Shown one piece after another: positions 1-64,000 of a stretch of 64,000 nt of DNA. The position numbers and the translations under genes were made by a program. Position 1 is the first letter of the stretch. Every line of letters begins with the position of its first letter. Source of the stretch: Owenia fusiformis (taxonomy: Eukaryota > Annelida > Polychaeta > Sabellida > Oweniidae); assembly GCA_903813345.2 (NCBI GenBank), contig CAIIXF020000010.1, forward strand, positions 6,689,169-6,753,168, written 5' to 3'. The notes under the pieces were generated by a model. That model saw only the letters and a list, made by a program, of their open reading frames with translations. It did not search any database and had not been told where the DNA came from.

Positions 1-3000
1 TACAATAAAGACAAGGAAAATGTACAATTTGAGCATGTATAAAAACCTGTTAAATCCAAACAACACCACTCAGACTGGTGAAAAGTGTCCAGGCTGGCTG
101 GTGTTCACATTTTAAGGTTTTTTACATGGAAGTCTATAGCTATGGCAGATTGAAAAATGAGACAGAATGAAAAGTGTTTATATTAAGAGGACGTCAAATT
201 AGAAAGGTGTTTGGATATACTGGTTTAACTGTACTTGCTTTTTATTTTAATGTTTGCCATATGAAAGTACCTTGGAAATCCAAAAAGCAGCTTCTTCAAA
301 AGGAAATATTTAAACTAAAACAATTAATAAATACAAATTCATCATAAGATAGTATGCAATGAAAATCTCTTTAGTCATGATAAGATTAAAGGCCCCATGT
401 AAAGTTTAAACCACTTTGGCTTATATTGTAGTCTTACCCAATGTTATCAAAGTGTGATACGTGAAACTTTTTTTTAAATTTCAAAAAGTGGTTTTTGATA
501 GACTTTTTGTTCCAAAATTTGTGAATTTATTTAAAACCAACTTTTAGAGGTCACTCATATCTTCTAATTAGCCACAATTCATACCAATGCATAGCATTCA
601 TCCTTCCATGTTTTTTTGCCGAAAAAATTAAGAAAATCGGTTGATAAACAAGCGAGAAATTAACTTATCAGTGCATGAAAATGGTTCTGAGAAAAATGCA
701 TTTCAAAATTTTAGTTCTCATAGAAACCAATGGTACAATGATATCTAAAACATAATTTATTCTTCCTTTTAACCTGGTTAGACAATCAACATTGGTTTTT
801 TATGAAAGTCTAGCAAATTTAGAAAAGACTGACATCGAAAAAAAAAATTCAATTTTTTTCAAAAAGTTTTTGTTACCTTAGTGACATCACTAATGTTTCA
901 AAAATTTTTGATAAGCTAAAACATTGAAGTGGCCCATTAAATATGACATTTTATTATTGAAATAGTGTGTCTTTTGTTCAATCTTTGCATTGGTGTTAAA
1001 AAGATAATCTTTTTTGAAATGCATTAAGAAATATTTGATGATTAAGAAATTTCAACTTTTTTTGAAAAATGGCGGGAAATTTGAATATTTGAGAAATGAA
1101 ATGCTCACAACTTTTTTTTCAAAAAATCTTTTTTGTTCAAAAATCTCTAAAATCACTTTTTAAGTCCTGACAAATAGTAAATGAATGATAAAAAAATATT
1201 TTCAAACTTTAATAAAATGGAGAAGATAAAAAAAGATGCGATGAGTGTCAGAAAAATTTCGAGACCATTTGTTCATAGAAGCAATCGGCAAAATTCATGT
1301 CCCGTAATATCTAATCATACATTCCTTTTAAATAGAGTGAGTTACAACCATACTTCCTAAACAGGTTACGGAAATAATACCAGTGACTCAACTGAGATTA
1401 GATTTGTTTGATGTATAAATTAATACTAATCATTAAGTGGAATTGATTCTTTTTTGCCATTGAATTTATGAGCAATGATGGAGTTGTCTGGACCAAAGTC
1501 CATTCCTTTCACTGGGCCTGGTAGTGCCAGTAGATACATAAATTATGACTTGTGGAAGGGAACCAAGCAGTACCTGGCTTTAACTAAAATGTATTGTAGT
1601 CAATGGTCATACGAAAGTTCCAACCTTGATTTGCACTTTTGGACTATGACATGGTAAAATCGGCTTGTTAAAATGACCAGTTACTCGTCAAGATATTTTA
1701 GGTTCGAGAAAGTCATTAACCAATCAATAGACCATAATAGTAATAATTGTGTCATGTACCTATTGTGTCGGGATATACTATTTATTATAAGGGGGTGGGG
1801 GTCAAATTACATCTTTTGCAAATGATAATAGAAAGACAAAGTGATTCTCTTTAATCACTTGTGTTATATACTTGTAGTTCAAAGTGGAGGTAATTTTGCA
1901 CTATAATCGAGACCTTTTAAGTTGAAAGGTGGCTAATTGAAATGAGTTATAATATACTTATATTGATAAACCCGTCCGCTTGTAAATTATTTAATCTAAA
2001 TTAGAGACTCATTTTTTCATAACTGTCAGATAAATTATTAGAAATCGCAAGTTTTATCATATTGTCCATCGGTTTGTGTAATAAAGATTATTAATAAAAT
2101 AAATTGGCCAGTAATAAGGCTGTTTATGCACTGTTAAAAAAGTAGTGGCACTACATTTATCATTTCATTTCGTGCAAATTTTTGTTGAAAAATGTACCCA
2201 AAGTCCTTCTGAAAAGATGATATTGATTTATTAAAAAGTGAATGTCTGGCACATATTTTAATTCAAAATTAGGAAATAACAAAATTGAAAAAATCTCTAC
2301 AAGGGTCAATATAAGGGCAGTTATATCCTAGTTTGAACGTATATATATTTCTTCACACCGCCTGATAAATGAGTAAAGAAAAATCTTTTTGAATTTAATT
2401 TCTACAATGAGGTTGATTGATTATATGGCCTTTATTGAGTTAGGTTTGTGGTTTTCTTTCTACCAAAACTGCCTTTTCAATTGCAACTTCACATCTACCC
2501 AATTAATACAACCATACAACCATATAACCGAGTGCTGTTTTTTTTAATCAAGTTTTAGTGTATATATCGATGAAATTGAAAGTGGGTGGCATTTTATCGA
2601 AAATTATGAAAACACAAATTATACATGCTGACTTCAAATATGATGTTCCTTTTACTAAATTTTGAATATTTAATGAAATCAAAACCATATTCATATTGTA
2701 TTTGTTTTATCTTTATACTATCCTATGTTTAGGCAAGTAACCACCTTTTGCCAAATGGGTTCAGTTTTTAAACAGTTCCAAAGGGGGTTCAAATTTGTTT
2801 CCAGAAAGTTCCTCTTAAGCTATGGACTTGTATGTCGGTGGCATTATTTTAGTAATTGGAGCTGGATATAAGACTCTCTAGTTGAAAATTAAGTTGATCG
2901 AATTCATTTCCTTAAGCTAAAGATACATGTAGGTTTAACTGCACTCATAAAAGTCAAAACGTATATTGGTGTTTGTTAGGGATGGTATGCAAATGTCAAC

Positions 3001-3689
3001 AGTTGAGATAAAGCAAACTTTTAAGGAAGGGGGTAGACGATGATTTACTTCGTGAAGGATGTTAGTTATTTGAAAATTCAAGTGAAAGGTAAATCAACTA
3101 TTTTAAATTTCATGAGATTGGGGGAGGAGGGTATAACAAAATTAACTGTCTCTTTCCACAAATATCAACATTTTGACATTATCCCTTAGGGAAGGTAATC
3201 TACCAGGTATGGTGTAAAGTATCAATCAGCTTCTTGCAAATGCATCATATCACTTCGATCATTTACCAAATTGAATGTATCAGTTAAAAATAGGCTGTTT
3301 ATCCATGTACCACTAGGAAAACACATCAGTGTATCACAATGTGTTCATTCATTCCAGGATATTACTCGTCGGTTTTTGCGAGTGGCCTATCTGATTGGCT
3401 GAGATTATTATCACTATGGAATGGGAATTATGGGATTGGACCTCTTGTGTTTGTTAAGAGATAGTTCTCTGACATTGGTATAATCTGGCATTGCATCTTC
3501 CTTCTGAAGTTGCTTTAAATTAATGAAAATTTAGCGCTAACATTTGAGTTAGTTAAGAGAGGTTGTGTTGACATAAGATGATTATGTTCATGTTTTGCCA
3601 TTCCAAAACTCTTCCTGGTAGAAAATTCTTGTGAGGGAAAAGTTTTTTTGTGATAAAGTCACAGCAGTATTCTCTTAGCATTGAAACAA
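1..3689. other. AT-rich non-coding stretch
   Basis: No open frame here has coding character and no exon with splice sites was recognised. The sequence is AT-rich with many short A and T runs. It is read as intergenic DNA or an intron of a gene outside the window. Confidence 0.4.
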
Positions 3690-3850
3690 GTTGGTGCTGC
3701 ACCAACTTGAGGGATGGTGCTGCACCCATTTGAGACATCCAGATGCTGCACTCGCTTGAGACCTGTTGCTGCACCCACTTGAGATTTGAAAATACACTAT
3801 CACCGACTTGAAAATCCATTTGCACCCTCTTAAAAATGAGAAAATCATGG
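3690..3850 (-). repeat. Degenerate repeat with TTGAGA/GCTGCACCCA motifs
   Basis: The motif 'gctgcaccca.ttgaga' recurs about every 35 bases in imperfect copies. Related sequence in the opposite orientation occurs near 10080-10230 and 32395-32490 ('aaaatctca.gtgggtgc'), so this is a dispersed repeat family. The open frame across it is a by-product of the repeat. Confidence 0.5.
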
Positions 3851-4344
3851 AAAGGCATAATTTGAGCTACTCTTGGTAGAAATGTGAAACTGAGAATTTT
3901 GCACAACCTTGGAAAATAATCAAAATAAATTGAAAATAATTGTATGTTATCATCAAATGATTATATGGTAGAATGCTGATGCCACATCCAGCTCAGACTT
4001 AGAAATAACCAATTGTGTGAACCCAATCAAAAATCATAAAACACATGTTTTGGCGAAAAAGCATGATTTTTAGATAATCATTTGAAATTGGTATTATTAA
4101 ATTGTCACCCATTCAAGACTTAATTCCAGGAATTGAAATTATAGCCTGCACTGTTTGAGACGCAAAAGTACCATATTGTGTTCCATTTCCTTAACAAGTT
4201 CAGGGTATGGAGTTCAGCGTTCATTGAATGTTTACCTGTACTATTAGCCTTTAACCTTAGATTCTGTAAAATCTTGCTGACATGGAAAATGTTTTTCTTT
4301 CAGTGAACATCAACAAAACGTTGCAATTTTGTAGATATAAAAAT

Positions 4345-4564
4345 CAACAGATTTCAGTACCTCACACATAGAGCATTCTATTTCATTTTTACCAAATAAC
4401 AGCTCATTCTTTGTAAATCTGATGTGTTGAAAAATAATTGTTTTCTATCGTATGCAACAGATTTCAGTACCTCACACATAGAGCATTCTATTTCATTTTT
4501 ACCAAATAACAGCTCATTCTTTGTAAATCTGATGTGTTGAAAAATAATTGTTTTCTATCGTATG
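4345..4564. repeat. Perfect 110-bp tandem duplication
   Basis: Bases 4345-4454 are repeated without any difference seen as 4455-4564. Both copies begin 'caacagatttcag' and end 'tatcgtatg'. The absence of divergence means a very recent duplication or an assembly artefact. Confidence 0.9.
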
Positions 4565-5379
4565 GTGGATGATAAATGAAGTTGATTGATCACCCCTTAC
4601 TCATAAATCTTATATGCTTTATAGGTTAAAACTTTAATTGACACGAAATTCAAATTATTGAAACCCGACTCAGCATTTTGTCAAAGTTAATTTTAAGTGA
4701 TCAGATTGTTTGAATTTGAGAAAAACCTAGAAAAATCATGTATAATGGCACTTTTATTGAACTAAACATTTTGCTGAATGCTAGTTGAAGTGTTAATAAT
4801 CCAACAAATGATATATTACATAGTTTTATTAGAAAAGCTCTGGAAGTACAAATGTACAGTGAATAAGTGCCAGATGAATTATTAAAGCAATAAAATAACT
4901 CAAACATATGAAATAGTCCTTTCAGAAATAAAACAGTTGCCCATTGTATATTCTGGCAATATGTTGGCAACTTGAGTGGAGCTTTCAAGTTTAAAGAATT
5001 TTAGAGTTCAACAGAACCATAATTCAAATCTAAATGCATTGTGTTTTGGAATGCCTTTTTGCTGGAATCTATTCATGTATGTACAAGAAGTATACACACT
5101 TTCCTGAAAGAATAAACCACACTTATGATTCACAAGCAGGTTGATGTGACACTCGAAGGTCGCTGTGACATTGTGACATTCAAATGCAAACTATTCATTT
5201 TACCATCTTGCACCTACTTGTATGCTATAGGAATATAAGTCAGACTTGAAAAATTTGGGGAACAATATTTTTCTTATTCCCTAATGTGATCAAGGGAGCC
5301 AACTTACATGTAGGCGCTCTGGGGCATAGATCAAAACGTCCAAATGGCTGATTTTGATTTGTAAAATATAACATTTAGC
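4565..5379. other. Non-coding stretch
   Basis: Nothing recognisable beyond AT-rich sequence. Confidence 0.4.
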
Positions 5380-5630
5380 CTACTTAGACTTCATGGTTGA
5401 TTTAGATTGCCAAGGTCAAAGACAATCTAACACCACATGGCTTACAATAGTCAAAGGCTCAGGCCACATGGCTAAATTTGATTGCCAAAGTCAAATGTGA
5501 CCTTAGATCACATAACTGATTTTGCCTATTAATGCTCAAATTATAACTCAGACCAAATGGCTAAAGATTGTCAAAGTCAAAGACTACCTAGGACCACACG
5601 GCTGATTTTGATTGCTACGATCAAGGTCAA
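5380..5630. repeat. Degenerate tandem repeat with AAGGTCAAAG motifs
   Basis: The pattern 'ccacatggct..ttgattgccaaggtcaaag' recurs three or four times with a period of about 70-85 bp. Each unit carries an AGGTCA/AAGTCA-like half-site. It resembles in style the larger array at 54.5-55.6 kb. Confidence 0.5.
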
Positions 5631-6199
5631 AGAAATGATATAATGATATGATAAGATTGTATGTCTTAAACAATTCACTCTCTACTTCTCCTATGGTCTC
5701 TCCAAACAACCTTTGCAACTTAAGTTTGATGGCCCAAAGGTTTGTCAGTCTAGAAATATATATGGGCTGACATACATGTACTGTCACTCTGTACACCCAC
5801 ACATACACTGGGATCAATGTGAATCTCATACAGGGGAATAATGTTATATCTTTATATTTGTATATCGATATGTATTAGGATCTCTGATAGACCCCTTGCT
5901 TCACCCCTTCCCTCAACCCCACTTTTATATTTAACCCTGTTTATAAATCATATTGCCCCATTTGCACCTCTCGACCCATCTCATTCATTGGAAACAGAAT
6001 ATAGTATTTATGTTAAGAATGTCTAAATGCATTCATTGTTTGTTTTGTTCATTATGGCCCTCTAGCTTATACCTCAGTTTGTCTGTCTGTACCATGATGA
6101 CACTTCTTGGGATGGGCCATAAGATTTTAGGGATCTCATTCTGATTCATAAGAGTCTCTCTTTATTATGATGTCACCACCAGAAGTGGTCACATATTGT

Positions 6200-6320
6200 T
6201 ATAGTGTCTAACTTTTTGTTGACACTGGTTGATGTTTGGCATCTGTAACAACATTTGGTATCTAACAGTGGGCAGCTGTACCAAATGGCAGGTGGTGACA
6301 TTTTGCATGTTAATGCCTTG
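6200..6320 (+). repeat. Dispersed repeat, copy 1 of 3
   Basis: Contains 'caaatggcaggtggtgac' followed by 'attttgcatgttaatgcc'. Close relatives occur at about 14230-14340 and 15215-15310 in the same orientation, so this is an interspersed element of unknown class about 100 bp long. Confidence 0.6.
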
Positions 6321-8049
6321 TCTAAAGCTTCCAAAGGATAGAACAGACTATGGATCCCACAACGTATAGATCTAGCTTAACAAAATATCTTTTTGTGTAA
6401 TATGTAAAACATGGAAAGGTTTGAATGAACAAATATATGCAAATAAATTCGACGTTAATAGTACAAACACAAAAGTGTCTCTTCGTAATGCAAAGGTGAA
6501 GAAGAATAGTTAAACAAGTTGAATTGTATTAAAGTAACAAGAGACACAGGGTGGTCAGAAACACACCTGATAGGCCTTCATAGTGAACCCTGCCCCCTTG
6601 TATTGCACCAAAGAAACAAGGATATATTACCCAGATATGATGTCAAAGGTTGTAGATAGCGATGTTTACAGACAGAATTCTTAAGTTTTTTTTCAAAATT
6701 ATCAATTAGTTAATCCTATTTTTATTTCGAAGCAGTGCCACATACGACCGAAATCATATTGTGGTACAAATTTGTCTCATCCCCTCATCAATCCCCTCAT
6801 CCCCTCCTCAATGTTTCATCCCCTATTTGCCAAGATAGTTTAGCATTAACCAAATATTAACATAATATTGGAGAAATAGGAGAATCATAGCATTTGTATT
6901 TTGATACAATTATGATCTTTAACTTATGGGTGTATATTGTTAAATTATTTATTGTTTCATTGAGGAAGTTGTTGACAATGTTGTTGTAGTGGGAATCATG
7001 TCTCAGTGCAGGCTTTGAAAGAAGAGGGTCATGTATGCTAGTATGTAGGGATCAGTATGACCCTTGAGTAAGAAGAATGCCATGTCTATTGAAAGCCTAT
7101 GCTGTAGTATAACAAAAAAATAAATTATCAATCTCAGGAATTCTAAATTAACGTTAAGGGACTGTGCTTTGGGGTTACATTTTAATCTATTGACTTTGAG
7201 TTGGGTCATAAAACGTTTTCCTGAAGGTAAGGTTTTATTGATTCCGTAAATGATATAAAATAAACGTAAACATGTTCTTGTGAGAAAATAAAGCCTTATA
7301 CTGTATTATGAAGTTATAAGGAGATATAGGCTTTCTCTCCATCACAAAAATTCAACAGTGCCTCACGTATCAAAAATAAATCTATTATGTGTTTGCATGT
7401 GTAATATATAACTTATGAATGTCATACAGCCCCCTGTTTTTTACCTAATATAAGATATGCATCTGAAAAGACATATTTATTCCCCAAAGGTGATGAAGGT
7501 GCATTATGCATAACTCCATTAACATCTAATTTGATATATTAACTGCAACTTAACAGCATAGCTGCAGGCAGTGTCATTAATATAAATAAAAAAGGTGCAA
7601 CTGTTTTGAAAATAAGTAAAATTGTTTATACCTTAAATTGAATCATTATCTCAAGTGGTATCATATATTTAAATACTGCAGTACCACTTGTGTCATATAA
7701 ATGTATCTATTACATGTACATGTATATTATATGTGATATCGGCTACATGGTTATGATTGTGGGGGTGGTTCATACACATTAAGTACTTAATGAAATGAGG
7801 TCAAATGGTTTAAAATATAGGTCATTGTTTAGTAGTTTACGACAGTGTCAAAACAACATATACATTTACGAGTATGTGTATAATATGTATACACCTGTAC
7901 AATCCCTTAAGGTAAGGGCACAAGAGGTCATAACTTTTGACACTGGACCAGGTGTAGCTAGGATGTGGTGGTAGTGATTGCTCCATCATTCTTTGGGGAA
8001 AATAAATAAGATGGTCTCTGTTCCATACTCTATGCTCATTATCATTAGG
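6321..8049. other. Non-coding stretch
   Basis: No gene seen. Short purely AT-rich segments and isolated short frames only. Confidence 0.35.
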
Positions 8050-8390
8050 ACAAATTGGCTTAAAGGTTCCCCTTTGATAAACAGTAGGCCAGAGCCTAGG
8101 TAAATTTTCTCCTTTTGGAGATGGTAGGCCCAAACCTGGACTAGTCTCCCACTTGGGAGGCAAAAGACCAGAACTTAAGTAAGTTTCTTATTCATATACA
8201 GGCTAGAAGCTCTGTTGAGTCTCCCCTGTGTTAAAATAGGCTAGAGAGTAGGTAAAACGTCTCCTTTAGGAGGTGATAGTCACAAAGCTCTCCATCAGGA
8301 GACAATGGGGCAGGCCCTGGGTAAAGCTGATCCTCTGAATGGGAATGCTGTTAAACATGGGGTAGACACTCTTTTTGGAGACAAAATCCG
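8050..8390. repeat. Degenerate tandem repeat, about 40-60 bp unit
   Basis: Units of the form 'ggcc.gagcctgggtaaa..tctcctttgggag' recur about six times with substitutions and length changes. Open frames on both strands here are by-products of the repeat. Confidence 0.5.
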
Positions 8391-9049
8391 ATTTTATATT
8401 CTCAAAAATACTTCAGTTTTTTCAAGCAAAATGTTAAGTACCTTTATAAACAGGATGTCAACACAAATGAGTGTCAGCAAAATAATAAATGAAAAAAACA
8501 TTTACAGCAAAAACCATAAAACGTGGAGTCCATTTAATGAACATCTGGCTTGGTTTCGACTGTGAGAGTATCATTACAAAATATTGAATTTGAAAGGTAT
8601 AAGTCAGTAAGTCACTAAGTGAAGTTTAAGTGACCATGTTAAACCACATTCTGTTTATTCTCACCAGAAAAAATAAATATCCGTCTTTTCTAAAAACAGA
8701 TATGGGGCATGTACTTGTTGATTTTCTGAGAACCTTTTTGGCCTCTTTGAAACGAAACATATGTACGAACACTTAAGCATGGATAGCAATTTATAAAACA
8801 TGGCCAGATTTTGTGGGAATGTTTTTTTAGGTGAATTATAATTCAAAGATCTATTGGCGAGTTGTGTGATTTATCTGGAACATTTATATAATGAGAGAAC
8901 AGCACTTCACACTTTTAAAGAGTCATGACAGTCACTTCCTGACCTTATTTTGAATGTTTTACATGTGGGAATTATATTATATTAATAGTGCATGATTTAA
9001 TTGATGCTTGTCATGGAACATTAACACTTGAATAGATATATGTGCTTGT
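8391..9049. other. Non-coding stretch
   Basis: Nothing recognisable. Confidence 0.35.
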
Positions 9050-9132
9050 CATTTATGCGTGCGCGCGCAGCTCATCCAATGAACGAAACGCCACTTCCCG
9101 CTGAAATCACCGGGTATTGATCTTTCCCTTGA
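9050..9132 (+). repeat. 83-bp conserved dispersed repeat, copy 1
   Basis: It differs from 63753-63835 at only two of 83 positions and has the same orientation. It is much richer in G+C than its surroundings and opens with an alternating GC run ('gcgtgcgcgcgcagctc'). Similarity stops abruptly at both ends. Class unknown: it could be a SINE core, a transposon end or a conserved non-coding module. Confidence 0.75.
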
Positions 9133-10079
9133 TAGAACTAGGAAAATCATTATATGTTAAATCCACCTGTTGGATTTATATATAGGTTTTTATTTAGATA
9201 TGACATCAGAGATTGATTTAATATGACACCACCTGACATTATTTCGACCTTTAGCGATTATTTGATTGAAGTTGAATGATGGTAAGAGGATATAGAGAAC
9301 TTGAATGAATTGGGTCAATCAGTTGTCTCTTTGATCAATAGATTACTAAACAGTGATTTACATTGGTTTGCAATCACTTATTGGTTGTCCCAACAAATTC
9401 AACAAATTGATTAGTACACTTGTAAAACCAGACTTGATTTTGTTTATCAAACAATAAAGACTATCGTTTTCTACAGAGTATGTTTAGTTGGCGATCTGTT
9501 GAAAAGGCATAAAACCCCCTCAAACAATATATACAGTACTCACAAAGTAAAACATGGTTCTTGCCATTTGCTGGTTTTGCAAGGTATGAGAATTAAATCT
9601 CTGATTTTTTCATTTTTTGGTTCAACTTGACTAAATCCCCTAATACCCCCCCCCCCCCTCCTGTAGACCCCCTCCCCCTTTATGCAGTGCAGCTGCAGAC
9701 CCATGTTTTTCATTTCCTTCCTTTGGTGAACAAATAAATCAGAAACCAAGTGTGACAATGATGTGATGATTATAGAAAAACAAATCTCACTAAACCATAT
9801 GAATCTATTGAACCAATCCAGTCCATAAAACATTGATATATGATATCAGAAATATATTCAACATGATCCAGAAATGATTTCAGAGAAGAGATAAACTTGT
9901 TTGTTCATATTTTGGAACAGCATGGTATTATATTGTACAATGTCATGATGTTTTATGACTTCCTGATAAGGCATTGATAAAAACTTTCCTTGGTTATGCT
10001 GGATTTCTTATTATTATGTCGCTTTTATTCCTGTAATCAAATGGATTTTACATTTGACTTATACAGTGTTCTCCATGGA
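9133..10079. other. Non-coding stretch with a poly-C tract
   Basis: A C-rich run lies near 9648-9660. No coding sequence recognised. Confidence 0.35.
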
Positions 10080-10230
10080 ATCTTTTCTCAAGTGGATGCA
10101 AGATTCTCATTTTCACAATTTAGTCCAAAATGTGACAAAATATGCCAATTTTTTAAGTTGGATGTGAGCCTGATTTTAAAATCTCAAGTGGGCGCTGTAC
10201 CTACTTGCTTTAATGCTGGGGAGATCACTG
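10080..10230 (+). repeat. Dispersed repeat related to 3690-3850 and 32395-32490
   Basis: Contains 'tctcaagtggatgcaagat' and, about 100 bp later, 'aaaatctcaagtgggcgctg', the same motif pair found in the opposite orientation near 3.7 kb and in the same orientation near 32.4 kb. The open frame across it is judged non-coding. Confidence 0.45.
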
Positions 10231-10639
10231 ATATAAACACATCAATTTACCTCAAAGAAATATCTATTAGATATTTATCCACTCAAAGACATTGATATTA
10301 TCACTCTTTCGCTCCACTCATTCATGAAGATTTCAATATCTACTCATAGATATCAATGGTGGATCCAGAAATTAACAAGGGGGATCCAAATTTTGAGTCA
10401 GGAAAAAAAATTTGGACCCTTCAAACCAAAGATTGTTTGATAAATTGGCCCAAAAAAGGCCTAAAAGGCCCATTTTTTGAGCCTCTCCCCAAGAGAAACT
10501 CTACTCATACTCCCAGGGACATACTCCCTACACCCCTAACTCTACAGATCTGCGCCTTTTATAATCTAATGGATTTCTATATTTTGTCTGTTGCAGGTGA
10601 ACTATGGGTTAAAGCTGACAATTTACAGCCGAGCTGATG

Positions 10640-13600
10640 TTTCTGCCAAACACGTATGCCATTCATAAACCCAAATATGATCTACGTGTAATCTGTGTCT
10701 GATACGTGCACGATTAAACTGCTAAATATACAACTACATATTATTGAATAAAACTGAACTGAAAAGAAACTAGATATTCAGCCAAACAATAGAAAATATC
10801 CAACCAAACATACAGCAAAACCAGCAGTCTTGCAATGATTAATCCCCAGGGATTTATCAATGGAACTCTCTCCCTTATTGATGTGTGATCTGGAAAGAAG
10901 ACAATTTGTTCTTATGTTTCCACAATTGATGTTTTATATGGAAAGAAAATGTTATTTGTGATAAACACTGAATTGAATGAAATAGAATGGAATATAAGTG
11001 GTGATATTTGTACAGAAACTTAAAGTCAATTGCATAAATCAGTGAAATCAACTCCTGTTTAAATATTAGTGTTTTCAGAAAATAAGACTCCATAGTGTAA
11101 GCAGTACTATGTGATTTACTGGAACTTTATCTGTATATCACCTTGAATCACCCATTGTGTACCTGGGGCATTCAAAAACATTTTAGTGATTATTTATTAG
11201 GAGTTTTTGAACACTCCATAGCTAACACCAGTTGTGTGTTTATTGAATGGATAAGATATTGAAGATAAATTGTGTATGTGTTTTATCTACCATCCTTTCT
11301 GCTTGTTGCCGGGTTTCAGCCTGAAGGATGTAAATAAATTGTTTTTTTCTGACAAGAAAAACTAAACAAATAAGAGACTCTATTTTGAAAGATAATATAT
11401 GGCTAAATGACAATCTGCATCATATTAGATTGTACAACTCATAGAGGCTGTTCTTTGTATCACTCATATTTACTCTGACTTGAGAAATTTCTTTGTAAAT
11501 TATATTGTCTCATTAAAAAGAGAAAAGTCTAAAAAAAACTGATTTGATTTATCACTGTCATCTTTCTCTCTTTCTGTTCATCAATTATACTTGTGAGGAA
11601 GTGGAGGGTATTGCGATTTGCATGCCATTGAAATAATAGACAAACATTGTTATTTTGAAATTATCATTACAATTAAGTGTGTCAGTCAAATTTTAAGCTT
11701 TTTTACTTGAGAGTACATGTGATTGATATTAGACTAATGAGCTGAGAGGAGACTGAAGTCTACTGGTTACTCAAAGGGATACTCTGAATTGTCTTGAAGT
11801 GACAGTTTGATTCTTCTGTTGCCTAGATCTATAGGCCAGTTAGATACTCTGGCCATCACATCAAGTGGCCACTCATCCAACCTAACTGAACATAACATAC
11901 ATGTATAGTCCCTCATACAAGCCCGAAAAACCATTAAGATTTTGTCAAGCTTGTAACTGAACTGCCTTGTATACAGTACTATATACATACGCATAGGCAT
12001 AGCCTCCCCCCCATAACCAATAAAAATAATCATTAGATCATAAGATATATAGAAAAAGAGCTTTAAAATGCTTTTTATTTTAAGCTTCTAGCTCAATTTT
12101 GAAGGAAGTTACATCAATTTTTGTAAAATTCTAGATAAATGTTTAATTTTTTTTGGGCTCACTTATGCCACGATCGCACCCCCACCCCTGACTGAAAATC
12201 AAAAATAATTGGCGATAGCACCCCCCTGACTGAAAAAAGCCACGTTCATGCATACAGATCTTTATGTAACCAAAGGCTTAGACAGAAGATGCATTGAACT
12301 TGTAAAAGTACACAAAGAGTTCTAGATTGTATGTTGCCTGTCATGGATTGCTGAACTATTTATTTTAACATCAGTTTTACATTTGCTCTACAGTGACGAC
12401 ACATCGACCATAATTCTCTGAAATCAGTAAATTTCTGCGGCAACATTATATAATAAATGCATTCATTACATGATTCTGTGTTTTTGGCTTGTTTTTAATT
12501 TTGGGAAAAATTGCCAATTTGTGAGATTCTTCAGCCTTTCTTGTAGCAGATATTTTTGTTCCCTTCGTTTTAATGATTTATCGTGTAAATAAACTTGGCT
12601 TATTTGGCAGGCATGAAAGGGTGGCCCCTTAACATATTTTCAGGATTTAACAGAACTGAAGCTTGTGATTGATGAATTCTAAATAAAATACTTTTCGATG
12701 CAATTAAGAGACCAGCTCAATATATGGCTGCAATTCTATTAATGTAATGAATTGAATTTCAGTTTAGCCCCATCCTCCACCCCCACCCCTCACACCCAAA
12801 ATTGCTACTTAACATTTAGTGATTGATCATACTAGTCGATACATGCAGATAAAATGTAATGGATCCCTCTCGAAATCTAATTTATTACGTATGTGGGTGT
12901 ACAGGTATTTAGCCATGTGATTGACCTTGTTCCTAAATCCAGTTGTAAGGTCAAAGTAGTTGACCATTAACATGATTAAAGGACAAAACATATTTAGAAA
13001 TGTTTTGAATTAATCATTGATATTGAGATGAGTTATTGAGATGATCTTTTTATCAATGATATACTTTTTGTTGAAAATTAGGTTTGAAATTCCTTTTACT
13101 TTTCGAAAGATTTAGTTACATTAATCAATTAAAGCATCATATAAGGCCAGATCTACATCATGTGAGAAGCATAAGAAATTATATCAGAAAATAGCAGAAA
13201 ACTTCTCATACCAGAAATCATAAAGCCCATCAAATCATTATAACAATTATTATTTTTATGGTGCATCAGCTTGGAAAATGGAAAAAAGCACCATATTAGG
13301 GCATATTAGGTTGAGCAAAATGTTAAGTGCATATTAGGTATACAACATGTTTACTTTCTAAATAAGCCAATGATTAGCTATCTTCACATAAAGGCTTTCA
13401 TATTGTAGCCATTCTATTTTTTTGATTTCAAAATAATTTTTTATTCAGGAGAGAGACATTTGTTGAATATATCATGCCTTACTTGACTTGTAATTAACCA
13501 ATTGATATGCTTATATGGGACTCAGGACTCCGAGGGACAACAAAGTTTATCAGTCAGTATTGCTACTTTCGGATATTCCTAAGGATGTTTTGAGTTTATT

Positions 13601-14229
13601 GCATTTTATCACATTAGTATTCAGAACTTAGATTCATGAAAACGAGCTTTTCGAAATATTTCCTCAATGCATACACCAAAGTTTGAATTTGACATTAAAA
13701 AATAAGTTTGTATTAAGACTAAACATGAAAAAGTTGACCATTTAATATTGGACTGAGGCACTATTTAATTAGACAGCCTCACAAAGAATTCTGTAAAAAA
13801 AGTTTTTCCCACAAGGCATTGGTATAAGTATAAATTGAGAAGATTGATATTTTTGACAGTGATTGGCTTGGGGTTATCTTAAATAGTCAAGTTATTCATT
13901 ATTCAGATTTATTTAACCTTTGAGAAAAGCACAAGTAGAGCCTATAATTTAGCATTCTAATTTGTATTATACTTGTATTTATATTTCAAAGGCTGACTTC
14001 AAATAACATTATATTAATATTTCACTTGAGTCTACTTGCCTTAAATTCAGGAATATTTTGGTTCAAAATAAGATAAGATTTGCAATGAATGTAGGTTCTA
14101 TATTTGCCATGTTAATCTTTCGGAAAGTATTTGAATTCCACCTAAGACTTGACAGTTTGTATCTTGGCTTATCAGTTATATGGTGAAATGCTGGATTCAT
14201 ACTGTTGAGTTTTTATTTTATTGTTATAG
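10640..14229. other. Long non-coding stretch
   Basis: No exon with convincing splice sites, RNA gene or structured element was recognised. The 88-residue open frame at 11767-12033 has no domain or composition that supports a gene. Confidence 0.35.
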
Positions 14230-14340
14230 ACGCCAACTTTTTTGTGGATGGTGTTCAGCAGTTGGTGGAGGTGTTTTGTGGTTGGCATCTTTAACAAATG
14301 GCATGTGGAGACATTTTGCATGTTAATGCCAAGTGTTATT
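14230..14340 (+). repeat. Dispersed repeat, copy 2 of 3
   Basis: Shares 'caaatggcatgtggagac' and 'attttgcatgttaatgcc' with the copies at 6200-6320 and 15215-15310. Confidence 0.6.
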
Positions 14341-15214
14341 GTATTAAACACAATGATGTCATTGTATTTTACATATAGTAAACCCTTACTACGGCAAATG
14401 CTTTTGATTTGAGTTCAGTTTGATCAAGTGTTCACATTGAGAGGTATCCTCATTAGGACAAGTACATAGTTGCCAATGGGATATCTACAAGTACAAATTG
14501 ATTGTAAAAATAGAATTAACTCTAATTTGAAGTGTTCATTTTAGCGAGGTGTTCACTGTTTACATATACATGGTTTACTGTATATAAATGAAAACCTGTC
14601 TTTGCAAACACTTCTCTAGTGAACACCTGTATCTAGAACTTACTGACATCTGTATAAAAGCCACTAATTGTATCTACATGAACACTCCAGTTCCAGTGGT
14701 ATTCACATGCATAGATTTAACTGTATATTCCCTATTAATACAACTATCATGTCTAGTTCCCTCCACTTCGAGACAGTAAGACCTGTAACCTGGTAATATA
14801 TTTTTGACACTTCCAGGGCTTGGTCTGAGGGGTCATTCTAACTTTCCAAGGATCAATAAATCATCAATCAGGACGTGACATTTAAGTTGAGACCATTACT
14901 GCCAAATCATTTATAATTGAAATCAACTTGTTTGTGTGGCATCATTAATTTATCGCATTTCAGACAGTCTACTTTATTACATGAACACCACATGATGTTT
15001 TACTCAGTTTGGAAATAGCATTGGGTAGATTGGCAAGTCTGTATTTTGAGCTATTTTTTTGAGCTATCAGTGGCATGAACCGAGTGAGGCAGGCGAGGCA
15101 GCCTTCACATACAACCAAATTTTACAGAAAATTATGTATATAGACATTTCTGCAACTGAAAAAGTCCAATGATATTATCACCACCTCAAGTTGTTATAGT
15201 CTCAAATTTTTTTT

Positions 15215-15310
15215 GGTTGTCGGTTGAGTCCGGAAGTTGTCATTCAGCATTTGGGGTTCAGCATCTTAAACAAATGGCAGTTGGTGACATTTTGCATTAA
15301 TGCTTTGTTA
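15215..15310 (+). repeat. Dispersed repeat, copy 3 of 3
   Basis: Shares 'caaatggcagttggtgac' and 'attttgcattaatgc' with the two other copies. This one has lost a few bases. Confidence 0.55.
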
Positions 15311-16477
15311 TATTTGACTTCACCTCATCTTTTTCAATTTGCCTCACCTAGAGAGGCAATCTGCAAAACCCATTGTTTAGAAGCACTAGCTGGGGATCAA
15401 GACAACACAGATTAATAAATAAACTTGGCTGGGCTTAAACTGGTTGAACTAGTACAATGCATACTAGGTAACCTTTTATTCAAAGGGATGTCAGCATTGA
15501 CAAAACAAGAGCACTAGTTAACCTGTAATATTCAAATATATAGAGAGTTGGTTCATAGGCCATCATACATGGGATTCCCTCAAAGTAAATCTCACATAAT
15601 GATAAATCTACATCTTTGTTCTGTTGTTTGATCTATGGTATCTGTATCAAAGATACATGTTCTGTTGATTTTGATAAATGTGAATCAGCTCTCATCCAGT
15701 AGGCATCACTAACGTGAACCATTTGACATTTTGATGCCAAAAATAAAATACACAAGTCAGGAAAATCTAACTCTAACTGTGTTATGTATTCATTTTACAG
15801 TTTTTTATTTGTATTTTTACATCGATATGTTATTTTAACCTCTTGGTAGACCACATCGTGACCTGTCCCATTACAACTACTCGAAATGTATGTATTTTTA
15901 AAAGGTCTAGTTATATCACTCCATTTTTGAGGTATTTTGGTTTATAAAACCTCAACCCTGTCTCGGTACTACTTGAAAAAGCAGACATAAAACACTCATA
16001 AATGCATGGCTGTAAAATCCAGAAAAGGATGGCGTGATTGAAAAAAAGATAATATTTACATTTATTGGGAAATAGGAGAATGATTGTGAAATGGTTTCTG
16101 CAAGGTGTTTAACCTTTTCCAAGCCTGATCTATGAATTTAATTAATTTTAAATAGATTACATATTTTTGCTAACTGCTATATGTTAAATATGGTTACATG
16201 AAGCAATAACTCATAATGTATACACAGATCAAGGGCAAGTTGGTTTTCCAGGTCGAAAGGCCATCATATACAAAACACCTGTTTAGCACAAGCTGTTTGG
16301 TATCCAAAATTTCCATGATCATAGTTTTATAGCCTCTAAGATACTACCATTTTTACAGCATCCAATGGGGGCTATATTGTTGAATGTTTACATTTGCTTA
16401 GCATGTATTTTATAGTTTTAGGGTGAAAAAGTCTGGTCTGGTCGCATGTGCTAAACAGTGATTTAACCTATAGTGGC
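15311..16477. other. Non-coding stretch
   Basis: Nothing recognisable. Confidence 0.35.
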
Positions 16478-16729
16478 CTAAACCAGAAATACTCCTCCCC
16501 TGATACTTAGGCTTCTATACATTATTGCAACCTTGTGTTCATCTTTACAATATCTTAGTACATAACATTTTTTGTAGCTGTCACACTTAGGCCGTGAACA
16601 AGGCTCACTGTTTGTCACCAAGTGGATACTTTGGGGCGGACTGTGGGGCACGGCATGGACGGTGGACAAAACAAACACCATCACACCAAGTACAAAAAAT
16701 AGATTATTAGCCACATGTTGGCGAACTGT
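16478..16729 (-). CDS. Possible exon of a small secreted Cys-containing peptide
   Basis: Read on the minus strand this frame gives a hydrophobic run (NNLFFVLGVMVFVLSTVHA), then VPHSPPQ and a short region with four cysteines (EPCSRPKC, YKKC, RYC). That is the layout of a secreted peptide precursor. Local G+C is higher than in the flanks. The longest version would start at GTG. The first in-frame ATG is inside the hydrophobic run (VMVFVL), and an ATG two bases upstream of the GTG is out of frame and meets a stop after eleven codons. The true start may therefore be in an upstream exon, perhaps through the 'cacattag' acceptor-like site near 16745. No homologue recognised. It may be chance. Confidence 0.25.
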   Translation of the reverse strand, partial: TVRQHVANNLFFVLGVMVFVLSTVHAVPHSPPQSIHLVTNSEPCSRPKCDSYKKCYVLRYCKDEHKVAIMYRSLSIRGGVFLV

Positions 16730-18566
16730 GAGCCCATGCAGCTAATGTGACAGCTACTTCAGAATCTAAGGAATTGGATATCTGGTAACCTTGAAAGGTT
16801 ATTAAGGCCTATTAGAAAATCGAATAAAGTACATAAAAAGACAATGAACCTGAATAGTGCAAATTTATTGAGGCCAACATAATTAATATAAATTATTAGT
16901 TTCACATCCATTTGTGTTCTATCAAAAGCATACTGTTTGTTTTATACAATCTAGGAGATACAGAATATTCTGATATGTATCCTAGGACAATGCATCTACA
17001 TTTATTTACAATATTTATGTTTACATTTGGTTTTACATAGAGCATTAATAGACAGATATACTTGCATTGTATTGAGTCGCGATGGTTATTTTCATGGTAT
17101 AACGGGGAATTTGTTGATAAAGTCTCACAAAGACTTACTTCTAAATACCATTTTGGTGATATCAAGACAAATGCCATTTAAAAAAGAGAGGAATTTATTT
17201 AATTTGCATGAATTCTTCATTACTCTGTGGGAAATACAATAGTTATGATTTTACCACCATTCAAAAATCTGACCACATTTCTAATAATCAGTCTTGGTAA
17301 CAGATAATATTTTACATGACACTTATTTTACATGTTAACCCTACAATAGATTTTTTGTCTTGGCCTATGGTTTGTCGCACTATAAGATAAAAGGGACAAT
17401 CTTGGGAGTAAAATGATACAACCAAGGCTCTTAGAAAGCCAATGTCTGTTTAGCGGACTTTGGTACAAAATTGGAATTGACTTTAATTTTTCAAGGGATG
17501 TACCAAATATACTGTTAACTGAGTATATTGTTGGTATATGGGCGTTATGTCAACGTTAATTGTTAAGTGAAAATAAAGTGATAAAAGGAAATATTTCTAA
17601 AATACATAATCGTTGATTAACATGTTTAGCTTAGTTGTTATACACAACTACCACTTGTAGACAGGAAATGTGCTAATATAAGTAAGTTACAATGTTTGAT
17701 CAAAATGATGTTCACTGTCATAACCTTGAGGTAAGCCTACACTTATATTTGTAGTACATACACGTATTACCTCGCTAAATGTAAATCATTTTCATGGTAA
17801 GATCATGGGGATTGCGACAATTTTAAAAAATTAAAGAAATTATCTTATCCGTAAAATTAGTGCATTTTTGTTGCTCATTTTTGTCATGTGTTAATTATAC
17901 AGAAAGACAAGAGAAAAAATAAATGTTTCCGATGTTTTTGAAAAATTCTGGATGAGGTTAAACTTGAAACATCCTCTCCCACGCTACCCGGAACTTCCCC
18001 CCCCCCCCAGATCACATAATGCCCCACCACTTACAAGTCTCGTTTTTGTTCAAGACAAGATATACTAGACAATTGAATCTCAAGTATCATGCAGCATCCA
18101 CAAAGATATGATACATGACAGAATGACATTTCAAAAGTTCTGTTGTTTATGTTTGCTGTCCCGTTTACACAGGGGCGCTACAACATTTATAACTACACAA
18201 GCCACTTTACCAGTTTACATAGTAACTCATCTAAAGTCCATTCATAAATGTTAAGATACCTCAACTTGTTGATGTGAGCTAGCGTTTGAATTTGAAGCAA
18301 ATGATCGGATGTGAGGGTACATAGATATACATATTTGGCTTACACCACAAATTCAGTGCTATTTTCCTCAAAATCAATGCCATTTGCGTCCCTTGTTTGG
18401 AACTGGATCTTCTTGAATTCAACATGGCGTGATACTATGGTAATTTAAATCAGAACGTGAGCATTTTGGAAGTCGGTTACAAAATGGCATGGGAACTGAG
18501 ATGCTTTGTTGAAGTGATGGGGAGGGACATGAAGGTGTATGTTGTGTCTGGATGAAAAAATGGAAA
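16730..18566. other. Non-coding stretch downstream of the coiled-coil gene
   Basis: Includes the presumed 3' flank of the minus-strand gene at 18567-19706. A C run lies near 18000. No other gene seen. Confidence 0.35.
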
Positions 18567-19706
18567 TTAATTGTCAAGTTTTACGATTTGGGATTTCTTT
18601 TGGTGATGGTGCTTTTTATGATGTTTATGTTTCTTCTGAGAGTGTTGTAACTCGGATGCATTTATTTCTTTTGCTTCAGATTCCTTCAGCTTTTCAACAA
18701 GCTCATTAACTTCGTTATCAGTGAGTTTATTATCAGATTCGTCGACGGGAGCGTCACCCTGTGTACGGCTACGGCCGTGTTGAGTGTAATAGTTTCTTGG
18801 GTAAGTGCGTCGACCGACTGGGCGTTGTCTTTGCTCATGAGTGCGACGCCTGTATTCGTTGCCATTATCGATTGGATGCTGACGTGCACGAGATTGAAGT
18901 GCATTTTTGATATACTCCCTGTAGTCTTGGAGTTGTTTCATATGTTGCGAAACGCGTGCTGTTTCCGATTTAAGGTCTCTGGATCGTTGTAGTAAATTGT
19001 CCAAATTCCCGTTCATCTTGTTCGACATAAGTTTGATATCTCGGTCGTGACCTTGAACCATCTTGGCCTGGTCCCCTAACATGCGATCGTGAGTTGACAC
19101 CATTTGCATCTTTTTAGTCATCTCTCGTTTGTCCTTTGCAATGGTGGCCTGCATGTCTTTCAGTTGTTTCACGTAGTGCTGCACTTGATGATCGTGTTCC
19201 GACAACTGTCTACTGCTCTTCATTAACTGGTCGGAGTGTCGACTCAATTCCTCTGCGTTGATTTTGATCTGATTCTGGTACGATGTCACAACATGGGAAA
19301 TCTTATGAAGGTCTGCTGAGTGCTTGTTTAACTGTTGGGCCTGTTGAGATTGCTGATTCGCTATCGTGCTCAGCTTGTGCGACAAACTGGCCATTTCATT
19401 CTGCATCTTGCTGATGGTCTGGGACATTCTATCGCATTGCGGACAGCGGTCAGCCCCAGTATTTGTGATGAGGTTGCGCCGCCTTTGAAGTGCAGGATCA
19501 TTACGATTGTTACGTGCGTTTAGTCTTTTATTTTTACGTTCATTGTATTCTTTTAATCGTTTCTGATATTCACGAGCTCTAGCTTCTCTAGCGTCCGACG
19601 CTGCATCGTTTTGCATGGGCTCGTCCAATGTTTCATCTTTCTTGGACTTGCCAGATGCGACGACAATAATCGCGCCAAAGAGCGCTAATAACAATATCTT
19701 CCACAT
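18567..19706 (-). CDS. Secreted coiled-coil protein with His/Lys-rich C-terminus
   Basis: A single uninterrupted 379-codon frame from a true ATG. Residues 1-19 form a clear signal peptide (MWKILLLALFGAIIVVASG). A charged region follows with basic pairs, then a lone CPQC motif (88-91), then a long amphipathic region rich in Q, K, M, H and S (about 95-275) with hydrophobic residues at heptad-like spacing and repeated 'LSxHxxQ' motifs, so a coiled coil is expected. Next come an Arg-rich segment (285-315), an acidic helix (325-350, with an NAS glycosylation sequon) and a tail with runs of H and K (355-372). G+C is clearly above the flanks, as expected of real coding sequence. It is probably exported to the extracellular matrix or mucus. 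The CPQC could make inter-chain disulfides and the His tail could bind metal; both are inference. I do not recognise the family. It appears to be a single-exon gene, which is unusual beside the intron-rich genes here. Confidence 0.8.
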   Translation of the reverse strand: MWKILLLALFGAIIVVASGKSKKDETLDEPMQNDAASDAREARAREYQKRLKEYNERKNKRLNARNNRNDPALQRRRNLITNTGADRCPQCDRMSQTISKMQNEMASLSHKLSTIANQQSQQAQQLNKHSADLHKISHVVTSYQNQIKINAEELSRHSDQLMKSSRQLSEHDHQVQHYVKQLKDMQATIAKDKREMTKKMQMVSTHDRMLGDQAKMVQGHDRDIKLMSNKMNGNLDNLLQRSRDLKSETARVSQHMKQLQDYREYIKNALQSRARQHPIDNGNEYRRRTHEQRQRPVGRRTYPRNYYTQHGRSRTQGDAPVDESDNKLTDNEVNELVEKLKESEAKEINASELQHSQKKHKHHKKHHHQKKSQIVKLDN

Positions 19707-21146
19707 TGTAATGGTTCAACGTATCCTTATAAAACTATCTGTGTCGTTGACGTAATTGTTAAAGAGTTAATCCCAATTTTCTTTAAATAGAAAACTATTT
19801 GCCAAAAACTCACGTTAGAACTGTGTCAATACTGTTCCCATCTCTGGTTCGAGTGATCCGTTATAATACCACAGCTAGGTCCAATATATAGAGTCAATAT
19901 TTAATTAATTGTCTTTCTGACTAAATCCCAACGTCTCAATGATGATATCCTTACGTGTCTAACTACAAAGTGTCAATTCGTTAGTTACAACTCACTTGGC
20001 CACTCTCAGCACTTTGTATGTCCGAAGCTCTCGAGAGGTAACTCACGAATGGCACCCAGCTTGTTAATTTGTGCTACTTGTCACTCCGAAAATCTGTTAG
20101 CGTAATCTACCTAGCCAGTCAAGGATCTAGGCAATCCTTAATTGTTTTTTAAGTTCTTATCTATAATAGACTGACTGACTCTCTTTATATCCCTGTTAAA
20201 ACGCACCTTCTGTTTTGTGTGATTGTTTTCATACAAATACCTTTTTGTACTTAATAGTCCCTTTCAGATCGTCCTGGTAGGAAAATGGAATATTCCCCGT
20301 ATCCGCCCCCTTATGACGAGATTTCGTTACTAGAATAGATTGCGCTATTTCCAAATGAGCTCATCTGTGTTAAAACATATTCGGTTCTTATAAACAAACA
20401 CGGGAAACACATTGATGTCATCAAAATGACCAAGTGACATTTGCTATCTTTCCTAGTGTCACCAGCAGCACTTAATGTAAACTATTCGGAAATTCTGGAA
20501 AACGCGCGATGTCAGTTTGTAATTTTACATCATTTAACATCAATCATAAACGTATTTTCATTACTGATGTAACAGTGGACACGTTTCTTACGTCCCTATG
20601 CGGAAATTATGTCCATGTGTCAGCTTGGGCCTTATTAATTACCTCCTATCATAAATATTTCCTAAATATTTAGCCCGCATAACTTTACATCCAGCCCCGG
20701 GTAAACTTATACGTCTGAGTATTTCCAAATGAAAACATTTCTATTTATTAACTTAATGTAAGCAGACTCTGTATAGAATTCTATTTAACTTATTTAGAAC
20801 TTTTTATATCATTTGATACGCGATAACAAAAGTTAGTCGTGCCTTGAATAGTTCTACAGTTGACAAAAACTGTAATTCATAAACGACAGCGCCAGTGCGT
20901 GGCAAACCTTGGTTAGTAAAATACCCGGGGCTTCATGTGTACCGAACGAAACTTATTAGTGGTACGATGAAAAGCGTTCAAAGATGAACGCTTGAAGTTC
21001 TGAAATTGCAAGTTCTGAAATTGAAGGGCGTTACATTCGAGGCAATTCTGTTCAAATTACGTCATAATGCATGTTACATGATTATAGGCTTTTGACTTAT
21101 CTTTTGTAGAAAAAGGATTTAAATCAAAATAGTTAAGCAAGTAGTT
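19707..21146. other. Upstream flank of the coiled-coil gene
   Basis: A TATA-like 'ttataa' lies only about 20-25 bases before the ATG on the minus strand, so it is either too close to serve as a TATA box or implies a very short 5' UTR. The rest holds no coding sequence I recognise. Confidence 0.35.
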
Positions 21147-22507
21147 CGCACCATTAGTATAATAAGGTTCTAAGTGACATTTTGAGAAAAATACTATAAC
21201 TTTGCATATTGACTAATTTGGGCATGCTCTTTCCAATGAAATCAACCACAAACTTCCATCATTGCTCTAAATATGCTTTTCTCAATATCAAAAGGGTGTA
21301 AGTCCATTTAGTTTACAATAAACTATGTATAAGAAGGTTCTAACTCTTATCCAATCAAATTTAAATGAAAAAGTTCCATAGACAATGACAGTTATAGCTG
21401 GTATTATAAGGTTCTAATTAACTTCAGCTCTTGACCAATCAGAATTTAACATTTGATCATGTGACAGGAAAACAATAATAATTAACACGTGGACAAGCAT
21501 CGAGTTTTTTAAAATGTTGAAATTGTTTATTTGGAGATATTACGAACCAAATTGACATGTTCGGTACGTGAAAGACTAAAGTATATGGTGATAAAGATAA
21601 TACCCATGCTCTTTGATTTTTTAAACTTTACAAGGGTATCTTATTACACTACCTTATAAGTGTTTCATGAGTCATTACTGCTGATCTATTGGTTAAGGCC
21701 ATTATAAGTTAATTGGTGTATGGAGGATACCCTTGTATAAGGATAAGGATAATTTCATTTTAAAGTATATTTTTATATTTGCCAGCAGTTTAGGATTTAT
21801 AAATACAGGGTGGTCAAAAACAGGACCGAAGAAGAGTTGAATTACTTTGTCAATTTTGTATATTTTCCTTGAAATTTCAGAATCGTAATTCATTTATTGG
21901 GTTTTCGGCTTCAAGACAAAATATGCAAGATTGACCAAGTCATTAAACTTTTTGATGACAGTGAAATATATTAATTTACATATATATGCATGGTAAGTTT
22001 CAATACTGCAATTGCAGAGTTTTGTTTGATGATACAGTGTAATTGTGCAATATTTTGATATTGATGCTTATTTTATGATGACATGTCTGGACTTACTAGT
22101 TCTTTTTGTATTTTTAGAAATATATTTTTTTCTTTTTTCATAATTTTTTTGTTATTAATTTGACAACATGAAATCAAAATGACATTGTTGTTTTTTGATT
22201 CTGATCAAAATACTTCCCCCCCCAATGGAATGAATAGAAAAATAAGTTCTATATGCAACCAATTAAGAACTTGGTTAGCTTTTGTCAGTAAAAGGTTCTA
22301 TTTGCATTTTGATTTTTGCTTAAAAAACTAGATGTACAGTGTCAATTTTACCAAAAATTCACCAAGAGTTTCATGTCATTAATCAATTCCCAAAATCTTG
22401 ATGACCTACAATAAATAGAAAAAAAGTTATCAAAGTCCCAAACTTCAATCCTGTTTTTCTCAAAACATGGTTTGAGCCACTTAGAACCTTATTATACTAA
22501 TGGTGCG
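21147..22507. mobile_element. 1.36-kb non-autonomous TIR DNA transposon
   Basis: The ends are perfect inverted repeats of about 30 bp, beginning CGCACCATTAGTATAATAAG on the left and its reverse complement on the right. Directly outside both ends is AGTT (21143-21146 and 22508-22511), a 4-bp target-site duplication. The motif AAGGTTCTA recurs inside (near 21165, 21330, 21400, 22291 and, inverted, 22482), like subterminal transposase-binding repeats. No transposase frame is present, so the element would need an enzyme in trans. A 4-bp duplication is known for several cut-and-paste superfamilies such as Sola; I cannot assign it. Confidence 0.8.
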
Positions 22508-22747
22508 AGTTGCATCGGATGAAACATCGTTTGCCTTATGGGTTTTAAAATGTTTTGGTTTTCTTATGTTGGAGTCTCCGAGCAATTCGTTTAATGTATT
22601 TTTGTGCCTTCTGGGTAGGTCTGTGTAATTGTGGGTAGTCCAAGGAATCAAGGATCTGAGCTCATATTTTGGAATCACAGAAAACGAATTCGAACAAACT
22701 GCTACTTTATGACGCTTCTGACCAGACGGACGGACAGAACTTAGCAT
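22508..22747 (-). CDS. Unassigned coding-like frame abutting the TIR element
   Basis: A minus-strand open frame of about 80 residues (it continues a few codons into the transposon) with balanced composition, for example VIPKYELRSLIPWTTHNYTD and RKPKHFKTHKANDVSSD. Local G+C is above background. The transposon at 21147-22507 lies in its 3' part. Without the insertion the frame would stop after about ten further codons. An 85-bp exon-like segment lies upstream at 23469-23553, but the phases do not join at any acceptor I could pick. It may be part of a decayed gene or chance. Confidence 0.2.
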
Positions 22748-22759
22748 CCACAAACCCGA

Positions 22760-24650
22760 TATACAGTGTACGCCTACTATGTGTCGTGTGTATTTAAAAA
22801 AGATGATGTTTACCGTCGTCTGTTAATGTAATCAGCACAATAATTTAAGAAGAATGGCTTTAAATATTGACTTACCTCACATCCGTGTTATTTATTACTT
22901 GACACCTACTACAAACATTTCATAGACAGATCACCTGATCAGGCGATTGTCAGCCAGATTGTTCGGCTAAAGTTGCCTATTTGAAAAATCTACACGCTCG
23001 GATGTTGTTACAGGTAATAGTGAATGTTTTTTGTTGAATATGAGCGCTCTTGGAATTAATTAAAACCCTTTCATCAAGATAACTTTAGCTTTTAGTGGTG
23101 AATAAACAGATCTCAATCGTTTCATTTTCGACAATGACCACCCTTTTCTTAAACAGGTGAACCCAAAAAGAATTTCTATATTTAATGACAAATCTAAATA
23201 ATCTCTTCTTTCTAAGCAAACCCGATTAAGAATAAAAGAACTGACACTTTTCAGAAAAAATGTTAGGTCCCTAAGAAATAATGATCGCTCCCTTTCCACC
23301 TGTTGCCAGAGTGTAGTTATGGGAACGATTGTACCTTTTCAAGGGTTTTGATTTTGTATATATCTTTTGTATATAAATTAACGCTTCTTGTCTTTGGGGT
23401 TTCAGGGTGGATTGAAAGTGTATAAACATGATTTTGGTTGAACATGCATGTTTCGTCTCTCTACTCACCGATAATGTCAGCGAGATGAGGATCAGCTTGT
23501 GAAAGCTTATTTGGGGATTCGTAACGATAACATTCTCCAACGTCCAGCATTACCTCAGATACGTTTTTTGGCAGCAGAGAATAGAAAGAGTAAAATGTTA
23601 GACATATTCTTTCAAAAGCAATGGACATTTTTGAAATAACGAAGTGGTTCCTCAATGGGCAATATGGTAAAACTATTCTTAAAGATGAATTTTTACTTCA
23701 TGAGAAATTGAACTAATTTTTGGAAATTCTAGCATCTTTTTGCAAAAATTGAGGCCCATGTTTTCAAGAAGCATTAGTTCGAAAATGAGGCCTAAAAGGA
23801 CAGACTATTGGTCCTTATTCTCATCAGGGATTACAGAATTATTCTGTAATCCCTGGTAAGAATAATTCTGTTATTCTATTATTATAAAATCTATTATTCA
23901 TTAATACTGCTACATACGGTGTAGCGAGCACTTTTTTAAAGTAATCTAAATTAGTATTCCTCATGTCCTTTGCTAGCCTGCGTGTCAAAGTACTTGACTC
24001 TGTTTACACAATAATGTGTTTTGTCAAATAAACAAAAATTGTGCGACCCTTTTGATAAAATTAAAGTCTGCAAGCCCATGAAGAAAATTCGCACTAAGTA
24101 CTCCCTGCAAAATGGAAACAGTATATCCAAGCGTTCCACAATTATTGAAAGTTTTAGAATAAAATGAATCAATTTGTTTATTAATAGTACTCATTGAGTT
24201 ATAATAATATAATCTGTATGTGTTTTGAAGGAACGCATTCATGAGGAAAGCATGCGGCAACTGGTTTTCTGGCAGGTTTATCTTGTGCATGGAAGTGCGC
24301 CAGACTTTATTCAATAAAAGTTCTGTATATTTGGAGACCTTTAACTTTCTCCAGTGAGTCACTACTCTTTTCTGGCCCAATCAGAGCAGCATTCTGACTC
24401 TACTTTTCAAGTTTATTTAATAAGCAGTTTTAAAGAATCGCAGGAATGTGAAATCGTGTAAAGGATTGTTGTCCATAATAAAAGCGCTACGTGGGGTTCA
24501 TGCCACCACCCCCACCAAAACTATCCCTGGAATCTCTCACCCATACCCTAAATCCCACTTATCATGTATACGTGATTTATTGTTGCTTTTACTTTGGCTA
24601 GTAATTTCAATAAAGACACGAAATAAATGTTGATATAAAGTGATCGGTAG
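22760..24650. other. Non-coding stretch with one weak exon candidate
   Basis: On the minus strand 23469-23553 is flanked by a polypyrimidine-AG acceptor ('ctgag') and a strong donor (G|GTGAGT). It reads VMLDVGECYRYESPNKLSQA and onward, an exon-like 85 bp without a recognised partner. A perfect 31-bp palindrome lies at 23825-23855. Confidence 0.25.
23825..23855. repeat. Perfect 15-bp hairpin with 1-base loop
   Basis: CAGGGATTACAGAAT is followed, after one T, by its exact reverse complement. Weaker complementarity (ttattctcat / taagaataa) extends it outward. It could form a cruciform or a foldback in RNA. Confidence 0.8.
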
Positions 24651-24654
24651 AAAA

Positions 24655-24705
24655 CGTTATTGGCGTGACGTGACGTAACTGACGTTACGTTACGTGACGT
24701 TACTG
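24655..24705. repeat. ACGT-rich simple repeat
   Basis: Repeated (T)GACGT and TTACGT units ('gtgacgtgacgtaactgacg' and on). It contains CRE half-site-like TGACGT several times, probably as simple-repeat sequence rather than as a tuned enhancer. Confidence 0.5.
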
Positions 24706-26860
24706 AGTTTCTCATTTGTAGAACTTCCGTTGTATTTGACAATGCAAGGAAAATGGGACATTTTTAAAGGGGCCCTTTTTGTTTAGCCCTAATTTTCCAA
24801 GGAGGATTGGCTCCCAGAGTGCAACATCGATATGGCGTGAAACAAAATTCGAATTCAAACAGCCGCCATTTTGTTCACTTCAACATTTGAATCGTGAATT
24901 TTGGTCCTATTTTCAAACGAAAAATTCCAAAACTCACAATACATGATCGAAATATTGGTTCGAATCTTTTGCACTGTTTATTTTGAATTTATAGTCGGTT
25001 ATAATTTCAGAAAATAACGACATTTTGACGTTTTCATTGTTTGAAAATATCGAGTTTCGATCCCGGGAGCCAATTCTTGCTATTTTTCATCTTTGTTATG
25101 TTTCTCAAAAAGATGAACTTCCAATGAGGCAATTTTTAAGTCAAAAATAAAGTAAATAGGTTATGATGAATGCATCAATTCGAAAGGTTCGACACTCCGT
25201 AACTGGCTGAATATGAAAATATAAAAATTGATTGATTTAACGAAACATAATTCGCAAATTGGCTCTTAATAATACGTTACGTTGTTTTGTTTAATTTCAA
25301 GATTTGGATAGATGGATAAGATGTAATAGTTTGAAAATACACAGATGGTATAATAGTAAACATTGCTACGATTCAGGCCAATCGGGAGAGAAAACGTAAC
25401 ATGTCAGCCAATATATCACAATGTGTAGGATGCAAAACTCAAAACACGCCGGCAATTTGTGATTATGCAAACCACATGGCCTAGAGTCGTGTAACAGAGG
25501 GCTTTAATCTCCGATAAAGCATGACGCATCAGGAAATAATAGTTCACTAAGTAGCTCAAAATAAAACGAATGTTTTAAATATCAGATTCCAATTTTGGTT
25601 CCATTTGTTCAACATGAGGAGTGGTATACAGACAACATTTGGCCGATCTGTTCAACATTTGATAAAAACGTGTTTATTCGTGTAAAGGTAATTATACCTG
25701 TTTTGGAACAAGATGTGACCGATTTCAGGCTTTCATTTGCTTATTTTTGTTATCTCGATCTGCAATGTGTTTATGCATTTGAATCAGACAAAACGTCTGT
25801 TTTTGATCTAGCGATAAAAACAACGTTCGCCATCAGAAACAAATTCAGAACGTCGTATGATCAAAGATTTACATGTCGAGCTTATGACACGACAAACATC
25901 AATGTGGTTTTGTTTTTCCTCTGAACATGCTGTCATATTTGATGGGGGTGTTTGCTCAGGTTTACGCTTTGGATTTTTAGCTTTTATATTCCAAACTGTT
26001 ATAAATCATTTACAGGTTGAACTATCCTTGCTGCGGGTCATTCCAAAAGTCAAGTCCATTTTACTTTGATATGGATAATTTATTTATTGGGCTAAAACGT
26101 TGGACAAACAGTAAATCCTTTCAGGCAATTCGTGGTTGGAAAATATGTTCTTTTTTGTCCGTTTTTTATAGGATAATGCTTTCTTCGGATACTTTTATAA
26201 GTTATTTGGGTTAGGGGCATTATGAAACGTTATAAGAACAGAAATACAACAAAACCAGCCATTGATTTACTCGTGATCTCTAGTGTTTACGTCCCCTCTG
26301 GCGTTGGAGTTGCATTTATACTCGACGGGTGGGATTTTCGTACCTTCCACTTGCGCTATGAGTATTGCTCTAGAACGTCACTTACCTCCGGGTCCTTAAC
26401 TTACCTTAACAAACTCATACTGCTGACCTTGGTTTATCGTATGTTACAAACTATAACACAGACCACCTCGGAAAGTACTAGTTTTTCATCTTGCGTTTCA
26501 AACTTCAATCACCACAAGAATCGAGGCAAGCCAGATTTGATAACCGGAGTTGCGCATTGATTACAGAATGGATGTATAAAAGGGATACGTATATCTGCCT
26601 TAAAATTACCTTTTCTCCACTGCATGATGATGCTGAAAAGCTGTTTTCAGTTGCCGAAATTATCTTTTGAAATGGGCTTTTGAAATAAGCGCTATCTTTT
26701 AATCGCACGTCTTCATAGCGCTACGTTGTCATCTAGTTCAGTGTGTGGGATGATTTGAAAGTTCTCTTTGCAATGCCATCTTTATAAAACACTGGCTTTT
26801 ATTTTATTTAATTACTTGTTTGAAATGCATATTATTCATCGATCTACTCAAGAACACAAT
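24706..26860. other. Non-coding stretch
   Basis: A YY1-like GCCGCCATTTTG lies near 24863. TTGGCTCCC near 24808 and GGGAGCCAA near 25065 form a short inverted pair. Open frames between 25.6 and 26.6 kb lack codon or domain character. Confidence 0.3.
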
Positions 26861-26865
26861 CACGA

Positions 26866-27265
26866 AATTCTCTCGTGTAACAACAATATAAAGTTTTCCC
26901 CGAGTGACAACAATCAAGTTCCTTCGTGTAACAGCAATCTACAGATTCCCTCGTGTAACAGCAATCTACAGATTCCCTCGTGTAACAACCCTTTAACGTT
27001 TTCCTCGAGTAACAACAATCTGAAGATTCCCTCTCTGATGTAACAACACTATACATATTCCCTCGTGTAAAAACAATCTACAGATTCCCTGTAAATACAA
27101 TGTACAAATTCCCTCGTGTAACAACACTTAACAGATTCACTCGTTTATTACAATCTACAGATTCCCTCATGTAACAACAAATCTACGAATTCCCTCGTGT
27201 AACAATCTACAGGTTCCCCCGTGTACCAACAATAAACAGATTGCCTCGTGCAACAACAATCTTGT
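26866..27265. repeat. Degenerate minisatellite, about 27-30 bp unit
   Basis: The unit 'ttccctcgtgtaacaacaat' plus 'ctacaga' recurs about a dozen times with substitutions and length differences. Frames across it on both strands (NLQIPSCNS, DCCYTRES) are only the translated repeat. Units are adjacent without unique spacers, so this is not a CRISPR array. Confidence 0.75.
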
Positions 27266-28152
27266 TTTTTAATTGCTACAAAATATAAAAAATGTTAACG
27301 TCAATATTTGTCATACTCTCGATATCCGAGGCCTGTTCGTTCAATCCAGGGTATTTGGAAGATTTAAAACTCAAAACTAGTTTTCTGGGTTTCATAAATC
27401 ATATCATCCAATATAGTAAAAAAAGACCAATTGCGCGTTCATGCATACTGAAGGCCATTACAATACATCAACTAACGGGTAAAAAACAATTGGAATACCA
27501 CAGTAAAGTTTACATGCTTATTTGAAATAAAAAAAATTATAAAAAAAAAAAAAAAAAAAAGTTTACAGAGATACATTCTTTCGGACATTTTAAATGAAAC
27601 TGTGAAATGAAGTATAGTATACAATGGAAGCATATTCCCCCGGCCATCTTGATTAAAGTTCCTTCGCTCCTATTCTGCAGTAACAACTTTGTGTTCGGAT
27701 TTTCTTTCATTTGATCAAGTAGGTCGTAACACATGTTTCCAATCTGATTTTGACATTTTTCATTTAAATGTTAAGCATTTGATATCGTCTACTCGTTCAC
27801 AAGCTGTGTTCATTTAATAGCTCAAAAACGAATCTTATTTACTGCTGTACATGTTGCTATAGTAACAGCGTCCTTATGATAAACGAGACTATAAGCTCAA
27901 AACAGTTTCGCTAAATGATAACTTTACACGTGGCATAACTACAACTGTAATAGTAAGGTCAAATAAAAAATAAGTTGCTGCTGGTGAACTAGCATAACAA
28001 CTTGGATCCCAGTATGGTAAATAAATAGAACAGAATAGCTGAATTGTTTTACCAGTTCATTGCCACTGTTATCTAATGATTCCTCTTGGTCGTGAAGGAG
28101 ATACATCTGAGAGAAAGTCGGTGGAAATAGTTCAGAAGCCAACAACAATCTG

Positions 28153-30521
28153 ATGAATAAAATACTCTCCGTTATGTCTGACATACGGCAAAGGTCCAGC
28201 GGATCATACGATAACTTTTCGACATTTGGAAAGCAAACTCAAGGTAACCATAGCAACGGATCCAAATCGATCTTCAAGCGGATTGTGAAAGTTGGCGTCA
28301 TTGGTTTAATACTTGTTGCTATATCGTGGTATTCGATCAGTTGGATTAAGTTTAGTTCTAGATCTGAGGAGACGCTAGATACAGGTAGAGAACTCCTGCA
28401 GACACAGAGAAGCATTTACTTCACGGATGCAGCCCTTGAAAAGGATGTATTCTTTTACTTACGAGAACCCGATAATTGGCGGAGCATGATGGAACATTGG
28501 TAAGGTTAGGGTCATCCCATTCATGAGCCTCAGTCTAAGTTACAAAAAATTAACAACCTTCATATTTTGTCTTGTCAGCTGTCGTTAGCAGATAACTTAT
28601 ACTTAATTTCTTGTCGATTTCACGAATTTCCATTTTCAACCTGGCCCTGAAATGCATTACACATAGCGTAGATAGACGCAGATTGAAATCAATGATGCAT
28701 CAGGTTCCAACTTTGCATAAGACTGTTCAGTGTCATGATGAAACATGTATTCGGCTGACAATAGGCTCTGTAAATTTCTGCTCTACAAATACAATCAAAG
28801 TGAATATACACTCCCCTCATAAGTTATATGTATATCTATATATACACTCCTCACAATAAGCTTGGCAATCAGAAATCTCTTTGGATCACTTATGAATGCT
28901 TGTTTATGTTTTGATTCAGAAAAGTCATCGAATTTGTCATAAATTTCCCAAACCCCAGTAATTGAGGAATGAAATTAAGATTCAAGCATCGACAGGCTTT
29001 GATCAATATACTATCCAGTGAAAACTCCCGGTTACCATACTTCTAGAGGGGAGTGTACATTGTATATGCATGGATGTGTCCAGGTCTTCTCAATTAAACT
29101 ACATGTATATTCCAGTGTTAACGTTGAACAGACGTCATATCATCAGGGTGGCGGTAGGCCGGGGGACGAGAGGTCTACGTGGGACGTCACCTTTAACTAT
29201 AAGGATCTCTACGAGGAGTTCGTCATGTCGTTAGCTGTAATAGTCAGTCCGGAGAACAGGGTCATTGTCTATGTGTACGACTGGGAAGTGGAGGGTAAAA
29301 AATATTTGAAAGGTAAACAGGGATATACTGTTAATTAGAATTCACGTTCCCGGGTTCACGTCAAGCGTCACGGTTAGCTTGTTCATCAAAGGTGAATCCA
29401 GAGATTAACAGGTGTAGCCTAAGAAATTCTCCATCTAAAATGTCACTCGACTTTTTTGTGATTATGAGTCAAAGAAAGCATTCTTGAGTATCAAATTGAC
29501 TTCTGTGGTAACTTGAAACCATCTTCTAATTTATTCCACTTACCTTTTATTGTTTCTCCAAATATATTCTTTGAAAATCGGATTTTAAGGGTGTTAATCA
29601 GGGTAATTCTGTGCCATTTTATCAAAAATCTTGTTGCTATCTAGAAACGAGCAATTGTGATCTTGTTGTTACCTAGGAACGAGCAACTGTGATGTCACGT
29701 CACACTCATGTTAATTCTGGAATCACATGGCAGCCATTTTGGAAATTTCAAAAAAGTTCCCAATTAAAAAGGCTAAATGCTGTTTACAAATTGGAAACTA
29801 TGGCAGAATCAACAAAGGGTTTGTGAAATAATTAGGATATGGTTTCAAAATTATGCACATGACAATATATGACTACTAAATGCAGGCAGGGACTTTTAAT
29901 TGCCAAAAAGTCGAGTGACATTTTAGATGGAGAATTTCTCTTAGTTTATATTCGTGCAGTCCACGTTATCGTATTCGAACGAAGCTGTCAGTGGATTTTG
30001 GAGTCCGTCTCCGTGTATCCATGGTGTTCTGTTTTATATCAATACAAATGGAAATGAAATCATTTTAAAAGCAACAAGAATAGTCGCATCCTGCCACACA
30101 AAACAAAATTATCAGTCTTATCCATGGCGTTAACATGCAAATATACGAGAATAGCAAACTGAAACTAACTGACCGCATATACTCAAGTCAACATTTCCCT
30201 ATACTTACATAATATTTAAGCATCATCCATGTGAAATATGCCAAAAGAACAAAATTGATATAATAAGAGCAAACATGTCAAGACTTTTTGGACAACCCTC
30301 GTATATCTTAATACTTCAACTCGTTTCCCATGTTTCCTTTGCTTTCAGGTGTCACCACCTATCAATTCATATCAGGAATAAAAGACTCCAGTGATGGTTG
30401 GACACTAAGACAACATACAAACCTTCAAGTTGATACAGTTAACTTCCTACCAGTTGCTGCGTTAGACACAGAAAATGTCAAAGCAATGGAGCACATCAAA
30501 ACAAACTTTAATAAGAAATGA
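28153..30521 (+). CDS. Type II membrane protein, three exons, possible SRPBCC-like domain
   Basis: Exons 28153-28499, 29116-29312 and 30349-30521 join through canonical GT-AG introns with phases 2 and 1 to give 238 codons ending in TGA. The first ATG follows an in-frame stop at 28108. Residues 1-44 are polar and end in a basic patch, 45-65 are a transmembrane helix (VGVIGLILVAISWYSISWI), and the rest should face the lumen or exterior, an Nin/Cout layout. The C-terminal part has alternating short strands (STWDVTFNYKDLYEEF, NRVIVYVYDWEVEG, KGVTTYQF) and ends with an amphipathic helix. With 'VFFYLREPDNW' at its start, this resembles the START/polyketide-cyclase (SRPBCC) fold, a lipid- or hydrophobic-ligand-binding fold. 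That assignment is inference. A poly(A) signal follows at 30949. The second intron holds a MITE (29420-29943). Confidence 0.7.
29420..29943. mobile_element. 0.5-kb MITE with 36-bp terminal inverted repeats
   Basis: The left end (CTAAG, then AAATTCTCCATCTAAAATGT, then CACTCGACTTTTT) is repeated in reverse complement at 29904-29943 with a 2-base indel. No coding capacity. It lies in intron 2 of the membrane-protein gene. Confidence 0.75.
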
Positions 30522-30948
30522 TAGGATTATTTTCCAAATAGCCTTTGAACAAATTCCACGTAAATTCCGAAGAACCTATCGAGGGTGTAAGATAAAATGA
30601 ATGTGGTATTGCTTTACTTTTAATGGAATAGTTGCATGGGGTCTAGTGGAAGTATCCCCAAACTTTCCAAATGTAGACTATTTACCATTTGATTCTAACT
30701 AATTTGAATGGACCAACTGGTGCTGTTGTCAACGTCATAAACATAACTATTCTTATTAGAAATCCACTGATAACATGGGCTATTTTTCGATTTATTTTAC
30801 TTAGAATGGACATACTCATGCATTGTATTGTATATATTTTGCAAAAGCAATATAGGCTATTTAGTAAGGATGTCAATGTGTAGAATTGTAAAGAAATATT
30901 CTTCAAATTGTACATTTTTTAATAGGTCACCTATTCACCAGAGTTGTA

Positions 30949-30954
30949 AATAAA
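30949..30954 (+). promoter_or_regulatory. AATAAA polyadenylation signal
   Basis: The first AATAAA found after the stop codon of the 28153-30521 gene, about 430 bases downstream, a plausible 3'-UTR length. Confidence 0.5.
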
Positions 30955-32214
30955 CATAACAAACAAACTAACCAATGTTTATATTTTTAAGAAGAATTAT
31001 CCTCCCTTTATTTATGAAAACACTCTAGTTAAGTATAAGTTTCAGTAATACCACAATAATAGTGTTATGTGACACTATTAAACTTCAAGTTAAATGTGAC
31101 ATCATGGTTAAGTGTGACATCACATAGAACTTTCGAACTCCACATTGTTTGATCCACTTTCTCTCAAACAATACTTTACTTGATGATGTTGATTTTTATG
31201 TTACCCTCATACAGATCAGATGGTGTCTCACTTAAGTGCTCTTTGTAAAAGAGAACGTCAATCCCTATACCAAAAGTGGGCCCACTGGGTTTTCATTTTT
31301 ATAGGCCTGGTTTTGAAAGATCTTTTTAGTAGAAATCCTCATATGCTTTTCAAAGTTGAAACTGAAATCTAGGATTCAACATGTTCAAATAAGTGCCCTG
31401 GGCTAAATACCAAGAACTCACATAAGAAAAAACATAAAGATCATGAACGTACTTAAGTTACACTGTTGTACAATGAAGTGCAGTCCTATATATTACAATA
31501 TACTGACGTGCAGGCTACAGAAAAACCATGTCTGAATACCAGTAATGAGCATTTATTGATCAATATCTGATATCTGAATTGCGTACAATAAAAAAAGATG
31601 ATTGACAGATGAGTTGTGCATGAGTGTTATGACTTCCATTATTCTGGTTTACCTATGATATGACTGATGACCATGACCGGACTAGGTACATACACGGACA
31701 ACTACAACATAATGAAAAGAATTACTTCTACATATAAGTAAAAATAATACATGGCCCATCGGACATTTGGCAATATGCAATATTGTTCAACAATTTGTCA
31801 AATTGACTTTCATTTAGTAAAATAAAATCAATGTTTTTAACAACTGATTTAATGAAAGAAATCAGAGATTGTGATATTTGAGAAAAGATATCTACGATTA
31901 TGCTAAATACAAGTATGAATGATTCTTTCTTGTTCTCAGAAATTTTTTTGTAAATTAAAATGGTAGTTTCTGGGAAAAGAAAAAATCTCCATACTTCAGG
32001 ATGGTGATAAGATAGCTATTTATGGATAGCTCATATACTGTTATAACTAAACTACAGCTTTATATCTACATCTGCAAATCACAGATGTTGATTTAAAATT
32101 GCAGTCAATACATCTACATCTGCTCTGTCCTTGAATGTTCTAAAACTTCAGGAATGGTACAAGTGAGATTAATATTGGTTCGAATTTCAATTAAATATCT
32201 TATTTTGAGTTTTT
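30955..32214. other. Gap between two convergent genes
   Basis: The plus-strand membrane-protein gene and the minus-strand PDI gene converge here. The PDI 3' UTR must lie below 32215. The nearest hexamer seen on the minus strand is an ATTAAA variant at 31848-31853. No other gene seen. Confidence 0.4.
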
Positions 32215-32377
32215 TTATAATTCGGCCTTCTTGGCTTTTCCCTTTCTAGTAAATCCACTTAGTTCCTCTGTTGCTTCTGCTGCAAGATATTTGACAAAAT
32301 CATCAACTTCACGTCCACCATTGTATTGTTTTGGGTTCTGTTTGTTTCCTTTGGGAGCAAAGTAGATTGTTGGGAAT
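32215..32377 (-). CDS. PDIA3: PDI last exon with C-terminal KAEL
   Basis: Reads (G)[20 protein letters not shown] and ends [10 protein letters not shown]-stop. FPT is the cis-proline loop of a'. The basic tail and KAEL correspond to the ER-retrieval end of PDIA3 (QEDL in human) and PDIA4 (KEEL). Confidence 0.92.
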
Positions 32378-35300
32378 CTGGAAATAACAAGGACAATTTT
32401 TCATGACTTCTCATTTTCAACTGGGTGCAAATGGATTTTCAGGTGGGTGCAAGCCTATTTTCAAAATCTCAGGTTGGTGCTGCGTGGGTAGATCACTGCA
32501 ATTAATACCATAGCCTTTTCACATATAAAGTACACATAGACAATGTACTTGCAAATGCTCCCAGTCTTCATAAAATATATAAAATGAAAATTGAAATAAT
32601 TCATACAAGTAAGAGACAATTCCTTACCCTTTGACATTATACTGTGGGGGTACATCATTGGCTGTGGCATCCATCTTGGCAATTACAATACTCTCCTCCT
32701 TGGCAAGCTACAATAAGACAACAAACAATTGAAATAATGTAATCAAGGTTTTTTCAAGGATAAATGCTAACACCTCACAAACACAAGTTATAGGGGTCCA
32801 AAAAACCCACGGTTTATATTTTTACATCTCATATTTTTAGATTCAGGCACCTCCAATAAACTGATCATGACACATATAAGAACCCATCAATGTTTATGTT
32901 TCTTTATTTCCTCCGTTTTATTGGAGAGCAAAACAATTTATACATGCATATCACATTACAAACATATATTACAGAATAGTAAGGGGTTATTAATATTTAC
33001 ATATTTACAAGTTAAATGACTCTAAATACATTTTATCATTACAATTCAAGCGTACCTATTTGAAATACATATTTATATTGTAAAATGTATTTGCACATTC
33101 GATAACGAACATTTCATAAATGGTGTCATTGGCTACATCAAAATCTATTCTGCTACCCAGAACAGTCTGTAAGAAAATATCATCATCAAAATTGAAAAGC
33201 ATAACACTATCTTGAACTGGTAAGATATCAATGAGTCGCTCAAAAAATGCGTCTCTCTCAGATAAAAATTGATTGCAATGCAGAAAATGAAATATTATAC
33301 AATTACACGATGAGTTGCATTTCTTACATGTGAATGTCTTATATGAAGGCAATGCAGAAAGCTGCACCAGGTTGGCTAATTGCCATAGATATGATGGGTA
33401 TCGTTTTCCAACGACCCAGGCGAAGCTTGGTTCCAGTTTACAGTGAATGTTCCTAAAAATATGCAGATTATCATTGGCTTCCATTCTTGAAAGCCACTTA
33501 TTTTCCTCTCTGTTGAAAATTTGGAAATGCGATGCTTTTTTAAACAAAACTGTTTTCATAATTGAGCCGGTAAGCAAGAAGGTTTCTGCAACACTCCGTG
33601 CAATATCACAGTCAATGCTCATGACGTCTTTACCAAAACCAAAGTGATTGTTTCCCGGGTTTGTGAGTAGGGACGAGAATCTAAACAGGAATATGTATTT
33701 TGTAACTTCATGAGTGCATCGACATAATCTTGACAAAAAGTTTAATTTCAATTTCTCAATGAAGCTCGATACAGATATTGCACCAAGAGTGGCCAGAACA
33801 ACGTCTGATGCCGTTCTCGCTTCAAAACCTTGAACTACTTTGAATATATGTTTTTGAGCAGTGTTCAGTATATCTTCATCATGCGGTGACAAGTTGTACC
33901 ATAACTCACAACCATATAATGCAGTGGGTAATATAATAGAATACCATAGTCTAATGAACACAAGTGGATTAGCGCCAAATTTATGTAAACGCAAGGTGTT
34001 TTTGATCGAATAAAATTTTGAGTACATTTTCTTTTTTGAGTTGTTAACCAGATTTTCGGTTTCAAAGTTAGTAGTGATAAGGTTACCTACATAGTTTGTG
34101 CTTTGAGTTTCAGGTACTATATCAGTCCCTAGTAGCCACTGACGACTACCTCTGCTTCGAAAAAACTGTTGCTTTGTTTCATTAAATGTCAAAATTGAGC
34201 TTTTAGTGTTATCACCAGCGTGGTAAACCATACGCCATTTTGAACTGTAGCGAAATACAATGTCTAACAGAACTTGCAAATTATGCGCAGAGGAAGCTAG
34301 AAGAGTAGTATCGTCTGCCACCAAAATACACGGAATATCATACGAACCTATCTTAAGACCTGAATGCGCTTCCTTAAGCTCAGTTATGAGTGCGTCAATA
34401 TAGATCAAAAAATAAATCGAACTTGTCACTCTTCCCTGTCCAACTCCCTGATAAATACTAAATTCCCGGGAAAATGAGCCATTGTATAATACACGTGCAG
34501 TGGTATTAGTATAACTTTCTACGATTAGCCTCCATGTTACTCCATTGATACCGAGTGAGAATATTTTCTGAAATAACCCTTTCCTCCACAATAAATCAAA
34601 ACATTTACGATTGTCAAGAAATGCCGAAAATACCATAGAGTCACGTTCCTTGTAGTGAAGTATGATCTCTTTGAGAGCGAAGAGTGCGAACTGACTACTA
34701 CTTCCCTCTTGATAGGCAAATTGTAAAGCGTTGGGGCAGCCTTTGATTTTTAGTTTAGGGGTCATTCGGATGCTGAGAATTCTTTCCCATATTTTTGAGT
34801 TTAATGTTGATTTGTCGAATGTAATGTTCCTTTTTACAACTTGTATTTAGATTTTAGAGTCATATGGACTTGAAATTAATGGCCCTTTATGGCTTTATTT
34901 TGGTCCCTTTCAGATATTTTCAGATAAATATCAACACTGTACCTTTTCAGCCAGCTCATTGTATTTTGGTTCAAGACTCATACAATGTCCACACCATGGT
35001 GCATAAAATTCAATTAGGACATCCTTTGTTTCATCATCTACAAGGTCTGCAAAGTTCTTGCCTACTGCAACCTGAAAGTCAACATTGTAAACTGCACATA
35101 ATTTTAAGGCTCTGGTGATCTACTGAATAATTTGGATTAAAATCACATAGAATGCACAGGACTCTCAAGATCCAGAAAAATACAAAAAGTGAGACAAAAA
35201 GTGAAAATACATTTTGGAAACCTTTCAGAGAATCAAATATTTATAATTGGGAGTTTCTATTCATCTATTTTATTAAAATCTTGGATATTATTGGTTTTCC

Positions 35301-38300
35301 TTTAGTTTTGGTTCAGCAAACATGGTCATTGTGATATAGGGACATTGTTCAAAAGACGAGTTGTGGAAGCATTAATTTAGTTTCATTAGAACGGGGGGTA
35401 AATGATGATTCTGATTTTTGGGGTCCTGGGAACATAAATCTCATGATGTATTTTTCACCCAGTGTAGGGATTAAATCCAGTGACTTAAAAGATGGCATCC
35501 CTCACTTCTCAAGTTTCAATATGGGGTGAAGGGTAATTATAATCCACAAATGTTGATAATAAGACACCATCTCATAGCCAAACTTAAAGTTCACCTACCT
35601 TAACTGCATTTTCGGAGTTCTCTGGGATAGCCTCAGATTTCATATATGGTTCAAGTTTGTTGTCTAAGAAGTCATTTACAAACTTTTCAAATGTGTCAAT
35701 GCTGCAAAGAAAATATGAAATGAATTAGAGGTCTCCCAATATCGATTTATTTATACACAAAACAGGTTGCTTAACTCAAAACTATTTTTGTGTTCATGAG
35801 AATTAAAGTTTAGGTAGTTTCCAACTTTTGAACTTTTTTTAATTAAAATGTAATTTTAACATTTTAATGAAAATATATTTGCTCTCTCATAATATTCAAT
35901 AAAAATCTACATAAAAATCTGAAAAAATACTAACTACATGTATCTCATTAATTATTGGTAATTTTGATCAAGAAAATTACATGAATTATTTAATGTTTCT
36001 GCAATTGAATAAAGACATTTACAGAAAACCCTCAGACCAACATAAAATCAAAGGAAAACAGAAAATTGTGGAAAGCACCCACAATTGGGAAAAGATCGGA
36101 TTCATGATCATACCTGAAATCATCAGTCATGACGAATTTTTGACCTTTGGTGTTCCATGCTCCTACAACAGGAATGTTTTTGACATCTAGAGATAAATCA
36201 ACAATCTCTTGTGAAAACTCAGTTGCACTCGAGACAGCGAAGAAGACCTTTGCTCCACCTTCTGTGATCTTCTTTCCAACTTTCATAACTCTGAAAGGTG
36301 AGGATGCAATATACAGGGTGTCAAAAAACAACAACAGCAACCCTCCCCCCCACAGTAAAAAGTCCTTAATGTTACATAGTTATACCTCATTTGAATGATA
36401 ATTTAATTCTGGAGTTTCTCATCAAATTTCATTTAATAGAACTTTTTGACACAAATCTACAAATTTGTTTGTTGGATCTAAAGAAAGACTGACTGTACAT
36501 TGATGAACATTAAAAACAAGCTTATTTCTCTCAAACGCAATCCAAAATTGTCATACCTGTTCCTCCAGTAGTTTGTACCCTTAGTATTTTTCTTATAATC
36601 AACATCGTAGTATGTAACAATGAGGGGTTTCTGGAACTGCTCCTGGTTACCTTGAGTACGATGTCCCACCAAACCATTGCTGGAAAAACATGCAATATTT
36701 ATCGATTCATGAATATCAACATTCTTCAATGACTACTGCCATTGGTGGAATAACTTTGTGATTGGCAAAATCATAGATATTACATTGACAATGTACAAGT
36801 TGTAATGTACTGAAACCAATTTTAAGTTGAATCTGTTTAAGGTAATCTTGTCCAGTGCCGCTTTTCAAGAAATGAATGCATTAAATAAATTATTATAAAG
36901 GCCTTTACTAAAGTAGATGTGCACACATTTACTTTCCATTTCTTGATGAACCTTTACTGATATATTATAGTTTTCTTACATGTTGTTGTTGACAAATGTT
37001 TTAAGATCAGTGAGATAAAAATAAAATTCAGCTGTGGCTCCTTCCATCTTACTTTGAAGACGCTTGGGACGGAAAATGACAACAGAGCTAATAATAAATT
37101 ATAAAAAATAAGCCATTAGATTATGATGGTGATCTTTATTTTATTCTATTTATGTAGAAAATTCATTGAGAATCACTTCTTAACGATATCTACATATTTT
37201 ATATATACACATACTAGTTGCATTAGCAAGTTTAATAGCAAAGACATATGTTCAGATGAGAGATCTATTTCAAAATCTTCAGCACACAAAGAGTCTTGTG
37301 TCCAAACGTAAAATTTATTTCTAACTCACTCTTTTTGTTTAAATTCTTTATTGATAGTGCTGTCAGTTGAGACACCAAACGTAAAGTCTTCACTTAGAGC
37401 ATCAGCCAGTTTTTTGAAGGTTTTGGCTCCATCACTGTCTGCACTCTCGAAGAAACCTGAAGCACAAAAACACTCAGTTAATGATCATTGCAATATTCAA
37501 ACATTGCTGTATTGAGATATTGCTATTTATTTTTTTTATTTTTTTATTTATTTATTTAGACACTACACTATTTGTAACAGTGGCACTCTCAATGGGTGCG
37601 TCTATACTCAAAAATTAAAACTTTATATACATGGCTTAAAGAAACTTAACTAAAATCACTTTAAAAACATTCATTATGCATTAAAAAATATAAAATCAGA
37701 AGATGTTCTTCAGTAATATTTTATTTAATCTATCTACCGTGACGCTTATATCATGTCCACCTAAAATCCTGGCCTCATCGCCTATTATCCATTTTAATTT
37801 ATCGCTTGTTTCTGACTCAAGGTATACTTCTAAAACTGGACTAGGGACTTGATTTTTCATTTCCAAATAAAACTTGTTTCTCGCAGTTTCATAAGAGGGG
37901 CATTCAAAAAGTCTGTGCTCCAGGGTTTCGATTTTATCTGGGCACTCTTCGCAGTAGGGTGAAATGGGTGGGTTTAGATTTTTCCATTTGGATTTCTCTG
38001 AGTTTAGATTAAACTTACCAGCACGTGCTAAAAATTTTATGCGTGACAACTGGAAGTCATAATCATTATAAAGGTATGTTGCTCTTCCCTTTTTTGGGAT
38101 CAGATTAAGTTGATGGTATTTGTTGAGACTACTTTTTTCCAAAATACCCTCATTTATGTACTTTTTTGAGAGATCTAATATCTGTTTATGGTAACTGTAC
38201 AAAATATTTTCGGCAGTTTCAGAGATACCGCTTAATTGCATCAGTTTGAGGGTAGCATCAATATGTTTAACATAGTTCCAGTGGTTCCCTTTGCCCATTT

Positions 38301-41300
38301 CAAACCTTTTCTCCATGCAAGCTAATAGTCTTGCATTAAGTGAAGTTGGTTTTTTAGATTTGATATAAATATAGTACTCAACTTGTCTTTTTAAAACCGT
38401 ATATTTCATGGGGGTCCAACCCAAATCAGACACAATGGCTTCGTATGCTGGTGTGCCTTTAATATCAAATATAGCGCGGCCTGCATTATATTGCATTGAC
38501 TTAAGGCGCGTTTCATAAGATTTATTGTCCGAAGCCCATATAGCACATGAGTGAAGGACACTGGATAAGAGTTTACTTTTATAAAGTTGGTTTCCAAAGT
38601 CAATTCGTTTAACATTCATATGTCTATTTAATGTGTATTTGATATATCCATTAAGCTTTTTTGCTTTTAGGGCTGTTTCATTCATGTGGTCATTGTCTCT
38701 AAGGTTTTTGTGGAAAATATAACCTAAATATTTATAGGAATGCACTTCACTCAGTTTCAAGTCTCCAAATGACCATTCTTTTGTCTTGTCTGTTTTCTTC
38801 CCAATAACCATAACTTTCGATTTTTTCTGACTAAAGTTAAAGCCCCATTTGACTGCGAATTCATTAACAATTTTGAGCATGGCATTCAGTTCATTTTCAG
38901 TGTTAGCAAAGAGAACAATGTCATCTGCAAACATGAGTGTTGGGATAAGTTGTTCTTCAAATTTTATACCCACTTTTGCATTTATCAGCTGGTCATATAG
39001 ATCAGTCATTATGATGGAGAACAGAGTTGTTGATAAGACACAACCCTGTTTAACTCCATATGGTTGAGTGAACCAATCTGTTTCATTTCCGTTTCCGAAG
39101 GCAACTTTAGTCTTATTATCATGATACATTTGCCGTAATAGTCTCCACAACTTACCTCTAACTCCTTTTTTCCAAAGTGCCAAAAACATCCGGTCGCGGT
39201 CGATTACATCATACGCTTTTGAAATGTCTAAAAATGCCAGGTATGTGCTTTTTCGTTCACTTTTTCTAAGACTGCATAAAGCTTTCATCGTAAATATGTT
39301 ATTTTCTAATCTTAGACCTTTTCGAAACGCCCCTTGAATTTCTCCAAAAATATTTTCTTCTTCGCAGAAAGATGTAAGTTGGACATTTACAATTGAACAA
39401 AATAGCTTGTACACATTTGAGGTCACTGTAATACCTCTGTAATTATCTTGGATATTTTGATCTCCACTTTTATGAAGTGGTTTAAGAACACCCTCCTTCC
39501 ACTGTACTGGGAATTTTTCAAAGTCTTTGCACTGGGTAAAAATATCAAAAAGTGTTTCAGAAATTGCCTGGCCGCCATATTTTAAAAATTCGTTTGGAAT
39601 TAAATCTGTACCCATGGCTTTGCCATTGGTCAACTTCTTAATGTGAGTTGCAAGGCATTCCCTGTCAAAATATACTTGATCAATTATGCTTTTCGTAGGG
39701 TCCACTGTGTCTGTAAGATTCATTTCCATATGTTTAAGGTCTTTGGAAAAATCATTGACAGAGGAATGTTTATTGCGATTTTTATTACCGGCCTTTGCCC
39801 AATATTCCCTAATAATAGCAGAGACTTGTTTGGGGTCATCGATAATGATATCTGAGTACTTTGGGTGAGCAATTCTAATAGGGGCATTACTTTTTTGATT
39901 AAACATATTTAAGGTGTTCCAGTATGATTTGGAGCTTGAAGATTTATTGCTTGCATTCTTAGTAATAACCTTAATGTGATTTTCAATCATTTTCCTTTTA
40001 ATGTATAATGTAACTTTTTCTTTTCTTTCTAAATAAATGTTCCAAATGTCTTGAAAAGCCTCGAGATCTGTGATTCCCGATGCTCTCCAAAACCTGCAAA
40101 ATTTGTTAGCTTCTTTGCGATTTTTGATTAGTTGCTTCAGTTCATTGTCCCAAAATGATCGCAGTTTATGGGAAATAGTCTTGTGACCTATTACCTCATT
40201 TGCTACATCTAATATTATTTCACGCCAATTAAGCCACATTTCATCCAGGGATTTAAAACTTGATGATTTCCAATTGCTTAATCTAAAAGATAGTTTTTCC
40301 TCAAATAACTTCCAGTCAGAATCATTATCTATTTTCCAGATTTTGGGACTTTCTCGGTTGTCTGGGAAAGGTCCAGATATATTAACTGCTTTTGCAGCCT
40401 GAATATTAAAGTATGATATAAGCATACAGTGGTCGCTACCGATTGAAAAGTTCCCGGCTTCGTCGATTATCATATTATCAAAACAATGATTGAATTTATC
40501 ATTAATGAGTATATAGTCAATGGTAGAAACAAGGTTATTCCTAAACCAAGTATACTTCCCCTTACATCTAGGGGATAAATTCAAAACATTAAGGTTAGAA
40601 ACTTCAATTAGTAACTCTAACAGATTCCCATTTGGACTAGGCCTCTTTTCATTTCTAAATTCTCTAAGTCTACCATTAAAATCACCCATTACACAAATTA
40701 GGTCACCCATGGACTCCAAAGTTGCTACATTTGATATTAATTCTTCTGTTAACTGATCTGCCTTATCATTACTGGTTCCATCGTTGGGGTAGTATGCTAC
40801 GCAAAGTGCAAGGTTTTTATCACCTACCTTAGTGCGAATCCAATACCGTTCAAAATCATCGGTTTTTGAATTAAGGAGGTTGTCATTGGTCACCTTAATG
40901 TCAGTATTAGAGGTTAAAATACCGATACCTCCCCCTTGGCGTCCTAACCTTGGTTTACTATGTAACGTGTGGTTAGAAAACGTTGCTGATAGAGAGGAGT
41001 TAGACGTTAGGAAGGTTTCGCTCATACCCATAATGTGAACTTTATTGTTATCAAGGAACCTTTTAAGTTCTTGCTGTTTGGCAAGACCGAGGTGTTGTAC
41101 ATTATTAAATACTAGGGTAAGGTTATTGATATGCACATTATTTTTGTGTTTCCGTGATCTTCTGTGTCTACCACGATTTGGGCGCATGTTTGGGCTTGGT
41201 CTCTTCGACTTACATGTATCATTACTGTTATAAGACTTGGAGACTGGTTCAGGTGGTGAGGCCATGGATTTTACATTGGATATGGCACACTCATTGCCGT

Positions 41301-44300
41301 GATTTTAGCTTAGCACTGAAAACCTGTTAAAAGATTCATAGCTTGGTCCATTAAAAGGGTAAGAGTTTTTATGTTGTAGTAAACTTTGTGGTTTAACCCT
41401 GGGATAATTGTCTGTTTTGCTACCATTCATGTTAGAGTCTGATTGTTGTAGGGGTCTTGGACACAGGGATTGCTTGTGCCCCAGTTCTTTACATAGATGG
41501 CACCGGACCGTTGCAGGGTGCCAACATGTTGTAACTAGATGTCCTGGTTCACCACATTTTTTGCACTTAATTGTATTGTTTATTGCATTGTTATTGTGGG
41601 TAGTAGGTTTGTAGGCGTTATGTTGCTTTGCTTTGCTAGTGTTTATGTAACCATTTGATGTAGGTCTACGATTGTTCCAGGGGCGGGTTGTATGCTGTGG
41701 TGGATGCTGGGGGGTGTTGTTGGCGTCAGAGTCATATGGGCTGGGTGGTGTCTTTTGTGTGGATTGCTGTGGTCTTTGGGTTGTGCGCTTGGGTGGGGCT
41801 CGCTTGTTTTTAGGTAATGTTATGTCAGATGCCTTTGTTGAAATGTTCAGGTTCTTCAGAAGTCGGTTAGTTCCAGAATCAGATAGGTGTAGGTGGTCAG
41901 CAGCCAGAAAGCCATCATTGATGGACCCATCCTGAAGTTTGAAGATTTTGTCATTGTCGATGAATGTGACTTTCTCATCGGAGCAATGGCAGAGTAAGAA
42001 TCCATTTAGTTGTTCAATTTTGCTTTGGGCATCTGAGTCGTCCATTCTAGGTGTAACACTTGAAACGATGATGTCTTTTGAGCGCTGCTTTGCACCTGCC
42101 AAGAGTAATTTGTAGTCCTCGCATATAAGGTTGACATCATTACCTCGGGCGCAATCATTGCTTCCGACTTGCAGGTAAATTGTGTTGTAGTTAGTGTCAC
42201 CAGATGAAAGTGTTTTATGAACATCTGAAATAGTTCCACCACGCAAGCATTTTACTTCAGTGTTAACAAGCTTGGTTGAGTCTACATCACGCACTATGGA
42301 AGAGCCAATAAGGAGAGAGGGGAGGGTATTGTTTGGCATTGTACTAGCATTGCTCAGTTGTTTTCTAAGTGCAGCATTTTCTCGATGTAATTCCTCCTTA
42401 TCTGCTGTTATCCTAGCGAGTTGTTTAACTAAATCTTCATTAGTTTTTTGCATGTTATTAAGGTTCTTGACACTTTCATTCAGGTCCCTCACCATATTCA
42501 TAACTGTCAGTAAGTCAATAGGATGTGAGGATGTGGGATCTTGGGGTTTGTTAGCCCCTTGCGACGCTTGAGCAGTCTTACGTGGGCGGCCTCTGCGTGG
42601 TTTAGATATCACAGTGCTAGGGCGTGCAGGTTGAGATCTAGCCAGTCTGCGTTTGCTGCGGCGCCGTGTGGGTACACCACTAGCTTGGGGTGGTTCGTTT
42701 GGTGAATTGGTAGGTGTATGTGTAGGTGGTGATACACCTGATTGTCCAGTGTGTGATTGTGCTGGTACTTGGAGGTTTACAGTCTGTGAATTGGCAGGGC
42801 TTGCATCACCTGTTTGTGATTGCATTTCTGGTATACTAGTAGTAGGGCTACTTTGGCTGCTCATAATTGTAGAAAAGCTTCCATCTAATGAGTCATTAGT
42901 AATTAAGTCTTGTGTGAATCCAGGTGGTGTTGAAAGTAGCTGACTTACTGTGGCAAAGTTGGGACTAGCCATAGTGCTAATTACAAGTCCCTATACCGTG
43001 TAGGAAATTAGCTAGCTCACCAAGGCAGTGCCAAGTATGGAGGCTCCAATGTTAGAAATTGAGATTTCCAACTGCAAATGTTCAGAAAATGTACCTTGAA
43101 TTGTTCAGTAATATAATCACAATAGTACTTCCTGAGTTCATCTCCTGATGCACTGTATGTTTATACTAACTCCTATACAGTCCAAAACCACAACTGGTTT
43201 CTATATCCATGTATTTTTGATAAATTATGTGGAGCCAAATTTACTTGTTATTGCTATCTAGCAACCTTGACCTTGACCTTGCTATTGCTTTTATGTTTCA
43301 TATATATATATTATAAAGTATCATAAAAAAATAAATTTGGCAATTTAATTGATAATTTATTATTAATTAATAAACTAAACTAAACTATATGCATGGCTTA
43401 AGATTCTGAATGCTTATTTTTGTGTTCTGAATAAATTATTTTTTATAATGGAAATCTGATGCCCTGTGTCTCATATCCACTTAAATATAACCGATAAGTA
43501 GTTAATTTTGGATTGAATAATAAACAACATCCCCTTTAGTACATCTATATAACAAATATATAGTAGTAACATGATTTTAGAAAGATGATAATTATGAAAA
43601 GATTGATAGAATCCAAAAAATTACGTCTTTTTGGGGAAATATTACACCATCATCCGAATCTATAATTAAATCCTATTTTTAAGAGTGAGATAATATTTCC
43701 AATTGTTTGAGAGAATCCTAAAGACTAGTGAACCCACAATCCCTAGTCATGGAATTAAATGCAACATACCAACAACAACGGCATTATCATCAAAATCTTG
43801 TATATTAACAAATTTCTTGGCATTTTCTACACTGTCAAGGACTTTGGTTGTTGGTTCAGCCTTCTTCTTCATGTATCCGATAATTCCGTCTGAAATATAT
43901 GGAAATCAGCGTTTTGACATCTAAAAGGACCACCCTCCAAATGCAGGGCTTATCAGAGCTCATCTACATGTTTTCCTCCTTTGAAATATGTTCAAAGTAC
44001 TGCTTTGGGAGGAATGAAACAAATACTCAATATGCAGAACAATATCAAAATATCAATATTGCCAACAATTTTTCAAATTTTTTATAAACTATTCTGTTAG
44101 ATTTATCTATCCTTAGTAATATATTTTTCTTCAATGAATGTAATTATATTTTAATTTAGATTCTGTTACTAATATACTGAAGTCACAATCAATCAATTTG
44201 CAAAGGATGGGCTCATTTTCTAGAAAAATCAAAGGCTAAATGACTGACATTTAGAGCGGAAATAATTGATTGAATTTGTTCAATTAAAGCATTTTCTTGA

Positions 44301-47300
44301 CATTTATGATTTTTTAAATGAGAACAAATCCTTTGTATTGCACTTTGCTGAAACTTTCACAATAAGCATGTTTATACTGTGCATCTATTTCATCTGAAAT
44401 AGAGGATGTAAGGCAAGAGTGAATTTAAATTCTGTTTAACATCATGAATGGATAACAAAGTTTTATATTTAACTCGATAGGGATCGTGAACATTTGCATA
44501 TCTATGTACAGTAGAACCTGTTAATGAGAAACACATTGTTCATTGTAGGTAGGTGTTCACTACAAAGCTTTTATACGAAAGTTTCTAAGTACTGATTCCA
44601 ACTATAAGAACAGGTGTTCCTAAGTGAGGTGTTTGCAAAATACAAAAACTTCAGTCAAAATATACATGAAATGTTGTATCACTGTCAAGCTTGCAGTTGT
44701 ACGATTGGTTTTTACCTTTAATATTGATTAAGGTAAGCTTGTCAGTAAAATAATAAAACAAATATTTCATTCTACTTTATGTGAATACTTGTGGCAGTTT
44801 CACAAAAATATATTCAACTTGCCCTTCTGGCTCTGTGAAATATCATTAATGAAAGATGCACAGATTTTTACCACAATAGAACAAAATATTTGTGTGATCT
44901 TAAATCAGTTTATTTTTCATAAAAGCTGTCTGATTATTATTTTTTCATATATCGTACATGTAGTTAAAAAATCAGGGAGGATATTATGTTAAACAGTTGA
45001 AATATTCACTTTAGCCTAGTTTCATGTTTCTAAACAAGCATAATGTGTATGTGTACAAACTGCAATTATATACAATCATGAAAAAATCCTCTTTTCTGCA
45101 AGCTGAAAATAAATACATTAACATAATATAAAAAAAATATTGAACTCCAACTAAAGCATCATATTTGGGAGAATGTAACAAAATTTAACCAAATAAACAG
45201 ACAAAGACAACTTGAACAATAAAATCTGTATTTAAAACATAACCCGAATGCAAAATGTGATACCAAGTGAAGCACCTTTCTCTATTGATATGAAAGCTTC
45301 ATCAATGGGTTATACCTGTGCATTGAAGTGAGCTAAAATAAAAGAACACACGAACCTAAGAACCTTAAGTTCCACTCTCTGAACCTCTCATCCTTGTAAA
45401 AATTTGCTAAACTGACACTACCCACTCTGTATATCTAACACTTATGAAAGATACTATAGTTGCTGTGAGACGCATGGAAAATTATAAACCACTGGAGAGA
45501 CAATTATTGCATGGGACAGCCACCCAGGCTGATAGAAAATTCTCCCTCACCAAAGTAACTTTTGAATTTTGTACCATGGTATTGAAATTTTCAGAGGCCT
45601 GAGGGGGACTTGAAATTGGCTATTTGGTTGATAAAACATTTGCCAATATTTCTTGTGCATGGAATGTCTGACATGAGCTTTGAGCAGAAAAAGCGATGTA
45701 ATGACCAACGTAAACTCGTGAACTCTCATACATCATCCCTCGAGGTCAGGCGTTCAATGTCCAAGCCCATCCCCTTCATAACTTAGATGTATTCTTCATT
45801 CTCATAATAACCAACCAATTAGTACTGAGAACATCAAAGTAATAAATCACCAAAATAAACCAAGAAATTATAACCACCCTGCCATTTCATATCGCATGGG
45901 TGGTTCTTACCAGAGGTCCTACATCCCTCATTATTTTCTTCATTTTGACCACCTTTAGTGAAAACTTTCATATTGCATATTACTTTGCATGTGCATGCGT
46001 TTTGAATTCAAACAGGTTCCTAAAAATTGAAAGTAACAACATTTAACTGGCTGCTATAGTAGCAACCCATTCTCCACTAGCTGCCATGACGATATAGTAC
46101 ACAAACATTCCCTGTTATCTCTAGAGATCTTACCAGCTTCATCAATGTTACCAGTGTATTCCATACTAAATTCTCCATCACGAAAAATATACATCAGTGG
46201 AAACCCTTTTTCCTCCACGCCATATTTTGCACAGATTCCCTTCGCATTCTCATCGTCACAATCAACCTGACCAAGATTATTTGAGGTTATGAAAACTGTC
46301 TACAAAAGCTATATGTCTAGGATTATGGAACTAAGGAGTGTGGGGTGCATGTGAGTTGGTGTTGCTATGGAAACTGAAATCAGGCCTTTAGACAACATTA
46401 AAAATGTAAATGTATGTAAAGGTTCTGACTTCAAAGTCTGCCATCAACTTGTGCATTCCAACATGCATGGTTTCATATTTTCTGTAGCCTTGGGATAAGA
46501 GTCTTCATCCCAGAAAATTTCAAATTGTTTGCATCAGTAATATTCAAAGTAAAAACATGAAAATGAAAAACATGTCATCCAGTATGTAACCTTACCAGCC
46601 GACATAGGGCCATCATATTTGAAAGACTTTCGTCCTTTTGATTTAAACAATTTTATAGAAGGGTATCCATTAATTTCCTGTTTATCACAAGTGCCCTTTC
46701 CATCCCCTGTACAGTCCACCTAAAAATGAAAAAATTATGAATGTGATTTAGAAGGGTTGCTATGACGATGCAAATCTCCCTCATCTGAAGCAATATTTTG
46801 TACAATCCAGATCAAATACTACTGCACCTACTCAGGACTAAACCACAAAGAATACTTTATTTAATGCAACAACCCCCCCCCCCCCCCCTCTAAACCAAAA
46901 CTCTACATTTATTACCTAACAGCTTCAACTGACAGAATCGAGTCCATGTTACCAGCCAAACTAGCCTGGCTTTTCTTGCTTTTTCCATTCCTACTTCCTA
47001 ACATAAGATAATCTTTGAGGTTTGGTAGTAATGCAAACAACAATACAAACTGTGTTCAGTGATCTAGATTGCACAATTTAAATTATCACATATAAGCAAA
47101 AGCATAGCCTTGCCCAAGTCGGTCTCTTTTACTTATCTTGATTTCTATTATGACCGCCGGTAATAATTCAAGATCAGATGAGTAAAAAATACCGACTTGG
47201 GCAAGGCTATCAAAAGCATAGTTTTCACAATTTATGCTTTATTTGAGCTTTGTGCATACATGCATATTTTATGCACAAAATCTCAATAAAAAATTGGGAA

Positions 47301-50300
47301 AAATATACTCTTTCACACAAAATTGTCCATCCATTAAATGTCTTACCACTCGAGTCTCTAGGCCCCTCATAAGGAGCGCTAACTTCTCCATTTTTGAAGA
47401 TTGTTAGTGTAGGGTACCCGCTAACACCATATTGTTGACATTTGTATTTACCATCACCGACACAATCAATCTAAAAATTGTTTGGTATTTGTTTTTTGCA
47501 TGTACGTTTTTCAAATAAGTTATATAGAGTTATATTTCATTAATTTATTTTGATACTTAAAATAACCTAGGTACATCTATATACTAGTATACAATTTTGA
47601 CATTTCTTAATTACCAATTCAGTTTGTAAAATAAAACTAATCGAACACCGCAAGTACATGTAAGTAATAAACAGTTTATACCGAAAATGATGGCTTCAAT
47701 ATTGTAACTGAATTATAGTGGCTACTGGCTAGTCATAAGTTTTTTTCTCTGACTAGACTTTTTGACAGTTTCCCTTACTCCCCATTACAGGCACATGTTA
47801 GCTGAAACTAACTTATCCCAGGGTAACATCATTTTTGAACTGCATGTTAACATATAGCTATATCTAATTGATTTTCAACATTAAACAACAAATATCTTAG
47901 TTAAATATTTAGCAAATAAAAATACTATTTATAAGACTATTGATTCTTTTATTGTCTAATTTGATTCGCATTGCTTCACTTCACTGATTTACAAAGTTCA
48001 CATTGGTAATCATAAAGCATGAGAAGAGACTGCTAGTTAATTTAGACTCTTGAACAATTTTAGCTAACCTTAGCAAGGGCTACTGGGGGGTCATTCTTCT
48101 TCAAGGTTGTGGCTGCAGTGTCATACTCTGGGGCCAGCCTCTTGCGGGCTCCACACCTAAAAGTAAAGATATTTCACGGTTAAGATCTGAAATATTCCCA
48201 TTTTTATGACATTTTTTCCATGGTGCAGACATATAAAAATCTAAACGCAGCAAACTTTTGGCTCCAATAGTGGTTCGTTACATCTCTGAAATATCACCAG
48301 GCAGACGAAATCTCGCCAAGACAGAAATATTGTGAATCACTCATCTCCGTTTTCTACCACTAGACCAACGGCCATTCATATACTCTATCAGGGTAAATTA
48401 TTTAATCTTCAAGCTAGGCCAATGAGGATTGGCAGGCATTATTCAAACTAGATACTCCATCGCCTGCAGTGGAACAATTTAATAAAACTATTTCTATTAG
48501 GTTCTTTTTAGACCAAGAATTTCATAAGAAGATGTGCATTTCAAATATTATGGTATTCTATACTCATCACTCTCTATCATAAGACACAACACACATTTCT
48601 TCAGTTTCAAGAAATGAGAGCGCTTGGCACGCGTGTTTATTAATGAACATAGTACAACAGTTACATAAATAATGAGAACATGACAATGTATACGCATACA
48701 GTGAGTGAGTTAGTGAATGTCACTGGAAAATACAAAACATTATAACTGCACATGTATGACAATTCGATTGACACCATTAAAACCTCATCCAATTAATTAG
48801 GATTTATGAGGACTCTTAAACTAAGCAAAGACCCAAATTATCGAGGCCAAAATTCAAAAAAGGTCTTTGCAGAGATAAAAAGGTATGCCAATCAAAATAT
48901 CAATTTGTACGATCAAAATCTGACAAAATTTATGAAACATACAGAAATAATATAATCTACAAATTAGGAGTTAAGTGTATTCCTCGCACGCTGGCAAGCC
49001 TCAGAATGACGTGTTCCTAACACTTACTCACTCACTCCAAACACAAATAACCGCCAAACCGTTCAGCCAATAGAAATCATTTATGTTCTCAAGTCGCTAC
49101 ACTGCGTTCCGCTTCACCGAACATAAATAGCTATTCTATACTCATCACTCTCTATCATAAGACACAACACACATTTCTTCAGTTTCAAGAAATGAGAGCG
49201 CTTGGCACTCAGAAGACTAAAGAACGGGCATTGAATGTGGATTTTAAAAAACTTACACAAGAACAAAATAAAATATTAGATTCCAAGATTCTTCGTAACA
49301 CTTAACCTATCACTCAAACTGTCTTTGACATAGCCATCTTTAGACGAATCACTAAGCCAACGGCCGTGTCTCTTAAAGTTTCTGTCAGAAACCGAATGGT
49401 TTGCAGCGGCGCTTGCTCCGCCGGATCTAAGCGAATGCACACCAAATGACTTTGGATTCAAACCAATTTTGCTCAAACAATCTTTAACAATCTCTCTCAC
49501 TCTGGTGTATGACAACTTTTTCTTACAATGTCTAGAGACGAATACACCTTTTTTAAAAGTTAAACCATGAAAAACGTAGTCTGTCTTTGCAAGTTTTACA
49601 TTTATGTTGAGCATATCAATATACCTTTTTAACAATGTATATGGGCATGTAGGTGTGCTTGTTTTAGCAACAACGACGGTAGCACCATCCCTGTATTTAT
49701 CAGTTTTTGAAGTAGCAATGTTGATGCTGAAATGATCACTATAAAAACAAATGTCACCGTATGTTATTGTAGAAAGTTCGTCGTATCTCAAAAATGCTGC
49801 AAAACCAAGAATACACAAAGTCACGTCTCTAAGAGATTTCAAGGAAGTAGCGTGATCCAAAGATGAAACCATAAGAGATAGCATTTCAGGAGTTATTGGC
49901 TCCTTTTTACAAGTTGGTTTGTACTGTGTCCTTTTAGACGCTTCTAAAATGTTGTTGACTAATGGAGAATCACACGGATTTGAAAAACCAGCACTACTGT
50001 GTGCCCAACTTATAGCAGCTTTGATAGCTGATAAAACGCTGTAAGATGAGTTCTCTTCTTTGAGGAATAATAAAAACATAGCAATGTATTTTGGCTCTGC
50101 TGGTAACGTAGTTATTTCTTTATATTGCGAAGCCCAGTCCTGCCATTTCTTGAAATAAAAGGAATACTTCTTGATCGTATTGTCTGCTTTGCTACACTTA
50201 ACTATGGTTGTAATCACTCTATGCGACAAAGCTTTTAAGCTTGAATCTGATACTGCGCCAATGTTTCTCGTACCATGTTCTATCAGCCTGGAAGTACATC

Positions 50301-53300
50301 CAGAACCAATTAAGAATATAATACAGTATTTAAAATACAAAACAAAATAGAATGTACACCCGGTCGTCACCAATAGTGCCTTCTTCATCCAAACCTACAA
50401 ATAACTGGATTCAAACAGTGGCATCCAAGTGTCCGCTTCGGGGTCTAAAAACCATAACATTTTAATCAAATATGCTAAATCTAATATATGCGAATGTAAC
50501 GACAACACTTTCTGTAATTTTTTAATGAAAATATACGTCATACAAGTAAATATTTTAATATACTACGTGTAATTTGTGCGACAAAATCAGGTTGGCCGAA
50601 CATTTATACTATATGTGTTCTCATAATATGTATTAAACTGCACATTATTGTCTTGCAAAATACGATATACTAACATGCACTTATGTGTTAAATAAAAAAT
50701 TCACGATGCAACGTACTTACTTGCGACCCACAGGATGCCTCTTGCACACAACCGATGTGATAACCGGCACGTTACGATGTGTTATCCTACACAATACAAT
50801 GTGTTACCCTGCACAATAAGATGTGCTTACCTGTAGCTGCACAATACGATGTGCTAACATGCTCCACACGGGGTGCTTTCTGCACAATGCTATGTGCTAC
50901 CCTGCACAATACGATGTGCTAGCACGCACCACACGGGGTGCTTCCTGCACAATACTATGTGATACCCTGCACAATACGATGTGCTAACCTGCACAAAACG
51001 ATGTGCTAACATGCACCTCACGGGGTGATTCCTGCACAATACGATGTGCTACCATGCACAATACGATGTGCTAACATGCACCTCACGGGGTGCTTCCTGC
51101 ACAATACGATGTGCTACTCTGCACAATACGATGTGCTGCTCTGCATAATACGATGTGCTACCCTGCGCATTACAATGTGCTAACATACACAATACGATGT
51201 GCTTAATTTTACACCACGATGTGTTTACCTGTACAATACGATGTGCTCTTGTGTACAAAAATCTAACTACCTACTTTCCCGTTCAAACGAATTACTAACA
51301 TGTGTGATTTCAGCTTTTCAGTACCAAATATCGTGTTCTCAAAATTGCCCTTTTCAATGACTTTTGTAGAATGAGCATATTCTAAGACATCTATAACAAA
51401 GTGTTTGTAACTACCATTGACACAAATCAAAGGCCAAAAATAAGACGATGGCCATTTGGGAACTACCAAGGTTCCCATAGCTTTGCATTTCACAGCGTGT
51501 TTAACAGTTTTTCCGATCAAATGCACAGGCGGTACTAGCCAATTGTTATCTTTTCCCCAGTCAAAATTGAATGCATCGACACCAGAAGACGTGGGCTCAT
51601 AATATTTTGAGTTAAACTTGTCAACAAGAGCGTTGTCAGACGCAGCAAACCTATCAAAGGAATGTGGACCGTATCTTTTATTCAGAAAGTTGAACATGTT
51701 CTGTTTGACTCTCCAATCGTCTGAATCGACTTCTTTACTCATCGAATCAGCCAAAACATTTTCTTCTCTGGGCACCCACTGAACTCTCAAATCAATGCAA
51801 TTTTCTCGTCTCATTTGGAAAATGGAAACCGCTAATTCCTGTAGATCAGATTTCATACTACCTTTGCAAATGATGCTACCCACATTTTTATTATCTGACA
51901 ACCATAAAACAGCTGAGTTCTTAAGATGAGCTAAATAAGATTGCATGACCACTTGTACAGCTTTTAACTCTCTCCAAGTCGAACTTTTAACTTTTTCTGC
52001 TTGTGACCAATTTTTACGACATGATTCACCGTTAAAATTGACAATATAACCTGCACATGCACTGTCTGACGCGTCAGAATACACCAGTTTTTCGGGAACT
52101 GCAGCTTTAACAAATGAAACCCCGTTGAATGCTTCACACTCACTTTGCCAAAATACCAATTCTTTCACCTCAGTGTTTGACAGTGCCGTAAATGAGTCCC
52201 AATATTTCAGCTCCATCAATTTTCTGTTCAAATGTCTTGACATCAATTGACAAATGTCACCCATGCCCGGCTTCAAAGAAATGATTGAACCAACTATTTG
52301 TGCAATGACTCGAAATGTGACATGGAAACGACAACGTAAAACGTTTTGTATTTTTTCAGTCAAATTCTGCAACTTTGTTTTAGGCACATAGATACTGCAA
52401 CCCAATGTATCAAATTCGAAACCGAGCCAGACTAATTTGTTTGTAGGTATCACTTTTGACTTTTGTTGGTTAACAACAAAACCTGATTTTGAAAAATCTG
52501 TGATCATTTGTTCCACGGCATTTAAAGCGTCAGGTAGACTTTTACTGATGCAAATCGAGTCATCTAAATAGGCTACGACCTGTAATCCCAACGATCTCCA
52601 ATGAGCTATCAAACACCTGAATAACTTTGTAAAAACTAGCCCTCCAGTTTTAATGCCAAATGGTAAAACGTTGAAAACGAAATACTTCCTGACCTTGTTT
52701 TTCACATCGAGATCGACCTTGCTCTCTCGCTGCGTAACTTCTCTACCGTCAGTTCCCTCAAAATCCCACGAGAAGCCTAAGAATCCACGATGAGGTGGAT
52801 AAATATCACAATGATGGTAACCACTAACGATGTCAAAGCTAATCATGAATGCCCCTGGCTCTAGATAATTTTTGGCAGTAACTATATCTTCATATTTAAC
52901 TTGATCATGCCAAATATACTGGTTAGGATGCCTTAAATCCAATACCAACCTCTGCTTACCTGTAGAGCTTGTAGCTACCGTCAAGGGATTAACTATGTAA
53001 GGAGGTTCGTCTACTTCTGTTACACACCCTAATATTACCAAATCCCTAATGGCCTCATTAACAAACGTGACATTTTTCAAAGCAGATTGATTGTTTTTCA
53101 AATAAGCAGGTGATGGAGTGTTTACAAATGGGATTTTATATCCGTTTTCCACTATGTCTAATACACTGCTATTTGCACATAAAATGCCTTTCCAAAACGA
53201 CTCGTTTCGTTTTAAATTACCCTTTACAAGTAGCTTTGAACCAAGACGTTCGAAATCTGAGTTTGAAGGATTGAACAAATCGCTAGATTGTACTATACTT

Positions 53301-56300
53301 AACTTATCTACGACGCCTTTACTTGTTGAAGCGATTGCTGCCGCTGAATTGACCTTGACCTGGGCACTCGTTTCTCCAATGTCCTGTCTCGCCACAGGAA
53401 AAGCAAATATCGGACGTTCTTGGCTGACGTTGTGTTCCTTTTCCGAACTGCCCTGCATGTCGGTTGTCGAACCATGACGAATTGTTGGCCGTACCGTATT
53501 TCCCGTGATAAAGGCTTGGCTGGATTTGCCTGTTGTTGCCCCTTCTTTGGTAGAAGATTTCAAATCATCCATAATGACCTGCTGTTTGTCTATATCTGGA
53601 GTTTCCAGCAACTGATCTAGTTTACCAGAAATTTCGTCGAACGTGTCGATTACGCCCGCATTGAATTCGTATTGAATTTTATTTCCTTTGTTTTTGAATT
53701 CTAGAGACTTTTCATCCTTTTTTAGCTTTTTAGCAAGTTTATTTGAGTTTTCTGTAACATCTTCTTTGATTTCACGCTTTAGTTTGTCAAATGAATCAGT
53801 GAGTAACTCTCTCACTTGATCTAAAGTAGCCATCGAATAGTGTATTCCTCGCACGCTGGCAAGCCTCAGAAAGACGTGTTCCTAACACTTACTCACTCAC
53901 TCCAAACACAAATAACCGCCAAACCGTTCAGCCAATAGAAATCATTTATGTTCTCAAGTCGCTACACTGCGTTCCGCTTCACCGAACATAAATAGCTAAT
54001 ATTCAAGCTTCCTCTGCAGTTCTAATCTTCAATGAATGAGTAATATTGTTACCAAATTGGTCTACGCCAGGCAACGAAGTATCAAGTTTGAATAACGGCT
54101 TCCAATCCTCCTTAGCCTAGCTTGAAGATAAATAATTTGCTAGAGATTTAGCCTACATCTAGCCTAGCACTTATTGAGGTTCACCTTTAGTTACTCGGAA
54201 GTAAATATTTAGATATATTTAGATTTAGATCTATGACTTTGAGATGACCTTGTATCAAAATATAAGAAGACCGAGATATGATAGCTAAACTAAAAAACAA
54301 ACTAAAATAAACAAAAGTTAGGATAAATATGAATGTTTCTATTTTTACATAAACTGTTTCAATTTGGTCATTTGATTGCTTATTTTTTAAATTCAAAGTA
54401 GTCACAAACATTTAAAATTTTACTGTAATACTAGCAATCTATTGTTCGAGTGGGTCGCAGTAACCAAACCCGTCTGGCCCAGTTATCTACTCTCGATATC
54501 GTAGATATCTACGAGGTCGGGAGTGTGGTGGTGGGTTTCTTTAAACGCCAAATACCTTGGTATTGACTTTGAACTTGAGATGATCCTTAATTGAACCATT
54601 AAATGATGACTTTGACCTCATGTCTCCTTGTCATGAGTCGCCAAGGGCCATAGCACGACATCAGCCCATGTGGCCTTAGAACGCCAAACAGTGAGATATT
54701 GACCATCGATTGACCTTGATCTCGGGTCACATTTTAATGGAGTCAAGTGCAGCAGCAGCCCGAAAACACCAAATACTTAGATTTGATCTATGACCTTGAC
54801 ATGACCTTGACCTATAACAATGATCTCAGGTCACTTTATCATTGGTGATCAAATGTCAGTGTAGCCCCACAAAGCCAACTGCCTAGATATTGACATTTGA
54901 CCTTATTATGTTTTTGAACCATAGGTATTGACTTTGACCTCATGTCAACATGAATTGCCAAGGGCCACAGCAGCCCCCAGGGGCTCAAAACTCCAAATAC
55001 TGAGATATTGACCTTGTAGGAATGACCTTGACCGCAGGACCTATATACATGGATCCTCACGTGAAGCAGCATCCCCAAAACGCCAAATATTTAGATATAT
55101 TTAGATTTAGATCTATGACTTTGAGATGACCTTGGCCCTAAACATTGACATTGACCTAAGGTCACTTTATCATTGGTGATCAAATGTTACTGTAGACCCA
55201 CAGTAGCTAAATACCTAGATATTGACTTTTGACCTTGAAATGATCAGGTCACCTTATCATTGGTCGCCAAAGGTCACAATTGTTCTCAATTGCCTTAAAA
55301 CGTCAAATTGCTAGATATTGACCTTTGACCTTGAAATTACCTTGAAATCAGGTCACCTTATCAGTGGTCGCCAAATGTCACAATTGTTCTCAAATGCCTT
55401 AAACGTCAAATTGCTAGATATTGACTTTTGACCTTTAAATTACCTTGACCCATTCAGACCTTGACCTTAGGTCACCTTATCATTGGTTAAGAAGGGTCAA
55501 ATCAACTGGCAAGTGTTTTTAAAAGCCAACTAACTAAATATTGATATTTTTCCTAGAAATGACCTTGACATTTCTAGAATACACATTTCATGAACAAAAA
55601 TGAAACAAACAAAGTTGAAAACTGACCTTTTGAAAATAGAATTGCTGCTAATTTTTCAAAACGGAGGTATTTGTATTTTAAAAGTAATATTCAAAATGAA
55701 TGAAACTGAGAGAAATAGACTTCAATTATTTGATTTTCTATCAGACTTAGTAAAATTGTAACTGTTGCAAATGTAAATGTTGCAACGAAAGCTCACATAT
55801 ATCTTGTTGCACATCAGTTGAGTGCAGGAGCTGCTACAGATATCAATCTGACATACATCCCTGAACAAATCAAACTTGATGTGATGCAAATCGGCATCTT
55901 TTAATTTGACGTCCAAGCAGAATGTTGGACAAAATTGCTTACTGTTTTTGGAAACGACCCCCTGGTTAGAACCGTTTTGGTATCAAAATGTCGGAACATC
56001 GAAGGTACGATTTTTCTCTTTTCCTTATTTCACACGTTGTAGGCAGAATTCCCACGACATTTTTTAACACAAACGTGTATCAGTATCATATGTTTAAATA
56101 AATGTACATATGTGCGAACAAATAGTTCAGAAGACAACAGAATCGTCGATTTAATTCTTCACTTAAGTTACATAAACGGTTTTTCGAAAAACTGTTAAGA
56201 TCTGAACTTTAGTGAGGGATTAAATCGACGATTCTGTTGTCTTCTGAGCTATCTTTTCGCAAACATGAACATTTTCTAAAACATACAGATACAGATACAC

Positions 56301-59300
56301 GTTTGTGAGAAAAAACATCGTGGGGATTCTGCCTACAACGCGTGAAATAAGGAAAAAAGAAAAATAGTACCTTCGACGTTCTGACATCCTGTTACCAAAA
56401 CGAACCGTTTCGGTAACCCCCCTATCACACCAAACTAGTTCTTACCCGTTCTTGCCAGTCCTACGAAAACGTCGTCAAACGGGCTCAATCTGGCTGTGGT
56501 CGGGAAATATGTCTGAAATAATTAGCTTCTTCGTTCTTAAACAGTCTTCAATACGTCCATCTCGTTCGCAGTTCGTTTAGGTCGCACCACGTCGGAGTGC
56601 AACGTCGTAGAACGCGTCCCTTAGTCTAGAAGGTCAACATGACCTGATTACAGAACGGTATGGTCGTCATCGAATTTTGAATCGATTCAAAATTCTAAAA
56701 TCACATTCCCGTCTGAGAACGTTCATAAAGTTCGTAAATAGACCTTAGGAAGTTGCAGCTACGTTCATTCCGTTCGCACACAGTTTAAAACCAGTTTTGA
56801 AGAACGCAGTGGCAACTTGTTTGGTGTGATAGCTATATTTTTGCTAACTCGTTCATAAGCAGTGTTAAATACGTTCTTAATCAGTTTAAACCCGTTTGCA
56901 ATTAGTTCTACCTCGTTCTCAACACGTCCGCAGACAGTTCAACTCGTTGTTAAAACGTCCCTAGTAGGATTGAAGTACGACGGTTCCGTTCGTAGTACGT
57001 CCAGCCCGTCGTTAGTACGTTGTCACTCGTTCTAATTGTAGAACGTGACGACCACGAGAACATTTTGAGCATTGTCTAAGTTCTAGAGGACCTACCCGTT
57101 CGAGTACGTTCGATGAAGTTTGTAAATAGATCCCAAACGGTTCTTAGTAGGTCCAGTCCGTTCGTATACAGTTGAAGCCCGTTTTCGAGAACGCAGTGAG
57201 AACTAGTTTGGTGTGATAGTAGGGTAACCAGCGTAATCGAGTGGATCACCAGTGTGCAGTCAAAAAGGTGACAGGAAAGGGCTAAACGGCTTGCCCCAAG
57301 GTGCAACCGTCAAAAAGATGAGTTTGAAAAACGCACCCTTTATTATTATATATCAGCACTATAAAGTGATATTTTGATATAATACTCGCAATAAAGGTAA
57401 CATTTTCAGAATTGTTCCTACTTCTCAAAGATTTTTTGGTTCAAAATATCAGATGCTAGACTTATCGAGGTCCACAACTTCCGAGTAACTAAAGGTGAAC
57501 CTCAATAAGTGCTAGGCTACATGTAGGCTAAATCTCTAGCAAATTATTTATCTTCAAGCTAGGCTAAGGAGGATTGGAAGCCGTTATGTTGGTTGGCTAG
57601 CTGGTTGTGGCTAGTCGGTTGAGGTATATTGTTGTGTCTGATTGCGTTTTGTGATTGGCGTTCTCTCCAATTGGGTTAAGTTAGTTGTGTATCTCGGTAT
57701 TACAATTTAAAGAGTTTTTTGTTGGTGCCTGATTTTGTTTTGATTGTTTTGTTTTGGGTTTTGAAAAATTGTGTTCTGTTCTTGAACAATGGGCTGTCTT
57801 TGCTTTTGTTGATTTACCATTGGGTTGTGCCAAATTGTGTGGTGATAATTTCACAGTTCGATGTGTTTTCATGGTTGTTAGTTTAGTTGTGTTTTATTGG
57901 TTGTGCCTGATTGTGTTTTTATTGTTTAGTGTTGAATTGTGCACAATTGTGTTGAGTTAATTCAACAATTGGTTGTGTTTGTCTTTGTTGTCTGATTATT
58001 GGGTTGTGACATATTGTGTTAATCTGACAGTTGGTTGTGTTTTGGTGGTTAAGTCAGGTTGCGCTATACTGGCTTTGGTGCTGGGTTATGCTCTATTGCG
58101 TTCTGTGTATTTTGACACTGGGTTATGTTCTATTGTACTGTTGTTGTGTTTGGTTGTAATAGGTTAATGAACACTATTCAGCTATTCTGTTTTCAAACAC
58201 TTAAATATTCCCAAAAGTATAATTTGACACTGAATTGGTTATTGTAAACCTAGAAATAACCTTTTCTGGCCTAAAGGATATTCTTCATTTTGAAATTGAT
58301 GTCATGAAATTAACAAATGACACCTTGGGGATGAAAGGGCTAATATGTATTTTTGCACTCACCAAAAATACTTTTGGAGTTGTGATTCTGAAAGCTGACA
58401 CTCCCAATGGTGTTTTGAAATCTTAGTGCAGATGAAGCCTTTTATTTGACCCTAGTTTTCACTACTATTAAATCACGCGGTAGTATCTCTTCGGGACGTA
58501 TCGAAACCACTCCGTCCCGAAAAACCGTTAATTTGAATTTAAAACCTACCCCAGTGTTTGAAAATCAAGGATTGTGAGTCTCACACTTCACCGTTTTTCT
58601 TCAAACTTGTTCCGTACAAAGCTTCACAGAAATACCTTTCAGTCGATACATTGTTTTCGTGTACAAAGTACCTCGTTTTAGCGGCGTTTTGGTCCCCAGC
58701 TGCGAGATAAAGCAAATTTTCATAACTTTCAACTGTAAGTCAAGTTATCTCGCCAGTCTTTTACCCATTCTCGCTCATAATTTCAGAATGGACTCCCATT
58801 ACAACCTTTCATCGCTACGTTTTGATTTTTGGGCATCAAACGCAGCAGTTTCTAAATCATCCACAAATCTCTTAAAATTTGACTAATACGTCCCGTTAGA
58901 ATGCAACTCTACGTGTATAGTGATAGACTCGGCGGGGCGTAGTGGAAGATGACGGGACGTATTGGTCAAATTTGAAGAGATGTGTGGATGATTTAGAAAC
59001 TGCTGCGTTTGATGCCCAAAAATCAAGACGTAGCGATGGAAGGTTGTAATGGGAGTCCATTCTGAAATTATGGGCGAGAATGGGTAAAAGACTGGCGAGA
59101 TAACTTAACTTACAGTTGAAAGTTATGAAAATTTGCTTTATCTCACAGCTGGGGACCAAAACGCCGCTAAAACGAGGTACTTTGTACACGAAAACAATGT
59201 ATCGACTGAAAGGTATTTCTGTGAAGCTTTGTACGGAACAAGTTTGAAGAAAAACGGTGAAGTGTGAGACTCACAATCCTTGATTTTCAAACACTGGGGT

Positions 59301-62300
59301 AGGTTTTAAATTCAAATTAACGGTTTTTCGGGACGGAGTGGTTTCGATACGTCCCGAAGAGATACTACCGCGTGTAAATACGGATTGAGATGCGTTTATA
59401 ATTACGTACTTCAAAAAACGAACTGCGAAACGAAAATTATCGAAATACGTATCCGTAAACGTAACGAGATACGGATGCGGATACGTTTTAGCTAATTCGT
59501 TTTGCGAAACCTCTCTAATCTATCAGATAATGTAAACTCCACAAATAACTCAAAAATTGCTCTACGACAACCTTACGACACCCCATGGGGGTGTCGTGGG
59601 TTTCACACGATAGCTATTGTCTTTCTACGACAGGTGTACAACATGGTAGTTTGTCGTAGGTTTACGACAAATTTCTGGAAACGGGATTTTTTTACTTGTC
59701 GTGAAAACACAATTGAAGTTACGATATCGTAAGTCTACGACATTTTTGGAAACGATCCCCTGGTTAGAACCGTTTTGGTAACAAAATGTCGGAACATCGA
59801 AGGTACGATTTTTCTCTTTTCCTTATTTCACACGTTGTAGGCAGAATTCCCACGACATTTTTTAACACAAACGTGTATCATGTTATTTTCGGAAAAATTA
59901 ACATGGCTGAAACTCCCTAAATTACAAAAGGCCACAGCTTTGCTGCACATTATACATTATTATCTGAAATATACAAAAGTTAGGATAAATATAAATGTTT
60001 CTATTTTTTATATACTGTTTCAATTTGGTCATTTGATTGCTTATTTTTTAAATTCAAAGTAGTTCCTAACATTTAAAATTTTACTGTATTAAAGATAAAC
60101 AAGAATATGGCGGGAGGGTATGAAAATTGTCTAATCAAACCTAGGACCTTCTAGTCTAGATTATGATGCTCTACCACCTGAACTAAACAGTAAAAGATAC
60201 AATTCCGTTGAAAAGAAAACATGGACCGATATTGTTTTGTAAAGATAAATATGTCAAATCAATTTCCATTGCAATTCACAAAGTGCAATATACTTTATCA
60301 ATTGATATTTCAAAAATAACAGTCAATCATTTCTGTTTTATGATGATTTGAATAAAATTTGCTGATGTAAAGTAAAATTTTAAAAGAGGAGGGGTTATCC
60401 AAATATCAGGTCATATTAATGACTGCACTCAGTAATCTTCAGTCACGCTGACGAAGTTTTTCATGAAAGAGTATCTTTCTATTGTGGTTCTGAATTGAAT
60501 CGGTATAAGCAGATGTGTTTCCAAAAATGCAAAGAATGGGTATCGATATGGCGAACTTTTTGAACACACGTTTCTCTTAAACCAGTCATAAAATATTTCT
60601 GAAAATCTTACAAATTGTCAATTTAATGGCCATCTTTTGAATGGTAACAATATAATTTGAAATAGATATACATACTTTCATCTATATTGTTTTAAAAAAC
60701 ACATCAAACACTTGTTTTGTTCTTGGTATCATGTTTCCAGAGTGAAATGAAACATCTTTCCGAACCTCATTGGAACAAAACATGTTTAGGTCTCTCAATA
60801 TTGTAATTGTACAAAGGAAATTTTGGTTGATTTTAAAAAAGTATCTTGTTAATGAAATAAAATATTTTTCTTGATTTTTATCTATTTTGGGGGATTTTGT
60901 TTTAATTTTTTGAATACTTTTTTAAAATCAACCAAAAAATCCTTTGTATAACTTTAATATTAAGAGGTCTAAAAACATGTTGTATATGCTATTTTGTTCC
61001 AACAAGGTTCGGAAAGACATTTCATTTATTTCTCAAGAATTGGTAGAAAGGAGCAAAAACAATTGCACTAAAAAACAAAAAATGTTAACAAAAACAGTTA
61101 TATAAAATATTTCTAAATAATTTTCGCATTAAATTGTTGTCAATCAGTCAACATTACATAAAATACCATGTTTTTACAGAATGTTTTCAATGATTTGTTT
61201 AAGAGAAAAACATTGTTGAATTCAGTTCCTTTAAAGCAAATTTCGCAAAATATTGTTACAAAATTTGGTACATCTGACTATATAATGCTTTTTTATTCAA
61301 AAGGTAATGCTATTATTCTTATTTAACCTATCAAATGATTTTCATATATCCGAATAACCATTATATTTAGTTTTTGGCAAAGCAAATAATTATAGGGGTC
61401 CACACAAGGGTCAACTGTATTGACGATTTTTCATACTGGTATATGCCCTGCCAAGAGCAATGAATTGTGATTTTTCAGTGGAAACAACAAAACAAACACA
61501 TTATCATTATTTTATTTACTGTTTAACACATAGAATTGTGTTACACGTAGTATTTTTCAAAACATCACTAGATATGAAAAAGTTGTAAATAAAGTTGATC
61601 CTTGTGTGAGCCCTATAATTATTTACTTTGCCAAAAACGAAAATAATAGTAATTGTAATACTTACAAAACATTGAATAGGTAAAATAGGAATATTATTAT
61701 GAACAAATGTGACTTTTGCATTAAAATGGTGTTTTAAGGTCAGGAATATATAATTCTTCGCCATTATTGTTTTTAATAAAAATGACCACACACAAATAGA
61801 GTATCAAACATATCAATATCAAAGTTTCCTCCTATTTCGTATGCTCGCTGCTATTATTTGAAAAAAGTGATTTTTTCAAACTCAATTTTTTGATGGTTGA
61901 TCCTTGGGGCGAGCCGTTTAGCCCTTTCGTGTCACCTTTTTTACTGCAGACAAGTAAAAATGAATAGTCAATGAACCAATCTATAATGACTATGGGTCAC
62001 TTCATAGTAACCTACCTCTTATCGCATCCTACGACCCATTTAGATTGTCTAAAGTGGTCGTAGAATTCGATAAACCTACCTCAACATCAGTTTTTGGGAT
62101 TTTCTGGAGTTTTGGCGCACACTACTTCCCCATAAATGTGGGGTTGATCTTTCAAATCACCCGTATTGAAATCTTGAAGTTGAAAATGTTACAGTATTTG
62201 ACACAAAGCTGAATTTTGTCTAAATAACAACCAATCCATCTTATTTTTAACTACAAGATTTCAATTCACAAGTAGTTGTGTGATTTGAAAAATCAACCCC

Positions 62301-62435
62301 ACAAACCTAGACCCATGTGAAAAAAATAAAAAACACAACTTACCAAGGTGCGAAAAACTCAACGAGAATGATGTCTTCATTATCAACAACCGAATCAAAG
62401 TTACTATCAGTTAGATCTATAACATCACTGGACAT
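32215..62435 (-). CDS. PDIA3: PDIA3/ERp57-like protein disulfide isomerase with alternative exons
   Basis: Exons in order: 62344-62435, 48069-48156, one of 47347-47470 / 46596-46719 / 46134-46266, then 43770-43889, 37330-37456, 36980-37087, 36557-36679, 36114-36290, 35599-35701, 34943-35071, 32628-32707, 32215-32377. All junctions are GT-AG and phases match. With the first alternative the product is 477 residues, close to mature human PDIA3. Domain order is a, b, b', a'. Diagnostic stretches include [45 protein letters not shown] and [10 protein letters not shown]. The family oxidises and isomerises disulfides of glycoproteins in the ER lumen with calnexin/calreticulin. The a-domain site reads CGAR (32-35) instead of CGHC, while a' keeps CGHC (381-384). 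No signal peptide is visible before [10 protein letters not shown]. The C-terminus is KAEL. A stress-type promoter lies upstream. Family assignment is secure; paralogue status and localisation are not. Confidence 0.93.
32395..32490 (+). repeat. Dispersed repeat in the PDI last intron
   Basis: Contains 'cattttcaactgggtgcaaa' and 'caaaatctcaggttggtgct', the motif pair also found near 3.7 kb (inverted) and 10.1 kb. Confidence 0.4.
33056..34844 (-). pseudogene. 5'-truncated CR1/L2-like LINE reverse transcriptase
   Basis: A long minus-strand frame begins mid-domain (in frame before the first ATG: ERILSIR) and covers RT motifs onward: [53 protein letters not shown], then a zinc-ribbon-like C..C region ([11 protein letters not shown]). 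The catalytic box reads VADD rather than the usual Y/FADD and KAFD is KCFD, so activity is doubtful even though the frame is open for 569 codons. The endonuclease and ORF1 are missing, as expected from 5' truncation. It lies in the intron between the last two a'-domain splice junctions, co-oriented with the gene. Confidence 0.8.
34943..35071 (-). CDS. PDIA3: PDI exon with the intact CGHC of domain a'
   Basis: 129 bp, phase 0 at both ends. Reads [20 protein letters not shown], then [23 protein letters not shown]. The catalytic CGHC is intact; the usually basic residue after it is Met (CGHCM). The following exon begins [19 protein letters not shown]. Confidence 0.92.
37696..41265 (-). CDS. LINE ORF2: APE endonuclease and reverse transcriptase
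   Basis: 1189 codons without interruption. The N-terminal AP-endonuclease domain shows its catalytic set: NVQ (about 55), SETFL (E83), GDFNGRL (D195, N197), STIDYIL and GSDHC (D278, H279). The RT domain follows with LDISKAYD (680-686), [10 protein letters not shown] and FADD (779-782). A C..C..H..C zinc-ribbon-like region lies near the C-terminus ([19 protein letters not shown]). It nicks DNA and performs target-primed reverse transcription in the nucleus. The frame starts with ATG 39 bases after the ORF1 stop, so reinitiation or an IRES-like step is expected. Intronic, sense to the host gene. Confidence 0.92.
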   Translation of the reverse strand: MASPPEPVSKSYNSNDTCKSKRPSPNMRPNRGRHRRSRKHKNNVHINNLTLVFNNVQHLGLAKQQELKRFLDNNKVHIMGMSETFLTSNSSLSATFSNHTLHSKPRLGRQGGGIGILTSNTDIKVTNDNLLNSKTDDFERYWIRTKVGDKNLALCVAYYPNDGTSNDKADQLTEELISNVATLESMGDLICVMGDFNGRLREFRNEKRPSPNGNLLELLIEVSNLNVLNLSPRCKGKYTWFRNNLVSTIDYILINDKFNHCFDNMIIDEAGNFSIGSDHCMLISYFNIQAAKAVNISGPFPDNRESPKIWKIDNDSDWKLFEEKLSFRLSNWKSSSFKSLDEMWLNWREIILDVANEVIGHKTISHKLRSFWDNELKQLIKNRKEANKFCRFWRASGITDLEAFQDIWNIYLERKEKVTLYIKRKMIENHIKVITKNASNKSSSSKSYWNTLNMFNQKSNAPIRIAHPKYSDIIIDDPKQVSAIIREYWAKAGNKNRNKHSSVNDFSKDLKHMEMNLTDTVDPTKSIIDQVYFDRECLATHIKKLTNGKAMGTDLIPNEFLKYGGQAISETLFDIFTQCKDFEKFPVQWKEGVLKPLHKSGDQNIQDNYRGITVTSNVYKLFCSIVNVQLTSFCEEENIFGEIQGAFRKGLRLENNIFTMKALCSLRKSERKSTYLAFLDISKAYDVIDRDRMFLALWKKGVRGKLWRLLRQMYHDNKTKVAFGNGNETDWFTQPYGVKQGCVLSTTLFSIIMTDLYDQLINAKVGIKFEEQLIPTLMFADDIVLFANTENELNAMLKIVNEFAVKWGFNFSQKKSKVMVIGKKTDKTKEWSFGDLKLSEVHSYKYLGYIFHKNLRDNDHMNETALKAKKLNGYIKYTLNRHMNVKRIDFGNQLYKSKLLSSVLHSCAIWASDNKSYETRLKSMQYNAGRAIFDIKGTPAYEAIVSDLGWTPMKYTVLKRQVEYYIYIKSKKPTSLNARLLACMEKRFEMGKGNHWNYVKHIDATLKLMQLSGISETAENILYSYHKQILDLSKKYINEGILEKSSLNKYHQLNLIPKKGRATYLYNDYDFQLSRIKFLARAGKFNLNSEKSKWKNLNPPISPYCEECPDKIETLEHRLFECPSYETARNKFYLEMKNQVPSPVLEVYLESETSDKLKWIIGDEARILGGHDISVTVDRLNKILLKNIF
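41305..42972 (-). CDS. LINE ORF1: SGNH esterase-like domain plus two zinc knuckles
   Basis: 555 codons. Ser/Pro/Thr-rich N-terminus, an AT-hook-like RRGRPRK (about 126-132), a short coiled coil (155-210), then an SGNH-hydrolase domain with its blocks intact: IGSSIVRD (Ser 224/225), [16 protein letters not shown] (270-273) and the catalytic Asp-His pair in [10 protein letters not shown] (359, 362). The C-terminal part has two CCHC knuckles ([14 protein letters not shown] and [14 protein letters not shown]). ORF1 proteins of CR1/L2-type LINEs often carry an esterase domain; they bind RNA and may act on membranes. The intact catalytic residues indicate selection for activity. Confidence 0.88.
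   Translation of the reverse strand: MASPNFATVSQLLSTPPGFTQDLITNDSLDGSFSTIMSSQSSPTTSIPEMQSQTGDASPANSQTVNLQVPAQSHTGQSGVSPPTHTPTNSPNEPPQASGVPTRRRSKRRLARSQPARPSTVISKPRRGRPRKTAQASQGANKPQDPTSSHPIDLLTVMNMVRDLNESVKNLNNMQKTNEDLVKQLARITADKEELHRENAALRKQLSNASTMPNNTLPSLLIGSSIVRDVDSTKLVNTEVKCLRGGTISDVHKTLSSGDTNYNTIYLQVGSNDCARGNDVNLICEDYKLLLAGAKQRSKDIIVSSVTPRMDDSDAQSKIEQLNGFLLCHCSDEKVTFIDNDKIFKLQDGSINDGFLAADHLHLSDSGTNRLLKNLNISTKASDITLPKNKRAPPKRTTQRPQQSTQKTPPSPYDSDANNTPQHPPQHTTRPWNNRRPTSNGYINTSKAKQHNAYKPTTHNNNAINNTIKCKKCGEPGHLVTTCWHPATVRCHLCKELGHKQSLCPRPLQQSDSNMNGSKTDNYPRVKPQSLLQHKNSYPFNGPSYESFNRFSVLS
43770..43889 (-). CDS. PDIA3: PDI exon 4: domain a to b linker
   Basis: 120 bp. Takes phase 1 from any of the three alternative exons (G|AC). 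Reads [20 protein letters not shown] and onward to DDNAVVV. It matches the PDIA3 segment that closes domain a and opens domain b. Confidence 0.88.
43890..46133. other. PDI intron between exons 3C and 4
   Basis: AT-rich. I looked for a fourth copy of the alternative exon (a DC..C coding pattern followed by GYP/GFP) on the minus strand and found none. Confidence 0.5.
46134..46266 (-). CDS. PDIA3: PDI alternative exon 3C
   Basis: 133 bp, same phases as 3A and 3B, acceptor 'cttggtcag', donor 'gtaaga'. Reads [20 protein letters not shown], then [24 protein letters not shown]. It has the DC..C pair and YGV but a longer EEKGFP version of the cis-proline loop and an acidic end. Three residues longer than 3A and 3B. 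Confidence 0.85.
46596..46719 (-). CDS. PDIA3: PDI alternative exon 3B
   Basis: 124 bp, same phases as 3A, canonical acceptor and GTAAGG donor. Reads [20 protein letters not shown], then [21 protein letters not shown]. The DC..C pair and cis-proline GYP are kept, but the usual YGV before it is QEI and the following loop is basic (KSKGRKS). It cannot follow 3A in frame. Confidence 0.85.
47104..47210. mobile_element. 107-bp hairpin MITE between exons 3A and 3B
   Basis: 20-bp perfect terminal inverted repeats (ATAGCCTTGCCCAAGTCGGT and its reverse complement), with further inner complementarity. CAAAAGC directly flanks both sides (47097-47103, 47211-47217), extendable to CAAAAGCATAG if the end is placed four bases further in, so a 7-11 bp target-site duplication. 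Confidence 0.85.
47347..47470 (-). CDS. PDIA3: PDI alternative exon 3A
   Basis: 124 bp, phase 0 in and phase 1 out, acceptor 'caatttttag', donor 'gtaaga'. Reads [20 protein letters not shown], then [21 protein letters not shown]. It carries the DC..C pair of PDIA3, the YGV.GYP cis-proline loop and the last strands and helix of the thioredoxin fold. It is the copy most like ordinary PDIA3. Confidence 0.88.
48069..48156 (-). CDS. PDIA3: PDI exon 2: active-site exon with CGAR
   Basis: 88 bp, entered in phase 2 and left in phase 0. It completes Trp31 and reads [20 protein letters not shown] and onward to VALAK. The rest matches PDIA3 closely, but His and the second Cys of CGHC are replaced by Ala and Arg. 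Disulfide exchange by this domain should be lost or limited to mixed disulfides. A 14-kb intron precedes it; I searched that intron for a second, CGHC-type version and saw none. Confidence 0.88.
48390..48545 (-). repeat. Older repeat R, copy 1 (flank of the Ngaro element)
   Basis: Reading on the minus strand, 'agtatctagtttgaataatg' and 'gcctagcttgaagattaaat' are about 75% like 54070-54140 on the plus strand. The two copies flank the Ngaro-like element in inverted orientation. A third, related segment is at 57477-57587. A tRNA A-box-like 'tggtctagtggtag' lies just beyond at about 48357-48370 (minus), so the family may be SINE-like. Confidence 0.5.
48554..48630 (-). repeat. Split direct repeat B2
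   Basis: 77 bp from TATTCTATACTCATC to CGCTTGGCAC on the plus strand, identical to B1 at 49132-49208. Marks the 3' end of the element. Confidence 0.9.
48974..49133 (-). repeat. Split direct repeat A2
   Basis: 160 bp matching A1 at 53839-53998 with one difference (agaatgacg against agaaagacg). It abuts B1 with a 2-bp TA overlap. Confidence 0.9.
49132..49208 (-). repeat. Split direct repeat B1
   Basis: 77 bp identical to B2. It lies between the recombinase stop codon and A2. Confidence 0.9.
49276..50388 (-). CDS. Tyrosine recombinase of the Ngaro-like element
   Basis: 370 codons. All catalytic residues of the family can be placed: Arg201 (AAFLRYDEL), His318-x-x-Arg321 (HSLRSGG), His341 (HGRW) and the nucleophile Tyr353 (DGYVKDS). 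An N-terminal core-binding domain ([13 protein letters not shown]) precedes the catalytic domain. The enzyme would integrate the circular DNA copy of the element without a target duplication. The first 30 residues are hydrophobic and unlike a recombinase, and an acceptor-like 'gtacttccag' lies at residues 31-35, so the frame may really begin after an intron covering the minisatellite. Confidence 0.9.
   Translation of the reverse strand: MKKALLVTTGCTFYFVLYFKYCIIFLIGSGCTSRLIEHGTRNIGAVSDSSLKALSHRVITTIVKCSKADNTIKKYSFYFKKWQDWASQYKEITTLPAEPKYIAMFLLFLKEENSSYSVLSAIKAAISWAHSSAGFSNPCDSPLVNNILEASKRTQYKPTCKKEPITPEMLSLMVSSLDHATSLKSLRDVTLCILGFAAFLRYDELSTITYGDICFYSDHFSINIATSKTDKYRDGATVVVAKTSTPTCPYTLLKRYIDMLNINVKLAKTDYVFHGLTFKKGVFVSRHCKKKLSYTRVREIVKDCLSKIGLNPKSFGVHSLRSGGASAAANHSVSDRNFKRHGRWLSDSSKDGYVKDSLSDRLSVTKNLGI
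50725..51258. repeat. Minisatellite inside the Ngaro-like element
   Basis: The unit 'tgcacaatacgatgtgctaa' recurs about 20 times, with a higher-order variant carrying 'acctcacggggtgcttcc'. It separates the RT/RNase H and recombinase frames. Units are contiguous and variable with no unique spacers, so it is not a CRISPR. Confidence 0.85.
51263..53854 (-). CDS. Gag-like plus reverse transcriptase/RNase H polyprotein
   Basis: 863 codons from the first ATG. That ATG and the next seven codons lie inside repeat A1, so the start is more likely the ATG at 53833 ([10 protein letters not shown]). Residues to about 180 are charged and helical ([20 protein letters not shown]), a Gag-like part. RT follows with [12 protein letters not shown] (D341) and VVAYLDDS (429-432), then RNase H with VYSDASDS (D594), WRELKAVQ (E629) and WLSDNKN (D654). 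The C-terminal part ([31 protein letters not shown]) is typical of DIRS/Ngaro elements. Catalytic residues are intact. Confidence 0.9.
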   Translation of the reverse strand: MRGIHYSMATLDQVRELLTDSFDKLKREIKEDVTENSNKLAKKLKKDEKSLEFKNKGNKIQYEFNAGVIDTFDEISGKLDQLLETPDIDKQQVIMDDLKSSTKEGATTGKSSQAFITGNTVRPTIRHGSTTDMQGSSEKEHNVSQERPIFAFPVARQDIGETSAQVKVNSAAAIASTSKGVVDKLSIVQSSDLFNPSNSDFERLGSKLLVKGNLKRNESFWKGILCANSSVLDIVENGYKIPFVNTPSPAYLKNNQSALKNVTFVNEAIRDLVILGCVTEVDEPPYIVNPLTVATSSTGKQRLVLDLRHPNQYIWHDQVKYEDIVTAKNYLEPGAFMISFDIVSGYHHCDIYPPHRGFLGFSWDFEGTDGREVTQRESKVDLDVKNKVRKYFVFNVLPFGIKTGGLVFTKLFRCLIAHWRSLGLQVVAYLDDSICISKSLPDALNAVEQMITDFSKSGFVVNQQKSKVIPTNKLVWLGFEFDTLGCSIYVPKTKLQNLTEKIQNVLRCRFHVTFRVIAQIVGSIISLKPGMGDICQLMSRHLNRKLMELKYWDSFTALSNTEVKELVFWQSECEAFNGVSFVKAAVPEKLVYSDASDSACAGYIVNFNGESCRKNWSQAEKVKSSTWRELKAVQVVMQSYLAHLKNSAVLWLSDNKNVGSIICKGSMKSDLQELAVSIFQMRRENCIDLRVQWVPREENVLADSMSKEVDSDDWRVKQNMFNFLNKRYGPHSFDRFAASDNALVDKFNSKYYEPTSSGVDAFNFDWGKDNNWLVPPVHLIGKTVKHAVKCKAMGTLVVPKWPSSYFWPLICVNGSYKHFVIDVLEYAHSTKVIEKGNFENTIFGTEKLKSHMLVIRLNGKVGS
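53839..53998 (-). repeat. Split direct repeat A1
   Basis: 160 bp, the 5' end of the element. Near its outer end ATTTATGTTC and GAACATAAAT form an inverted pair about 30 bp apart, possible arm sites for recombinase binding. Genomic sequence resumes at 53999. Confidence 0.9.
54092..54202 (+). repeat. 111-bp inverted repeat R, copy 2
   Basis: From ATAACGGCTTCC to ACTCGGAAGT. The reverse complement is at 57477-57587 with at most a mismatch or two. The pair bounds 3.5 kb of repeats and may be the terminal repeats of a composite element. Confidence 0.85.
54312..54427. repeat. Direct repeat S, copy 1
   Basis: From 'caaaagttaggataaat' to 'attttactgta', about 94% like 59974-60088. The second copy lies next to a tRNA-like sequence, so this may be a SINE body. 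Confidence 0.75.
54560..55575. repeat. Array rich in TGACCTTGA-type motifs
   Basis: Degenerate units of about 110-170 bp, each carrying 'gatattgacctttgacctt', 'ggtcaccttatcattggt' and 'gccttaaaacgtcaaa'-like segments. TGACCT/AGGTCA half-sites occur dozens of times, many as TGACCTTGA, the extended half-site bound by NR5A and ERR nuclear receptors. No coding capacity. Confidence 0.8.
55945..56421. mobile_element. 0.48-kb inverted-repeat MITE
   Basis: Nearly the whole sequence folds back: outer arms share 'aaccgttttggta' and 'gaaggtac', and inner arms share 'cagaagacaacagaatcg' (56129 on) with its complement near 56230-56247. A partial copy of the left arm is at 59743-59880. Confidence 0.8.
56422..57219. 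mobile_element. 0.8-kb element with 21-bp perfect TIRs
   Basis: It begins CTATCACACCAAACTAGTTC and ends in the exact reverse complement. A further inward copy of the right end (TTTGGTGTGATAG) is at about 56820-56833, 386 bp before the real end, so it contains an internal duplication. The interior is full of 'cgttcgta', 'cagtcc' and 'agtacgt' repeats. The 76-residue frame at 57076-57306 is a by-product. Confidence 0.8.
57253..57335 (+). repeat. Inverted repeat T, left copy
   Basis: Shares 'aaaaaggtgac.cgaaagggc', 'taaacggct.gccccaagg' and 'caaaaa.atgagtttgaaaaa' with the reverse complement of 61870-61951. The pair could be the ends of an older 4.7-kb element into which others inserted. Confidence 0.7.
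57477..57587 (-). repeat. 111-bp inverted repeat R, copy 3
   Basis: Reverse complement of 54092-54202. See that entry. Confidence 0.85.
57590..58165 (+). repeat. G+T-rich degenerate repeat
   Basis: Loose units of 'ggttgtgtt', 'ctgattgtg' and 'ttgtgtc' for about 575 bp, with very few C on this strand. The plus-strand frames in it (57754-57960, 57973-58167) are low-complexity Val/Leu/Cys strings and not genes. Confidence 0.6.
58474..59374. mobile_element. 900-bp near-perfect palindrome (423-bp arms)
   Basis: Bases 58474-58896 and 58952-59374 are reverse complements with only a few percent difference, around a 55-bp centre. Each arm itself begins CGGGACGTAT near its outer end and ends ATACGTCCCG at its inner end, so each looks like a whole TIR element and the palindrome may be two copies inserted head to head. 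The same 75-residue frame ([14 protein letters not shown] and on) occurs in both arms as a consequence. Confidence 0.9.
59560..59750. repeat. Cluster of TCTACGACA/TGTCGTAG motifs
   Basis: TACGACA or its complement TGTCGT(A/G) occurs about eight times, including a hairpin 'cgacaccccatgggggtgtcg' near 59577-59597. Probably the end of an inverted-repeat element. Confidence 0.5.
59743..59880 (+). repeat. Partial copy of the 55945 MITE left arm
   Basis: 138 bp matching 55945-56082 with few differences, from 'tttttggaaacga' to 'aacgtgtatca', where similarity stops. Confidence 0.85.
59974..60088. repeat. Direct repeat S, copy 2
   Basis: 115 bp matching 54312-54427. It is next to the tRNA-like segment at 60130-60195. 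Confidence 0.75.
60130..60195 (-). repeat. tRNA-like sequence, probably the head of a SINE
   Basis: On the minus strand 'tagttcaggtggtagagc' matches a tRNA D-arm and A box, and 'ctaggtttgattag' a T-arm and B box (usually GGTTCGANTCC), at the right spacing. No good acceptor stem and a poor anticodon stem, so not a functional tRNA gene. Confidence 0.5.
60740..61030. mobile_element. 0.29-kb inverted-repeat MITE
   Basis: 'atctttccgaacct.attgg' to 'ggttgattttaaaaaagtat' on the left is repeated in reverse complement on the right (60912-61020), with a short AT-rich loop. No coding capacity. Confidence 0.75.
61366..61640. repeat. Inverted repeat around 'tttttggcaaag'
   Basis: 'tttttggcaaagcaaataat' plus 'tatagggg.ccacacaagg' near 61371-61415 faces its complement at about 61585-61637. 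Another MITE-like foldback in PDI intron 1. Confidence 0.65.
61870..61951 (-). repeat. Inverted repeat T, right copy
   Basis: Reverse complement partner of 57253-57335. Confidence 0.7.
62137..62303. mobile_element. 167-bp MITE next to PDI exon 1
   Basis: TGTGGGGTTGATCTTTCAAA at the left end is complemented at the right end (TTTGAAAAATCAACCCCACA), with inner arms sharing 'ttgaaatctt'. It lies about 40 bp inside intron 1 from the exon 1 donor. Confidence 0.75.
62344..62435 (-). CDS. PDIA3: PDI exon 1: start of domain a
   Basis: Encodes [20 protein letters not shown] and onward to FFAP plus the first two bases of Trp, then a GTAAGT donor. The ATG is at the place where mature PDIA3 begins (SDVLELTD in human). 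Upstream in frame there are 15 codons without ATG, then TAG; an ATG beyond the stop gives only MYTL. Acceptor-like sequences (ttctcacaag, and 'gtccag' inside the start) leave open a separate signal-peptide exon upstream. Confidence 0.85.
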
Positions 62436-62515
62436 TTTCCTTGAGGTCCAGGCAAAGTGAAAAGCTTGTGAGAAAAATGGCTACAACGTGTACATGTGAA
62501 CGGTGTCGTGATCTG

Positions 62516-62526
62516 ATTGGTCCACG
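62516..62526 (+). promoter_or_regulatory. ERSE-II (ER stress response element)
   Basis: ATTGGTCCACG is an exact match to the ERSE-II consensus ATTGG-N-CCACG, bound in vertebrates by NF-Y plus ATF6. Read on the minus strand it also supplies a CCAAT box (GACCAATCAG). It lies 81 bp upstream of the PDI ATG. No TATA box is seen, which is common for housekeeping ER chaperones. Confidence 0.7.
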
Positions 62527-62535
62527 CAGCAGGAA

Positions 62536-62543
62536 TTCCACGT
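62536..62543 (-). promoter_or_regulatory. UPRE-like XBP1/ATF6 site
   Basis: TTACGTGG on the minus strand differs at one base from the UPRE core TGACGTGG and keeps ACGTG. It lies 10 bp beyond the ERSE-II. Confidence 0.45.
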
Positions 62544-63752
62544 AATTTCAATTGTTCTTTCGTGCCAAATCGCGTAGTAATCTATGGTGATCAGTCCATC
62601 GATTTTTGACGCGAAATTTATCCCGAGTCAACCAAGGGCGTTACAATACCCGGGAATTTATCGGTTCGTGCAGTACTTGTTTGTGATAGCGCCCTCTGTA
62701 GGTCACTGTGCTCATAGCCTACAGTAATACGGGGTAGGATATCGGGAATTCGGTCAGTTTCTATCCGTCGATTTCGCTATGAATTGAAGCAAGTGTGACC
62801 ACTTTATCCACTTAAACAATTTGATAATTGATTAAATCTTTAAACAAAATCGATAAACACGTTATACACTTCCTATCTCCTTAGAAATTAGCATGTATTT
62901 ATGGATTGTGTTTTCGAACAAGGCACGACCCAGACCAATAGGGAAATCCTTATGCTAATTAGTATGACGTCATATTTTCCTGGGGAATCCTAGATTTCAA
63001 AGCCTCAGTCTGTTATTGTGTCAAATGTAAACGCTCTTTTGCAGACAGAAAATTGACAGATTAGCTTTTAACTTTCAGCTTTGATGTTTAAATATTCTGT
63101 ATTTCTACCGGACTTCTTGCTGAATATCATATAATGTTATAACTTGATTTGGACCATTGCCTGATTGATCATTCTGAAATTTTGATTGTGATTCATGATT
63201 GATTGGCAAGAAAAATAATTCCTATTGTTTTCCAGCGAAGTCAAAATGTTACAGCATGAGTTATAACATGTATAATGTCGAGTTTGCATCATGTTAAATT
63301 CTGCTAGTGATTAGAAGTCCATGCACAAGCATACACATAAAAGAGACAAACACACCCAGGCTCCAGGCCGTGGATGGAAATATAAAACTATTTAAGGCAC
63401 AAACTGGTATTAATAGACCGATATGTAGTGTCTGCCATGTATTGAAGGTAAACCAATCTGCATTATTAATGTTTCTTCTATCAATACATGGATTGTGCAA
63501 TAGAAAAGCAATGGCACAATCAAAAATGTGCATATCAATCGTGAATATCTCTCGGTTCAAAGCTTATTTCCAACAGAATCTTGTCAAAATATGTGTCTGA
63601 GTAACAGTTATACATTATAAGATCGCAAACTCTTACCAATTATCAGCCGAATGGCTCATTTTCAACGAAATGTCCTTAAGACAACAGCCCTGGGTCGCGC
63701 CTGAGACCAAAAACTAGTCAAATAGCCCTCCCCTATTTATATTGGATAATCA
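62544..63752. other. Upstream flank of the PDI gene
   Basis: I searched the minus strand for a signal-peptide exon (ATG, hydrophobic core, donor) and found no convincing one. Open frames at 63294-63600 on both strands are overlapping and unsupported. Confidence 0.35.
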
Positions 63753-63835
63753 CATTTATGCGTGCGCGCGCAGCTCATCCACTGAACGAAACGCCACTTC
63801 CTGCTGAAATCACCGGGTATTGATCTTTCCCTTGA
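63753..63835 (+). repeat. 83-bp conserved dispersed repeat, copy 2
   Basis: 81 of 83 bases match 9050-9132. Followed at 63889 by 'tacagggtgtcccgaaagta', a motif also seen as 'atacagggtg' near 21808 and 36312. Confidence 0.75.
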
Positions 63836-64000
63836 GTCAACCACCTGTTTTAAACTTATTGTAACTATTTCATTTTTTACTGGAGATATACAGGGTGTCC
63901 CGAAAGTATGGGGCCCCCCTAGGCAGACATATTCCAGTGTCCTCATAGTATGTGTCATATATCATTTTAAAGCTTATCCAAAGTTACATTGATTTGCCAA

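Follow-up and report, generated by a model that had tools for sequence, protein, structure and literature searches.

An apparent array of six alternative third exons in the PDIA3 gene of Owenia fusiformis and its remnant in a degraded tandem duplicate

The intact PDIA3 gene of Owenia fusiformis carries six tandem versions of its third exon (cassettes 3A to 3F), and the reading frame and residues of these cassettes make it probable that one of them is used per mRNA, which would switch both the redox chemistry and the substrate contact of the a domain. More tentatively, splicing may endow one ER enzyme with six a domains, in which the presence of an arginine would set oxidase/isomerase cycling against substrate holding. 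A preceding sequence-only reading had placed a swappable a-domain exon of PDIA3, in three versions, within the window (the whole analyzed stretch of 64,000 nucleotides). The kind of array was recognized correctly, but the gene copy lying there (copy 1) is degraded, and the actual functional subject is another one, copy 3.

The intact gene and its six cassettes

Three PDIA3 gene copies were found in the 134 kb examined, only copy 3 being intact; two further copies sit upstream of the window copy, and the array of copy 3 is 65 kb away. Copy 3 starts with MQKFIVFAALVAVTFAS, which by eye is signal-peptide-like, ends (also by eye) with KAEL, and has CGHC in both a and a'. Its isoform with 3E scored 522.8 bits against TIGR01130 (cutoff 344.25), the top PDB match of this isoform was human PDIA3 (6eny_D, 491 bits, residues 1-472 of 477), and it shows the a-b-b'-a' architecture with PDIA3 as the closest relative.

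The six cassettes follow each other in the order 3A-3B-3C-3D-3E-3F over about 2.8 kb and have lengths of 115-133 nt, which differ by multiples of 3 and are all 1 mod 3. Each is flanked by an AG acceptor and a GTAAG or GTAAT donor, as judged by consensus (6/6). When 64 exon subsets were tested, the only open ones were the six containing a single cassette, the other 58 being broken. All cassettes have lengths of 1 mod 3 and sit between a phase 0 and a phase 1 boundary, so the frame is shifted when none is included or several are joined; the resulting products would run into an early stop and should be removed by nonsense-mediated decay. Judging by the reading frame, the cassettes are apparently mutually exclusive. 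Frame logic alone is weak evidence, since fresh exon duplicates are expected to share their length mod 3. In a search of both strands of the 134 kb for chance occurrences of the pattern AG / [VILMKA]xC(4-12)C / open / GT with a length of 1 mod 3, 17 start sites were found on the minus strand versus 2 on the plus strand; cassettes from the three arrays account for 14 of these 17, but not for the other three.

In the window, the positions, lengths (124, 124, and 133 nt), splice sites, phases, and lack of stops claimed for 3A, 3B, and 3C all proved accurate, as did the end of exon 2 (48069) and the start of exon 4 (43889) (Table 1). An AG acceptor and a GTAAGA or GTAAGG donor flank each of the three, which are free of in-frame stops and have a length of 1 mod 3, and the expected DC..C pair and cis-proline were seen in 3/3. 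The prediction that joining cassettes breaks the frame was also borne out: among the eight subsets of 3A/3B/3C, the three singles are open (477, 477, and 480 aa), and none, AB, AC, BC, and ABC all run into an early stop. Copy 1 has lost 3D, 3E, and the 5' half of 3F through a deletion of about 1.4 kb; the remnant of 3F gave a cassette-profile E-value of 0.079 (frame starting at 46007). Introns 1, 4, and 10 of this copy contain reading frames that, named by eye, are transposon-like.

While PDIA3 is expected to have two CGHC sites, the window copy has CGHC in a' but CGAR in a, which means that the resolving cysteine of the first active site is lost. This motif tells the three copies apart, as it occurs in the forms CGHC, CGAC, and CGAR. 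The window copy is thus a degraded tandem duplicate of PDIA3, one of two such duplicates, and, since it combines CGAR with a missing signal peptide, a change of cassette would probably not tune a functional a domain there. The CGAR site, the missing signal-peptide codons, the half of 3F, and the two upstream copies were absent from the sequence-only reading.

Table 1. Coordinates of copy 1 (positions in the window) and of copy 3.
Feature	Position	Strand	Remarks
Three-cassette remnant of the alternative exon-3 array (3A, 3B, 3C), copy 1	46134..47470	minus	
Cassette 3A, copy 1	47347..47470	minus	124 nt; GPR arginine kept
Cassette 3B, copy 1	46596..46719	minus	124 nt; Met at Arg position
Cassette 3C, copy 1	46134..46266	minus	133 nt; Ile at Arg position
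3' half of cassette 3F, copy 1	45911..45968	minus	deletion leftover, junction 45967/45968
Exon 1, copy 1	62344..62435	minus	begins MSSDV, reaches FFAPW; lacks the signal-peptide codons that copy 3 has
Exon 2, copy 1	48069..48156	minus	CGAR where copy 3 has CGHC
Exon 4, copy 1	43770..43889	minus	shared downstream partner for every cassette
Exon 5, copy 1	37330..37456	minus	
Exon 6, copy 1	36980..37087	minus	9 nt shorter than in copy 3, in frame
Exon 7, copy 1	36557..36679	minus	
Exon 8, copy 1	36114..36290	minus	
Exon 9, copy 1	35599..35701	minus	
Exon 10, copy 1	34943..35071	minus	a' domain, CGHC intact
Exon 11, copy 1	32628..32707	minus	
Exon 12, copy 1	32215..32377	minus	includes stop; C-terminus KAEL
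Copy 3, intact PDIA3	C10:6792901-6803210	minus	12 exon positions; exon 2 ends at C10:6801918, exon 4 begins at C10:6796879

Residues, fold, and selection

We take each cassette to span the end of beta3, the Cys pair, alpha3, the cis-proline loop, beta4, beta5, and the start of the beta5-alpha4 loop. Across the six cassettes of copy 3, both Cys, the cis-Pro (6/6), Gly28, Tyr34, and Gly36 are invariant. The arginine of the beta5-alpha4 loop is kept in three of them (3A, 3E, and 3F) and replaced in the others by Met (3B), Ile (3C), or Phe (3D); passages of PMC3017771 describe this loop arginine as tuning the active-site cysteine of PDIs. With each cassette in place, domain a scored 83-106 bits against the Pfam thioredoxin profile, versus 62.0 bits without any cassette and 60.3 and 60.6 bits with two hand-scrambled ones. 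Human PDIA3 is matched best by 3A/3E.

Purifying selection was demonstrated for the cassettes taken together (dN/dS about 0.1) but only for some of them individually, and the claim that the divergence is under selection is supported to this extent. In codon models of the copy 3 array, based on cassettes of this one species, the one-ratio dN/dS was 0.10-0.15 over all 105 topologies, and on the best tree a value of 0.108 was preferred to 1 with 2dlnL of 47.9. Synonymous divergence between the cassettes is near saturation (pS 0.55-0.81, ten pairs), and pN was below pS in 14/15 pairs, the exception being 3D-3B (pN 0.61, pS 0.55). Taken one by one, the cassettes gave a mixed answer: leaf by leaf on the best tree, only 3D and 3E rejected a ratio of 1 (2dlnL>3.84), whereas 3A, 3B, 3C, and 3F did not (the leaf values of 3B and 3F being 0.56 and 0.77). 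On a tree fixed beforehand, 3E alone rejected 1, with 3D reaching 2dlnL of 3.41 and 3F estimated at 1.07; the strongest constraint is on 3E. An open frame in any one cassette is weak evidence, since in neutral simulations a single 120-nt exon was still open in 19-36% of cases at 0.3-1 substitutions per site. When copies 1 and 2 were each compared with copy 3, pooled dN/dS was 0.63 and 0.34 for the cassettes (without 3D) and 0.52 and 0.97 for the constant exons; as a per-cassette test it was dropped because there are only 0-7 changes per cassette, two damaged copies, and uneven divergence.

Proposed mechanism and rival explanations

Tandem exon duplication in PDIA3 (ERp57) would have produced six alternative third exons, each encoding the C-terminal half of domain a, with one cassette joined between exons 2 and 4 per mRNA and the choice possibly under tissue or stress control. 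From isoform to isoform, the substrate-facing loop and the Cys-modulating arginine would vary, but not the CGHC site, the b-b' region (in ERp57, the calnexin/calreticulin docking region), or domain a'. Depending on the cassette, the a domain would likely cycle fast as an oxidase/isomerase, or it would work more slowly or hold on longer and contact substrates differently. The whole gene would have been duplicated in tandem after the array arose.

Docking/selector pairing of the Dscam type, in which a single intronic site is complementary to a selector beside every exon, was not established in two scans of the copy 3 introns, both being simple searches of low power. In the scan with 40 shuffles, 4, 7, and 3 of 40 (three statistics) were as good as the intron 2-3A, and 39, 34, and 21 of 40 were as good as the intron 3F-4. 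The other scan had three shuffles per comparison, and its C-D "intron" included cassette 3D; for the intron 3F-4 the best mean energy was -25.4 versus -21.4 to -21.9 in shuffles, with one partner at -34.0, but the weakest link was -18.4 versus -18.9 to -19.7, and in no comparison did the weakest link surpass the best shuffle. The word GTCATGGCAA, within one mismatch, occurs in 4/7 introns versus at most 3 in five shuffles.

It might be argued that a single default cassette, 3E or 3A as the most canonical, is functional and that the rest are old, drifting duplicates, rarely or never spliced, so that there is no switch. The strongest constraint on 3E, the closeness of 3A/3E to human PDIA3, the lack of significant constraint on 3A, 3B, 3C, and 3F taken individually, and the share of neutrally simulated exons that stay open all point this way. 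We nevertheless regard it as rather unlikely, given that six open, phase-true cassettes with splice sites retain six invariant residues despite near-saturated pS, that dN/dS=1 is rejected for the array, and that even the divergent 3D rejects it on the best tree, although not on the other one. Decay of cassettes, which the sequence-only reading had regarded as speaking against its proposal if found in relatives, has a within-genome analogue in the loss of 3D, 3E, and half of 3F from copy 1 and in the stop in 3B of copy 2, tempered by the fact that damage in these copies is not limited to the array.

The arrays could also be alternatively spliced with the damaged copies 1 and 2 functional as well, e.g., as a cytosolic PDIA3-like protein lacking a signal peptide. 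Whichever of its three cassettes is used, copy 1 is open across all 12 exon positions, and the changes assigned to its constant exons (7 synonymous, 8 nonsynonymous) show a synonymous excess over the unconstrained site-count expectation (one-sided P=0.027); gene conversion, however, which the uneven divergence among copies suggests, would mimic such constraint. Function of the duplicates appears quite improbable in view of CGAR, the missing signal peptide (a deletion common to copies 1 and 2), the transposon-like intron frames, and the half-deleted 3F in copy 1, as well as of the 2 synonymous and 19 nonsynonymous constant-exon changes, the stop in 3B, and the absent donor site after exon 1 in copy 2. 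An assembly artefact, with haplotypes left uncollapsed or repeats mis-joined, might be suspected behind the three copies or the extra cassettes, given the tandem spacing of about 30-35 kb and two array introns with only 2.0-4.1% substitutions between copies. This is highly improbable, as the copies differ structurally (signal-peptide deletion, inserted elements, the deletion from 3D into 3F) and show about 8% substitutions in the region of exon 4 (86.8% identity, 60 gaps, 1,131 columns), all lie on one 37.5-Mb contig with no N in the 134 kb, and the six cassettes, packed in about 2.8 kb of one copy, are too divergent for alleles.

Origin of the cassettes and comparison with known systems

Exon shuffling from another PDI gene was considered as the source of 3D and rejected, the top PDB match being a PDIA3 domain (2alb_A, E 4.3e-5); for 3C, the top PDB row was TXNDC5 (8eky_M, three stretches, E 1.3e-10), followed by PDIA3 (E 4e-8), and in both cases the queries carried constant flanks. 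For the odd cassettes, tandem duplication would be a simpler explanation than exon shuffling, though less clearly so for 3C. No similar array was found by a profile scan of other PDI genes in nine pieces from six further groups of Pfam thioredoxin hits, where an array meant two consecutive exon-3-like matches without exons of another domain between them; the scan took in a part of the loci with such hits, C7:34623761-34625032 and C1:23067703-23069138, among others, lying outside it.

Splicing arrays are best known from receptors, channels, and muscle proteins, and Dscam and muscle Mhc are familiar examples of mutually exclusive exon clusters derived from tandem exon duplication. Human PDIA3/ERp57 resembles the gene described here in its a-b-b'-a' architecture, its two CGHC sites, and a corresponding segment that holds both the Cys pair and the GYP loop, yet to our knowledge only one version of that segment exists in the human gene. 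Duplicated exon-3 cassettes of PDIA3 were not found among the open-licence PubMed Central papers listed; no such cassette was known to the sequence-only reading. For human microglia, rMATS "MXE" events are given for PDIA3 in passages of PMC11346782 that do not mention homologous duplicated exons.

The validated human mutually exclusive clusters described in passages of PMC5740500 have 2 to 10 members and resemble the present array in their tandem homologous exons of similar length, sharing one position and phase, of which a single choice keeps the frame; here, however, the array lies in an ER oxidoreductase, half a catalytic thioredoxin domain is swapped, and the case is known from sequence. 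The words "PDI", "disulfide", and "thioredoxin" are absent from the main text of PMC5740500, and "disulfide", "PDIA", and "thioredoxin" from that of PMC9741552, the supplementary gene lists of both being outside this scope. The oyster alternative oxidase, also an invertebrate redox enzyme, has a duplicated exon 10, for which the abstract of PMC5589949 reports that one version alters residues near key functional sites and, by measured expression, becomes dominant under air-exposure stress; that case concerns two versions of the last exon of a mitochondrial enzyme, versus six in PDIA3.

Here, splicing would swap one half of a general ER folding enzyme's catalytic domain, redox-linked residues included, with the CGHC site and the other domains unchanged. 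If used as it appears, the array would provide six naturally occurring a domains within one protein frame, giving in vivo access to the roles that the cis-proline loop and this conserved arginine play, and it would allow testing whether animals set oxidative folding through splicing rather than through more PDI genes. If the six-version reading is true, a single gene would provide a regulated repertoire of redox chaperones with six substrate-facing loops.

The exon 3 array and its three tandem copies

The sequence-only reading proposed three mutually exclusive versions of exon 3 (cassettes 3A, 3B and 3C) in the PDIA3 copy of the window (copy 1). The array is real and larger than first noted, with six cassettes in a tandem copy (copy 3), but this complete array is sited outside the window, and the copy originally noted is a degraded duplicate, not the working gene. 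In genome-wide searches of the 498-Mb Owenia fusiformis assembly with the 3A, 3B, 3C and 3D proteins and exon 7 as queries, all close matches to 3A, 3B, 3C and exon 7 fell at three loci of contig CAIIXF020000010.1 (C10) and those to 3D at two of these; weaker matches were other PDI-like loci, and 3E and 3F were recovered by the 3A search, not queried separately. The window (C10:6689169-6753168) and seven adjoining pieces were joined end to end (134 kb); the C10 position equals 6689168 plus the running number, and running numbers above 64000 lie outside the window.

PDIA3 copies and exon 3 cassettes
Feature	Position	Strand	Length	Remarks
Copy 1, 3A	window 47470-47347	minus		AG acceptor, GTAAG donor, no stop, 1 mod 3
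Copy 1, 3B	window 46719-46596	minus		AG acceptor, GTAAG donor, no stop, 1 mod 3
Copy 1, 3C	window 46266-46134	minus		AG acceptor, GTAAG donor, no stop, 1 mod 3
Copy 1, 3F remnant (second half and its donor)	window 45968-45911	minus		from comparison with copy 3
Copy 2	about 93563-67600 (running numbers)	minus		degraded
Copy 3	114042-103733 (running numbers) = C10:6792901-6803210	minus		intact in every feature examined
Copy 3, 3A	C10:6801178-6801298	minus	121 nt	
Copy 3, 3B	C10:6800648-6800771	minus	124 nt	
Copy 3, 3C	C10:6800186-6800318	minus	133 nt	
Copy 3, 3D	C10:6799868-6799982	minus	115 nt	
Copy 3, 3E	C10:6799566-6799686	minus	121 nt	
Copy 3, 3F	C10:6798534-6798657	minus	124 nt	

All six cassettes of copy 3 are 1 mod 3 despite their unequal lengths, and only six of the 64 cassette subsets are open (491-497 aa), namely the six single choices, the other 58 not being so. 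The 3E isoform scored 522.8 bits against TIGR01130 (cutoff 344.25), and its nearest PDB relative is human PDIA3. When the 134 kb was scanned with a profile built from the six cassettes, each of the 15 strong matches was a cassette of one of the arrays, the six builders included; the next match was the 3F remnant of copy 1 (E 0.079), with nothing further below E 2.5. Stretches retrieved around part of the genome's thioredoxin hits, from six other PDI-family groups, held no comparable array.

Degradation of the window copy

The view of 3A, 3B and 3C as splice-ready tandem exons was confirmed for sites, openness and lengths, as was the claim that combining them breaks the frame, which is open in three of eight subsets, exactly the single choices; with any of these, copy 1 is open from exon 1 through the stop codon. 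Its exon 2 reads CGARKRL versus CGHCKRL in the intact copy 3, and its exon 1 starts with MSSDV versus MQKFIVFAALVAVTFASDV. Beyond 3C, the alignment skips from copy-3-equivalent position 110836 to 109423 (junction 45967/45968), so that copy 1 lacks 3D and 3E entirely and 3F up to its midpoint. Copy 2 shares the signal-peptide loss, and has CGAC as its first active site, an exon 1 without a donor and a stop in 3B.

In the constant exons (the remaining PDIA3 exons), 2 synonymous and 19 nonsynonymous changes were assigned to copy 2, and 7 and 8, respectively, to copy 1 (one-sided P=0.027). The latter hint at some constraint on copy 1, gene conversion being an alternative cause of the same pattern. 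Divergence is uneven, with 2.6-4.1% substitutions versus copy 3 in two array introns and ~8% between copies around exon 4 (derived from the copy alignment), which suggests gene conversion among the three copies. The 3E-3F intron of copy 3 (C10:6798855-6799097) holds many overlapping, tandem-repeat-like matches between copies 2 and 3.

Introns 1, 4 and 10 of copy 1 contain retroelement-like reading frames, named by eye. Those of intron 1, reverse-transcriptase-like (window 53881-51266, minus) and tyrosine-recombinase-like (50394-49279, minus), look like a DIRS-like element; an identical 77-base sequence occurs twice (49208-49132, after the latter frame, and 48630-48554), ~580 bases apart. Introns 4 and 10 carry LINE-like frames (42990-37699 and 34846-33059, minus) of 561, 1202 and 596 aa between stops. 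The 3A-3B intron has an inverted repeat (47208-47106) with 18-base arms AGCCTTGCCCAAGTCGGT at 47208-47191 and 47123-47106; it is absent from the same intron of copy 3, and looks like a small mobile element.

Protein content of the cassettes and selection

Each cassette corresponds to a segment of catalytic domain a that, in mature human PDIA3, begins at VDC and extends roughly to GPRTAD. Six columns do not vary among the six cassettes: those of the Cys pair, the cis-proline, one tyrosine and two glycines. Pfam Thioredoxin scores of domain a were 104.6 (3A), 93.8 (3B), 87.2 (3C), 83.4 (3D), 106.4 (3E) and 102.2 bits (3F), versus 62.0 without a cassette and 60.6 and 60.3 with two hand-scrambled cassettes; therefore, even the most divergent, 3D, contributes thioredoxin-like signal.

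In PDIs, the arginine of the beta5-alpha4 loop tunes the active-site cysteine (a 2004 study, as cited in PMC3017771). This position reads GPR in 3A, 3E and 3F, GPM in 3B, GNI in 3C and GDF in 3D, R being missing from three of the six sequences; the second catalytic domain (a') of the same protein has GGR at the matching place. By position, the cassette arginine probably corresponds to R120 of human PDI. Its absence may have a functional effect in 3B, 3C and 3D.

Selection had also been claimed for the cassettes, and this holds in part. By NG86, pN was below pS in all 10 pairs without 3D (pS 0.55-0.81) and in four of five with it, 3D-3B being reversed. Under our own codon model, dN/dS over all 105 unrooted trees was 0.098-0.148 (best tree 0.108; 2dlnL 47.9 against 1). 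Leaf tests against 1 on the best tree gave 2dlnL of 1.79 (3A), 0.18 (3B), 2.21 (3C), 5.35 (3D), 5.80 (3E) and 0.01 (3F), and on a pre-fixed tree (one start, kappa 2) 2.00, 3.11, 3.33, 3.41, 13.34 and 0.00. Constraint is therefore clear in 3E and in the array taken as a whole, and it is likely in 3D; the tests of 3A, 3B, 3C and 3F did not reject 1 on either tree.

Proposed choice of a single cassette

The splice sites of all cassettes are of the ordinary GT-AG type, and the introns between successive cassettes of copy 3 (406, 329, 203, 181 and 908 nt) exceed what plain steric exclusion allows. Complementarity scans of the copy 3 introns did not establish a common docking site: in the first, one value beat its three shuffles, and the second (40 shuffles, different score) gave no support. 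The frame filter is the part of the choice mechanism that can be shown.

No description of duplicated exon 3 cassettes in PDIA3 was found in searches of the open-licence literature. Oyster AOX (PMC5589949) is the nearest enzyme precedent found for the copy 3 array; a further reported case is coq-2 (PMC7434440). For human PDIA3, rMATS 'MXE' events are reported in PMC11346782. The copy 3 array is a putative addition to the class of mutually exclusive exons, in an unexpected enzyme.
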